A DNA stretch of 44,432 nt from a virus: the IMG/VR virus record IMGVR_UViG_3300047496_000163, positions 1-44,432 of that record. One strand, given 5' to 3'. This document shows, piece by piece, positions 1 to 44,432 of this stretch. The notes below the pieces were generated by a model. It was not told where the DNA came from. It did no database searches and saw only the letters and a list, made by a program, of their open reading frames with translations. Each line of letters opens with the position of its first letter. Position 1 is the first letter of the stretch. A program made the translations under genes and the position numbers.

Positions 1-159
1 GGTCGGGGAGCGCGGGACCACGGCTCATCGACGCGCTGGCGACACCGCAGGCGCACGACGGGAAGGGGAAGGGGTTCGCGGATTTGAACCTGGCCAACCA
101 GGTTGGTGGGCGCCCGCACCCGGAGTTCCACTCTTGGCTCATGGGGCTGCCACCAACGT
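1..159. repeat. Left copy of 159-bp terminal direct repeat
   Basis: Bases 1-159 match bases 44274-44432 except at one position: C at 32 against T at 44305. The repeat lies inside the methyltransferase gene, whose frame continues across the joined ends, so it most simply reflects contig circularity (a circular or circularly permuted genome with headful packaging, as in P22). A true short terminal repeat cannot be excluded. The mismatch suggests a strain variant or a sequencing error. Confidence 0.95.
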
Positions 160-250
160 GGACCGATTGCGCTGCTCCGGCAATGCCGTCGTACCGGCAG
201 TGGTTGCGCTTGCATTCACAGAGCTATATTCGCGACTGGTCGGGAGCTGA
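2..250 (+). CDS. DNA cytosine-5 methyltransferase, C-terminal part (continues from 43717)
   Basis: This is the 3' part of the methyltransferase that starts at 43717; after removing one copy of the terminal repeat the joined ORF is 268 codons. In this frame the end reads like the Dcm-type C-terminus: a WWAPAPGVPLLAHG segment, then DRLRCSGNAVVP at about 161-196, which resembles motif X (GNAVVP). It stops at TGA 248-250. A second frame over the same bases (3-275) also carries methyltransferase-like motifs. The single mismatch between the repeat copies changes Arg to Cys in this frame. Confidence 0.75.
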   Translation, partial: VGERGTTAHRRAGDTAGARREGEGVRGFEPGQPGWWAPAPGVPLLAHGAATNVDRLRCSGNAVVPAVVALAFTELYSRLVGS

Positions 251-275
251 ACAGGTAGAGAGGATGCTGGGATAG
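3..275 (+). CDS. Overlapping alternative-frame ORF with MTase-like WLMG..WTD motif
   Basis: In the frame one base downstream of the methyltransferase frame there is an open reading frame that, joined through the terminal repeat, begins at ATG 44168 and would be 126 residues. It reads LPTPQASD, then RLIDALATPQAHDGKGKG, then HPEFHSWLMGLPPTWTD (about 120-168) and SYRQWLRLH. These are hallmarks of another class of phage cytosine-methyltransferase C-termini. The one mismatch between repeat copies is synonymous here (GAC/GAT). Whether it is translated, and whether by internal start or frameshift, is unknown; the putative start has only a weak Shine-Dalgarno (SD) sequence. Confidence 0.45.
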   Translation, partial: SGSAGPRLIDALATPQAHDGKGKGFADLNLANQVGGRPHPEFHSWLMGLPPTWTDCAAPAMPSYRQWLRLHSQSYIRDWSGAEQVERMLG

Positions 276-327
276 AGAAAAGCCCCACCGGCTGACGAAG
301 GCTGGCACGTCTCATACAGAGCCAGGC

Positions 328-361
328 AAAAGAAAAGGGGGCCGACGTTTCCGCCGACCCC
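328..361 (-). terminator. Intrinsic terminator of the late operon
   Basis: Read on the minus strand, GGGGTCGGC pairs with GTCGGCCCC as a 9-bp stem (two G-T pairs) around a GGAAAC loop, followed by TTTTCTTTT. It lies downstream of the EF-hand gene, the last gene of the leftward operon, and separates it from the converging methyltransferase gene. The remaining bases between 276 and 467 contain nothing else I can support. Confidence 0.75.
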
Positions 362-467
362 AGTTGACCCTCAATCTTGCGACTGATCGCTTTGCCCGGA
401 ACCTACCACCTCGTGATCGTTTCAGGTTTTATGCGCAGACTCACGGACGGAGCTTGCGCATTGACCT

Positions 468-761
468 CTACTTGGCTGACGGAAACGCAACGCTCTCAGC
501 GAAGGCCACCATCATCTCCGGGATAGACACGGCGCCGTCGTGGTCCTTGTCGAGCTCTGAGATGATACCCTGGACCCAGGCTTCTCGCGTCGCCCAATTG
601 CCGACACCAGCATCCTTGAGCAGTCCCCAAAGATCTTTCGGCCCCAACTTCGCGTTGCTGTCCAGGTCGTAATGCTTGAACGCGGCCAGGTAGTCGCCCA
701 AGAACTTGGTTTTCACCAGCTCCTGGACTTTCTGGATGACTTCTTTTTCTTGGGCGTCCAT
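468..761 (-). CDS. Two EF-hand calcium-binding protein
   Basis: A 97-residue, mostly helical, acidic protein. Residues 32-43 form an EF-hand loop with D32, D34, N36 and a final D43 instead of the usual Glu. Residues 71-82 form a canonical loop: D71, D73, D75, G76 and E82. The 28-residue spacing between loops matches a paired EF-hand (calmodulin-like) unit, so calcium binding is expected. There is no signal peptide or membrane segment. It is the last gene of the late operon, 3 bases after the holin-like gene and next to the lysozyme, so a role in lysis or virion stability is possible but is inference. EF-hand proteins are uncommon in phage genomes. Confidence 0.85.
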   Translation of the reverse strand: MDAQEKEVIQKVQELVKTKFLGDYLAAFKHYDLDSNAKLGPKDLWGLLKDAGVGNWATREAWVQGIISELDKDHDGAVSIPEMMVAFAESVAFPSAK

Positions 762-764
762 GGC

Positions 765-1277
765 TTACTTGGCGGGAGCGACCGCAGGAGCGCCGGTCAG
801 GGTCACGGGAGCCTTCGCGAGACGCGCGGCTAGCAGAGTCTCCTCCAGCTGGAGAAGTCCCAACGCGATGGCGCGCTTGACCGACAGAGGATCAGCGGCG
901 TAGTCGCCCGCGACCTGCGGCAACTCCGTCAGGAGCTGGAGCGCCGGGCCGACTACTTCGGTGGCCACCTGCTGAGGCTTTTCACCCGCCTGGATTTTCT
1001 TCAGCGCATCGTTGATGGCGTTGAAAAGGTCGGTGACCGGCTTGTCGAGGTCCATACAGACACTGGTTGCGTTCGGGTTCGTGGGCATAACAGTAGCTCC
1101 TTTGGTCTTGATTTTCGTTCGGAAACGCTGCAGCAAGTTCCATATTAGCTGCGGGATCGACCCCGCGTCCACCGGCTTTTTGACGCCGAGCCAGATCTCG
1201 ATGACCTGCCAGAGCACGAGGCCGGCGGCGGTGACGTAGGGGTTGTTGAGGATCAGGTCTGGGATCAAGTCGCCCAC
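765..1277 (-). CDS. Holin-like membrane protein with nested second start
   Basis: 170 residues from a GTG that overlaps the end of the lysozyme gene by 13 bases. Residues about 12-33 form one hydrophobic segment (YVTAAGLVLWQVIEIWLG) followed by basic residues; the rest is soluble and helical with an Ala/Pro-rich tail. Its place beside the endolysin suggests a holin or lysis regulator, but I do not recognise a holin family. An internal ATG at 1088 has a much better SD (AAAGGAG, 8 bases upstream) than the GTG, so a 107-residue soluble product lacking the membrane segment is also likely. Confidence 0.6.
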   Translation of the reverse strand: MGDLIPDLILNNPYVTAAGLVLWQVIEIWLGVKKPVDAGSIPQLIWNLLQRFRTKIKTKGATVMPTNPNATSVCMDLDKPVTDLFNAINDALKKIQAGEKPQQVATEVVGPALQLLTELPQVAGDYAADPLSVKRAIALGLLQLEETLLAARLAKAPVTLTGAPAVAPAK

Positions 1278-1882
1278 ACTTTCTTAAGCCCCGCCAGGTC
1301 GCCGGCAAACCGACTGCGGTCGACCTTGCCCAATCCCGGCAGCGCATCCACGTCGTGCGCCGTTTCGCCGGCTACGTACTGCCAGAGCGTCCAGTTTTTC
1401 CAGCTTGGTGGAACGACGGGGGCATGAGCGGAGTAGCGAGCGATCCAGAGCGGACACTGGCAGAGCAATGCATCGCCGTGAGTGCCGGCGAAGTCTGAGA
1501 CTAGATCGCTCCCATAGATGTATGGAAGTCGACCAGTCACGCGTTGAATTTGCATCACGAATGCGCGAGCTTGCTGCAGCGTCACTGTTGGGCCGTCTGG
1601 GTTGCGCTCCAAGTCCAGCGCAATGAAGGTATCCTTGTCCGGATGCGCCGCCTGCAGAAAATGGTCTGCCTGCTGCACACCATCGGCGCCGGTCGCGAAG
1701 TGATACGCGCCCCACAAAAGGCCACGACTCGTCGCTGGAAGGCGGCGCAGCGGATACATCGGGTCCGTAAAGTGCAGCCCCTGGCTGGCCTTGTGGATGA
1801 CAGCGACGACGCCGCCTTTGACGGTTGCGTCCCAGCTGGTAACGTTGTCGTTGTGGTTGAGGTCTACGATTGTGTCGATCAC
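1265..1882 (-). CDS. Endolysin, GH25 family lysozyme (muramidase)
   Basis: 205 residues. It hydrolyses the peptidoglycan glycan backbone for host lysis. Family features in order are VDLNHND near the N-terminus (catalytic Asp of strand 1), VIHKASQG, GAYHF, the FIALDLE acidic pair (DxE), LWIARY and the late LWQY. The start is GTG 1882, preceded by AGGGGAG and overlapping the upstream stop as GTGA; the frame is open further upstream, but that sequence is the neighbour's coding region. The length fits a single catalytic domain with no cell-wall binding domain. No signal peptide is present, so export should depend on a holin. Confidence 0.9.
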   Translation of the reverse strand: MIDTIVDLNHNDNVTSWDATVKGGVVAVIHKASQGLHFTDPMYPLRRLPATSRGLLWGAYHFATGADGVQQADHFLQAAHPDKDTFIALDLERNPDGPTVTLQQARAFVMQIQRVTGRLPYIYGSDLVSDFAGTHGDALLCQCPLWIARYSAHAPVVPPSWKNWTLWQYVAGETAHDVDALPGLGKVDRSRFAGDLAGLKKVWAT

Positions 1883-2313
1883 GGCTTTCTCCCCTGTATG
1901 GTCTGAGTGGTCCACAATTGCTGGCGTACTGACCGAATCTCGTCTAGCGCCGTGTTGGCGACGACGATGCAGCAGATAGACGCGACGATAGCAAGAAACC
2001 CGCCGAGAACCCACCAAGCACCGGAGCCCTTGGTCTTCGTGTCTTCAAGCACCCGCAGGCGCTTCTCGAACTCCCCGGTGGTGGACACCAGAGCGGCGTG
2101 CCGGTTGTCGTCGTCGCGCTCATGCCTGACTTGGCGGTCCTTCAGATCCGCCTCGATCCGGTTGAGCGTCTCGATTATGCGGCGCTCTACACGCTCCAAC
2201 ATCTCAGCTATATCGTTCATTTCCAGCAGTGCGCTCCGGTGGTCTTCGAGTCCTGGCACGGGGTGCTCACCTCCGTTGGTAGGGGGTATGATAGCGCTGG
2301 TTCGTCGGTTCAT
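1879..2313 (-). CDS. Coiled-coil protein with one membrane helix, lysis block
   Basis: 144 residues. Residues 25-90 are highly charged and predicted helical or coiled-coil; residues about 99-121 form a strong membrane helix (AWWVLGGFLAIVASICCIVV), followed by a short basic tail. The start ATG overlaps the upstream stop as ATGA (2310-2313), and its own stop overlaps the lysozyme GTG. Position and topology suggest a holin or spanin-like lysis protein, but I recognise no named family. Confidence 0.65.
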   Translation of the reverse strand: MNRRTSAIIPPTNGGEHPVPGLEDHRSALLEMNDIAEMLERVERRIIETLNRIEADLKDRQVRHERDDDNRHAALVSTTGEFEKRLRVLEDTKTKGSGAWWVLGGFLAIVASICCIVVANTALDEIRSVRQQLWTTQTIQGRKP

Positions 2314-2606
2314 GGTTTCGGGAACTGCTTTTTGATCGCGGCTCGCGCAGCTTGCAGGTCAGCCACCACTTGCGTGTGGGCCTGCGACGGCTCCGCTTGA
2401 GCTTCCCACATGGCGACCGTCAATGCATCAGTTGTGATTCCGGCCGCGTCGTACGCTGCTCGGCGGAGGTCCTGATATGTTGGTGGCAGTGGAGCTGGCG
2501 GCGGCGCTGGCGGGTCGCACGGGACCCAGCCTTTGCCCGGAAGGCTGCACGAGGGCCAGTCTTTGTCTGGGAACTCTTTGTACTCACCGTTTCTCGTGAT
2601 CCACAT
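2310..2606 (-). CDS. Hypothetical protein, fibre-associated
   Basis: 98 residues if it starts at ATG 2606, preceded by GAGG five bases upstream and overlapping the end of the LamG gene's stop region; the frame is open for 12 more codons. The N-terminal part (MWITRNGEYKEFPDKDW) is followed by a Pro-rich linker (CDPPAPPPAPLPP) and a helical tail of about 55 residues. It may be a small fibre-associated or fibre-assembly protein, but no family is recognised. Confidence 0.55.
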   Translation of the reverse strand: MWITRNGEYKEFPDKDWPSCSLPGKGWVPCDPPAPPPAPLPPTYQDLRRAAYDAAGITTDALTVAMWEAQAEPSQAHTQVVADLQAARAAIKKQFPKP

Positions 2607-2613
2607 TTTGACC

Positions 2614-3342
2614 TCAGTTATTCGTGGGTTGCTGACGCCCACACCGAAACAGGTAGTTAACTTCGCCGCTCGTCATTGCGTGGTAGTAGCACTTAAAGTC
2701 GTCAATATCTCCAGACCAATATTGAACCGCGGCCGGATCATATCGCCCAAGAGTAGTATTGTTGGCATAAGTAACCACGCCGACCGTGCCGGTGACCGTA
2801 TCGTTTGAGTGTCCAACGCCATCCAGGTACACAGTACCCGTAGCGCTTCCATCCCACGTCGCTACTGCGTGATGCCACACGTTAGCGGTAATCGTAGCCG
2901 CAGATAGTGCAGCTCTGAGGTTTCCAGCGGTGTCCCCAAACTGCATATTGAGTTTATTCGCCGAAGACACCTGGAGCATAATTCCGGCGTTGGTAGTAGT
3001 AGTTTGGTTACAAAATATCTTTCGGAATGTGCTATCTACCGCAGTATCAAAAATCCAACAGCTGACGCTCCAAGCTTGAGAAGATGCAGGGCGAAATGTC
3101 GTTCCGAACGTTACATACTGGCTGGTGCCGTTGAAAGCCAGGCACTTACCCAGTACCCCGTTTGTCCAAGTGGCGCCCGTTATCGTGCCGTTCTGTGCAC
3201 CGGATGCAACCCTGTCGGTTACCGTCGTTCCGGACCCGTCCTCCATGGGCCAGTAGTGCTGTAAGTCAGCGAACCCAATTATCATCGTGGTTTGCGCCCG
3301 CAACGGAAGCCACAGAGCCAGAAGCAAAAGTAGATGTTTCAT
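2614..3342 (-). CDS. Secreted LamG/concanavalin-like domain protein
   Basis: 242 residues. The N-terminus (MKHLLLLLALWLPLRAQ) looks like a Sec signal peptide. The rest is a beta-rich LamG-like jelly-roll: HYWPMEDGSGTTVTD, CLAFNGTSQYV, WSVSCWIFD, WHHAVATWDG, GTVYLDGV and a final DIDDFKCYYHAMT stretch are typical of this fold, which usually binds glycans or proteins. It lies one base from the collagen-like fibre gene, so it is probably part of, or acts with, the host-binding fibre. A signal peptide on such a protein is unusual for a phage structural component. Confidence 0.8.
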   Translation of the reverse strand: MKHLLLLLALWLPLRAQTTMIIGFADLQHYWPMEDGSGTTVTDRVASGAQNGTITGATWTNGVLGKCLAFNGTSQYVTFGTTFRPASSQAWSVSCWIFDTAVDSTFRKIFCNQTTTTNAGIMLQVSSANKLNMQFGDTAGNLRAALSAATITANVWHHAVATWDGSATGTVYLDGVGHSNDTVTGTVGVVTYANNTTLGRYDPAAVQYWSGDIDDFKCYYHAMTSGEVNYLFRCGRQQPTNN

Positions 3343-3343
3343 T

Positions 3344-6300
3344 TTAGTTCTCCGTTATTGTGGCAGACACGAAGTTGGCGGTGCCGACAAGGGTGTCCGT
3401 CGCGCCGTCTCGCGATATCTTCACCATAAGCGTTGATGCGGCCACCAACTCCGTACCGGAAGGTGTCCAGGTGATATCGGTATCGTTCATCTGCAAAGTT
3501 GTGCCGGCCACGGTGGTAGTGGTGCTGTGGGCCGTGTTGTAGGCTGTGTCGATAACGGTACCAGCTGCTACCGATATCATTTGCGCTTTCCAAATAGCCG
3601 AGTTGGTTGTAGCGGTGGCGTACCACCGAACCCTCACTGTGATTGGGCCGCCAGCGTAGTATCGCGTGGCAGCGCCGGGGATCAACCACTGACTTGCGTC
3701 CGATACGCTGTCCAGGTAGGCCAGAATGCCATAATTCGTATTGGTGCCGGCAACGAGACTGAGGAGCGGCTCAAGCGTTGCGCCCACATTCTGGCAGGCG
3801 CCGGGCGACATTGTGACGGTGAACTTTGTGGCCGGGTTTGCGTATGTACCCGTCAGCGAACCGCCAGCCGCCCCTGTGGGGGTGCGTGCATCCGATAACC
3901 GTGAATCATTACCGACTACCACAGTGGTGCTGGTAGAGCCGACGGGGATCGCCGCAAAGGGGACATTCCCGAACGCTGGGGCTGACCCACCGATATAGAC
4001 TTGCGATGTAGTTCCAGCCGCTGCAGCCACGTAGGCCGACCCATTATCATAGATCGTCTTTCCAGCTCCAGAGGGCGTGGGGGGAAATCGGGCGTCGTTG
4101 CCTTGAGCGTTGAAGTTTGATCCACTCCCAAATGGCAGACGGCTACAGCCGATCTCTCGCCACCTAGACGAAGTGCCGTCATACTGGATGGTTATACCAG
4201 CCTGCGGTCCCAGCGTAAGAATCGAACCTCCACCCCCAAGCGAGAGCTCAAAACGGTTAGCGGCAGAGCTCGCGGTATCTTCGTCGGTCAGATTCAGATT
4301 CTGACTTGAGCTTATGTTGAGTATGGTGATGATGCGACCGGATGCGCCACCGGTGAGGCCGGTTATGTTGTGGCTGCCCGAGTTATCCGATAGTCGAAGT
4401 TGGCTCGCGGTGGAAAGGCCCGTGGGCGCGTAGTCGTTTGTGTTGGAGGAGATCTGAGTGGGGGATATCACGCCGTTCAGGGCAAACGCCGTTGAGCTTT
4501 GCGCAACCGTCGGATTTGGGTAGGAGCCGCCCAAATCACCGCCCGCAGACCCGCTGGGGGCCCCACCCGCCGCTGCTGCCCATACCGCATCGGTTCCGTT
4601 TGACGTCAGGACGAAAGTGTTGGAGCCCAGAGCTAATCGTCCATACCCACTAGCCCCACGGTAGGGAAGGTCACCCCTGGCATCACTTCCGAATGTCAAA
4701 CCCTTAACAGTTGGTCCTGGATAAGACCCGGCTAAATCACCCGAAGCCGAGCCCGCAGCCGCGGGGGCGGACCAAGCGCCAGTGCCGTTCATGAAATCGG
4801 TCGACACGTTGTCGAGCTTGAGCAAAAGTCCATGCGCGGATGTACTGGAGTTTAACGTTGTAATATCCGTAGTGGCTGCCAGGGTATCGAGCGCTATGGA
4901 GTCGCTTCCTCCGCTCTTATGCGAGGTGGCGTGGGCAGTGGGCGTTCTTGCGTTGGTCACCGAAGCGTCATTGCCCTGTAGCGCGGTGTTCGCAGCTGTG
5001 CCGAAAGCTACGCGGCTGGCTCCGATTTGACGCCAGAGTGAGCTCGTTCCGTCATACTGGAGCGCCATGGCCTGCTTGGCTGCGAGCGTGATGTTCGCGC
5101 CAAATCCGAAGCGGTTGGCTGCGGAGCTGCCGGCGTCGGAATCGCTCAAGACCAAGTCGAAAGAGCCGACGTTGAGGAGCGTAAGGATTCGACCCGCAGC
5201 GCCACCGGTAAGACCCGTCAGCGTCCGCGAGGCGTCCGTGCTGAGCCGGAGCTGGCTCGCAGTGGAAAGTCCCGTGGGCGCGTAGTCGTTTGTGTTCGCC
5301 GCGATCTGAGTGGGCGAGATTATGCCGTTGAGCGCGAACGCGATGCTTCCTTGGGCAACGGTAGGCGCCGGGTATGACCCCGAAAGGTCACCAGTTGCCG
5401 ATCCATTCGGGGCACGTGAGTTTGTGGTTGACGCGTCATTTCCCGCCAGCGCCTGTGTCGCCCCAGTTCCCAAGGTCCGCATCGACGGCGTTCCCGCGGT
5501 GCCGTCTTTGTTGGCAGAGGCCACCGATGCGTCGGTGATCGTGGCCGCGGTGATCATGGCGTTGGTGATGGTAGACCACTGCCTGGTGCCGCCAGAGGAG
5601 ACCTGCAACACTGTGGAGTTGGCGCCAACGGCCTCGCGTACCCAGTTGGAGCCGTTGAACTTCAAGCCATCGTTGGTAGCCTGCGAGGCGATAGAGAGAT
5701 CCGTCACGGCGTGGGTGTGATCAGAACGGGCAAAGCTTGCGGCTGTACCGGCTGCGTTGGTAGCGCCAACACTCGAAGCCGTTGCGGTTGTCAGCGCGTC
5801 CGATCCGCCAGGTAGGTGAGTTGACGCGTGCGCTGTCGGCGTCCTCGCGTTGGTCACCGACGCATCATTTCCTTGGAGCATCGTGTTGGCAGTCGTGCCG
5901 AAGTTTAGGCGCGTGATGCCGATAAGTCGCCAAAGGGAGCTAGTTCCGTCGTATTGGAGCGTCAACGCTTGTTTGGGTAGTAGCGTGATGCTGTATCCGC
6001 CAAGGTCAAAACGGTTCGAGGCTGACGAATTGGTATCGTTATCGGTAAACGTAAAATTACCGGTGCCGATGTTGTGTATCGTGATCAAGCGACCGGCCGC
6101 ACCACCGGTGAGGCCGGTTATGTTGAAAGGTCCGCTACTGGTTAGCCTAAGCTGACTTGCTGTTGAAAGGCTCGTCGGGGCGTAGTTATTGGTATTCGCT
6201 GCAATGGCCGTAGGGCTGATTACGCCATTGAGCGCGAACGCAGATGACGCTTGATTGACAACGTTCGAAGTGGCGGCCCCGCTAACATCTCCGGCCAAGT

Positions 6301-7042
6301 TCGCCATTACGATAGTTGCCGTGGTGCCAGACGTTGTCTCCGATAGCGGCGCGACGAAGTTCAAAGTTGACGCCGAGCTGGTAGTTCCGCCGGACGACTG
6401 GACGGCGATCGAGGATGACGCTCCCGATCCGGCAGGGCCTTGTGGCCCGAGTGGGCCAGTTGGACCGGTTGGACCCTGGAGACCGACGTTGCCAGACAGC
6501 GAGATATTCCAGCTCGACTTGGTGCCGGACCCGCCCGAAACATCCATTGTGACGATAAGGCTCGTTCCGGAATATGAGGTACAGAGACCCTCTTCGTAGT
6601 TCGTGCTGACGGAAGCATCCACAAAGCGGACGCGATCTCCAGCGATGTAGGCCAAACCACTCTGTGTGGTGAATGTTTGGCTCCCAGAGTTGGCAATGGT
6701 GTGGCTGGTCGTGCTCGTGGCGAAGTAGCCAGCACCGGCCGCTCCGTTGGATCCGTTCGTGCCATTGGTTCCAGCTGCGCCATTTGCGCCAGTGGGTCCG
6801 GTCGGACCTGTGGCGCCCGTTGCGCCAGTCGCACCCGTGGGACCGGTCGGACCTGGGGACCCGCCGCCACCGCCGGCCCCGGCGACGTAGGTATTTGTGC
6901 TGGCCTGGTAGGTCGGCACCTGTCCGTCCGAAGGCTTCGCAATGGTCTTGTCCAGGCGCACGCCGAGGAGGTTTGTTGTGACGTTCGCCCACTGAGCCAA
7001 TGCGGGCGAGCATATAAGCAGAAATAGAAGTACATGGCGCAT
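3344..7042 (-). CDS. Collagen-like tail fibre with triplicated module and signal peptide
   Basis: 1232 residues from ATG 7042, which shares its first base with the upstream stop; the frame is open six more codons to a TTG. The first 17 residues (MRHVLLFLLICSPALAQ) look like a Sec signal peptide. Then come a collagen-like stretch of G-P/A-T and G-A/T-N triplets (about 6729-6866), a second short G-X-Y run (about 6420-6485), and three copies of a module of roughly 140 residues containing FALNG.ISPT, SLSTASQLRL, LTGGAAGR, LQYDGTSSLWR and LQGNDAS (near 5815-6262, 4900-5350 and 4090-4500). SDHTHAVTD-type motifs occur between the modules. It is most likely the main receptor-binding fibre. Confidence 0.85.
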   Translation of the reverse strand: MRHVLLFLLICSPALAQWANVTTNLLGVRLDKTIAKPSDGQVPTYQASTNTYVAGAGGGGGSPGPTGPTGATGATGATGPTGPTGANGAAGTNGTNGSNGAAGAGYFATSTTSHTIANSGSQTFTTQSGLAYIAGDRVRFVDASVSTNYEEGLCTSYSGTSLIVTMDVSGGSGTKSSWNISLSGNVGLQGPTGPTGPLGPQGPAGSGASSSIAVQSSGGTTSSASTLNFVAPLSETTSGTTATIVMANLAGDVSGAATSNVVNQASSAFALNGVISPTAIAANTNNYAPTSLSTASQLRLTSSGPFNITGLTGGAAGRLITIHNIGTGNFTFTDNDTNSSASNRFDLGGYSITLLPKQALTLQYDGTSSLWRLIGITRLNFGTTANTMLQGNDASVTNARTPTAHASTHLPGGSDALTTATASSVGATNAAGTAASFARSDHTHAVTDLSIASQATNDGLKFNGSNWVREAVGANSTVLQVSSGGTRQWSTITNAMITAATITDASVASANKDGTAGTPSMRTLGTGATQALAGNDASTTNSRAPNGSATGDLSGSYPAPTVAQGSIAFALNGIISPTQIAANTNDYAPTGLSTASQLRLSTDASRTLTGLTGGAAGRILTLLNVGSFDLVLSDSDAGSSAANRFGFGANITLAAKQAMALQYDGTSSLWRQIGASRVAFGTAANTALQGNDASVTNARTPTAHATSHKSGGSDSIALDTLAATTDITTLNSSTSAHGLLLKLDNVSTDFMNGTGAWSAPAAAGSASGDLAGSYPGPTVKGLTFGSDARGDLPYRGASGYGRLALGSNTFVLTSNGTDAVWAAAAGGAPSGSAGGDLGGSYPNPTVAQSSTAFALNGVISPTQISSNTNDYAPTGLSTASQLRLSDNSGSHNITGLTGGASGRIITILNISSSQNLNLTDEDTASSAANRFELSLGGGGSILTLGPQAGITIQYDGTSSRWREIGCSRLPFGSGSNFNAQGNDARFPPTPSGAGKTIYDNGSAYVAAAAGTTSQVYIGGSAPAFGNVPFAAIPVGSTSTTVVVGNDSRLSDARTPTGAAGGSLTGTYANPATKFTVTMSPGACQNVGATLEPLLSLVAGTNTNYGILAYLDSVSDASQWLIPGAATRYYAGGPITVRVRWYATATTNSAIWKAQMISVAAGTVIDTAYNTAHSTTTTVAGTTLQMNDTDITWTPSGTELVAASTLMVKISRDGATDTLVGTANFVSATITEN

Positions 7043-7530
7043 TACTGGCTCAACTCCCAAGCGTCAACGATCGTCAGCGAGTTAGCGCCGCCCAGCTCCG
7101 TTATGCGCAACTCGTTACCCAAACACGCGGGAGAGAACAACGGGAACACATGCACCAGCGCGTCCGTGAATGTGTAAAGGTCGCCGCCGATCTCCGGCTT
7201 GGTGAATGTGATGGTCGATGGGGGGGCGGTGAATACGGCCCGGTCCAGAGTCACCAGAAGCTCAGCCTTGTAGTTCGGCGAGGTGCCGGAGCACTGAATC
7301 TGGATAGTTTGGCTCTGCGTTTTCTCCAATGCACGAAACGGAAGCAGCTGGACGTATACGCCATTCGGCGCAATGGTTTGAGCGTGGATTATATTCACCA
7401 CGTCCATATGCGTTATGTTGTTGTGGCCAGCCCACAACGACCGCGTAAGGAGCGCGCAGCCAACGGTGCAATAGAAAACAAACAGAAACGTAAAAGCTCT
7501 GCACGCTGCGCTGATAGTTTTTCTGTCCAT
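7042..7530 (-). CDS. Membrane-anchored or lipoprotein-like fibre-block protein
   Basis: 162 residues. The N-terminus is basic, then hydrophobic (FTFLFVFYCTVGCALL); TVGC could be a weak lipobox, otherwise it is a signal anchor. The rest looks beta-rich (QTIAPNGVYVQLLPF, ELLVTLDRAVF, STITFTKPEI). It lies between the collar fibre and the collagen-like fibre genes and shares its last base with the start of the latter. No family is recognised. A structural role in the tail-fibre complex is inferred from position only. Confidence 0.6.
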   Translation of the reverse strand: MDRKTISAACRAFTFLFVFYCTVGCALLTRSLWAGHNNITHMDVVNIIHAQTIAPNGVYVQLLPFRALEKTQSQTIQIQCSGTSPNYKAELLVTLDRAVFTAPPSTITFTKPEIGGDLYTFTDALVHVFPLFSPACLGNELRITELGGANSLTIVDAWELSQ

Positions 7531-7544
7531 TGTCGCCTGTCCCC

Positions 7545-8771
7545 TCAGAGTTTGATGATCATTGTCGCCATGATCGTCGGCTGCGTCACAGAATGCGGTC
7601 CACCGCCGCCGGTGTTGGCGTTCGCCACGCTTATTCCCGTCGTGTTACTTGAGTTCGTACCGCCGGCCGTGGTCGATCCGGTGGTTCCGTTTCCGCCGAT
7701 GCCGGAACCAGAAGCAGTTGCGGAACCTGCGGCTATGGTGAAGTTGAGAGAATGGCTATGGGCGATACCAGTGAATGTATGGGTGTGGCCGGGGTCTGTG
7801 ACGGTCGCCGTGTGGGTGTGACTGGGAATTTGCGTCGAAGTGAGAGTGACCGTCTCCGTTCCGCCGGCCGCGCCCATCGTCGTCCCGGCAATGCCAGATC
7901 CGCCTGAAGTGATTCGATTTGCGGCGGTTCCGCCAAGATTATCCAGGCCAACCTCTGTTCGACCTCGGTAATCAGGCAATGAAAGCCGTTTATTTGCCGC
8001 GAAGTCGTTTGACGCACTGGCACCGCGAGTAGTGGCGGTGCCAGTGCTGTCCTGGATAGCCAGCTGTGCATTGGCGTAACTATTCCAAAGCAACGTGTAC
8101 AGGTTTGAAGTGTCTGCGTTTGCCCGTTCAGTTGCCCCCGATGCCACGTTGCCGATTGTCAGTCCATCGGCGAGTACCCACCCCGCTGGCGCCGTAAGGC
8201 CTGTGTATCCGATTCGCGCGCCGGTCGGGGTGGATCCGGCCAACGCCGTGGCAATCTGTGTCAGAAGCGGGCCTAGCTGCTGAAGCGCTGCCTCAACGTT
8301 GTCCGTGCTGTAGTAGTTCCCCGTGTCGGCGATCGGGATGGCTGCTGCGGAGCTGGAGCCGGCGATCGACAGCGCCAGCTGCAAGTCCGTGGACGTGGGA
8401 AGCGTGTAAACGAGCCTACCTGCTGAATCCCGGACGGTACTGGAAAAGTCACCCGCCGCATAAACATTGGCGGGTGTACCCTGGCGTGTAATGTAGCCAT
8501 TCGTGGTCCGAAACGGCTGGTCCGCCCGGATCGTTCCGCCAGTGTCCCAGTACATCTGGATCGGCGCGGACTGTGGGTTCTGGTTTGGAGAGCCGAAGTA
8601 GACGTATCCACCGTCCAACGGCTTCCCGCTCATGTCGGTGTAGACCTTGATCTGCGCCGTAACCGGGTAGTAAAAATTCGCCGACCGGAGCCGACTTCCA
8701 AGTATGCAGAACAGCGCCAGGATCATAAGAGTGCTGGCGGTGACGATCGCTCTTGCGTTTCTGTCGATCAT
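7545..8771 (-). CDS. Tail fibre/spike with head-binding-like and collar domains
   Basis: 408 residues. Residues about 9-26 form a hydrophobic segment (TASTLMILALFCILGS), unusual for a fibre. Residues about 35-130 (VYTDMSGKPLDGGYVYFG, then YWDTGGTIRADQPFRT and DSAGRLVYTLP) resemble the N-terminal particle-binding domain of P22-type tailspikes. The C-terminal part is a phage tail collar domain: APAGWVLADG, LPDYRGRTEVG and repeated HTHT/HSHS motifs, ending GGPHSVTQPTIMATMIIKL. The ATG overlaps the upstream stop as ATGA. Confidence 0.8.
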   Translation of the reverse strand: MIDRNARAIVTASTLMILALFCILGSRLRSANFYYPVTAQIKVYTDMSGKPLDGGYVYFGSPNQNPQSAPIQMYWDTGGTIRADQPFRTTNGYITRQGTPANVYAAGDFSSTVRDSAGRLVYTLPTSTDLQLALSIAGSSSAAAIPIADTGNYYSTDNVEAALQQLGPLLTQIATALAGSTPTGARIGYTGLTAPAGWVLADGLTIGNVASGATERANADTSNLYTLLWNSYANAQLAIQDSTGTATTRGASASNDFAANKRLSLPDYRGRTEVGLDNLGGTAANRITSGGSGIAGTTMGAAGGTETVTLTSTQIPSHTHTATVTDPGHTHTFTGIAHSHSLNFTIAAGSATASGSGIGGNGTTGSTTAGGTNSSNTTGISVANANTGGGGPHSVTQPTIMATMIIKL

Positions 8772-11245
8772 TCTTTCAACTCCGGTCTCCCGCCACGAAC
8801 GGGTCCACCAGCTACGTTGGCTGCAAGTGATTTTGTCAGGTACTGACCGAATTGGGACGGGGGCACGTCCGCAGCAGCCATCAATCGTCGGAACGCGGGT
8901 TCTATGCTTTTGAACCCGGGCAGAGTCATGATGTAGTCACCGGCCCCCGCTTTGTTAGCAAGATGAACACCTCGACCACCAAACCCTAGCCCACTTCCTA
9001 TGAAGGATACCAAATCAGAACCGTATCCAATCGCTTTCCGGATCGGGCCGGGTTTGTTCGCTTCCTTCGCAACCTTGGTAGCCTCCGCGAAAGCCTTCTT
9101 GGCGAAACCGTACTTGATGCCTGCATCCTTGGCCACTTGCCTGAGCTCTATGGCCGCCGCACCCGTCTCCTTACTGGCAGCGGTTGCAGCCCGGTTGGCT
9201 TGGGTATACGCCCTTCTGGCCTGTTGCATCTCCGCACCGGTGCGCTTGACGACTTCGGACGCTTTGTCCTGCGCTTCCTTCAAGGCCACCTGCTCCGCGC
9301 TTTGCACGCCCTCTTGGATGCCGCCCTCGGCCATGGCCTGGGCAATACCTTGTGAGGACTTGGCCAGGTCCTGAACCAATCTTCGACCCTCGGGATCCAG
9401 GTTCTTCATCAGAGAAGCGAATTCGGCCGGGTTGTTCACCAGTGACTTCATCCAGGTGTTGAACTTCCCGAAGGCGAAGGGCTCGCCGGCCGCGATGTTG
9501 CCAAACTTGTTTGACAAGACAGAGCGAATCACGTCGGGTTTCAACTCTTCCAGACCGGGACGGCTCATGGCAGTCATGAGGGCATTGAACGGGCCCGGCT
9601 CGCCCTTTGCTAGCTTGACTATGGCTGGTCCAGCTTTAGCTGTCACATCGCCGACGAGGTGGTCCTCGACGTCTTTGGCCAGGAAGGCCTTGGCCGCTTT
9701 CTTGAGGCCGAAGTACTCCTGGGCCTCTTTCTGCGCCTCTTGGTAGATTTTACCGACGCCAAGGTTCTCCGCAGACTGGCCCTGGTCCGCAGCCATTACG
9801 TCACGGGCGAGCTGAGCCAAACCTCTCTGCTGCCCGGCGTTAGCCAAAGGGCCTCGCGTCGCCGCCATATCCCCGAGGTCCTTGCGGACTCGGTCCTGCA
9901 TAGCGTAGGCGGCTTCCTTCACGGTCCCGTCCTTGAGAATTTTAGGTCTTATCTGTCGCCACGCTCTTTTCAACCACGTGGGGAGCTTAGCGTAACCGCC
10001 GGCCTCCTTCGCCTGCTCTTGGATGAACTCTCCAAACCCTTTGACGTACGCCTTGCCTGAGCCTACACCCTTTTTCACCTCGGCGTACTTCCCCCGGAAA
10101 CTTTTCTGCAGAGCGCCTAGCTTATTGCCGACAGCGTCCACAGCGTTCCTATTCACATCACCAGGTTTTCGACCGCCGCCCAGATCCTGGACCAACTGCT
10201 CACTTTCTGCGGTGAGTTGGTGCACGGCAGGGTTCGGACCCGCCGTGGTAGCAGGCGGGAGAGCAGCCTTCGCAGCGTCTACACCCGCTTTTGCCGCGTC
10301 TCTCTCCGCCTGTGCTCGCGCTTCGACTCCTCCAAGATTCGTCAATGCTGCTGCGGAGCTACGAGCCCCCTGGGCCTGCGTTGCGGAATGCTCTGCGGCG
10401 GCGGTCTGCGCTTGGGAGACGGCCGCGGAGCGCTCCAAACCCGCCTGCTCTAGCTGGGAGGCGAGTGCTGGGTCCACGGTCGCTCTGCCGACTCCAGACC
10501 CAGCGGCGCCCGCTTCGACGAAAGGCGCATTGATTAGTATCCGACCTGCTTTGCTGAGAAGACCCACACCAGCCCCGATACCCGTGCCAAGGAGAAGCTG
10601 GTTAGGGTTAAAACCACCGCCGGCCAACCACTTACCCCCCTCGGTGATGGCCGACCCGATGAGACCTGCCGCAGCCGCCCCGGCCACGCCCGGACCTGCA
10701 GCGAGAGCGGGGGCTGTCTCTATCATGCCGTACAACGTTCTTTTCAGGTCGCTGCCCTGGATTTCACCGTTTCGATAGGCGTACTCCTTCCCGTTCTTTT
10801 TGGACGTGAAGAGGAGAGAGCCATCTGGCAGTTCTTCCACCGGTACGTCGGAGAAGTGTTTGTTGACGATGGCCTTGATGGCCTTCGGACCCGCTCCAAG
10901 AGTACCCAGCAGGGAAAAAGCGGGGCTTCCGGGGTTGAAGACCCCGTCGAACTCCGGCATATCCCACCAATCACCACGGTCCCTGAGCTTGATGTGATCC
11001 AGGGCCGCTTCGTCTGCATCGGTCGAAACAGGGACACGCTGGGAAGGGTCCGGGCCAGCAAACAAATCATCCACATTCGGTAGGGAGTTTCCGCCGGTCG
11101 CAGGGGGTGGAGGTGCGGACGGGTTGAAAGAGATCCCGCCCGGGGCGATACCCGAAGGTGTTACCGGCGCCGTTGGCCCAGATAAAGGGTATGACGACTC
11201 AGGCGGTAAAAGATCGTCTACGTTCGGGAGTGGCGTATCTCCCAT
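8768..11245 (-). CDS. Large internal virion (DNA ejection) protein, gp16 position
   Basis: 825 residues. Pro-rich N-terminus (LPNVDDL occurs twice), then a Gly/Ala-rich hydrophobic stretch (GPGVAGAAAAGLIGSAITEG) and a long Ala/Glu/Lys helical region; the C-terminus is again Gly-rich (FIGSGLGFGGRG). It is the third of three consecutive ejection-type proteins, as gp7-gp20-gp16 in P22, so it probably enters the host envelope with the DNA. Similarity to gp16 itself is positional and compositional; I see no lytic transglycosylase motif. The ATG overlaps the upstream TGA by one base. Confidence 0.65.
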   Translation of the reverse strand: MGDTPLPNVDDLLPPESSYPLSGPTAPVTPSGIAPGGISFNPSAPPPPATGGNSLPNVDDLFAGPDPSQRVPVSTDADEAALDHIKLRDRGDWWDMPEFDGVFNPGSPAFSLLGTLGAGPKAIKAIVNKHFSDVPVEELPDGSLLFTSKKNGKEYAYRNGEIQGSDLKRTLYGMIETAPALAAGPGVAGAAAAGLIGSAITEGGKWLAGGGFNPNQLLLGTGIGAGVGLLSKAGRILINAPFVEAGAAGSGVGRATVDPALASQLEQAGLERSAAVSQAQTAAAEHSATQAQGARSSAAALTNLGGVEARAQAERDAAKAGVDAAKAALPPATTAGPNPAVHQLTAESEQLVQDLGGGRKPGDVNRNAVDAVGNKLGALQKSFRGKYAEVKKGVGSGKAYVKGFGEFIQEQAKEAGGYAKLPTWLKRAWRQIRPKILKDGTVKEAAYAMQDRVRKDLGDMAATRGPLANAGQQRGLAQLARDVMAADQGQSAENLGVGKIYQEAQKEAQEYFGLKKAAKAFLAKDVEDHLVGDVTAKAGPAIVKLAKGEPGPFNALMTAMSRPGLEELKPDVIRSVLSNKFGNIAAGEPFAFGKFNTWMKSLVNNPAEFASLMKNLDPEGRRLVQDLAKSSQGIAQAMAEGGIQEGVQSAEQVALKEAQDKASEVVKRTGAEMQQARRAYTQANRAATAASKETGAAAIELRQVAKDAGIKYGFAKKAFAEATKVAKEANKPGPIRKAIGYGSDLVSFIGSGLGFGGRGVHLANKAGAGDYIMTLPGFKSIEPAFRRLMAAADVPPSQFGQYLTKSLAANVAGGPVRGGRPELKE

Positions 11246-12861
11246 CAGTTAGCCTCAGGCGTAATAGCAAGCCGGGTCCGCAAGGCTTCCCTTCTCCACG
11301 GATCTGCATCCTTGTGGGTAAGGTACTCCTTCGCCGCTTGTATACGCGAGGGGGGTAATGGCGTAGCCGTACCCCCCGCACCCTCCCGGATCAAGGGGTA
11401 CACTTTCTTGGAGAGGAAATCGTTGTAGTCCTGGTTCTTTTGGTAGGGGATGTCCACCCCGTTGACGTTGATCTTACCGTCTGTCTTCGCGCTCCGAGTG
11501 TCCCAGTTTGACTGGGTCCACTGCTTCTCTACGGAGCCCAAGGTCGCATCCGCTCTCTTCTTGGCCACGATTCCCTCGACCATGGTCTTGGCCGCTTCAG
11601 GATTTGCGGTCAGGTCGAAAGTACCCTTTCGCATTTGGTCTATGATCTCTTCGTTGAGACGGCCACCGGGTGGGAACATCTTCAGAAGATCTTGATTCGT
11701 ATACTGAGCCAGCTGCTTCCGAATAACCGAAGACACGTCCTCTTTTCCAGCGATGTTCTTCAGATACTCCCAGCCACGTGCGGGGTATCCACCAAGGACT
11801 AGCTTCTTGTTGATGTTGTCCATGAGATTCTGCCCGATATTTGCATCGCGGGTTGAATCGGAGATGGTTTTTCCAAGTTCGTTGATCGTCTTGACGCTGT
11901 CAGCAGGGAGCCCATTAAGCTGTCGTCTTTTCATCTCAAGATCTATTTGCGCGTTCTCGGCAGCTTGGGGTGTTTGTGCGCGCGCAGTCGCTGCGCCCGA
12001 AGCCGATACATCGGCCGCATCCTGCGCTTCTATCGGAGCAAAAGGGACCTTAGCCGCCGCCTGCGCCCCGGCCAAGTTCTTCACGTCGATATCGGCCTGC
12101 TGCGTTCTCCGCGCTGTATCCGTTGCCAGATTCGTTGACGCTGTTGACGCGTTCGAGCTCAATTCCGCCGCGCGCTTTGTGGCGATATCCTGCAGACTCA
12201 GAGCGTTGGCGTGCTTCGCCGTGTTGACTGCACTATCTGCATCCGCCGTTCCCTTACGAAGAGTGTCACCCTGACCCGCTTGCGCTCCGTAGCTCTCGAT
12301 AAAACCCTTGTTGATGGCCTCTCCGGCCATCCCCACGGTAGAAGTAGCCAGACCGGGATTCTTCGCAATCATGTCCGCATGGTCACCCAACGTCTTGGCG
12401 AGAGTGTCATTTCCGGAGTTCTTCGCGGCCTGCGATGCAGTCCGGAACGTGTCCTCGGCCACGCCGTATTGCCCTTTGCTGAGGGCAGCGTACCCGGGAA
12501 TGAGCGTGGACATGATGGTCTTCTGCTCTTTCTCCAGAGTATTTTTGTAGTTCTGCTGAATATCTGCCGAATGCCGAAGACCGGTCGGAGTGGACAAAAG
12601 TCCAAGGATGTCGTCAGAAGTCGGACCACCCTTCTTCTGGGAGACGGCGCCCAATCGACTTTGAAAGTCCTGGTCCTGCTGCTCAACCGTTTGCTGCTGG
12701 TGAAGTTTCTGCTGTATCTCCGCCATCTGCGCAGCATGGAGCTGCCGCTGCTGGTCGGCATTCTGAATACCGATGCCAAGTTCGATGCTCTTCCGGACAG
12801 ATTCGGCCGGGTCCTGAGTGTCGAACTTGTAGTTGAGGGGTGCAGGTAGGTCAAAAGCCAT
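11245..12861 (-). CDS. Internal virion (DNA ejection) protein, gp20 position
   Basis: 538 residues, almost entirely helical and Gln/Ala/Lys-rich, with a strong coiled-coil near the N-terminus (NADQQRQLHAAQMAEIQQKL). No membrane segment or catalytic motif is visible. Its order between a gp7-like and a large gp16-position protein matches the second ejection protein of P22-like phages. The start ATG shares one base with the preceding TAA. The function is inferred from composition and position. Confidence 0.65.
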   Translation of the reverse strand: MAFDLPAPLNYKFDTQDPAESVRKSIELGIGIQNADQQRQLHAAQMAEIQQKLHQQQTVEQQDQDFQSRLGAVSQKKGGPTSDDILGLLSTPTGLRHSADIQQNYKNTLEKEQKTIMSTLIPGYAALSKGQYGVAEDTFRTASQAAKNSGNDTLAKTLGDHADMIAKNPGLATSTVGMAGEAINKGFIESYGAQAGQGDTLRKGTADADSAVNTAKHANALSLQDIATKRAAELSSNASTASTNLATDTARRTQQADIDVKNLAGAQAAAKVPFAPIEAQDAADVSASGAATARAQTPQAAENAQIDLEMKRRQLNGLPADSVKTINELGKTISDSTRDANIGQNLMDNINKKLVLGGYPARGWEYLKNIAGKEDVSSVIRKQLAQYTNQDLLKMFPPGGRLNEEIIDQMRKGTFDLTANPEAAKTMVEGIVAKKRADATLGSVEKQWTQSNWDTRSAKTDGKINVNGVDIPYQKNQDYNDFLSKKVYPLIREGAGGTATPLPPSRIQAAKEYLTHKDADPWRREALRTRLAITPEAN

Positions 12862-13811
12862 TACCAGGACCCCCCGCTACCGCCGCCATAGGTAGCATTC
12901 GGCAGGAAAGTCTGCACCGGAGAAGACGACCCACCACCGGAAGATCCCCCTCCCGCAAGAGGGCCCTTCCCGTAAGCCCCCAACACGCCCAACGTACTGA
13001 GAGAGGTACCGATCCCGCCAAACAGGTTTGACTGTATTTGACCCTGGCTCAGTGCGTTCTGGCCCTGGATGTTTCCGACCTGGCTGAGAAGCTGCGCTTG
13101 TGTGCTGGCGTTTCCGCCGGCCAAAGACGCTTCGTTGCCCGCGACCTGGCCACCGAGCCCCAGTTGCTGACCGAGGATGTTGATGCCGCCCTGCGCCTGT
13201 GCTGAAGCGCTCCCTTGGCCCAGCCCGGCCAACGTGTTCTGGCTCTGCGACCCAAGGGAAGACAGGCTACCCAGATTCGTGAACTGCTGCTGCAGCAACT
13301 GGTTCAGAAGCGCCGGATTGAACTGGGCCAACGCTGCTTGCGTGTTCCCGCCTCGGAGCCCACCGGTAGCCGATGCATTCTGGAGGATCGCTTGGTCGCC
13401 CTGCTCCGCCAACTGCTGGAACATCGGGCTGTTCTGAATGCCGTTGATTGCTTGGCTTTGTGCCGCCGCCCCGTTCGCACCGGTGAGGTTTTGCTGCTGC
13501 CCAAACGCGTTCAGGCCGCCCTGGGCGTACTGCTGGAGTCCCGGGATAGACGCCTGCCCGGCTTGGACGTAGGGGGCAAAGAGGCTGGAAAGTTGGCCCT
13601 GTTGGGTACTTGCCAGAGCATTCCCCTGGTTCAACGCCGTGGTCTGTTGACCCAGGGCCTGCTTGTAGTTGGCCTGCTGGGCAGCCTGCGCTTGCTGGTT
13701 CGCCTGCAACTGAGCCGCTGCTGCCTGTTTGGCGGCATCGCTCTGTGCGTTGGCCGATAGAAGGCCTGTTATGGCCGACCCGCCAATAATCGCCGCTCCA
13801 ATTCCGCTCAC
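12861..13811 (-). CDS. DNA transfer/ejection protein, P22 gp7-like
   Basis: 316 residues. It opens with a Gly/Ala hydrophobic segment (IGAAIIGGSAITGLL), then a Gln/Ala-rich coiled-coil. The middle carries LFAPYVQAGQASIPGLQQYA and SPMFQQLAEQGDQAILQNASATGGLRGGN, the pattern of gp7-like transfer proteins (Y.PY..AG; F...L..G...I....A..GG.RSG). The C-terminus is Gly/Ser-rich. The start is GTG, overlapping the SET-protein stop as GTGA. It should be packaged in the head and ejected into the host ahead of the DNA. Confidence 0.8.
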   Translation of the reverse strand: MSGIGAAIIGGSAITGLLSANAQSDAAKQAAAAQLQANQQAQAAQQANYKQALGQQTTALNQGNALASTQQGQLSSLFAPYVQAGQASIPGLQQYAQGGLNAFGQQQNLTGANGAAAQSQAINGIQNSPMFQQLAEQGDQAILQNASATGGLRGGNTQAALAQFNPALLNQLLQQQFTNLGSLSSLGSQSQNTLAGLGQGSASAQAQGGINILGQQLGLGGQVAGNEASLAGGNASTQAQLLSQVGNIQGQNALSQGQIQSNLFGGIGTSLSTLGVLGAYGKGPLAGGGSSGGGSSSPVQTFLPNATYGGGSGGSW

Positions 13812-14629
13812 CGCAACCTCCCCAGCAGGTCCTTGACCTGTCGATAGTCTACCACCACTTCGTCTCCTGGGACAGTCTCAGAACAGAAAGGGGCGATCGG
13901 TTCCAGGGCCACCAAAAAGGCATCGCCATTGATTTCCACGAACCGGGCGTTGGGTTTACAGGAGTGGTTGACGAACCGGCCGGCCGGCGTTCGCTTCCCG
14001 CCAAGTCTCACCGGCGCCAGGATATCGCCACAGGTCACCGGAACTTGAACGTAGACGCCCGCGCCGTCGATCGCGGAACGGCGGATGACCACGTTGAACC
14101 CAGGAGGCATCGGGATTTGGTCATCCTGTCGCTCCGACTCTTCCCGGGCCTGTTCCTCGGTGATTCCGAACTCTTTCAAGACGAGTTGGAAGTCTTCCCG
14201 GTCCAAGGCGTGCCGGATCTCGCGCTCCAGTTGAATCTTGGCGGCAAGGTCGAGGAAAGCGGGAGACTTGTGGAAGAACTGGTCCTCCAGCTTCTCGACG
14301 TCCGTCTCGTCCGTGGCAAAGACGTTCACCCACACAACATCCGTGAAGGCCAGGCCCATTTTCCGGCCCGGTGGTGCCACGTAGAAGTGTGGTGCTTTTA
14401 CCACATGGATCGGTCCGTCGTCCTGACGCATCGCAATCATACCAGCGAGAACCAGGTTCGTATGTGCGAACTTATGGTGGTGGGAGATCGCAAAGACGCC
14501 CGCCCGCACGGTGACCTGGCGCAGATAGACACCGGGTCCGAAGTGGTGGGTGACCACGACGCCGACTTGCGGCTGCGCGATCACCAGCGCCTCCGCCTCG
14601 TCGATCGTAGCAATTTCAGAAGAGGACAT
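13808..14629 (-). CDS. Cupin plus SET-domain protein (putative protein lysine methyltransferase)
   Basis: 273 residues. The N-terminal half is cupin-like: SHHHKFAHTNLVLAG (H50-H52, H56) and VKAPHFYVAPPGRKMGLAFTD. A helical, Glu-rich linker follows. The C-terminal half has SET hallmarks: DGAGVYVQVPVTCGDIL, RFVNHSCKPNA (N221-C224) and GDEVVVDY (ending Y262). SET proteins methylate lysines using S-adenosylmethionine (SAM). It lies among virion-assembly genes at the place of P22 gp14, so the substrate may be a virion or ejected protein, or a host target; this is inference. The post-SET region is short, and no zinc cluster is visible. Confidence 0.8.
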   Translation of the reverse strand: MSSSEIATIDEAEALVIAQPQVGVVVTHHFGPGVYLRQVTVRAGVFAISHHHKFAHTNLVLAGMIAMRQDDGPIHVVKAPHFYVAPPGRKMGLAFTDVVWVNVFATDETDVEKLEDQFFHKSPAFLDLAAKIQLEREIRHALDREDFQLVLKEFGITEEQAREESERQDDQIPMPPGFNVVIRRSAIDGAGVYVQVPVTCGDILAPVRLGGKRTPAGRFVNHSCKPNARFVEINGDAFLVALEPIAPFCSETVPGDEVVVDYRQVKDLLGRLR

Positions 14630-15173
14630 ACGCGTTCACCCCCGGGACAACGGCGCCCACCGTCGGTACGTTGAAGGTCGTGGAACCGTCCCCAATCCCG
14701 AAGGGGTACGCTGTGGCGGTGTGGGTTCCAGCCCCGTCGGTCGTCGTGTTGATGTTCACGCCGCCAGCGGTGGCGCTGACCGTGAAGGAATCGGTCCCGG
14801 GCGTCTTCACGAAATATTCGGTGCCAGCAACGAGGGGCGAGGGCAGCGTGCCGTTCGTCGTGAAGTAAACGGGTATGTTGGCCGCCAGCCCGTTCGCCGT
14901 CCACGCGACCACGGCCGGCGAGGCGTGGCTGATAGTCACCTTGGACACCGGAACCAAGGTGCTGAACAGGGCCGGGTACGCGGTCCGGGAGACGGCCGCT
15001 CCGTTGGCGGGAAGTGCCCGGGTCACCGGTACCTGCGCACCCGAGTAGAACACATCCCCGGGCTGAAAGCCAGAGACCTTGAACAACTGCTCAAGCGCGA
15101 GAAGGAACTGTTGGTCCTTCTGCGTGACCTTCTCTATCTGGGCTCGCGTTGGCGGTTTGAGTACGTCTCCCAT
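14616..15173 (-). CDS. Collar-domain virion protein at the gp26 (tail needle) position
   Basis: 185 residues from ATG 15173, which overlaps the upstream TGA by one base. It starts with a helix (RAQIEKVTQKDQQFLLALEQLF), then a tail-collar-like motif SRTAYPALFSTL and its usual partner GIGDGSTTFNVPTV. Between them sits a beta module of about 75 residues with TNGTLPSPLVAGTEYFV and DSFTVSATAGG, a Big/Ig-like insert seen in other phage fibres. In P22 the gene after gp10 is the needle gp26, so this may plug the tail, but that is positional inference. The 3' end overlaps the SET gene by 14 bases. Confidence 0.65.
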   Translation of the reverse strand: MGDVLKPPTRAQIEKVTQKDQQFLLALEQLFKVSGFQPGDVFYSGAQVPVTRALPANGAAVSRTAYPALFSTLVPVSKVTISHASPAVVAWTANGLAANIPVYFTTNGTLPSPLVAGTEYFVKTPGTDSFTVSATAGGVNINTTTDGAGTHTATAYPFGIGDGSTTFNVPTVGAVVPGVNAYVLF

Positions 15174-16609
15174 CAATACTCACACGCCTCTATCTCGGCG
15201 TCTAGTTTGATCGCAGAAAGGCGAGATGTACTGTCCCCGCGAAATCTCTGAATGCGGAAATTAGTCCACATACCCTGCTTCAACCAAAGCAACCGCTTAT
15301 TCCTGTCGCCGATCCGGCCGGACTTTACGGACTTGTCCTGGCTCCAAGTCACCCCGTCAGTAGAGTAAGAGGTGGAGACCATCGGGTCCAGAACGATACC
15401 ATCATAGGAGGTGATCATTGGCGCAGTGCCGGTGAGGGCGGCGAGCTCCATCTGCTTGATAAACGCCCGTTTGCCACCGTTACGGAGCATCGGGGTTGCA
15501 AACTCCCACCGAACGGGAGACCCCCAGTGTCCGGAATCTGTGCGAGACAGGACTCCGATCGCGCTCGACTCCGGATCCCCGACGATCCAGGTCCCATTGA
15601 CCAGGAGGAAGTTGATGGCGCGATACTGAGAGAACCCGGACATCCCGGTTACCCGGACGTGCCAGACCGGCTGTTGTGCGACGGCGGAAGCGGCTGCGTC
15701 ATAAACCACCGCTCGATCGGGGAGAGCGATAATGACGAACTGGCTGCCCATGTCAAAGACAGTCTCCATCTGAATAGCCGCAAGTTGAGCATCCGTATAC
15801 GAAAGTAGAAGCGCATCTATTTCCCTGCTTGATATTTTAGAAAACTGCGCGTTCTTCCCCATGTAGACGCTGGGTGCTTCCGCGCTTGGGTTGCGACCCC
15901 CGCCCACAAAGGCAACGGTATCGTTGAAGACACACGCCGCTCGAAGGCCGACCGCGCCCTTCGTCATAACAGCCGTAGGTGCGGCGTTGAAAGGGAAGAA
16001 GGCACCACCGATGTTCTGGAACACGTCGATCTCAAACCGACTGATGACGTGGACTTGATCTTGAACTTTCAGAAGGCACTGGATGGTGTCCGGGGCGTTG
16101 GTGCCGCCATATTTCAACGGGTTGAACGTTGAAGGCGAGTCGAGGTTTGACGTCGCAATGTTCTTCCCGTCGGTCACCATCCAGTACCCGTCCACCCAGA
16201 CCATATCGGTCAAAGCGGCGGGTACGTTCACGTCCGTAACGTGCGTGAGGGAGGACCCGTCCCAGAAGTACAGAAGACCGTTGGACAGGACGCCCAAGAG
16301 GTCCAGGCTGTAGTCCATCCGGGCCGGCCCGGACCCGCCTACGTCGCCGATGACGGTCACGACGCCAGCCGTGGTGATGGAGATCAACTTCGTCCCGCTC
16401 ACCCGGTACTGAAGTCCCGTCTTCGGCCAGAAAATGGCCCCGCGGTCCACGCCTTGCCCGGTGGTGAACGCCTCGATCCCTTCCGCCGGCCGGAGGTACC
16501 CGTCCGCGGTGGACTCTTGGCCCGGGACCGGCACCATGTTGACCGGGTACGCAACACGGACGCCCGGGTTGTTGTCCATGTAGATTCCAGCGAGGATGGG
16601 TATTTCCAT
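15173..16609 (-). CDS. Tail hub / packaged-DNA stabilisation protein, P22 gp10-like
   Basis: 478 residues, close to P22 gp10 (472). The matching run of features covers YPVNMVPVPGQES..GYLRP near the N-terminus, QYRVSGTKLISI, GDVGGSGPARMDYS, WVDGYWMVTDGK, QDQVHVISRFEIDVFQNIG, TKGAVGLRAACVFNDTVAFVG, ETVFDMGSQFVIIALPDRAVVYD and NKRLLWLKQG.WTNFRIQRFRG. It forms the tail tube/hub that closes the portal after packaging. I chose ATG 16609, one base after the upstream stop, which gives the family length; the frame is open for 22 more codons. Confidence 0.85.
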   Translation of the reverse strand: MEIPILAGIYMDNNPGVRVAYPVNMVPVPGQESTADGYLRPAEGIEAFTTGQGVDRGAIFWPKTGLQYRVSGTKLISITTAGVVTVIGDVGGSGPARMDYSLDLLGVLSNGLLYFWDGSSLTHVTDVNVPAALTDMVWVDGYWMVTDGKNIATSNLDSPSTFNPLKYGGTNAPDTIQCLLKVQDQVHVISRFEIDVFQNIGGAFFPFNAAPTAVMTKGAVGLRAACVFNDTVAFVGGGRNPSAEAPSVYMGKNAQFSKISSREIDALLLSYTDAQLAAIQMETVFDMGSQFVIIALPDRAVVYDAAASAVAQQPVWHVRVTGMSGFSQYRAINFLLVNGTWIVGDPESSAIGVLSRTDSGHWGSPVRWEFATPMLRNGGKRAFIKQMELAALTGTAPMITSYDGIVLDPMVSTSYSTDGVTWSQDKSVKSGRIGDRNKRLLWLKQGMWTNFRIQRFRGDSTSRLSAIKLDAEIEACEY

Positions 16610-16610
16610 G

Positions 16611-17087
16611 TCAGGCCACGGGAACCCAGGTATTCGAGGGGGCGTCGTATTTTTGCCGGAATGACCCATTTGCACTGGTGTTACTATAGAACGTATATGT
16701 CAGATTGCAACCAACCGCTATCAGATTAAGCGTGGTTATAGTCTGACTGGTAGTCAAAAGAATCTCCTGTCCGTCCACCGCGGTACCTTTCGGGGGGAAA
16801 ACCACGGTGTAGGTGGACAAGGTTCCGGTGGGGGTGAGCCTCAGCCACACCGGGACAGAAACGCCGTTCACCTGGGAGATGGTGAACGTCAGGCCACTTG
16901 TGGTGGGCGAGTCATACTGAGTAACCATGGCGTTGGGGACCACGATGCTGGCCTGGAGAAAGGCCAGGAGGGTCGTCGCCGATACCCGCCGCGCGTCACC
17001 GTTCGCTGACGAAGCAATCGGGAAGTTATCGGCCGCCAAGAGCGGCGACTGGGAAAGAAGCTGCATGATCGAAACGCTCTGGCTCAT
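16611..17087 (-). CDS. Small structural protein, unknown
   Basis: 158 residues. A short helical N-terminus (MSQSVSIMQLLSQSPLLAADN) is followed by a beta-rich body (GLTFTISQVNGVSVPVWLRL, STYTVVFPPKGTAVDGQEILLTTS). No family is recognised. It sits between the gp4-like and gp10-like genes, and its start overlaps the gp4-like stop as ATGA, so a tail or tail-accessory role is likely from position. Proteins with this beta-sandwich pattern often decorate phage fibres or tails. Confidence 0.55.
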   Translation of the reverse strand: MSQSVSIMQLLSQSPLLAADNFPIASSANGDARRVSATTLLAFLQASIVVPNAMVTQYDSPTTSGLTFTISQVNGVSVPVWLRLTPTGTLSTYTVVFPPKGTAVDGQEILLTTSQTITTLNLIAVGCNLTYTFYSNTSANGSFRQKYDAPSNTWVPVA

Positions 17088-17605
17088 GTACCCTGCCCTT
17101 CTGGGTCGTAGCTGACCTTGCAGCCCCCCGCGTTAAACTCCAACGGACCGTCGCCGCCGGCCTGGATGTCGGTGGGCTTCTGGTTAACAAATACACGGTC
17201 CCACCCGCGCCAGCCCTTATGACCCGCACCCGCCGGCATGTTGCAGGGCAGCCGCACCGGTGGCGCCGATGCTGCTTTTGCCAACAGGTTATTGTAGGTC
17301 CGTTTCGCCGTTGTGGTTAGGGTCTGTGAAACCTGCCGGCCCAGTCCACTGGCCAAGATCATCGCCAGGTTCGTGAAAACGGCGATGTAGCACGTATCCG
17401 GCAACCCCGAATCGACGGAGCCATCCACGATCATTGTCGAGGACATGGCGTAGCCCAAGCGGATCCCCTCTGCGTTCCAGTCGGCCATCATCGCATCCAT
17501 CGTGCTCAAGCCGTCTTGAATTTCCTCAGGCTGCACATCGAACGTGTAATTCAGCCCAATCTGGCCGAACGCCTTCGTTACGAGATCCTGCTTGGACCAG
17601 CTCAT
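17084..17605 (-). CDS. Tail accessory factor, P22 gp4-like
   Basis: 173 residues, against 166 for P22 gp4. The pattern SKQDLVTKAFGQIGLN, then EEIQDGLSTMDAMMADWNAEGIRLGY, AVFTNLAMILASGLG and NMPAGAGHKGWRGW matches gp4 head-to-tail adaptor proteins, which bind the portal after DNA packaging and nucleate the tail. Its place between coat-proximal genes and the gp10-like gene also matches. Its stop overlaps the start of the next gene by four bases. Confidence 0.85.
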   Translation of the reverse strand: MSWSKQDLVTKAFGQIGLNYTFDVQPEEIQDGLSTMDAMMADWNAEGIRLGYAMSSTMIVDGSVDSGLPDTCYIAVFTNLAMILASGLGRQVSQTLTTTAKRTYNNLLAKAASAPPVRLPCNMPAGAGHKGWRGWDRVFVNQKPTDIQAGGDGPLEFNAGGCKVSYDPEGQGT

Positions 17606-18403
17606 TTACAGCGCCTTCTTTGTCCGCACGCCGGGTTGACCGGCGGCGGGGGACGGAAGGTCAGGTAGTGGCGCGACGGGGGTGATCGTCGGATCTGGCG
17701 TAGGTTCCGGAGGCGTCGGAAGCACCGGGGGCACCGGCGGGAGGGTCGGATCCTCCTTGGGCGCTGCGTCCTTCTTCTCCGCCGCTGCCAGGGCCTTCTG
17801 CTTGGCCGCTGCGGCATCCAGCGCCTTTTTCTTGGCGTTGGTCAACAGGCTGCCCATGGTGATGACCTTGGTCGCTGCGTCGTCGAGAGCCCGATCAGCC
17901 GCCTGCGTCCGCAACTTGCTGGAAGACAAGGTCTTCCCGGCCTCCTGGGCTCTTACCTGCGCCGCCGCCTTCCGGCCCAGTAGGTCCGCGTACTTGGCGT
18001 CAAAGTCCTTCTTGGCCTCCGTGGCCTCTTCGTACTCCTCCAGGACCTTCTGAAGATCCTTGTCGGCAGCATCGAAGGTGACCTGGTCCGCGGCGAGGTT
18101 CTGGTTCGCCTCGTTCAGTTTCTCCGCGGCGTCGGCCTGCAACGCGTCCGCGGCGGCGGCGCGTTCCTCCGGTGTTGCCGTGGACGGGAGATCCCCTGGG
18201 TCCTCCGGCGACTTGGCGAGGTCGTAGGCTTCCTCCGCCGCCGCCATGGAGGGGAACCAACCGTCCTTGGCAAGAAGGTCGGCCTCACCCTGGGTCTTCG
18301 CGGGAGCCGTTTTGAAGGTCCGGCCCCCGTTTCCGGGGTTCGCGTTGGAGGTCCCCGGAGGGAAACACTTGTAGAGAAGCGTGGATTCAAATGTGGTGGC
18401 CAT
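17606..18403 (-). CDS. Coiled-coil protein with Pro-rich tail
   Basis: 265 residues. The first 60 contain FKTAPAKTQGEADLLAKDGWFPS, a pattern seen in small virion proteins. Residues about 75-215 are an uninterrupted Ala/Glu/Lys coiled-coil, and the last 50 are Pro-rich (PPVPPVLPTPPEPTPDPT). No family is recognised. Its position between coat and gp4-like genes suggests a head or head-completion protein. The low-complexity regions will score poorly in database searches. Confidence 0.55.
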   Translation of the reverse strand: MATTFESTLLYKCFPPGTSNANPGNGGRTFKTAPAKTQGEADLLAKDGWFPSMAAAEEAYDLAKSPEDPGDLPSTATPEERAAAADALQADAAEKLNEANQNLAADQVTFDAADKDLQKVLEEYEEATEAKKDFDAKYADLLGRKAAAQVRAQEAGKTLSSSKLRTQAADRALDDAATKVITMGSLLTNAKKKALDAAAAKQKALAAAEKKDAAPKEDPTLPPVPPVLPTPPEPTPDPTITPVAPLPDLPSPAAGQPGVRTKKAL

Positions 18404-18411
18404 GACTCCCC

Positions 18412-19137
18412 TTACTGAATCCGGTAGGTGACAAAGGTGTTGGCGGCCGTCTTCCGCGAAAAGAAGCGGATCGCGTTACCATACAGCGCGCCGGTAGAGG
18501 CATGTAGAGAGGGTACCACGGAGGTCCCCACAATCGTATGCCCGCTTCCCGCGGCGATGGTCACAGTATCCGCCGCCGCCAACGAGTTGTTGATCGACGT
18601 CCATTCAAACCCCTGGTTCACGGCCAGCCCGGCGGCGGCATCCAGCAAAGTCCCCGTTGGAAGCGTCAGGGTGATAGTGGACCCGTCAACGTGAACGCTC
18701 GTGATGATCCCGTTCAACAGGTCCGTAGACAGCAGGGTTCCCGTCGTGTTGTAGGTAGCGGGGCTCTGCTGATCCCGGGCCGCGACAGGCCCTGGGCGCA
18801 CCACCGGCGTTGCCGCGCCCAACGCGCTCACCGAGTACCAAACCAAGTCCGCGCCCGCCAGAATGCGGACATTGGTGGCCGTTGTAAAAGGCCCAAACAC
18901 ATACTCACTATTCGACACAGGACTGCCGGTAATTTCCGTATATCGGACAACGCTGTTATTCCCCGGACCGCCTACCTGCTGGTAGACACTCGCAATACCG
19001 CCCCCGACCGTGAACACGCTAACGTACTGGTTCGCCGGCACGGCAATCGTGGCGGCTCCGTTGGGGTACACCGGCAAGGTGGCCGCCTGAGCGGCTACGC
19101 ACGCGAACAGAGACAAAAGCAGAATCACGTATCGCAT
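18412..19137 (-). CDS. Signal-peptide beta-rich protein next to coat gene
   Basis: 241 residues. The N-terminus MRYVILLLSLFACVAAQAA is a textbook Sec signal peptide with an A-x-A cleavage site; the mature part is beta-rich (TLPVYPNGAATIAVPANQYVSVFTV, GSTITLTLPTGTLLDAAAG). The start has a strong SD (GGAGGAAC) right before ATG. It directly follows the coat gene in the operon, where decoration proteins are common, and its middle and end resemble virion surface proteins of unknown function. Why a virion protein should be exported is unclear. It could instead be placed on the infected cell surface. Confidence 0.65.
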   Translation of the reverse strand: MRYVILLLSLFACVAAQAATLPVYPNGAATIAVPANQYVSVFTVGGGIASVYQQVGGPGNNSVVRYTEITGSPVSNSEYVFGPFTTATNVRILAGADLVWYSVSALGAATPVVRPGPVAARDQQSPATYNTTGTLLSTDLLNGIITSVHVDGSTITLTLPTGTLLDAAAGLAVNQGFEWTSINNSLAAADTVTIAAGSGHTIVGTSVVPSLHASTGALYGNAIRFFSRKTAANTFVTYRIQ

Positions 19138-19170
19138 TGTTCCTCCGTTTGAGACGAATAGAAATTTGAA

Positions 19171-19188
19171 GCGGGGCCGTAGCCCCGC
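19171..19188 (-). terminator. GC-rich cUACGg hairpin downstream of coat gene
   Basis: GCGGGGC, loop TACG (read on the minus strand), GCCCCGC: a perfect 7-bp stem closed by a UNCG-type tetraloop, followed by TTCAAATTTCT. It lies in the 73-base gap after the major coat gene. A weak attenuator or an mRNA-stabilising 3' structure that raises coat over downstream expression is likely; the T tract is interrupted, so termination may be partial. Confidence 0.65.
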
Positions 19189-19210
19189 ACTTACTTACGT
19201 TTTGACTTCG

Positions 19211-20473
19211 TTACGGCTGAGAGAACAACGCGATTCCGGCCATTTCAGGCTGGAGCATCGTCACACCGTAAAGAGTGTCAAGGCGATACTTCGTCAACAT
19301 GGTGTTGATGTCGTACTGCTTCTGGAGAACCAAGTCGATTCCCTGCTCAGTCGTGGCGCGCATCACCGCGGCGCCAGCGTCCATCGGGACTTCGTACCGG
19401 CCCGGGAGGATTTCGATGGAATCCTTGAACCAGAACGGGTTGATGTAGGCTGCCGCCGTGTTCAAGAACACCAGTGACGCGCTGGCGGAGGTGGCCACCA
19501 CGGTGTTCTGGTACTGCTGTTCCGCCATCGTTCCACCCTGGTTGGAGATGATCGGAGGGGAGATCACCAATGTGGTCGCACTGGGCACCGCAATGACACG
19601 GAAGGTCTTGAGCGACCCGGTGTCCGACTTGGTGATGTGGTGCGCTTCGTTGACGCCGGCGACCGTCAGGGCGTCTCCAACGGCCACGTTAGTGGTAGAG
19701 GAGACCGTTATGGTCTGGTACCGGTTGTCCGTGTTCGACCGCTGCCCAGTCGTCGCCACAGAGGTAGCCTTGGGTACATAGTAGTTGGCCGCGCCCACGC
19801 GCGTGTCCATGGTGATTCCGGACCCCGCCGCCACGGTGCACCGCAGCGAGTAGTCCATCTTGTACGTCTCGAAAGACGCCACCATGCCCACATACCCGCG
19901 TCGGTAGGCTTCTTTGGTCATGTCGACCATGTTCTGGCGGTTCGCCAGATCCTTCGCCAGACCGTTATAGTCGGTCGTCGAAAGAGCGAGGTAACGGTCC
20001 TCGTACTGGATGCCGACCCGGTTCATGATCGCCTCGATACTGGCGACGTCGCCGAACCCGCTGGCAGCCGCAGAACTCTTGTAAACGAGCGTCCCTTCGT
20101 TACAGGCCACGTTCAGAACCGCGAGGTTGATGTCCGAGGCCAGCTTCTCGCGCGCCGACTTCCCGAGACGTTCCGCCTGGAGGGCATCACGGAGCTCTCG
20201 CGGATTCATTGGCCAGGGGACGGACCGGGAGTACCCGATCGTCGCCGGCACCGACAACTGCGTCTGCGCCAAGAAATTGGCCGTCATGTCCGTTCCGGCG
20301 TAGCTCACCGAGATGTAGGGCTGCGGGCGCCAAATGATGTCACCCGTGCGCTCCATCATTGTCTGGTCCGTCTTGTAGACGGCGACGTTCCGAGACATCA
20401 CCAGAGCGTCTTGGAAGTCCTGAAGGAGCTGGTCGAACGCGACTCGCTCTTCCTTCGAAAAAGAATTGGCCAT
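19211..20473 (-). CDS. Major coat protein, P22 gp5-like fold
   Basis: 420 residues, against 430 for P22 coat. The matching pattern includes DIIWRPQPYISVSYAG, NPRELRDALQAERLGKSAREKLASDIN, ACNEGTLVYKS, NTDNRYQTITVSSTTNVAVGDALTVAGVN, LKTFRVIAVPSATTLVISPPI and NPFWFKDSIEILPGRYEVP. The NVAVGD...GV region corresponds to the inserted (I) domain region of P22-like coats. It is preceded by a good SD (AAGGA) and follows the scaffold gene by six bases. It builds the icosahedral head. Confidence 0.9.
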   Translation of the reverse strand: MANSFSKEERVAFDQLLQDFQDALVMSRNVAVYKTDQTMMERTGDIIWRPQPYISVSYAGTDMTANFLAQTQLSVPATIGYSRSVPWPMNPRELRDALQAERLGKSAREKLASDINLAVLNVACNEGTLVYKSSAAASGFGDVASIEAIMNRVGIQYEDRYLALSTTDYNGLAKDLANRQNMVDMTKEAYRRGYVGMVASFETYKMDYSLRCTVAAGSGITMDTRVGAANYYVPKATSVATTGQRSNTDNRYQTITVSSTTNVAVGDALTVAGVNEAHHITKSDTGSLKTFRVIAVPSATTLVISPPIISNQGGTMAEQQYQNTVVATSASASLVFLNTAAAYINPFWFKDSIEILPGRYEVPMDAGAAVMRATTEQGIDLVLQKQYDINTMLTKYRLDTLYGVTMLQPEMAGIALFSQP

Positions 20474-20479
20474 TATGTA

Positions 20480-21418
20480 TTATCCTTGTCGCTGCTGGCG
20501 CTTTTTCTCCTGGATGTGGCGGATGACCGCTGTCCGGTCGCCCGTTTTATCCGCGATCGCTTGCAGCCGTTCTAGTTTTTTATCCACCGCGCCTGTCTTG
20601 GACCCGCTTCCGGTGGGCCGCTTCTCAGGTGGTGGGGTAGTGGTTTTCGATTTCAATTCGGTTCGGGCCTCCAGTTTCGCGGCCTTTGCGATCAAGGCTC
20701 CGAGATCCTTCGTATCCGCAAAGTCCTGTAGCCGGTCAGGGTTCCGGCCCAATGCAGCAACCACCAAGTGGGGATTTTCCGTATAGTGCAGAATGACGTC
20801 TTTTTGAACCTGGCTCAACCCGGCAGCGACCAATGTCTCCAGTTCCACGTAGTCCGGGAGCTTCACGATCATGTCTTCCCGGGCCTGGTTGTACTTGATC
20901 TGCTTCTGCTGTCGCTCACCCTGGACCTTTTGGGCCTCCTGGGCAGCTTGAGCATCCGCAGTCGCCTTTAGACGTTTCGCCTCGTACCAGGCGTCCAGTT
21001 TCGTCTCGTAGTCGGGCGTGTCGTACCCGCAATCCTCAAGAGTCGGCTTTTTGCCGGGGTCCGGCGCCTGTTGCGCTGGGTTCCGTGCAGCGAGCTCTCT
21101 TTCGAGTTCCGCGGTCCGCGCTCGAAGCCGGGCGAACTCCTTGTTCCGTTCCTTGGTCTTGTCGGGCGTTTCTTTCTTCGCAGCCGGTTGTTCACCAGCT
21201 ACTACGATGTCATGTTCTGCCGCTTTCGGAGTTTCCGTCTTGGTAGTATCCGCCGCACTCGAATCACTGTCCGAACCCGCACTTGGCCCTTCCTCGGACG
21301 TATCCGAAGACTCCCCTTGATCTTCCGTCACCTGGGGGTCGGTGACCGTCGTATCCACCGTGTCCGTCCGCTCACTCCGCGCCTCCGGAATTACGTCCGG
21401 GTCGTTTTCGATCGCCAC
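20480..21418 (-). CDS. Scaffolding protein, P22 gp8-like
   Basis: 312 residues (P22 scaffold 303). The N-terminal 90 residues are acidic and disordered (DSDSSAADTTKT), the middle is coiled-coil (RLRARTAELERELAARN, KRLKATADAQAAQEAQKVQ), and the basic helical C-terminus (KKLERLQAIADKTGDRTAVIRHIQEKKRQQRQG) resembles the coat-binding helix-turn-helix tail of P22 scaffold. The start is GTG, sharing a base with the portal TAG. Position between portal and coat is canonical. Confidence 0.85.
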   Translation of the reverse strand: MAIENDPDVIPEARSERTDTVDTTVTDPQVTEDQGESSDTSEEGPSAGSDSDSSAADTTKTETPKAAEHDIVVAGEQPAAKKETPDKTKERNKEFARLRARTAELERELAARNPAQQAPDPGKKPTLEDCGYDTPDYETKLDAWYEAKRLKATADAQAAQEAQKVQGERQQKQIKYNQAREDMIVKLPDYVELETLVAAGLSQVQKDVILHYTENPHLVVAALGRNPDRLQDFADTKDLGALIAKAAKLEARTELKSKTTTPPPEKRPTGSGSKTGAVDKKLERLQAIADKTGDRTAVIRHIQEKKRQQRQG

Positions 21419-23616
21419 TACTGTCCCGCTCCTGGCGAAGAATTCTGGTCGGGTTGCGTCAGCATCCCATGCAGACTCTCTGCCGTATCCACCGCGGACT
21501 GCTTGTGGTCCAGGTGGATATCAGAGAGGGTCTTTACCTCGTCCAGCGCCGCTTTCTTCTTGTCCGCCGCGACTCCGGCCATCGCCACGATGGAATCGAC
21601 CTTGGTCTTCTCCGTTCGTGCCGCAATCAGTGCGATGTCCGCCTGTTTGACCTGCGCCTCGGCCTGCGCCTTCTGCGCTTCCGCCATGGCGTACTGGTCA
21701 TTGGGGCTGGGCTTCGCATTCTGCGCCTGGGCCTGCAGTTGCTTGGCTTCTTCCGGTGTCGCCTTGCCAACACCCTGTTTCAGAAGCTTCATCCGGGCGT
21801 ACTCGCGGATGTCGCCGACACCCTCGCCCTGCAACTGGGACAAGGCGTAGGTCACCAGGACAGACTGGGTCTCCGGGTCCTGAACATTGGGCAGCATTCC
21901 GACAATTGCGGTGAGCGAGGCTTCCCGTTTGCTGTCGCTGGAGGGTCCAACCTCCACCGCCACGTCGAAAGAGGCCCGGGTCAAGTCGTTGGCCTTGATG
22001 ACCTTGCCCTCGTAGGAGATCACGGGCTTCTGAAGCTCCAACTGGCTGATCTCGCCGCGTTCACCGACACCCTTCATCTTCCGGCCCTTTTGGGTGTACA
22101 GCTCCTTGGCCATCGATAGCCAGATTTGACCACCGCGCTTGATCGCCTTGGCCATATTCGAGATGTAAATGTAGGCGTTGCTGTCAATAACCTGTTGTGC
22201 CGCCTGTACCATCTGGCCAGTGACGTGCGATATGACCTTGCCGGCTTCGTCCGGGTTCCCCATCACATCTTTGATGTTTTGGTTGGAGAACTCGATCAAA
22301 GCGGCCGTAGCTTCGGGTATATTGGGCGTTTTGGTGTAGCCAAGAGGCCCCGGAGGTAGCGGGTTGCCACCGGCATCCGTGCCTGGATTCAACACCAGGT
22401 ACGGGCGGTTGACGATATTGTCCTCCGCCCACATCTCCTGGAACCCTTTGATCATCTCGGGAGTGACAATGGGCTTGGAAATGGGCGACATGACGCTCAA
22501 TTCCGCAAGACTACTGACCTGCATGTTCAGAATCCGCTGGCTGTCTTTCGCCCCACGGACATGCCCTTGCACCCGCTCCACGTTGTCGATGAAAACGCGT
22601 TTCCCGTACGTGATCACGACCGGGATCTCGCTGCCCACGATGTACCCGCAGTCTTCAAGAACCGCGGCACCGCTCAAGATGTACTTGTGAATCCGCTTCC
22701 GCTTGATCTTCTTGGACCCGGTCTTCTTGAACCCCGTGGCCTTCAGCGTCCGGGCGAGGGAATCGTCATTTTCCAGTTCCGCCTCGCTGTGCGACTCCTC
22801 GCTTCCGTCCAACCCGGTGTAGAAATTCACGAAGGACGGGACGTACTCGACCTTGTAATACTCCGCCACGTAGACGACACTGGGCGTCAGCCAGTCGAAG
22901 TACCTCTGCTGGATCTGTTTCGGCCAGTCCGCCGGGCTCTTCCCGTAATCCGCCTCGTATTCATCGTACGTCTGGGAGGTGACCACGTAGCAATACTTCG
23001 CGTCCGACTTATCTTGCCGTTTACAGTCCAAGTCGAAGAAAACCGACGAGTCCGCGTCCACAATGGGCTCCATGATGATGCGCTGGGGCTCATCTTCCGT
23101 CTCCACCGCCTCTTCGTCCTGGTACTGGGTACTGAGTCTCCAGGCCCCAATACCGCCGTCTACCGACTCCTGGAAGGCGTTGTCCATCGCGTCTTCCGCG
23201 CTGGAATCCTGTTCGTCGGCTCTGTAAAGCTTGGCGCAGGTGTCGGCGAGCTCGTCGTCGGTTGCGCCGTCTTTACTGATGAATTTGACATCCATCCGGT
23301 TGTTCCGGTACTCGCGGATGATGCCGTCCACCGACTTTGCGGTCTTGTTGACCTCCAGTTTCGGCTTGTTCTCGAACTGCTCGCTCAGTGGTCCTTCCCA
23401 CTGCGCACCGGCGATGTTGACGAAACGCCGGTCCTGTAGACACTGCATCCGCTCGTCGCGTAACGCAGACTGGATGTTGCCGTATTTGACAAGAGCGTCA
23501 ATGTGAATCTCGTTGAGGTCCCGGTCGGTATTGGTGCTGGGCTTGGTGTCGGCGGGGTCATAGGACACCACAACGTCGAGATTCGAGCGAGAGGAGGTTC
23601 TAGCCACGGCCGCCAC
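21418..23616 (-). CDS. Portal protein, P22 gp1-like
   Basis: 732 residues, close to P22 portal (725). It forms the dodecameric ring through which DNA enters and leaves. Family features include QCLQDRRFVNIAGAQWEG, GIIREYRNNRMDVKFI, DNAFQESVDGGIGAWRL, DADSSVFFDLDCKRQDKSDAKYCYV, PVVITYGKRVFIDNVERVQGHVRGAKDSQRILNM and SNQNIKDVMGNPDEAG, with a helical, Ala/Gln-rich C-terminal barrel. The start is GTG, overlapping the terminase stop by 17 bases. Confidence 0.9.
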   Translation of the reverse strand: MAAVARTSSRSNLDVVVSYDPADTKPSTNTDRDLNEIHIDALVKYGNIQSALRDERMQCLQDRRFVNIAGAQWEGPLSEQFENKPKLEVNKTAKSVDGIIREYRNNRMDVKFISKDGATDDELADTCAKLYRADEQDSSAEDAMDNAFQESVDGGIGAWRLSTQYQDEEAVETEDEPQRIIMEPIVDADSSVFFDLDCKRQDKSDAKYCYVVTSQTYDEYEADYGKSPADWPKQIQQRYFDWLTPSVVYVAEYYKVEYVPSFVNFYTGLDGSEESHSEAELENDDSLARTLKATGFKKTGSKKIKRKRIHKYILSGAAVLEDCGYIVGSEIPVVITYGKRVFIDNVERVQGHVRGAKDSQRILNMQVSSLAELSVMSPISKPIVTPEMIKGFQEMWAEDNIVNRPYLVLNPGTDAGGNPLPPGPLGYTKTPNIPEATAALIEFSNQNIKDVMGNPDEAGKVISHVTGQMVQAAQQVIDSNAYIYISNMAKAIKRGGQIWLSMAKELYTQKGRKMKGVGERGEISQLELQKPVISYEGKVIKANDLTRASFDVAVEVGPSSDSKREASLTAIVGMLPNVQDPETQSVLVTYALSQLQGEGVGDIREYARMKLLKQGVGKATPEEAKQLQAQAQNAKPSPNDQYAMAEAQKAQAEAQVKQADIALIAARTEKTKVDSIVAMAGVAADKKKAALDEVKTLSDIHLDHKQSAVDTAESLHGMLTQPDQNSSPGAGQ

Positions 23617-24934
23617 CCCATCGTTGAACTGTCGGCAGGTACGAGATGTTCGTCGTGTCCTGTTTCCTCAATACCTGGCGCCTCACGGCTTCACAGGCGT
23701 ACCGCAACGCTTCAATGCAGTGGTTGTTCTCATCCACGTACCCGACCAGGATCTTCCCTGTCAATTTGTCCACTGGGTGGCTGAAGAGGGAGAACTCATC
23801 GGCTATCGTTTTGCACCGGGGGTGAATGATGATGTTGTAGTTTTCCAGCCACTCCAGGCCCTGTTCGACAGAGTTGGGGCCGCGGACCGCCTTGAAGATC
23901 TTGAACCCCTTCTCCTTGAGGTCGAGAATCCGCTCCGGGCGGTCTGATCCGGCCACGATCTCCAGTTTGTCCGTCCCCGGGACCGTCAGTAGGAACGCGG
24001 GGGTCTGGCGGATCGAAACATCGTACTCGCACGCTTCGCGGTCGATGTACAGGTTGTCCCCCTCGATGTAGCACCCCACCACAGCCAGGGGGTCCGGATG
24101 GAAGCCCCAGTCCAAACCCAACCGTATCTGCGCGTCTTTTGGCGTGTCAAACTCCTCGACGCGCCAATTGTCAAAGTACATGGCCTCCGCGTGCTCTTTG
24201 TACCCACCGTCCCAAATGTGGTGGTGTTTCTTCGGACTGATTCGGGCGTGGTACTCCTCTTTCTTGAGGACTTCGGGAAACCAGGGGTTGTCCGGGTAGT
24301 TGACCTGCACAACCACCGAATCGGGCGGGGGGCCGTCCGGACCGCGGAACAAGACGTCCACCGGGTCGGTCTTCAGGTGCGGGTTCCACGAAAACCAAAG
24401 CTCGCTCTCTGGCTTGCGAATGGTGGGCCTCAGTAGTTCAAGGGACCTTTCTGTGAACGACTGGGCCTCTTCCACCCACGCGCAGTCGAAACCCTCAAGG
24501 GATTTGATCGACTCCGCCGTGTGGTCGTTCATGCCTTCGAAGATGATGACCCCGTTCCCTTTCCTGGACCGTATCTCCGTCCCGAGAACGTCAAAATGGT
24601 CTCCGACTTCGAGTCGGCGAATTTCCTGCTCTAGCAGCTTCTTTACGCTCTGCTTCAACGACTTCTGCACTTCGCGGATACACACCGTGTTCCGTTCCGG
24701 GTCCGCTACGTGGGCCGCTATCAACATCGTCCCGAATCCCCGTGACTTCCCGCCACCCCGGCCCCCGTGGGCTGCCTTGTACCTCGCCGGTTGTAACAGG
24801 GGCACCATCCACTTCGGTGTCTGTAGTTTCAGCGTCAGCGCCGTCCCCGCTGTCATCCGTAGCGCCGGTCCCGGCCTTCCTCCGCGCGGCTTTTGACCGG
24901 GATTCGGATTTGCCCTCTTTCGCAAGCGTGCCAT
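23600..24934 (-). CDS. Terminase large subunit (ATPase-nuclease)
   Basis: 444 residues from ATG 24934 (a TTG lies one codon upstream). Walker A is GGRGGGKSRGFG with K63, Walker B is FDCAWVEEAQ, and the coupling region follows (LWFSWNP). The C-terminal RNase H-like nuclease has LGLDWGFHPDPLAVVG, IVAGSDRPERI and DENNHCIEALRYA, supplying the acidic residues. It translocates and cuts DNA at the portal. The first 114 residues, including Walker A, overlap the end of the small-subunit gene in another frame. A later start at residue 27 (MTAGTALTLKLQTPKW) is possible and would shorten the overlap. Confidence 0.9.
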   Translation of the reverse strand: MARLRKRANPNPGQKPRGGRPGPALRMTAGTALTLKLQTPKWMVPLLQPARYKAAHGGRGGGKSRGFGTMLIAAHVADPERNTVCIREVQKSLKQSVKKLLEQEIRRLEVGDHFDVLGTEIRSRKGNGVIIFEGMNDHTAESIKSLEGFDCAWVEEAQSFTERSLELLRPTIRKPESELWFSWNPHLKTDPVDVLFRGPDGPPPDSVVVQVNYPDNPWFPEVLKKEEYHARISPKKHHHIWDGGYKEHAEAMYFDNWRVEEFDTPKDAQIRLGLDWGFHPDPLAVVGCYIEGDNLYIDREACEYDVSIRQTPAFLLTVPGTDKLEIVAGSDRPERILDLKEKGFKIFKAVRGPNSVEQGLEWLENYNIIIHPRCKTIADEFSLFSHPVDKLTGKILVGYVDENNHCIEALRYACEAVRRQVLRKQDTTNISYLPTVQRWGGGRG

Positions 24935-25343
24935 CAATAACGTCCCATGTTATTTTGTTGACTTCCCGGGTGTTCTTCCCTTCTATCGTTTCCTGTGATC
25001 CAGCCTCGTTCCACCCGGCACGGCACCGCAGCCAGAAGACCATCGCCTGCGGTACCCCGGCCATCGCTCTCTTCTTCAGGGAAGCAGCTACGTCTATGTT
25101 CGCGTCCGCGTCCCCCAGGCACACGTCTCCGTAATATCGCCCACCTGGCCGCAGATCGTCTTCGGTACAGCCCACCTTGGTTGCGATGTTCCTCAGCGGT
25201 ATCGAAAGTCCAGCCAGCTCCTGCACTTTCGCGGCTTTCTCCTCGATCGTGCGCGGCGTGACGTACGGCGCCTTGGCTTCTTCCTCGGCCTCCTGCGCCG
25301 TCGGCAGCGCCGCTCTCTTCCGCTGCCCTGGTAGAAGCCCCAT
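24591..25343 (-). CDS. Terminase small subunit, with 3' end overlapping terL
   Basis: 250 residues. Residues about 35-115 match small terminases: a helix-turn-helix region AAKVQELAGLSIPLRNIATKVGCTEDDL, then VAASLKKRAMAGVPQAMVFWLRCRAGWNEAG. It recognises the packaging site. From about residue 135 the protein is low-complexity and overlaps the large-subunit gene by 344 bases, through the Walker A coding region; small terminases often end soon after the FWL..GW motif, so this tail may be a non-essential extension. The ATG is only about six bases from a predicted -10 box, suggesting a leaderless start. Confidence 0.75.
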   Translation of the reverse strand: MGLLPGQRKRAALPTAQEAEEEAKAPYVTPRTIEEKAAKVQELAGLSIPLRNIATKVGCTEDDLRPGGRYYGDVCLGDADANIDVAASLKKRAMAGVPQAMVFWLRCRAGWNEAGSQETIEGKNTREVNKITWDVIDGTLAKEGKSESRSKAARRKAGTGATDDSGDGADAETTDTEVDGAPVTTGEVQGSPRGPGWREVTGIRDDVDSGPRSGPGTEHGVYPRSAEVVEAERKEAARAGNSPTRSRRPF

Positions 25344-25349
25344 AGTCTG

Positions 25350-25378
25350 GGTATATCACCCACAGTATGGCCTGTCAA
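25350..25378 (-). promoter_or_regulatory. Predicted sigma70-type promoter for the late operon
   Basis: On the minus strand TTGACA (25378-25373), 17 bases, then TATACC (25355-25350). The -35 box is perfect and the spacing ideal. The expected start of transcription falls at about the terS ATG (25343), giving a leaderless mRNA unless the true terS start is further inside. Prediction only. Confidence 0.55.
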
Positions 25379-25392
25379 CCGTACCCACTAGG

Positions 25393-25501
25393 TTTAGTTT
25401 TTGTGGGTTTCTGCTGTGAGAATACTTTAGTTTTGCGTGTTCTGTAAAAAAGTTTAGTTGTAGAATAAGATGGGACACCAATCACATAAGAAAGTTTAGT
25501 T
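25393..25501 (+). repeat. Four TTTAGTT direct repeats upstream of the late promoter
   Basis: TTTAGTT occurs at 25393, 25426, 25453 and 25495; the last two sit in a longer shared word, AAGTTTAGTTGTA(G/A)AAT.AGAT. They lie 15-125 bases upstream of the late promoter, the place expected for activator or repressor sites. They could also be initiator-protein sites. The function is inferred. Confidence 0.6.
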
Positions 25502-25826
25502 GTAAAATCAGATCGGCACTAATATTGGGGCTACGCACACATCCCCATCCCCAACGCGCCCGGGGGGGTTTCGGCCTCCGGCCTGGACCGTACCAGCTGG
25601 CCCGGGTTCGACAGGTCCCGCCGGGGTCCTGCGCCACCTGGCCAGCATTCAACATGGGGACGCTAGTCTGACCAGAATGATACGCCCGGCCGCGTGTGCA
25701 TTATGGGGCTTGACAAACTATGGGGGCATATGGTAGGCGCGGTCGGGTTTATGGATGGGGGCGGAAGCATAAGCCCGGGCTAATGTGTCGTATGGTGCAT
25801 GTGGTGGGGCTACCATGTGCATTATA

Positions 25827-25854
25827 TTGCATACACCACCAAACGCTATATAAT
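25827..25854 (+). promoter_or_regulatory. Predicted early rightward promoter
   Basis: TTGCAT (25827-25832), 16 bases, TATAAT (25849-25854), a perfect -10. It faces the early operon, whose first gene starts at 26024. The 10-base palindrome GTACGCGTAC (25855-25864) covers the expected start point. A hairpin AGCCG-loop-CGGCT follows in the leader. Prediction only. Confidence 0.5.
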
Positions 25855-25864
25855 GTACGCGTAC
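25855..25864. promoter_or_regulatory. Palindrome GTACGCGTAC at predicted early start, possible operator
   Basis: A perfect 10-base palindrome placed directly after the TATAAT box. Its position over the start point would let a dimeric repressor block early transcription. The helix-turn-helix proteins encoded at 28811 and 32445 are candidate binders. Function inferred from position. Confidence 0.4.
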
Positions 25865-25978
25865 TATGTAAGCGCCAGCCGGCAAACTAGCGGCTACAAA
25901 CAATCTACAAATAAAGTTTTATTATTACTTTACTTGTGTCGATGTATCTGGCATACTAACTAAGTCAAAGACGAACGC

Positions 25979-26007
25979 GACCGGGCCGCAAGGCGCCTTG
26001 ACCGGTC
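25979..26007 (+). other. Leader hairpin before the first early gene
   Basis: GACCGG pairs with CCGGTC, and inside them AAGGCGCCTT is a self-complementary 10-base palindrome. The structure ends two bases before the SD GGGGAGAG of the gene at 26024. It may protect the mRNA 5' end or modulate translation. Confidence 0.5.
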
Positions 26008-26023
26008 CGGGGAGAGAATCAAC

Positions 26024-26275
26024 ATGACCAACGAATACGCTCGCTCTGTCGTATCTCAACTCGTGTCCGATGCGCTCTACCACGCGCGCTGGATTGCACG
26101 TGGCGGCACTATGCCGTGTCCGGAGTGGCTGGACGCCGAAAACAAAGCGCGCCATGCTCGTGAGGCGCTCGAGACTGTCAATCATGACAGGGGAGAACTC
26201 CGAAACTACGTCAATCGGGCCTACCGAATCCGGTGCATCATCGTTACGCCGGTCCGACCGTTGCCGCTTCCGTAA
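26024..26275 (+). CDS. Hypothetical early protein
   Basis: 83 residues: a helical N-terminal half (EYARSVVSQLVSDALYHARWIARGG), a PEWLDAENKARHAREALETV middle and a basic, Pro-ending C-terminus. The SD GGGGAGAG lies 7 bases upstream of ATG. It is the first gene of the rightward operon, so it is likely expressed immediately after infection. I recognise no family; a longer ORF on the opposite strand lacks a credible start signal. Confidence 0.6.
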   Translation: MTNEYARSVVSQLVSDALYHARWIARGGTMPCPEWLDAENKARHAREALETVNHDRGELRNYVNRAYRIRCIIVTPVRPLPLP

Positions 26276-26284
26276 TCCGTTCCC

Positions 26285-26302
26285 GCGCCGTGCAAGCGGC
26301 GC
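26285..26302 (+). other. Hairpin in the gap before the clamp gene
   Basis: GCGCCG, loop TGCAAG, CGGCGC: a 6-bp perfect stem in the 92-base gap before the DnaN-like gene. No T tract follows, so it is not an obvious terminator. Confidence 0.4.
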
Positions 26303-26367
26303 ATCGATCCAAAGCAAAACAATCCGAATTGTCCGGTCCGACATGGACTGGGAAGGTACGATCTACA

Positions 26368-27495
26368 ATGAACATCGAATGCAATGTCTCCGAGCTGTAC
26401 TCTGCTCTCGTCACCACCGCCAAGGGCGCGGCCAAGGTAAGCGCCTATTGTCTGGCGTTGCGTGACGGCAAGTTGCGGCTATCGTCGACGGGTGAGCACC
26501 AAACGGTCTACCAGACCATCAAGACTCCGGACCTTGGCGCCGCGCTTGACCTACAGTTCGTGGGCGCTCCAGACGCTGGACTGCTCAAAGGTTTCGCCGG
26601 TCCGTGCACAGTCGAGGCGACTGACACTCATATCACCGTGCGCCAGGGTGGCCAGACACTCGCATCCTACGCTTGCGCGCTCGTGGAGACACCGCCACCG
26701 CATCCGACCATAGAGCCACACGGCGCTTTTTCGGTCGACGCGTCCACGCTCGTGGACGTGCTAACCAGAACGGTGAAAACATCGGGCGACAAGGTTTTCC
26801 GGAAAAACGAAGTCGTCGCTCTGAGTCTCAAGCCGTTCAATGGTCGTGTGGCGCTGGACGTCGCATCAACCGACTCAATCCGCCTCACGCTCTGCCAACT
26901 CGTGGTGGAGGGCAAGGTAGACGCGCCGACTCAGCTCTTGCTACGTGCCGATGGCGTCAAGTCACTGCTCAAGATCCTACCAAAGCGGGGCACGATCGCT
27001 CTTGAGTACGACCGCGAGCAAGTGCTCGTCGCGTGGGAGGGAACCGTGGTATCGCTCGTCCGATCGGAAGACCGGTTTCCGAATTACTCGTCGATCATGC
27101 CAAAGTCTCAGGCGTGTGTTTGGGACGTCGACAACGCAAAGCTCGTGGCCACGATGAAAACGCTGCTACCGGCGGCCAAAGCAAACGACAAAAAGTGCAA
27201 AGCCGTGCTTGAGCTCGTTCCAGAAACCACCGAGCTGATAATCCACGTTAAGGACACCCTCGGCGGCGTAGACTTGGAGCGAGGGGTGACGCTCGACCGC
27301 CTGGACGGATGCACGACCAAGAACGCTCGAATCGCCTTCAATCTGGCTTACTTCCTTGAGTTTTTGACGCTCAATCCGCACAAAAGCTGTCGCGTGGGTT
27401 GGACGTCAACCACGTACCCCGCGACACTCACCCCCCTCGAGCAAGACCCCAAGGTCACCTACACCGTCATCCTCATGCCGATCACCCATTACTAG
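26368..27495 (+). CDS. DNA polymerase III beta-clamp-like (DnaN-like) sliding clamp
   Basis: 375 residues, the usual length of a bacterial clamp. Clamp-like features are the repeated DGKLRLSSTGEHQ and DGVKSLLKILPKRG-type domain elements, AFSVDASTLVDVLTRTVKTSG at the second-domain start, SLVRSEDRFPNYSSIMP (the conserved DG.FPDY..I.P motif) and a C-terminal YTVILMPITHY, equivalent to the Y(V)LMP(M)R end that lines the ligand pocket. It would tether the phage polymerase encoded at 39290. I chose ATG 26368 because the upstream part of the open frame (from 26233) shows no clamp similarity; GGAAGG lies 11 bases upstream. Confidence 0.8.
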   Translation: MNIECNVSELYSALVTTAKGAAKVSAYCLALRDGKLRLSSTGEHQTVYQTIKTPDLGAALDLQFVGAPDAGLLKGFAGPCTVEATDTHITVRQGGQTLASYACALVETPPPHPTIEPHGAFSVDASTLVDVLTRTVKTSGDKVFRKNEVVALSLKPFNGRVALDVASTDSIRLTLCQLVVEGKVDAPTQLLLRADGVKSLLKILPKRGTIALEYDREQVLVAWEGTVVSLVRSEDRFPNYSSIMPKSQACVWDVDNAKLVATMKTLLPAAKANDKKCKAVLELVPETTELIIHVKDTLGGVDLERGVTLDRLDGCTTKNARIAFNLAYFLEFLTLNPHKSCRVGWTSTTYPATLTPLEQDPKVTYTVILMPITHY

Positions 27496-27504
27496 ACGAC
27501 GTTG

Positions 27505-27520
27505 GGGCCCTACGGGGCCC
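27505..27520 (+). other. GGGCCC-TACG-GGGCCC hairpin before ardA
   Basis: A 6-bp stem with a cUACGg tetraloop, an exceptionally stable RNA turn, six bases upstream of the ArdA SD (AGGAG 27526-27530). It is the same loop as the hairpin at 19171-19188. It may stabilise the mRNA or weaken read-through from the clamp gene. Confidence 0.6.
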
Positions 27521-27538
27521 TTGACAGGAGCTCAAATC

Positions 27539-28036
27539 ATGCGCGCTTATATCGCGGACCTTGCAGCGTACAACGAAGGCCACCTAGTCGGGGAATGGAT
27601 CGAGCTCGACTCGCAGGACCATGTGGAGGCGACAATAGCGGAACTCCTCGCAACATGGAAACGTGAGGAGTGCGCCGTACACGATTGGGACGGTCCCAAA
27701 GCCCTTTCCTCATTCGGTGAGTATCCCAATTGGAGCGATGTGTTCTCGTTCGTCGATGGTTTTGAGAAGCACGGGGAAGCCTTCGCTTTGTGGTGGGACA
27801 ACGACTCCACGAACCGGGGCGTGGACGCATTCGAGGAGTGCTATCAAGGAGTCTACTCCGACCTAGCTGAATACGCTGGCCGCTGTCTGGACGATGGGTT
27901 ACTTGGAGACGTCCCCAAGGGCAGCCTCCTAGTACGCTACTTCGACTATGAAGCGTACGAACGGGACCTTGATCTCGGTGGGGACATTTGGACCGGGCGT
28001 GGCTCTGAAGGGCCCCACGTCTTCAGCAACCACTGA
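27539..28036 (+). CDS. ardA: ArdA-like antirestriction protein
   Basis: 165 residues. ArdA proteins mimic DNA and inhibit type I restriction-modification enzymes. The sequence is strongly acidic and carries the family pattern YIADLAAYNEGHLVGEWIELD, EECAVHDWDG, SSFGEYPNWSDV, AFEECYQGVYSDLAEYA and VRYFDYEAYERDLDLGGDIW. The start is ATG 27539, eight bases after AGGAG; a TTG six codons upstream is less likely. Early expression next to the clamp fits protection of incoming DNA. Confidence 0.9.
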   Translation: MRAYIADLAAYNEGHLVGEWIELDSQDHVEATIAELLATWKREECAVHDWDGPKALSSFGEYPNWSDVFSFVDGFEKHGEAFALWWDNDSTNRGVDAFEECYQGVYSDLAEYAGRCLDDGLLGDVPKGSLLVRYFDYEAYERDLDLGGDIWTGRGSEGPHVFSNH

Positions 28037-28050
28037 CGCCCCCTAGCCCA

Positions 28051-28076
28051 CCCCCTTGGTATTTAGGCCAAGGGGG
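28051..28076 (+). terminator. 9-bp hairpin after ardA
   Basis: CCCCCTTGG, loop TATTTAGG, CCAAGGGGG: a perfect 9-bp stem 14 bases after the ArdA stop. No clear T tract follows (AGCGGCAATG), so it may be a rho-assisted terminator or mRNA 3' end protector rather than a classical intrinsic terminator. It marks the border to the AT-rich region. Confidence 0.6.
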
Positions 28077-28080
28077 AGCG

Positions 28081-28535
28081 GCAATGTCCTTGTTCTGGTA
28101 GACCGATCGTCTAATCAAGATATTCAACTTTATCAGGATAATATCAGGATATTCGTAAAAATAGATTTCACCCATTTTTGCCACTAATATATCTTGATAT
28201 CTTTGATATCTTAGTAAAAAATTAAAGGGAATAGAAGGAATAGTAAGATATTGAAAGTAATTAATTAATCAATTACGTAGGGTATATTTCTACCCGCCCC
28301 GAATCCCGTGGGAGTTGCGTAATCCCAGGATAGAAAGATTTTAACGTTGGTGTTTAGTGTTTTGGACGATGAATGGCCGACATTTGACATATCTTGAACT
28401 AAAAGAGAGCCAAATGTGTATCCTAGATACCTGGATATTTAGGGCGTAGAGAGGCCCGTGGTCTGGAAAGCTGCATCCTAGATATGCGGCAGTGGTCAAA
28501 AACTTGGCACGAAATTTGAAAAGGAAGGAACGAAG
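28081..28535. other. AT-rich repeat region, candidate replication origin
   Basis: A 455-bp gap with no gene, much richer in A+T than the rest. It contains three tandem 9-mers of the type GATATCTT(T/A) (28188-28213), ATCAGGATA twice 11 bases apart (28132 and 28143), further GATATT words (28119, 28247), ATCCTAGATA at 28420 and 28475, and an A/T tract around 28215-28275 (TTAATTAATCAATTA). Clustered short repeats plus an easily melted tract next to replication genes are typical of an origin. The function is inferred. Confidence 0.5.
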
Positions 28536-28811
28536 ATGAATCTCAAAAGGATCGAATCCGGCACACTGATAGGCCGCGTCAAACCCAGCGTCAAGGGGGA
28601 TAAGATGGCACTCGTTTCGGTCAACGGCGCCGGTGAGCTGTCGGTGGTGATAACCGCCCGCAGTCGAGACGAGCTCATAGATGCGGCAGCTGGGGCGACC
28701 GATCCCGGTGGCCGCCTATGCGTCATTGCTTGCTCCGGTGCTGATGGAGAGTGCCTCCATGTGACCGGTGCTTGTGGGTGTCCCGATGCCAACGATAGGG
28801 TGAGCTACTAA
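28536..28811 (+). CDS. Small hypothetical protein
   Basis: 91 residues with an SD GGAAGGAACG before ATG. The predicted fold is mixed alpha/beta with a Cys cluster near the C-terminus (VIACSGADGECLHVTGACGCPD), possibly metal-binding. Its stop shares one base with the next start. No family recognised. Confidence 0.6.
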   Translation: MNLKRIESGTLIGRVKPSVKGDKMALVSVNGAGELSVVITARSRDELIDAAAGATDPGGRLCVIACSGADGECLHVTGACGCPDANDRVSY

Positions 28812-29209
28812 TGGCGCCCAAACGACGCAAGGGTCTTGGCCGGCGCGACAAGGTCACCGGCGACCCCATTTCCCCCTCCGGCCGGGATGTACTGGCAAAG
28901 TCCCCGGACTCCCAAGCAAAGCGGGTGATTACCCGCTTCGGAGGGGTGAAAAACCTCGTGAGGTTTATGCTCCAAGCGGGCATCCGGCGTACTGAGATGA
29001 GCGTGTTCCTCTGGATCCGGAACGGTGGTCTGATCCCGCCCAATGGAGTTCGGGATATCTTCCTGGCTGAAATCAAAGCGGGCATCCAACTCACTGACGC
29101 CGATTGGAGCCCCTACACGGTCGTAGACGAGCCGGTGGCTGTCAAACCACCCCAGGAACCCCAACAGGCCCCGCAAACGGCCCCAGCGTCGAAAAGGTGG
29201 GTGCTATGA
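28811..29209 (+). CDS. Putative Cro/YdaS-like helix-turn-helix protein
   Basis: 132 residues. The basic N-terminus is followed by VITRFGGVKNLVRFMLQAGI..TEMSVFLWIRNGGLIPPNGVRDIFLAEIKAGIQLTDADW, which resembles Cro/YdaS-type DNA-binding domains (FGG...LAR.LG.....V..W...G.IP..R...I). The tail is Pro/Gln-rich. It could bind the operators in the control regions at 25855 or 28420, but this is untested inference. Its stop overlaps the next ATG. Confidence 0.6.
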   Translation: MAPKRRKGLGRRDKVTGDPISPSGRDVLAKSPDSQAKRVITRFGGVKNLVRFMLQAGIRRTEMSVFLWIRNGGLIPPNGVRDIFLAEIKAGIQLTDADWSPYTVVDEPVAVKPPQEPQQAPQTAPASKRWVL

Positions 29210-29517
29210 GCGACCTATACAGACTCGAAGGGCACGAGGTTGTCCCATGCCCTGATATTGACCAATGGGTGAAGGAGTTCAGGAAGAACAGGGACGTGAG
29301 GAAAACCCAGGTCGGGGACGTGCTGGTCTCCACGGTGTTTCTGGGTGTTGACCGCGGGTGGGGCGGCCCGGGAGCACCGGTTGTTTTCGAAACGATGGTT
29401 TTTGGCGGCCCCTTGGACAGGGAACAAAGCCGATACTGTAGCTGGTGTGAGGCGGAAGAGGGGCACGCTGATACCGTGTTACGAGTCAAGGAGGCAGCGG
29501 AGAATGGAAGTCGTTGA
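29206..29517 (+). CDS. Conserved phage protein of unknown function
   Basis: 103 residues. I recognise the pattern MSDLYRLEGHEVVPCPDIDQW, VGDVLVSTVFLGVDRGWG, PVVFETMVFGGPLD and GHADTVLRVKEA as a conserved protein common in phages of GC-rich hosts; no function is known to me. ATG overlaps the preceding TGA. The frame is open upstream, but this is the start used by the family. Confidence 0.7.
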   Translation: MSDLYRLEGHEVVPCPDIDQWVKEFRKNRDVRKTQVGDVLVSTVFLGVDRGWGGPGAPVVFETMVFGGPLDREQSRYCSWCEAEEGHADTVLRVKEAAENGSR

Positions 29518-29653
29518 GCCCGACGTCCCCCATGGGGTGTGTCCGGAGCGTGGTCTATCAGTCGCCCTCCTGGCCGCTGACGACCTACGAGCCCACCTCC
29601 ACCCCACGACCGGGGAGTTTTGCCCTGGGCCGAGAGGAGCGCCGGCGGAGTGA
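29504..29653 (+). CDS. Small zinc-ribbon-like protein, first of three, partly degenerate
   Basis: 49 residues from ATG 29504 with AAGGAGG nine bases upstream, overlapping the previous gene by 14 bases. The pattern CPERGLSVALLAADDLRAHLHPTTGEFCPGP resembles the neighbouring small zinc-ribbon proteins (CxxC..H.H...CPG), but the second Cys of the first pair is Arg (CPER), so zinc binding is doubtful. Confidence 0.6.
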   Translation: MEVVEPDVPHGVCPERGLSVALLAADDLRAHLHPTTGEFCPGPRGAPAE

Positions 29654-29799
29654 CAACACCTGTAGCAGGAATGTGTCCCACGTGCCGGCAATGGGAGCGC
29701 GTATGGTGGGGGCGGATCCAGCGCCACAAGACAAAAAACAAGGAGGGAGAGCCCCACGTCTGCCTGGGATCGGGGGAAACACCGGTGCTGCTGAGATAA
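29650..29799 (+). CDS. Small zinc-ribbon protein, second of three
   Basis: 49 residues from GTG 29650, overlapping the previous stop as GTGA, with AGGAG about ten bases upstream. It reads GMCPTCRQWERVWWGRIQRHK, then EGEPHVCLGSGETPV. C-x2-C plus a later H and C give a plausible zinc site. It is short, and its twin genes are at 29504 and 30078. Confidence 0.6.
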   Translation: MTTPVAGMCPTCRQWERVWWGRIQRHKTKNKEGEPHVCLGSGETPVLLR

Positions 29800-29802
29800 C
29801 GC

Positions 29803-29831
29803 TAGACGATTCCCGTAGTATTTGGTACACT
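29803..29831 (+). promoter_or_regulatory. Predicted promoter with imperfect inverted repeat
   Basis: TAGACG (29803-29808), 17 bases, TACACT (29826-29831). The spacer and -10 contain CCCGTAGT...ACTGCGGG (29812-29819 and 29829-29836), an imperfect inverted repeat closely related to the one in the promoter at 35521. It would drive the gene at 29875. Confidence 0.4.
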
Positions 29832-29847
29832 GCGGGAGTGTGAAAGA

Positions 29848-29865
29848 CCGCCCGTTTGTGGGCGG
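29848..29865 (+). other. CCGCCC-loop-GGGCGG leader hairpin
   Basis: A 6-bp stem with loop GTTTGT that ends one base before the SD GGAGG (29866-29870). It resembles the hairpins placed just before other early genes and could control ribosome access or mRNA stability. Confidence 0.5.
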
Positions 29866-29874
29866 GGAGGAAAG

Positions 29875-30081
29875 ATGAAAATTGAAGATGTGAAGCAGCA
29901 GGTGGAGCGCATCGTCACCGAGAGCAAGGTCGACCCCGAGACGGCTCACGAGTCCGAGGATAAGCTATACGAGGAGTTTGTCCGATACTGCGCCGAGGGG
30001 CACAACCAATTCCACATCGCCAAATTAGCCAAGGAGATCCTGAAGACCAAGAGCTCTGTTTTCGCACGCTGGGGCGCATGA
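29875..30081 (+). CDS. Conserved small phage protein
   Basis: 68 residues, helical and acidic: VKQQVERIVTESKVDPETAHESEDKLYEEFVRY, ending in ILKTKSSVFARWGA. The DPETAHESED and FARWxA patterns occur in small phage proteins of unknown role. The SD is GGAGG, five bases upstream. It overlaps the next start as ATGA. Confidence 0.65.
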   Translation: MKIEDVKQQVERIVTESKVDPETAHESEDKLYEEFVRYCAEGHNQFHIAKLAKEILKTKSSVFARWGA

Positions 30082-30256
30082 GCCGCAACGGTCGAGACCC
30101 CAGGCCCCGCACCATTTGCGAGGAGTGCAAGCAGTGGGTGCGGTTGCAGGATGAGAGAGTGAGGCACCACACCCTCGACGGTGAGTATTGCCCAGGAAGT
30201 GGTGCGCCGATACTTTGGACCACAACAAGACCGACGACACGCGTCGGGGAGGACGA

Positions 30257-30260
<4 letters not shown>
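30078..30260 (+). CDS. Small zinc-ribbon protein, third of three
   Basis: 60 residues: CEECKQWVRLQDERVRHHTLDGEYCPGSG. The C-x2-C plus H-H and C pattern is an intact zinc-ribbon. It is related to the products of 29504 and 29650, making a tandem family separated only by the gene at 29875. Starts and stops overlap by four bases on both sides. Confidence 0.65.
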
Positions 30261-31003
<743 letters not shown>

Positions 31004-31062
31004 CGGAGCTGAAAACCCCACCGCGCGCTAATTTGCGCCCCTACAATCTCTCTAAGGAGTTC

Positions 31063-31119
31063 ATGCGGTACCCTGGCCGCAACCACCCGTCATCGGCAGA
31101 GAATGGATCTTGGTGGTAA
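31063..31119 (+). CDS. Possible 18-residue leader peptide before the resolvase gene
   Basis: ATG 31063 follows AAGGAG by three bases and encodes 18 residues (MRYPGRNHPSSAENGSWW), ending one base before the candidate resolvase GTG at 31121. It could couple translation of the resolvase, or be chance. Nothing else supports it. Confidence 0.25.
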   Translation: MRYPGRNHPSSAENGSWW

Positions 31120-31120
31120 C

Positions 31121-31630
31121 GTGCCCATAATTCTCGGAATTGACCCCGGAGTCACCGGAGCCATGGTCTGGCTCAACTCGACCACTGGCACCCTTGTCGC
31201 GGTCATGGACCATAGCAACTGGTGCAACCACCAACAAGCTTACAAGGAGTTACACCTGGTCCTCAAAACCCTATGGCGCCCCGACCTCGTGGTGATTGAG
31301 CAGCAACACGCTCGTGCCACCCGGGACGCACACGGGAAAGTGGTCCAGGGTATCGCGTCAACCTGGAACTATGCGGAACACTACGGTATAATACTAGGGT
31401 GCCTCACCGCCTACGAGGCGCCCATCCACGAAGTCGACCCCGCCGTGTGGAAAGCCAACATGCACCTCGACAAAGACAAGAAAAAGTCTTTGGAGCTGGC
31501 GCGGAAACTCTGGCCAGGGAGTTTGGACGTGTTCAAACGCGTGAAGGATCACGGACGAGCGGAAGCGGCATGCATCGCGTATTACGGGATGCGGTTTTTG
31601 CCGTTTGAGGTCAAGAGAAGGCCCCTATGA
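31121..31630 (+). CDS. RuvC-like Holliday junction resolvase
   Basis: 169 residues from GTG 31121; an ATG six codons upstream (31103) is possible. RNase H-fold nuclease motifs are IILGIDPGVTGAMVW (first Asp), DLVVIEQQ (Glu), EVDPAVWKANM and KDHGRAEAACIAYYG (terminal acidic pair with HGRAEA), typical of phage RuvC. It resolves branched DNA before packaging or during recombination-dependent replication. Its stop overlaps the next ATG. Confidence 0.8.
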   Translation: MPIILGIDPGVTGAMVWLNSTTGTLVAVMDHSNWCNHQQAYKELHLVLKTLWRPDLVVIEQQHARATRDAHGKVVQGIASTWNYAEHYGIILGCLTAYEAPIHEVDPAVWKANMHLDKDKKKSLELARKLWPGSLDVFKRVKDHGRAEAACIAYYGMRFLPFEVKRRPL

Positions 31631-32448
31631 TCCAAGTACCGTCGGTCTGCAAGGGCGGGTGCGGCAAAGTGGGATGGAGTGACCACTTCGACCCCGTAAG
31701 AACTTCGCCGACTTTCACTTGCTTTACGTGCGTTACACAGAAACAGAAAGAAAGGAGGTCGAACATGCAACACATCATCGCAACTGCGAACGATAGCGTG
31801 GCGCTCTGTGGAATGAACCGTAATCGGATCATCCAATCCGGCACTGACATGTGCCCAGACTGCGCCGCGTTTGACAAAAGTATCAAGGAGGCCATCAAGC
31901 AGGTAAGGGACCCCATTACGGGCCCCTCGTTCCGTCGGCTTCTCGTGGCGGTCGCCAACTCAACGACGCCTGAGAATGCCAACCAACTGCTGGAGGAAAG
32001 AGCGGCCCGGACACTGGAAAGTAGAGCGACAGCACAGAGGCTAGAAAACCAAGCCCTTGCCAAAACACAAGTAACCACAGGGGAGACGAAGAAGATGGAC
32101 TACAAGTCAAGTGCAGTGCGGGCCCTCAAGCGCGGTGCGAGTGCGGGAGTCATGAAGGTCGTCAGCAAGAAGATCAAGCTCAAGCTGACGGAAAAGTTCC
32201 CCCAGCTAGCCCTACTCCCGCAAAACATCTGGGACGTGGTTCTGTGTTTGGCCATCAACATGACCGCGTCCGCAAGCCCGGACCTTCCTGGCATCAAGAT
32301 GGCCGAAAGCTTGAGCTCCGAAGCTTTCGAGGGATTGCTGACCGACGCCACGTCCCAGATGGTCCAAGACGTGATGGAAGTGGTCAGCGAAACGTTTCTT
32401 GAGCTCGCGGCGGAGAAGAAAACCAGCTTGCTGGCGGAGCGGGAATGA
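31627..32448 (+). CDS. Zinc-ribbon protein with nested internal starts
   Basis: 273 residues. The N-terminus has CKGGC (8-12) and CFTC (32-35), a zinc-ribbon; a second Cys cluster follows (LCG...MCPDC). The middle is a coiled-coil (LLEERAARTLESRATAQRLE) and the C-terminus is a helical hydrophobic segment of unknown role (WDVVLCLAINMTASA). A perfect SD AAAGGAGG precedes an in-frame ATG at 31765, which would give a 227-residue product without the first zinc-ribbon. No family recognised. Confidence 0.5.
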   Translation: MIQVPSVCKGGCGKVGWSDHFDPVRTSPTFTCFTCVTQKQKERRSNMQHIIATANDSVALCGMNRNRIIQSGTDMCPDCAAFDKSIKEAIKQVRDPITGPSFRRLLVAVANSTTPENANQLLEERAARTLESRATAQRLENQALAKTQVTTGETKKMDYKSSAVRALKRGASAGVMKVVSKKIKLKLTEKFPQLALLPQNIWDVVLCLAINMTASASPDLPGIKMAESLSSEAFEGLLTDATSQMVQDVMEVVSETFLELAAEKKTSLLAERE

Positions 32449-32840
32449 GGCCCCCCGGCGGCAAGGCCACAAGGGCCAAGGGCGCGGCAAAGGTCGCCGG
32501 ATCCAACGTGGTCCGGGTCCGCGGAAACCGTCAACCCGTTCACCGCACCGGTCGGGGTCACTTCCAAGCCCGTCACGCCCTTGGCCAGCGGATGCGGGCG
32601 GTGCGCGAGGAAGTTGGAATGACCACCAAGGAACTCGCGACCTACCTCGGTTGGCCCTTGGCTGACGTTGAGGGAGTGGAAGCCGGGAAGATAGGTCTTT
32701 CCGCCGGCCGGCAAGAGGACCTGGCCCGCTGGATCACGAAGATGAAGACGCGACGGTTGTTGGAGACCCCAGGGCCAGCGGCGGTCAAACTGGTGTCGAT
32801 CAACGACGGGATCGTACCGGCGGTAAGGGGGCGAGCGTGA
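32445..32840 (+). CDS. Helix-turn-helix (XRE-like) DNA-binding protein
   Basis: 131 residues. The basic, disordered N-terminus is followed by ALGQRMRAVREEVGMTTKELATYLGWPLADVEGVEAGKIGL, an XRE-type helix-turn-helix (LG.R.R..R...G.T..ELA..LG.....V...E.G). The C-terminal 45 residues are of unknown role. It may regulate the early or late switch; the operator candidates at 29812 and 35527 share a motif that could be its site, but this is inference. ATG overlaps the upstream stop. Confidence 0.7.
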   Translation: MRPPGGKATRAKGAAKVAGSNVVRVRGNRQPVHRTGRGHFQARHALGQRMRAVREEVGMTTKELATYLGWPLADVEGVEAGKIGLSAGRQEDLARWITKMKTRRLLETPGPAAVKLVSINDGIVPAVRGRA

Positions 32841-33169
32841 TCGAAGGCTGCAAAACCCTGGGTGAGATCGAACGCGTGAAGATCGCACGACCGAACCGCG
32901 TCAAAGCGGTGAAGAAACCACGGGAACACATGCCGAAGTCCTGCCAGTGGTGCGGAGGAGTGTACAGCTACCCGCGGGTCCACGAGTGCAAACTGACAGC
33001 GCAACATAAGCTGGCGCTGGTGAAGTGGGCGCACATGTACGGGAGTCGGTGGAAGACCGAACTTCGGAGAACGATGAGCTTTCCCCCTGCCCAGAGCTTG
33101 GTAGCTGAAGCGAAGGGCATCATCGGGTACGGTGGGCTGCACCGCGTGAAGGTGAACACGTACCTGTAG
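32837..33169 (+). CDS. Zinc-finger-like conserved phage protein
   Basis: 110 residues from GTG 32837 (GTGA overlap). CQWCGGVYSYPRVHEC is a C2HC-type zinc knuckle; KWAHMYGSRWKTELRRTM resembles a recurrent phage motif. No function known to me. It is followed by a terminator and a tRNA gene, both on the other strand. Confidence 0.6.
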   Translation: MIEGCKTLGEIERVKIARPNRVKAVKKPREHMPKSCQWCGGVYSYPRVHECKLTAQHKLALVKWAHMYGSRWKTELRRTMSFPPAQSLVAEAKGIIGYGGLHRVKVNTYL

Positions 33170-33220
33170 AAAAGACAAAACCCCAGACCGAGAGACTTTC
33201 GTTCTTCTCGAAGCAGGGGG
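33170..33220 (-). terminator. Intrinsic terminator of the antisense tRNA unit
   Basis: On the minus strand CCCC...CGAGA pair with TCTCG...GGGG in a two-part stem, followed by TTTTGTCTTTT (33180-33170). It lies 45 bases downstream of the tRNA and could also act on the plus strand for the gene ending at 33169. Confidence 0.65.
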
Positions 33221-33264
33221 CCCGCCCGGCCCTTTGCTACGATTTTCACGTAGAGTTGGACCTA

Positions 33265-33336
33265 TTGCGCAGACGGGATTCGAACCCGTGATCTCTTGGT
33301 TATGAGCCAAGCGAGTTACCGCTTCTCTACCGCGCA
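33265..33336 (-). tRNA. tRNA-Met(CAU), antisense to the early operon
   Basis: 72 bases. Acceptor TGCGCGG/CTGCGCA with discriminator A, D stem GAG/CTC, anticodon stem CTTGG/CCAAG with loop CTCATAA (anticodon CAT), T arm ACGGG-TTCGAAT-CCCGT. No 3' CCA is encoded. The anticodon stem lacks the GGG/CCC of initiator tRNA, and position 1:72 is a normal T-A pair, so it is elongator Met or, if modified by TilS, Ile2 (AUA). It is the only gene on this strand in the right arm, with its own promoter-like sequence and terminator. Confidence 0.9.
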
Positions 33337-33341
33337 TCGGC

Positions 33342-33371
33342 AGGGTAGCACAAACCAAAAAGGAGCGTCAA
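33342..33371 (-). promoter_or_regulatory. Predicted promoter of the antisense tRNA
   Basis: On the minus strand TTGACG (33371-33366), 18 bases, TACCCT (33347-33342), with the tRNA starting six bases further on. The sequence overlaps the SD of the downstream plus-strand gene, so the two transcripts may interfere. The -10 match is weak. Confidence 0.4.
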
Positions 33372-33725
33372 GTGGAGCTGTTCACACAGGCTGAACTGGA
33401 TGAGATCGAAGAGGACTACGGGGAGTCATGCATCATGGTCGGAACGGAGAAGGTGAAGCGGCTGGTCGAACACGCCCGGGAGCTGATCCGACTGAAAAGC
33501 CCGGGAATGAAGGGTCTACAGCAGGCCATGGACGACTACAACGCCAACTACCCCGCCGGAACGGCTTCGAAGTCACGTGTTCGCAGGTCAGAAGTGATCC
33601 GCGCCGTGGACACCGACGATGCGCAGAACATCACCCGGACTTACGAGAAGCTGGGATACGAGCCCGTTGGGCTATTGGCACCCCCTGATTGTGACCACGT
33701 GTGGATGCACTTTCGGCAGCCATGA
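33372..33725 (+). CDS. Hypothetical protein upstream of the helicase
   Basis: 117 residues from GTG 33372, six bases after AAGGAG. Acidic N-terminus (LFTQAELDEIEEDYGESCIMVGTEKVKRLVEHARELIRL), ending DCDHVWMHFRQP. The stop overlaps the helicase ATG. No family recognised; helicase operons often encode small partners, which is only a positional hint. Confidence 0.6.
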   Translation: MELFTQAELDEIEEDYGESCIMVGTEKVKRLVEHARELIRLKSPGMKGLQQAMDDYNANYPAGTASKSRVRRSEVIRAVDTDDAQNITRTYEKLGYEPVGLLAPPDCDHVWMHFRQP

Positions 33726-35245
33726 CCGAAACACCGGCCCGATTTCCCTACCAGCTCGAAGGCGCACCCTGGCTCGCCGGTCGGGTGTTCGCCCTGCTGG
33801 CGGATTCCATGGGCTTAGGTAAGAGCGTTCAGGCGATTGACGCTGCGACCCTGGCCAACCTGCACCGTGTGCTGATCATCGGACCCGCTATCGCCCGGCG
33901 TAACTGGGCGCGGGAGCTGGAGAAGTGGGGCGGGCGGTTTGCTGCGTTGGTTTTGGAAACGTTCGACCAGAAACCGCCGGCGGTTCCGCCGCGCAAACCG
34001 TACGCCTGTATCGTTTCCTATGCGTACGCAGTGGTGAACCGGCAAGCCTTGATCGACGCAGGACCGTGGGACGTGCTCATCATCGACGAGGCCCATAACC
34101 TCAAGAATCCGCAGACCAAACGATCGAAGGCCGTTCTTGCTGCCGTCCCGGACGGTAACGGAGGGGTTCATCTACCGATCGCTCAGGTATGTGATCGAGT
34201 GTGGGCGCTCACCGGAACGCCACTCACCCGACACGCGGGTGAGATCTGGAATTTGGCCTACACCGCAGGAGTTACTCAACTTTCGTACTCCAAGTGGTGT
34301 CGGAAATATTGCCAGGAGATACCCGGCGGCCAGATAGTCGGGTCGAAGGACGTGATGCTCCAGGATCTCCACGAGGTTTTGAAAGCGTCGGGGTGGATGC
34401 TCCGGCGTACGAAAGAAGAGGTGAAACTCCAACTGCCGCCGATCTCCTACCATGAACTGGTGGTTGAACCAGGTACGATTTCGCACGAGGAGATGCAAGC
34501 GTCGTTCGAGGATTATGACGAACGCCGGCAAGAGATTGCGGATAAACTGGCCTACGAGGAAGAATTTTTGAAGATGGCCATGGGCGAAGCTCATGTCCTT
34601 TCCACGGAGCTTATCAGTCTTCTGGAAGGAATGGCCGCTTCGGTCGCGACTTTGAGACGGATAAACGGACTGCGAAAAGTCCACCCGGTAGCCAGTATCG
34701 TGGAGGCGGAACTTGAAGCGGATGAAGTGGACAAGATCGTTATCGCCTATATACATCGGTCCGTGGGTGACACGCTTGAGAGGCGGCTTTTACGCTTTGG
34801 CGTGTCACACATACGCGGTGGTGTTTCGCCTAGACTGCGGGACAAGGCAATCACTGATTTTCAGGTCCCTCGGTGGGGCCTGTGCCCGGATGGCACGCGT
34901 TCACCGCGCGTTGCGCTCGTTCAGTACGAAGCTGGCGCTACGGCAATTAATCTGTTCGAAGCGCACCATATGGTAGCACTTGAAGTGCCGTGGGTGGGTA
35001 GCACCCTGTCCCAAATGATCGCTCGGTTGTGGAGGTTGGGCCAGAGACACCCGGTCCAGATCCGGTATGCGGTGCTGGAGGACAGCATGGATCCGGACGT
35101 GTTGCGGACGCTACTGAAGCGCGCGCGGGAGATCAGTCACATTCTGGACGGAGTGCCGCGGGAACTGCTGGAAGACCAGGACGGGTTCTTGTCCAGGCGG
35201 CACGGGTTGAACCGACAACAACTGAGGGGGATGATTTTGGGATGA
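33722..35245 (+). CDS. SNF2-type superfamily 2 helicase/ATPase
   Basis: 507 residues. Motifs in order: Q-like FPYQLEGAPWL; motif I DSMGLGKSVQA (K34); IVSYAYAV; motif II LIIDEAHNLKN; motif III ALTGTPLTR; IGTWNLAY-like region; motif IV/V VALVQYEAGATAINLFEAHHMVALEVPW; motif VI QMIARLWRLGQRHPVQ with the arginine finger. This is the two-lobed SNF2/Rad54-like motor. Phage proteins of this type are thought to help replication or recombination by moving on DNA. Start ATG overlaps the upstream TGA. Confidence 0.9.
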   Translation: MTETPARFPYQLEGAPWLAGRVFALLADSMGLGKSVQAIDAATLANLHRVLIIGPAIARRNWARELEKWGGRFAALVLETFDQKPPAVPPRKPYACIVSYAYAVVNRQALIDAGPWDVLIIDEAHNLKNPQTKRSKAVLAAVPDGNGGVHLPIAQVCDRVWALTGTPLTRHAGEIWNLAYTAGVTQLSYSKWCRKYCQEIPGGQIVGSKDVMLQDLHEVLKASGWMLRRTKEEVKLQLPPISYHELVVEPGTISHEEMQASFEDYDERRQEIADKLAYEEEFLKMAMGEAHVLSTELISLLEGMAASVATLRRINGLRKVHPVASIVEAELEADEVDKIVIAYIHRSVGDTLERRLLRFGVSHIRGGVSPRLRDKAITDFQVPRWGLCPDGTRSPRVALVQYEAGATAINLFEAHHMVALEVPWVGSTLSQMIARLWRLGQRHPVQIRYAVLEDSMDPDVLRTLLKRAREISHILDGVPRELLEDQDGFLSRRHGLNRQQLRGMILG

Positions 35246-35517
35246 ACGAATGGCAGACCAAATGCAGAGAGGAGGGATGGTCCGATACCACGCACACAAT
35301 GCGGAGCCGGGTCTGGAGTGTAATTAACGACGCTGAGTTGCAGGACCACAACAAGGGCGTCTACTTTCTCTTCCGTACCCGGGACAACGACCCGAGGGAA
35401 GCTTGGTTGGAATACTGCCAGATTCAAGAGAGATTGGGGGCCGTAGGTCTCAGGATCGATAACCCCTGCGTTGAGCACGATTGTGTGAGCGGGTATCTAC
35501 GTGAAGCGGAAGAGTAA
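35242..35517 (+). CDS. Small hypothetical protein
   Basis: 91 residues, ATG overlapping the helicase stop. EWQTKCREEGWSD, VYFLFRTRDNDPREAWLEYC and ERLGAVGLRID are visible; the fold is probably alpha/beta. No family recognised. Together with the helicase and the protein at 33372 it forms one translationally coupled cluster. Confidence 0.6.
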   Translation: MNEWQTKCREEGWSDTTHTMRSRVWSVINDAELQDHNKGVYFLFRTRDNDPREAWLEYCQIQERLGAVGLRIDNPCVEHDCVSGYLREAEE

Positions 35518-35520
35518 AAG

Positions 35521-35549
35521 TTGACAACTGCGGCATACTGCCGTAGTAT
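35521..35549 (+). promoter_or_regulatory. Predicted promoter with operator-like inverted repeat
   Basis: TTGACA (35521-35526), 17 bases, TAGTAT (35544-35549). The spacer holds ACTGCGGC (35527-35534) and GCCGTAGT (35540-35547), an inverted repeat with one mismatch that covers part of the -10. The next gene starts at 35573 with SD AAAGGAGG. The same half-sites occur in the promoter at 29803. Confidence 0.6.
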
Positions 35550-35572
35550 CCAATAGCACAAAGGAGGAACGA

Positions 35573-35770
35573 ATGAAGAAGAAAACGAAAGAAGCAACGC
35601 CGGTTCGGGCGTACAATGGGCGGCACCGCCCAGAGTACATCCGAGAGGTGATCCAGTTCGCCCGTCTGCACTCGAACGCCGAGGCGATTCGCCACTTTGA
35701 AGTGGCGGCGTCCACGTTCTACGGCTGGCTCCGGAAGCCTGAGTTCCAGGCCAAGAAAGGGAAGAAGTGA
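35573..35770 (+). CDS. Small helix-turn-helix protein
   Basis: 65 residues, basic. RHRPEYIREVIQFARLHSNAEAIRHFEVAASTFYGWLRKPEF is a helix-turn-helix of the transposase/terminase-small-subunit type (A...F.V..STFY.WLRKPEF). The SD AAAGGAGG is strong. It may bind the inverted repeat in its own promoter, which is inference. Confidence 0.6.
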   Translation: MKKKTKEATPVRAYNGRHRPEYIREVIQFARLHSNAEAIRHFEVAASTFYGWLRKPEFQAKKGKK

Positions 35771-35973
35771 TGGAGGCCGAGACTGACCGAATGCTCCAGT
35801 TCTTTCAGTACGCGCACTTACCGACGGCATTGCAGGTTATCAGCAAGCCCTTCTGCGACTTGGCACAGCGGATCGTCGACATGTTGCCGATGAATCCGGA
35901 GCGCACCGTTGCGCTTCGAAAGCTCTTGGAAGCCAAGGACTGCGCAGTTAGAGCCTATTTGTACAAAGACTAG
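35770..35973 (+). CDS. Conserved small phage protein
   Basis: 67 residues. The pattern MLQFFQYAHLPTALQVISKPFCDLAQRIVDMLPMNPERTVALRKLLEAKDCAVRA is familiar from many phages of GC-rich hosts; the function is unknown to me. It is wholly helical. GTG 35767 is an alternative start; ATG 35770 shares a base with the preceding stop. Confidence 0.75.
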   Translation: MEAETDRMLQFFQYAHLPTALQVISKPFCDLAQRIVDMLPMNPERTVALRKLLEAKDCAVRAYLYKD

Positions 35974-36059
35974 GCCGACCTGTCTAGTTCGAAACACACA
36001 GAGCCGGGCGTATCATGAGACTTGAGATCGACTACGACCCAACTACAGAAAGGGAGAAC

Positions 36060-36662
36060 ATGCAAATCACGTTTGAGGGCACACCAGAGCAGGTCCGACA
36101 GGAAGTGTTCGAATTTTTCGGACTTGAAATTCAGGAGCAACAGACCGCCCCGATCGCCGCCAACAGTCCGGCCAGGTCGCCGGGTCGCCCCCGGAAGCAG
36201 GCCGCACCACCGCCGACGGACGCCAGCGCACCACCTCCGGCTCCACCAGCGGCGGCAGAACCCGCGCCCACCCGGTCGATGATGCCGATGTGTAAGAAAC
36301 ACGCCGCGGACGCGCCGGCCGGAATCAAGCCGATCCCTGCTGAGGAGAGCGCCTGTACTCCTTGCATCAACGACAAGACGATCGCGCAGACCAAGGCTAT
36401 CGCCGCCGGCAAGGCGATGTCTTTGCACGAGGCTAAGGCGGTCGCCGAGGGTCTGATTGCGGCTCTGGGCGGGGACGACGGCAACGGCGTCAACGTCTGT
36501 TGCGACATCCTCGAAGCGATGGGCGCGGAGTCGCTGACCGGGGCCCAGGACACCAAGGCGCTGGACCCAGCCAAGTATGAGGAGTTCGCCAAGCGGTGCC
36601 TGGCGGCGATGCCTCCTCCACCCGCCGCTACGAACCCAGCACCTGTACGGAGGTCTCTTTGA
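36060..36662 (+). CDS. Pro/Ala-rich protein with Cys motifs
   Basis: 200 residues from ATG 36060, preceded by AAAGGGAG; an upstream ATG (36015) lacks an SD. MQITFEGTPEQVRQEVFEFFG forms a small domain, followed by a Pro/Ala-rich linker (PPPTDASAPPPAPPAAA) and a C-terminal helical region with CKKHAADAP, ACTPCINDKT and VCCDIL. Cys pairs suggest possible zinc binding. No family recognised. Confidence 0.55.
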   Translation: MQITFEGTPEQVRQEVFEFFGLEIQEQQTAPIAANSPARSPGRPRKQAAPPPTDASAPPPAPPAAAEPAPTRSMMPMCKKHAADAPAGIKPIPAEESACTPCINDKTIAQTKAIAAGKAMSLHEAKAVAEGLIAALGGDDGNGVNVCCDILEAMGAESLTGAQDTKALDPAKYEEFAKRCLAAMPPPPAATNPAPVRRSL

Positions 36663-36930
36663 CCGACCGGCTTTTCTGGGGCGGTGCAGGTGCCACCCCG
36701 GAAGGTCCGAACGGTGCGCGTTCTGTCGGGACAGTGGCCGAATGCGGAAGATGGCCCATGCTGCGTTTGATGTTTTGTGGCGGGGGCGTAGGGCGAGGAT
36801 ATCACGCCCGGCTGCGTATGAGTGGCTAGCGGGTAAGATGGGACTAAGACCGGAACACTGCCACATGCGGTATTTTGGACGAGAGGAGTGCGCACGGGTG
36901 GTAAGCATAATGCGAGGGTACGATGGGTGA
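36577..36930 (+). CDS. Zinc-finger (DUF3268-like) protein, reading frame uncertain
   Basis: The C-terminal half (MRKMAHAAFDVLW, AAYEWLAGKMGLRPEHCHMRYFGREECARVV) matches the DUF3268-type family, ending in CHxxxF..E.C..VV. CHPG near 36708 also fits. The only ATG in this frame (36577) overlaps the preceding gene by 86 bases, while a TTG at 36659 with a good SD (GGAGG) opens the other frame, which contains DRLFWGGAGAT and SVGTVAE, also family-like. The gene may be frameshifted, decayed, or use frameshifting. Confidence 0.45.
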   Translation: MRSSPSGAWRRCLLHPPLRTQHLYGGLFDRPAFLGRCRCHPGRSERCAFCRDSGRMRKMAHAAFDVLWRGRRARISRPAAYEWLAGKMGLRPEHCHMRYFGREECARVVSIMRGYDG

Positions 36931-37189
36931 GCACGCTAAACGAAGCCCTTCCGGAGCGGACTGGTGGGGGAACTGCCCGGGTGCGCCCGCCTTTGTGGAA
37001 TCCCTGGGGATCACCCGGGAGGCGGGGCCGGCGGCAGAGTGGGGTACCCTGTGCCACGGTATCGCCGAGGTGGCCGTGAAGTATGTTCTCGGTCTGGGCA
37101 CCGAGAAACCGGTTTTCCCGGACGATGACCCGGCAGTAAAGGAGATGGTGGAAGAGTATGTCAACCTTCTCTTCGGAACCTCTGTGTGA
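36923..37189 (+). CDS. DUF2800/Cas4-like nuclease, N-terminal half (split)
   Basis: 88 residues: MGEHAKRSPSGADWWGNCPGAP, EWGTLCHGIAEVAVKYVLG and VKEMVEEYVNLLFG match the first third of DUF2800 PD-(D/E)XK nucleases, including the first Cys (CPG) and the helical EWGTLCHGIAE. It stops at TGA 37187-37189, and the rest of the family sequence continues in the +1 frame at 37158. This is either a frameshift (programmed or mutational) or a genuine two-gene split. Confidence 0.7.
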   Translation: MGEHAKRSPSGADWWGNCPGAPAFVESLGITREAGPAAEWGTLCHGIAEVAVKYVLGLGTEKPVFPDDDPAVKEMVEEYVNLLFGTSV

Positions 37190-38051
37190 GTGCAGTCCGA
37201 AGTCCTGGATCGTAGGTGTTGAGGACAAGGTGTCTAACAGGCGCCTTCCGCACTCCGGCGGAACAATCGACTTCTCGGCCTATTGCCCGGTTCACAAGTG
37301 GCTCCGTATCGTGGATCTGAAGACGGGTCACGGTGAGGTCGAGGCGGAAGGTAACCCACAGTGTGCTATCTACGGGCTGCACAAGCTCCTGACAATTCCG
37401 CACCCGGTCTCGAAGGTCGTCATCGAGATCATCCAGCCCCGGTCCCCATCGGGCCGGCGGGTGAAGCGGTGGACGCTGAGCCCGTTCGACTTGCTGGAGT
37501 GGTTGCCGGTGTTCCAGCGGAAGGTTTGTGCCAGTTTGGCACAAAACGCACCGTTGGTCGCCGGCGAGAAGCAGTGCCGATACTGTTCGGCAGCTCCGGT
37601 GTGTCCGGAGAGGAGGAAGGGAGTGACGAGAAGCGCGATGTTACAATTCGGAGTCACCGCCAAGCCGACGCCGGAGGACACCGCGGAAGCTCTGGACCTG
37701 GTCCCACAGCTGAAGGACTGGATCAAGTCCGTTGAGTCGTTCGCCTACCAGGCGGCGAACAGCGGGACGAAGATCCCGGGTTACAAGCTGGTGCAGAAAC
37801 GGGACGGGAATCGTAAGTGGGCGGACGAAGTCAGGGCGGGGGAAGTTCTGCGCTCGTTGGACCTCATAGGGGTATTTGAGCCGCCGAAACTGAAGTCACC
37901 AGCGCAGATGGAGAAGATTGCTCCGAAGGAGGTAGTGAACGAACTATGCACCCGCGAGCCAGGTGGCACCGTGCTTGTGGAAGAAACGGATAACCGCCCT
38001 GCGGTGGTTGTCGACAAATTGGCCTCTTTTCAAAATCTACTGACCAAATAG
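37158..38051 (+). CDS. DUF2800/Cas4-like nuclease, C-terminal catalytic part
   Basis: 297 residues if translated from ATG 37158 (inside the previous gene; SD-like GGAAGAG close to it). Nuclease motifs are GGTIDFSAY (Asp), IVDLKTGHG (D-x-K) and EGNPQCAIYGL (Q), followed by the Cys cluster GEKQCRYCSAAPVCPERR expected to hold an Fe-S cluster with the Cys of the N-terminal part. It probably acts as a recombination or end-processing nuclease beside the SSB gene that follows. Confidence 0.8.
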   Translation: MSTFSSEPLCECSPKSWIVGVEDKVSNRRLPHSGGTIDFSAYCPVHKWLRIVDLKTGHGEVEAEGNPQCAIYGLHKLLTIPHPVSKVVIEIIQPRSPSGRRVKRWTLSPFDLLEWLPVFQRKVCASLAQNAPLVAGEKQCRYCSAAPVCPERRKGVTRSAMLQFGVTAKPTPEDTAEALDLVPQLKDWIKSVESFAYQAANSGTKIPGYKLVQKRDGNRKWADEVRAGEVLRSLDLIGVFEPPKLKSPAQMEKIAPKEVVNELCTREPGGTVLVEETDNRPAVVVDKLASFQNLLTK

Positions 38052-38064
38052 GAGACTTACGACA

Positions 38065-38697
38065 ATGGCAAAAAACAGGTTCGTTTCTGAAGTCATCAAC
38101 ACACCCGAGGGCGTCGTCGCCTGGCCTGTGGTATTCGAGGGTGAAGAGAAGACCGGCGAGGACGGGAAGAAGCGTACGGTGTACCGCGCTGATCTCATTC
38201 TGTCCGGGGACGCCGACATTGCGCCTCTTCAAGATCTTCTCTACGCTGCTTGCGTTGCGGAGTATGGCCCCGACGAGGCCCAGTGGCCGCACTTCCGCCG
38301 CAAGGCGGTACGGGAGACCACCGAGAAGAACCCGAACCCACAGACCGGGAAGCCGTGGGAAGGGTACGAGGCCGGGAAGTATTTCATTTCGCTTCAGTCC
38401 CAGTTCCGTCCGTCGATCATCGACCAGTCCGGGCGCGAGATCATCGACCCGCAGGAGTTCTATGGCGGCTGCAAGGCGATTTTCGCGGTGAACGCGTACA
38501 CCTACAACTACAAGGGCCACGGCGTGAAGCTGGGCCTCGTGGCGATTCTGAAGACCGGGGAGGGTAAGCCGTTCGGGTCCGCTCGTCCGGATGCCAACCA
38601 AATCTTCAAGCGCCTGATCAAACCCGGTGCGACACCGGACGGACGAGTAGCGGCGCCTGCCGGCGCAGAACCACAGCAACGACGGCGAGCGCTTTAG
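38065..38697 (+). CDS. Single-stranded DNA-binding protein (DUF2815-like)
   Basis: 210 residues. GVVAWPVVFEGEEKTGEDGKKRTVYRADLIL, WPHFRRKAV, YEAGKYFISLQSQFRPSIIDQ, FYGGCKAIFAVNAYTYNYKGHGVKLGL and AILKTGEGKPFG form the OB-fold pattern of the DUF2815 ssDNA-binding family, usually encoded next to DUF2800 as here. It coats single strands during replication and recombination. The C-terminal tail is short and basic, lacking the usual acidic SSB end. Confidence 0.85.
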   Translation: MAKNRFVSEVINTPEGVVAWPVVFEGEEKTGEDGKKRTVYRADLILSGDADIAPLQDLLYAACVAEYGPDEAQWPHFRRKAVRETTEKNPNPQTGKPWEGYEAGKYFISLQSQFRPSIIDQSGREIIDPQEFYGGCKAIFAVNAYTYNYKGHGVKLGLVAILKTGEGKPFGSARPDANQIFKRLIKPGATPDGRVAAPAGAEPQQRRRAL

Positions 38698-38713
38698 TTC
38701 GATAGTGCCGACG

Positions 38714-38745
38714 CCCCCAGGCACCGAGGTGGGGGATCTTCTTTC
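38714..38745 (+). terminator. Intrinsic terminator after the SSB gene
   Basis: CCCCCA (38714-38719) pairs with TGGGGG (38730-38735) around a loop containing GCACCGAGG, followed by ATCTTCTTTC. It sits between the SSB gene and the tRNA-like element. Confidence 0.6.
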
Positions 38746-38815
38746 GGGACCGCGGTTGATGGCGTAACACCCGCAGTGTAGAGGGGTATTGCAGGTTCGA
38801 ATCCTGCCGGTCCCA
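38746..38815 (+). tRNA. tRNA-like element, aberrant anticodon arm
   Basis: 70 bases. Acceptor GGGACCG/CGGTCCC with discriminator A, D arm GTTG...TAAC with GG in the loop, and T arm GCAGG-TTCGAAT-CCTGC are perfect. The anticodon arm CCCGC-AGTGTAG-AGGGG pairs only three of five bases, and position 33 is G rather than T. If read normally the anticodon would be TGT (Thr), but this is doubtful. No CCA is encoded. It may be a degenerate tRNA, a tRNA with an altered arm, or a tRNA-like RNA processing signal. Confidence 0.6.
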
Positions 38816-38846
38816 TACCATAACCCAAACCACTTGGAGGGGTTTC

Positions 38847-39293
38847 ATGTCCGAAGAAATCAAAGATTCAATGATGGGCGATTGGAAAACGAAAGACTCC
38901 GGCGAACGCCGCACGTTCGACACCGGCGCCGTCCGCGACGTGAACGCAGGTAAAGGCCGGTTTGACCTGATATCGCCGATCACTCTAGCGCGGCTGGCGG
39001 GTGTCCTTGAGCGGGGTGCGGCCAAGTATGAGGCGCGGAACTGGGAGAAGGGTATTGAATTCTCGTCGTTCGTGAATTCCGCTATGCGGCACCTCAACCA
39101 GTGGGCGAACGGCGAGACGGACGAAGACCACCTCGCCCAGGCGATGTGGAATATCCACTCCCTGATTCACACGGAGCAGAAGGTCAAGGACGGGAAGCTC
39201 CCGAGGACTCTCGCGAATATGGGACCGTCACTTTCTGCGGAGATGGTGGACATCAGTGGGACGGTCAACTTGAGGGAGTTCTTGAAGAAATGA
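38847..39293 (+). CDS. Putative dATP/dGTP diphosphohydrolase (DUF5664-like)
   Basis: 148 residues with an SD GGAGG. The pattern KDSGERRTFDTGAVRDVNAGKGRFDLISPITLARLAGVLERGAAKYEARNWEKG, then SAMRHLNQWANGETDEDHLAQAMWNIHSLIHTE, matches the helical nucleotide pyrophosphohydrolase-like family annotated as dATP/dGTP diphosphohydrolase. It would hydrolyse dNTPs to dNMPs and shape the nucleotide pool. PurZ, needed for the 2-aminoadenine pathway, is not seen in this window. The stop overlaps the polymerase start as ATGA. Confidence 0.75.
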   Translation: MSEEIKDSMMGDWKTKDSGERRTFDTGAVRDVNAGKGRFDLISPITLARLAGVLERGAAKYEARNWEKGIEFSSFVNSAMRHLNQWANGETDEDHLAQAMWNIHSLIHTEQKVKDGKLPRTLANMGPSLSAEMVDISGTVNLREFLKK

Positions 39294-41320
39294 GCCTCCA
39301 TCGCGTCTACATCGACGCCGAAACTTTCTCCGAATGCGACCTACCTGCACGCGGGCTTGCCAATTACTGGGATCACCCGTCTACCGGCATGCACTGCATG
39401 GCCGTCAAAGTGGACAACGGGCCGATCCGTTTGTGGAAGGCCAATTACGAATCCCGGGAAGACCGCGATCTTTTCGGGGAGTTACAAGACCACATCCGCA
39501 CTGGATCGCTCATTGTCGCCCACAAGGCCGAGTTTGAGTTCTATCTCTTGCAACGCTTGGGGTTCAGCGTAAAGCTCGGACAAATGCGCTGCACCATGGC
39601 CAAGGCTGCCGCAATGGCGCTCCCGATGTCGCTTGGGAAGCTGTCGCTGGCGTTGGGTTTCCAGGTCGCGAAACACACCGCCGGCCAGAAGGCCATGCGG
39701 ATCCTCTGCAAGCCGAACCCGGCCACCGGGAAGATGTGGCTTTACCACGAAGCACCGCAGCTGTTTGAGGACCTCTACACCTACTGCATTCAGGACGTCC
39801 AACTGGAGTACGACATAGACCAGATACTGCCGGATTTGTCGGACGAAGAACAAGAGATGTGGGTTCTCGACCAACAAATCAACCGTCGCGGTATCGGCGT
39901 GGACCGACGAGCCGCCGCCGCTGCCTACGAGATTTGCACCGCGGAGATCGGACGCCTGGACGCGGAGATCCGCTCTGCATCTAACGGCGCCGTTGATTCC
40001 ACCAAGGCGGTTCTCCAAATCGCCCGGTTCTGTGGTATGGACAGTGTGGCCAAGGCGAACATCGAGGAGGCGCTTGACGATAGTCTCGTACCCGATCCTT
40101 TGCTTACGGATGCAGGAAAGCGAGTCCTTCGGATCCGTCAGGAAGCCGCCAAATCCTCCGTCCTGAAGCTCAAGCCGATGTTGGAGCTCTGCAGCGCGGA
40201 CGGCCGGGTACGGTGGACGCAACAGTTCAACGGCGCCGGCACCGGGCGGTGGGGTGGGAGGAATCCGCAGCCCCACAATTTCCCCCGTGGTCAGCTTCAT
40301 CTGACTGCGGAAGAACAGAACGTGATGCTGACCTGGTTAGCTAATAACGCAGACAACCTGGAAAGGGCGCGCCAATTCTCCGTCAGCCCGGCCTTGGCTA
40401 CTGTCTCTGACCTTCTCCGAGGGATGTTCATAGCGGCGCCCGGTTACGAGTTCTCCAGCTACGATTTCGCCCAGATCGAGATGGTACTGGGGGCTTGGTT
40501 CGTGGGCGACGAGGGACTACTGGAGGTGTTCCGCGGCGACCGGAAGGTCTACGAGTACACCTACGCCACGAGCTTCGGCGTTTCAATTGAGTCGGTGACC
40601 AAGGACCAGCGCCAGGCTGGAAAGGTTCTGGCCCTAGGAGCCCAGTTCGGTGGCGGTACCGGTGCGCTCATGACCGGTGCAAAGCAAATCAAGATGGTGT
40701 TCGACCCGGACCCCGTCAAAGCGGAAGAAGTCGCTGAGGATCTGAAGGTCCGTTGGCGGGAGGCGCACCCCCGGTTTCCAAAATACTGGAAGGATTTGGA
40801 GAAAGCCGCCAAAGAAGCGGTGATGAATCCCGGGAGGCACTGTACCGACGGAGGTCGTCTAGAGATGGTCTCTTACCACCTCCCCCTGGCCGCTGACGGC
40901 ACGCCGGGCTGTGTGCTACAGTGCACCCTCCCTTCCGGTCGCGTCATCAGCTACCCGTACCCCCGAATCGAGCGCCGCACGGTCACGAAGAAGGACGGCG
41001 ACACCTGGGAAACCGACTCGTTGACCTATATGGTCACCGACAACGGCCGGTGGATGCGGACGGCCACGTACGGCGGAAAGCTGTTTGAGAACATTGTCCA
41101 AGCAGCGGCGGCAGATTTGCTGAGGTTCGCTATCCGGAATCTGAACAACGTTGGCATTGCAACCGTTCTCATGGTTCACGACGAAGTGATTACAGAAACG
41201 GCAACTGGAACGGTGCCGTGGTCAAGAGGCGCGGAGGTTATGGAGCGTCGGCCGGATTGGTGTATGGACTTACCGATCAAAGTAACAGGATGGGTCGGTC
41301 GCAGGTACAAGAAAGACTAA
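39290..41320 (+). CDS. Family A DNA polymerase with 3'-5' exonuclease
   Basis: 676 residues. The exonuclease domain opens with YIDAETFSE (D9, E11) and contains YCIQDVQLEY. The polymerase domain has GAGTGRWGGRNPQPHN, motif A YDFAQIEMVLGAW (D392), motif B RQAGKVLALGAQFGGG (K445) and motif C VLMVHDEV (D631). In motif B the residues equivalent to E. coli Pol I F762 and Y766 are L449 and F453. It replicates the phage genome, probably with the encoded clamp, SSB and primase-helicase. There is no 5'-3' exonuclease domain. Confidence 0.95.
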   Translation: MSLHRVYIDAETFSECDLPARGLANYWDHPSTGMHCMAVKVDNGPIRLWKANYESREDRDLFGELQDHIRTGSLIVAHKAEFEFYLLQRLGFSVKLGQMRCTMAKAAAMALPMSLGKLSLALGFQVAKHTAGQKAMRILCKPNPATGKMWLYHEAPQLFEDLYTYCIQDVQLEYDIDQILPDLSDEEQEMWVLDQQINRRGIGVDRRAAAAAYEICTAEIGRLDAEIRSASNGAVDSTKAVLQIARFCGMDSVAKANIEEALDDSLVPDPLLTDAGKRVLRIRQEAAKSSVLKLKPMLELCSADGRVRWTQQFNGAGTGRWGGRNPQPHNFPRGQLHLTAEEQNVMLTWLANNADNLERARQFSVSPALATVSDLLRGMFIAAPGYEFSSYDFAQIEMVLGAWFVGDEGLLEVFRGDRKVYEYTYATSFGVSIESVTKDQRQAGKVLALGAQFGGGTGALMTGAKQIKMVFDPDPVKAEEVAEDLKVRWREAHPRFPKYWKDLEKAAKEAVMNPGRHCTDGGRLEMVSYHLPLAADGTPGCVLQCTLPSGRVISYPYPRIERRTVTKKDGDTWETDSLTYMVTDNGRWMRTATYGGKLFENIVQAAAADLLRFAIRNLNNVGIATVLMVHDEVITETATGTVPWSRGAEVMERRPDWCMDLPIKVTGWVGRRYKKD

Positions 41321-41325
41321 GAATT

Positions 41326-43563
41326 ATGAGCATGCTCGACTCCGCGCTCTATCTCGCGAGCCTAGGGTTTCACGTTTTTCCAGGGGAGATCGTTACCGCA
41401 GAAAACGGAAAACTTGTCAAGAAACCCATGTGGCGCGGGTGGAAACAGGATGCCACCTGCGATCTGGCAGTAATCGAGAGGATATGGAGGCGCGTCTCCC
41501 ACGCTCTCCCCTTCATATCCACCAGTTATTACACAAACGGAACACTATGGCACCTCAACGTCATAGACGTGGACAACAAAGAGGACCGTTGCGGCTCTGC
41601 GTCGCTCGGCGCTCTCGGGTTCCCTCTTCCCGTGACTTTCACGCAGCGGACGCCAACTGGCGGGTTTCACCTCATATATAAAACCACGGTGCCTGTCGGG
41701 AACACGGTGGGTGTCCTGGGGATCGGGCTGGATACGCGCGGTTGGGGCGGCGTTTTGGCGGGAGCGGGGTCGGAAACACCATCGGGTGTGTACACTATCG
41801 CCGTAAACGAACCCGTGGCCGAAGCGCCACCGGAACTCGCCCTGCTGGTGGGCCCGGCAGATACCCGGGCCCCGTGGGACGGGGAGCTGCCGGAAGGAGT
41901 AAACGAAGAGGCGGCGTACGCGTGGGCGGAAGGCTACCTGAAGTCCCTGCCGATGGCGATGAATGGCACAATTGACGATTACGCTTTTGCCGCTGCTTGT
42001 GCCCTCCAGAACAGGGGGCTGAGTCCCGATGCAATCCATGACGCTATGCTGGAGCACTTCAAGAGTGAGTTGCCCGTTGGCCGCCTCGAGGACATAGCTC
42101 GCCACGCCCACCGCTACGCCAAAGACGCCCCGGGATCCAGAGCTCCGGAGATCCTCTTCAAAAACGAGGTGAAGAAGCCAGCAAACCCTCCCGCAGCCGG
42201 CGGTGTCGAGAGTGAAGAGGCACCGTCCGGCGGGACACCCATAGACTACTTCAACAAAGACCACGCCTTTGTCCTCGGCGGGTCCAGCGGCAACATCTTG
42301 ATGGAAGACTTCGACTCCCACTCCAAGCCCCTGCTGCGGATCATGGGCCTCGAAGCCTTCCACAATCTGAACCTTGGGCTGACCTTCACGGACGGCGACG
42401 GGAAGACCAAACCACTCTCCCGGGTCTGGATGAACTCAAGGAACCGGCGGACGTACCGTGGCCTGGAGTTCGCCCCTGGCCGGGAACTTCCACCCACTTA
42501 CTACAACCTGTGGCGCGGGTTCGCTCATGAGCCACAACCGATAGACGAGGAGCCCGGCCAGCGGTCCAAGGACGCCCTGGCCAACTACCTGTACCTGGTT
42601 CACCACCACATCTCCCACGGGGACGAGGTCGTCAACAAGTACCTGATCACCTGGGCCGCTCAGATGATCCAAGACCCCCAAAACCGCCCCTTTGTCTGCC
42701 CGGTGATCCGCGGGGGAAAGGGGACAGGGAAGGACACGTTTCTGGACGTCCTGGGGGGTCTCTTGGGACCCCACTACTGGCTGACCTCCGAGAAGGAGGA
42801 TTTGGTGGGCCGGTTCAACGAGCAACTGGGGAAGATCCTCCTTTTCGGACTGAATGAAGCGTTCTGGCACGGCGACCACGCGGTTGAGTCCAAACTCAAA
42901 CACATGATCACGGGTGACACGCTTCGCATTGAACAGAAGTTCTGCGTCCCGTACCAGGTGGACAACCTGATGCGGATCTGTATCATGGGCAACGCAGACA
43001 TTCTGGTGCCGGCCACGGACGACGAACGCCGGTGGTTGGTGACTGACACCCGGGCGATCGAGCCCCATGAGACCACCGCTTTTTACGCTTTCTGCGGTGA
43101 GATCCGGGCCGGGATGAAGGCAGGCGGGTACCGTCTGCTCCTCCGGTACCTCATGGACTACGACATCACCCAGGTGAACCTGGGGTTCGCGCCCAACACC
43201 CAGGGCCTCGTGGACCAGAAGGAGGCTGGGCTGACCCCTGTCCAGCAGTACGTCCGGGAATGCATCGCCGCGGGTGCGATCGTGGGCTGCAGCGTGCCTG
43301 TGGGGTGGCCAGAGAAGGTGGCCAAGGATCTGTTCCGGGACGCCTTCCGCCGATGGGCGCGGGACCACAACATCGGAGGCCGGGAGCCGGGGGAACAAAT
43401 CATTGGCCGGCAAATCAACAAGATGAAGCTAGGGATCGACGGGACGCAAAAGATCGCGGCGAAGGACGGGAAACAGACCAACGCCTACGGGCTGCCGTCG
43501 CTTGAAATGGCCCGGAAGAACTGGGACGTGTACATCAAAGCCGTGAAACCAACGGTGTGGTGA
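41326..43563 (+). CDS. PrimPol-type primase fused to a superfamily 3-like helicase
   Basis: 745 residues. The N-terminal bifunctional primase/polymerase domain has GFHVFPG, VIDVDNKED (D81, D83), QRTPTGGFHLIYK and GLDTRGWGGVLAGAGS. The C-terminal helicase domain (DUF5906-like) has IRGGKGTGKDTFLDV (Walker A, K469), LFGLNEAFW, and GNADILVPATDDERRWLV (sensor/arginine region). It primes and unwinds phage DNA. ATG 41326 lies five bases after the polymerase stop; a second in-frame ATG follows two codons later. Confidence 0.9.
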   Translation: MSMLDSALYLASLGFHVFPGEIVTAENGKLVKKPMWRGWKQDATCDLAVIERIWRRVSHALPFISTSYYTNGTLWHLNVIDVDNKEDRCGSASLGALGFPLPVTFTQRTPTGGFHLIYKTTVPVGNTVGVLGIGLDTRGWGGVLAGAGSETPSGVYTIAVNEPVAEAPPELALLVGPADTRAPWDGELPEGVNEEAAYAWAEGYLKSLPMAMNGTIDDYAFAAACALQNRGLSPDAIHDAMLEHFKSELPVGRLEDIARHAHRYAKDAPGSRAPEILFKNEVKKPANPPAAGGVESEEAPSGGTPIDYFNKDHAFVLGGSSGNILMEDFDSHSKPLLRIMGLEAFHNLNLGLTFTDGDGKTKPLSRVWMNSRNRRTYRGLEFAPGRELPPTYYNLWRGFAHEPQPIDEEPGQRSKDALANYLYLVHHHISHGDEVVNKYLITWAAQMIQDPQNRPFVCPVIRGGKGTGKDTFLDVLGGLLGPHYWLTSEKEDLVGRFNEQLGKILLFGLNEAFWHGDHAVESKLKHMITGDTLRIEQKFCVPYQVDNLMRICIMGNADILVPATDDERRWLVTDTRAIEPHETTAFYAFCGEIRAGMKAGGYRLLLRYLMDYDITQVNLGFAPNTQGLVDQKEAGLTPVQQYVRECIAAGAIVGCSVPVGWPEKVAKDLFRDAFRRWARDHNIGGREPGEQIIGRQINKMKLGIDGTQKIAAKDGKQTNAYGLPSLEMARKNWDVYIKAVKPTVW

Positions 43564-43573
43564 GGGAGGAAAC

Positions 43574-43720
43574 GTGGGACCGATTTATTGGAGCTCCAAC
43601 GCCGACCAAGTGGTGAGGAATCAAGAGGAAATCGACAGGATACGACGCGCTCGAAGGCGAATGCTCTTCAGGGGCAGCTACAGTAATTGGTACGCGATAC
43701 TCGGGCCGGGGGGATTGTGA
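43574..43720 (+). CDS. Small hypothetical protein
   Basis: 48 residues from GTG 43574 with AGGGAGG just upstream, ending at TGA 43718-43720. Basic middle (RIRRARRRML) and an aromatic N-terminus (GPIYWSSNADQVV). The next gene's GTG overlaps its stop as GTGA. No family recognised. Confidence 0.55.
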   Translation: MGPIYWSSNADQVVRNQEEIDRIRRARRRMLFRGSYSNWYAILGPGGL

Positions 43721-44432
43721 TTCATGGGATGGCTTTATGTTCCGGGATTGGAGCCATGGATCTTGGCCTCCGACTCGCGCTTGGCACCGGCTACCGCAGT
43801 GTGGTGCACGTCGAACGGGACGCCTACGCTGCAGCCGTCCTCGTGGCGCGGATGGAAGAACAGATCCTGGATCCGGCTCCTATCTGGGACGATGTTGGAA
43901 CCTTCGATGGCCACCCTTGGCGCGGACTGGTGGATATCGTCACTGCGGGATTCCCCTGTCAGCCGTTCAGCCGGTCCGGGCTCCGTCAGGGACTGGCTGA
44001 CGTACGCTGGATCTGGAAAGATATCGCCCGCGTACTTGGCGAAGTTCGGCCAAACTTCATCTTCATTGAAAACGTACCGGAGCTATCCCAGCATGGGTTG
44101 CCCCGTGTCCTTGGGGATCTCTCGGAACTCGGGTTCGATGCGGAGTGGGACTGTTTTTCCGCGAAAGATGTCGAAGCGCCGCACACCCGCGAACGGCTGT
44201 GGATACTCGCTGCCCACGCCGCAAGCCTCGGACGCGGGAACGGGTCCGGAGAGTCTGGAGACCAGGCGGTCTCGGTCGGGGAGCGCGGGACCACGGCTCA
44301 TCGATGCGCTGGCGACACCGCAGGCGCACGACGGGAAGGGGAAGGGGTTCGCGGATTTGAACCTGGCCAACCAGGTTGGTGGGCGCCCGCACCCGGAGTT
44401 CCACTCTTGGCTCATGGGGCTGCCACCAACGT
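43717..44432 (+). CDS. DNA cytosine-5 methyltransferase, N-terminal part (continues at 2-250)
   Basis: The gene starts at GTG 43717 (or ATG 43729) and crosses the contig end; joined length 268 residues. Motif I is ALCSGIGAMDLGLRLAL, motif IV is TAGFPCQPFSRSG with catalytic C81, motif VI is FIENVPEL and motif VIII is HTRERLWILA. It methylates cytosine in DNA, protecting phage DNA from restriction or regulating it. The target recognition region and motif X lie in the overlapping repeat, where a second frame also shows methyltransferase-like sequence. Confidence 0.9.
   Translation, partial: MIHGMALCSGIGAMDLGLRLALGTGYRSVVHVERDAYAAAVLVARMEEQILDPAPIWDDVGTFDGHPWRGLVDIVTAGFPCQPFSRSGLRQGLADVRWIWKDIARVLGEVRPNFIFIENVPELSQHGLPRVLGDLSELGFDAEWDCFSAKDVEAPHTRERLWILAAHAASLGRGNGSGESGDQAVSVGERGTTAHRCAGDTAGARREGEGVRGFEPGQPGWWAPAPGVPLLAHGAATN
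44168..44432 (+). CDS. Alternative-frame ORF inside the methyltransferase gene (continues at 3-275)
   Basis: From ATG 44168 (SD weak) this frame encodes MSKRRTPANGCGYSLPTPQASDAG and continues as LETRRSRSGSAGPRLIDALATPQAHDG into the terminal repeat. LPTPQASD and ATPQAHDG are typical of a second class of phage cytosine-methyltransferase C-termini. It could be an independent overlapping protein, the product of +1 frameshifting from the methyltransferase, or a relic of an older frame. Confidence 0.4.
   Translation, partial: MSKRRTPANGCGYSLPTPQASDAGTGPESLETRRSRSGSAGPRLIDALATPQAHDGKGKGFADLNLANQVGGRPHPEFHSWLMGLPPT
44274..44432. repeat. Right copy of 159-bp terminal direct repeat
   Basis: Identical to bases 1-159 except T at 44305 (C at 32). 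Joining one copy closes the methyltransferase gene and gives a 44,273-base circle. The two ends may come from circular permutation or from a true terminal repeat. Confidence 0.95.

Follow-up and report, generated by a model that had tools for sequence, protein, structure and literature searches.

The window, by which we denote the whole stretch of viral DNA analysed (44,432 nucleotides), ends inside a predicted DNA methyltransferase gene. Its final 159 bases (44274-44432) are a copy of the first 159 (1-159, a repeat without assigned strand) with a single mismatch, C at position 32 and T at position 44305, and the gene was therefore read across the contig join. The repeat is present although the record bears no completeness label; in all probability the contig represents an entire phage genome, read as a circle and with strain variation. 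Across the join, the gene's own frame (frame 0, here called alpha) ends in LLAHGAATNVDRLRCSGNAVVPAVVALAFTELYSRLVGS followed by its stop codon, and the +1 frame (beta) ends in HPEFHSWLMGLPPTWTDCAAPAMPSYRQWLRLHSQSYIRDWSGAEQVERMLG followed by another. The original prediction had placed two overlapping, family-like frames at these joined ends, and both peptides were found there. Just upstream of the methyltransferase, a DNA polymerase gene (phrog_17, 39101-41320) overlaps a gene for a primase-type protein (phrog_1156, 41218-43563) by 103 bases, both on the + strand.

Alpha occupies positions 43717 to 44432 of the + strand and continues from 160 to 250 of the window, where it terminates at a TGA (248-250), giving a joined product of 268 amino acids. 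Its GTG start at 43717 was chosen by alignment with a relative (L004) and by the overlap described below; an alternative ATG lies at 43729. The protein matches PF00145 (1.4e-29) and is assigned to phrog_363 (5e-56), which PHROGs labels as DNA methyltransferase. It shows the ordered motifs of a C5-cytosine DNA methyltransferase, namely I (CSGIGAMDLG), IV (PCQPFS, with the PCQ), VI (ENV) and VIII (RERLWI), and past the join (160-250, RLRCSGNAVVPAVVALAF) it ends with motif X (GNAVVP), in a region that evolves in the alpha frame. An AlphaFold model of alpha from a relative (L018) has a good catalytic domain that matches 1fjx and 1dct, the HhaI and HaeIII methyltransferases. Residues 185-250 of this model fall below a pLDDT of 50 where they overlap the target region of beta, and the alpha segment between motifs VIII and X is a poorly conserved and probably unstructured linker.

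Beta starts with an ATG at 43724, runs on the + strand to 44432 and then from 160 to 275 of the window, where its end past the join (TDCAAPAMPSYRQWLRLHSQSY..) is closed by a TAG (273-275); the joined product has 274 amino acids. Its first approximately 110 codons form a leader that is free of stops and shows no detectable constraint at the protein level. After this leader follow LKTYRS..SGSMRSG.., a segment resembling a target-recognition domain (LPTPQASD..LATPQAHDGKG..) and the block WLMGLPPTWTD, of which WLMGLPPT lies at 44409-44432 (+ strand) and WTD continues at window position 160. From the W codon of this block to the G codon that opens alpha's GNAVVP the distance is 44 nt, the same as in 123 relatives. 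Beta is assigned to phrog_1008 (2.9e-18), likewise labelled DNA methyltransferase in PHROGs. It has no matching model in Pfam or NCBIfam, and a profile search of solved structures gave no convincing relative (best E 0.074). Modelled alone, beta gave a poor structure (mean pLDDT 57.6) that could not be used for structure search; such a model might be expected of a subunit, yet it counts as no evidence. The target region and the IX-like block are collinear with, and similar to, the LPTP and WMMG segments of single-frame enzymes, and the WLMG block would represent motif IX.

A small upstream open reading frame of 48 amino acids (43574-43720, + strand, GTG start preceded by GGAGG) ends in a TGA that overlaps the alpha start as GTGA, an arrangement that is common in relatives. 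A GGGGGG run (43708-43713, + strand), which may serve as a shared ribosome-binding site, lies 3 nt before the GTG of alpha and 10 nt before the ATG of beta. The beta ATG is found 7 nt past the alpha start in the window; the normal spacing in relatives is 4 nt. Most members read xTGAATGAGYTGGC at this place, with alpha starting at xTG and beta at the ATG four bases further on. The alpha slot is ATG, GTG or TTG in 68 of 81 genes, and where it is not a start codon (TTA, CTT and others) alpha has to begin at another site, probably one lying further upstream. Beta starts at one fixed site in 81 of 91 genes (ATG in 73, GTG in 8). The Asn codon of alpha that yields the beta start, at alpha's second position, is AAT in all 54 of 54 cases, whereas AAC outnumbers AAT elsewhere. 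In 49 of 81 genes an upstream open reading frame of 50 codons or more terminates at the beta start, in 29 of them at the TGA that precedes it and in 20 at the TGA within the beta ATGA. The simplest reading of this layout would be two initiations from one ribosome-binding region.

According to the original prediction, both frames are open for about 120 codons. The openness is real but its extent was underestimated: in the window gene, alpha and the +1 frame are jointly open over their whole length of 268 and 274 codons. As a null model, synonymous codons were shuffled with the alpha protein kept, or with the beta protein kept for the reverse test. The +1 frame of the window gene holds no stop compared with 5.05 expected, a value reached by none of 5000 alpha-preserving shuffles, while its +2 frame is unremarkable (3 stops, 5.5 expected). 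For this gene alone, the absence of alpha-frame stops over the target region (0 versus 1.5) is not significant (P = 0.16). Over motifs I-VIII of 91 non-redundant genes, only 6 stops were counted in the +1 frame versus 197 ± 10 expected, and 36 loci from bacterial genomes had none (75.5 ± 6.2 expected); the +2 frame of the 91 genes showed no depletion. In the region between motifs VIII and IX, analysed in 51 genes, neither frame is interrupted: the +1 frame has 0 stops versus 46 expected and, with beta preserved, the alpha frame has 0 versus 139 ± 8. No depletion was seen in the +1 frame of 93 unrelated genes of the same contigs (603 stops, 622 expected), and 30 single-frame methyltransferases had 84 stops versus 111 expected, none of the 30 being open in +1. 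Both frames are thus kept free of stops, and homologues with stops throughout the second frame, which the original prediction had named as a refuting outcome, are not what was observed.

Is alpha then the only gene, with the second frame a by-product of alpha's conservation and a high G+C content? The first approximately 110 codons of beta, which lack constraint at the protein level, would suit this explanation, but it is contradicted by the codon-shuffle null with its controls, and substitutions from motif VI to motif IX spare beta and not alpha. We consider it extremely improbable, and the shuffle and substitution tests rule out beta as a mere shadow of alpha.

The substitutions were compared at codon positions 1/2/3 in 34 sister pairs (16 pairs for the segment between VIII and IX). 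Across motifs I-VIII, the alpha frame gave.119/.061/.272. Between VIII and IX the beta frame gave.254/.235/.487 (16 pairs), and in the IX block.129/.104/.257. In the X region, the alpha frame gave.176/.127/.358. Four-fold sites of alpha differ at 30% in the N-terminal part, at 6.5% in the IX block and at 41% in X. Along the N-terminal part, the four-fold rate of alpha drops to 0.16-0.28 after motif VI, from which it follows that the constrained domain of beta begins there. Selection therefore acts on different segments in the two frames, on motifs I-VIII and X in alpha and on the region between them in beta, where the putative target region and motif IX are both present and constrained. The one mismatch between the repeat copies (32 C, 44305 T) is silent in beta (Asp/Asp) and changes Arg/Cys in alpha, a single case that fits constraint in the beta frame at this place. 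Purifying selection in one frame only, which would have spoken against the original prediction, was not what the relatives showed. The frames look complementary, beta with the target region and IX, alpha with I-VIII and X, and less like two alternative C-termini of one protein.

The position at which constraint on beta sets in leaves room for another reading, in which beta is translated in this phage from an internal start near GFDAEW/SGSM and the upstream +1 frame stays untranslated. Protein-level constraint on beta only after motif VI is consistent with it, as are upstream +1 stops in five relatives (L003, L070, L087, L099 and L100) and the second gene of mycobacteriophage Dylan, which its annotators begin there. 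But nearly all members keep the +1 frame without stops back to the alpha start, and the ATG or GTG beside that start is conserved, for which reason we regard an exclusively internal start as unlikely. Both beta starts could be in use.

A single polypeptide made by programmed ribosomal frameshifting, from alpha into +1 after motif VIII and perhaps back for X, would also have its N-terminal part and X track the alpha frame and its middle track +1. In a programmed frameshift, the downstream frame is startless and open only past the shift; here +1 is open from the alpha start. Frameshifting would need no open +1 frame upstream of the shift, yet only the 6 stops instead of 197 occur there, no open alpha frame through the target region, yet 0 stops are found against 139, and no start codon in +1, yet a conserved one exists. 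Because both open reading frames are kept open where frameshifting would not need them, it is disfavoured, and we judge it improbable.

The relatives were drawn by motif patterns from viral contigs, isolate phages, plasmids, E. coli and other bacterial genomes; one round of selection demanded EW[LM]MGWP and biased the collection towards loci with that motif. Within this set, 123 loci combine the IX-like WLMG in +1 with a motif X exactly 44 nt on in the alpha frame, and their alpha is open from VIII to X. Another 32 loci carry VIII, IX and X in a single frame, mostly with 72-78 nt between IX and X, and in 3 loci alpha stops after VIII and IX and X stand together in +1, as in M.AquI. Only one (L027) has IX in the frame of the N-terminal part and X out of frame. 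In a tree of the catalytic part, which has several long branches and gives only a rough placement, the two-frame genes stand apart from the single-frame and AquI-like ones, and L027 is nested among the former; as a single frame-shifted locus inside the two-frame genes it was rejected as evidence of frame switching. Two-frame genes were found in records of Pseudomonadota, Verrucomicrobiota, Planctomycetota and Acidobacteriota. Full length of the +1 frame is missing in L070, L080, L087, L099 and L100.

This distribution also bears on the idea that misassembly of the contig ends produced the two frames. In its favour, the gene does span the join, and there is a one-base difference between the repeat copies. 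Against it, each reading passes the join and leads into the homologous end that was expected, and isolate phages, plasmids and bacterial genomes show the layout as well. An assembly artefact, in our estimate an extremely improbable origin, is ruled out by this recurrence.

Among the relatives, phrog_1008 was matched by 41 of 41 beta domains and phrog_363 by 35 of 35 alphas; these families, kept separate in PHROGs, are two frames of one DNA. The proposal that the two known C-terminal classes are frame-alternatives of one sequence thus stands in so far as WLMG and GNAVVP lie in two frames of the same DNA at 123 loci, but the classes look like partner subunits, and among the collected loci none was seen to use either class at will, L027 being the lone exception.

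In a close known precedent, M.EcoHK31I, the coding sequence of the small subunit is contained in the gene of the large subunit, in a different reading frame. M.EcoHK31I is a two-polypeptide m5C methyltransferase recognising YGGCCR (Lee et al. 1995, summarised in PMC3404938), whose larger subunit carries motifs I-VIII and X and whose smaller one carries motif IX, with the predicted target-recognition domain placed in the large subunit (PMC3404938). Compared by description, the window gene divides its motifs in the same way, with I-VIII and X in alpha and a putative IX in beta. It differs in that the stretch from VIII to IX evolves in the beta frame and not in that of the large chain, and it is therefore a variant and not EcoHK31I itself. 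Moreover, beta starts beside the alpha start and runs full length here, and the members reside in phages, prophages and prophage-like plasmids. The M.AquI-type split (I-VIII/IX-X) also yields two chains, and mycobacteriophage Dylan (L088, 1098-2049) and Arthrobacter phage ArV1 (L090, 906-2376) have overlapping +1 genes of this type. In contrast to the window gene, IX and X are in frame with each other in their second chain at ordinary spacing (72 nt in Dylan), whereas X here belongs again to the alpha chain, in a frame other than that of IX and 44 nt away from it. The single-chain phage m5C methyltransferases (the 32 loci, mostly L103-L181) share the motif order and the LPTP..WMMG..GNGVVP segments, but read VIII, IX and X in a single frame and do not keep +1 open. 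Paenibacillus larvae phages such as Bloom (gp56/gp57) have a nested double annotation, with two overlapping coding sequences in different frames that are both named DNA cytosine methyltransferase, although beta begins internally there. The passages found of a paper on 48 Paenibacillus phages (PMC6070908) do not discuss the overlap. Searches of a collection of open-access literature turned up no account of such a layout in phages, which is weak evidence of novelty.

Taken together, the motif content and its evolution make it highly likely that the locus encodes a two-subunit phage m5C methyltransferase from two full-length overlapping genes, split like M.EcoHK31I. Alpha would contribute the SAM-binding and catalytic motifs I-VIII plus the C-terminal motif X, and beta the target-recognition region and the IX-like block behind an unconstrained run-in of about 110 residues. 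Given the division of motifs as in M.EcoHK31I, beta most likely supplies a small DNA-reading domain to alpha, and by the same precedent both chains may assemble into one active enzyme. A single ribosome-binding region would serve to initiate both, often perhaps by termination-reinitiation at the stop of the upstream gene, and the enzyme may guard phage or prophage DNA against restriction. As for its origin, a single-chain gene may have changed frame downstream of motif VIII and become shorter between IX and X. Somewhat less firmly, we favour the broader proposition that such full-length same-strand pairs are widespread in phages and prophages, with starts a few bases apart overlapping upstream stops so that the halves of an enzyme are made from one message in a fixed ratio, and that they go back to single-chain ancestors in which insertions or deletions shifted X out of the frame of IX. 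To our knowledge, bacteria and tailed phages rarely have long overlaps of same-strand genes for which comparative evidence supports both frames, and the two-frame gene would allow dual initiation behind a single ribosome-binding region to be tested by ordinary means.

If this holds, many records lack or misname the hidden second subunit of a common enzyme, genes cloned or annotated in one frame represent half an enzyme, and the two methyltransferase C-terminal classes, like the two PHROG families, go back to two frames of the same DNA. Across the more than one hundred related phages and prophages, annotation mostly gives a single frame. The same gene has been deposited in three ways: with alpha only (Salmonella phage S9-5, Acinetobacter phage ABMM1, E. 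coli PT62), with beta only, as 'hypothetical protein' (Pseudomonas phage phPA-G, a P. aeruginosa plasmid, a Vibrio phage), and with both frames (Paenibacillus phage Bloom).

Several single loci depart from the common layout. In L035, L054, L063 and L064, the motif X pattern follows VIII at 0.8-1.0 kb in the +1 frame and the first IX pattern gave no matching IX, possibly reflecting an insertion or a frame change. The prophage copy of E. coli PCP07014 (L096, 1501-2262) is annotated as a pseudogene with an internal stop, and both frames have a stop there. In L003 and L060, which share the two-frame layout, IX and X are 89 and 59 nt apart (44+45 and 44+15), and the frame relation is kept.
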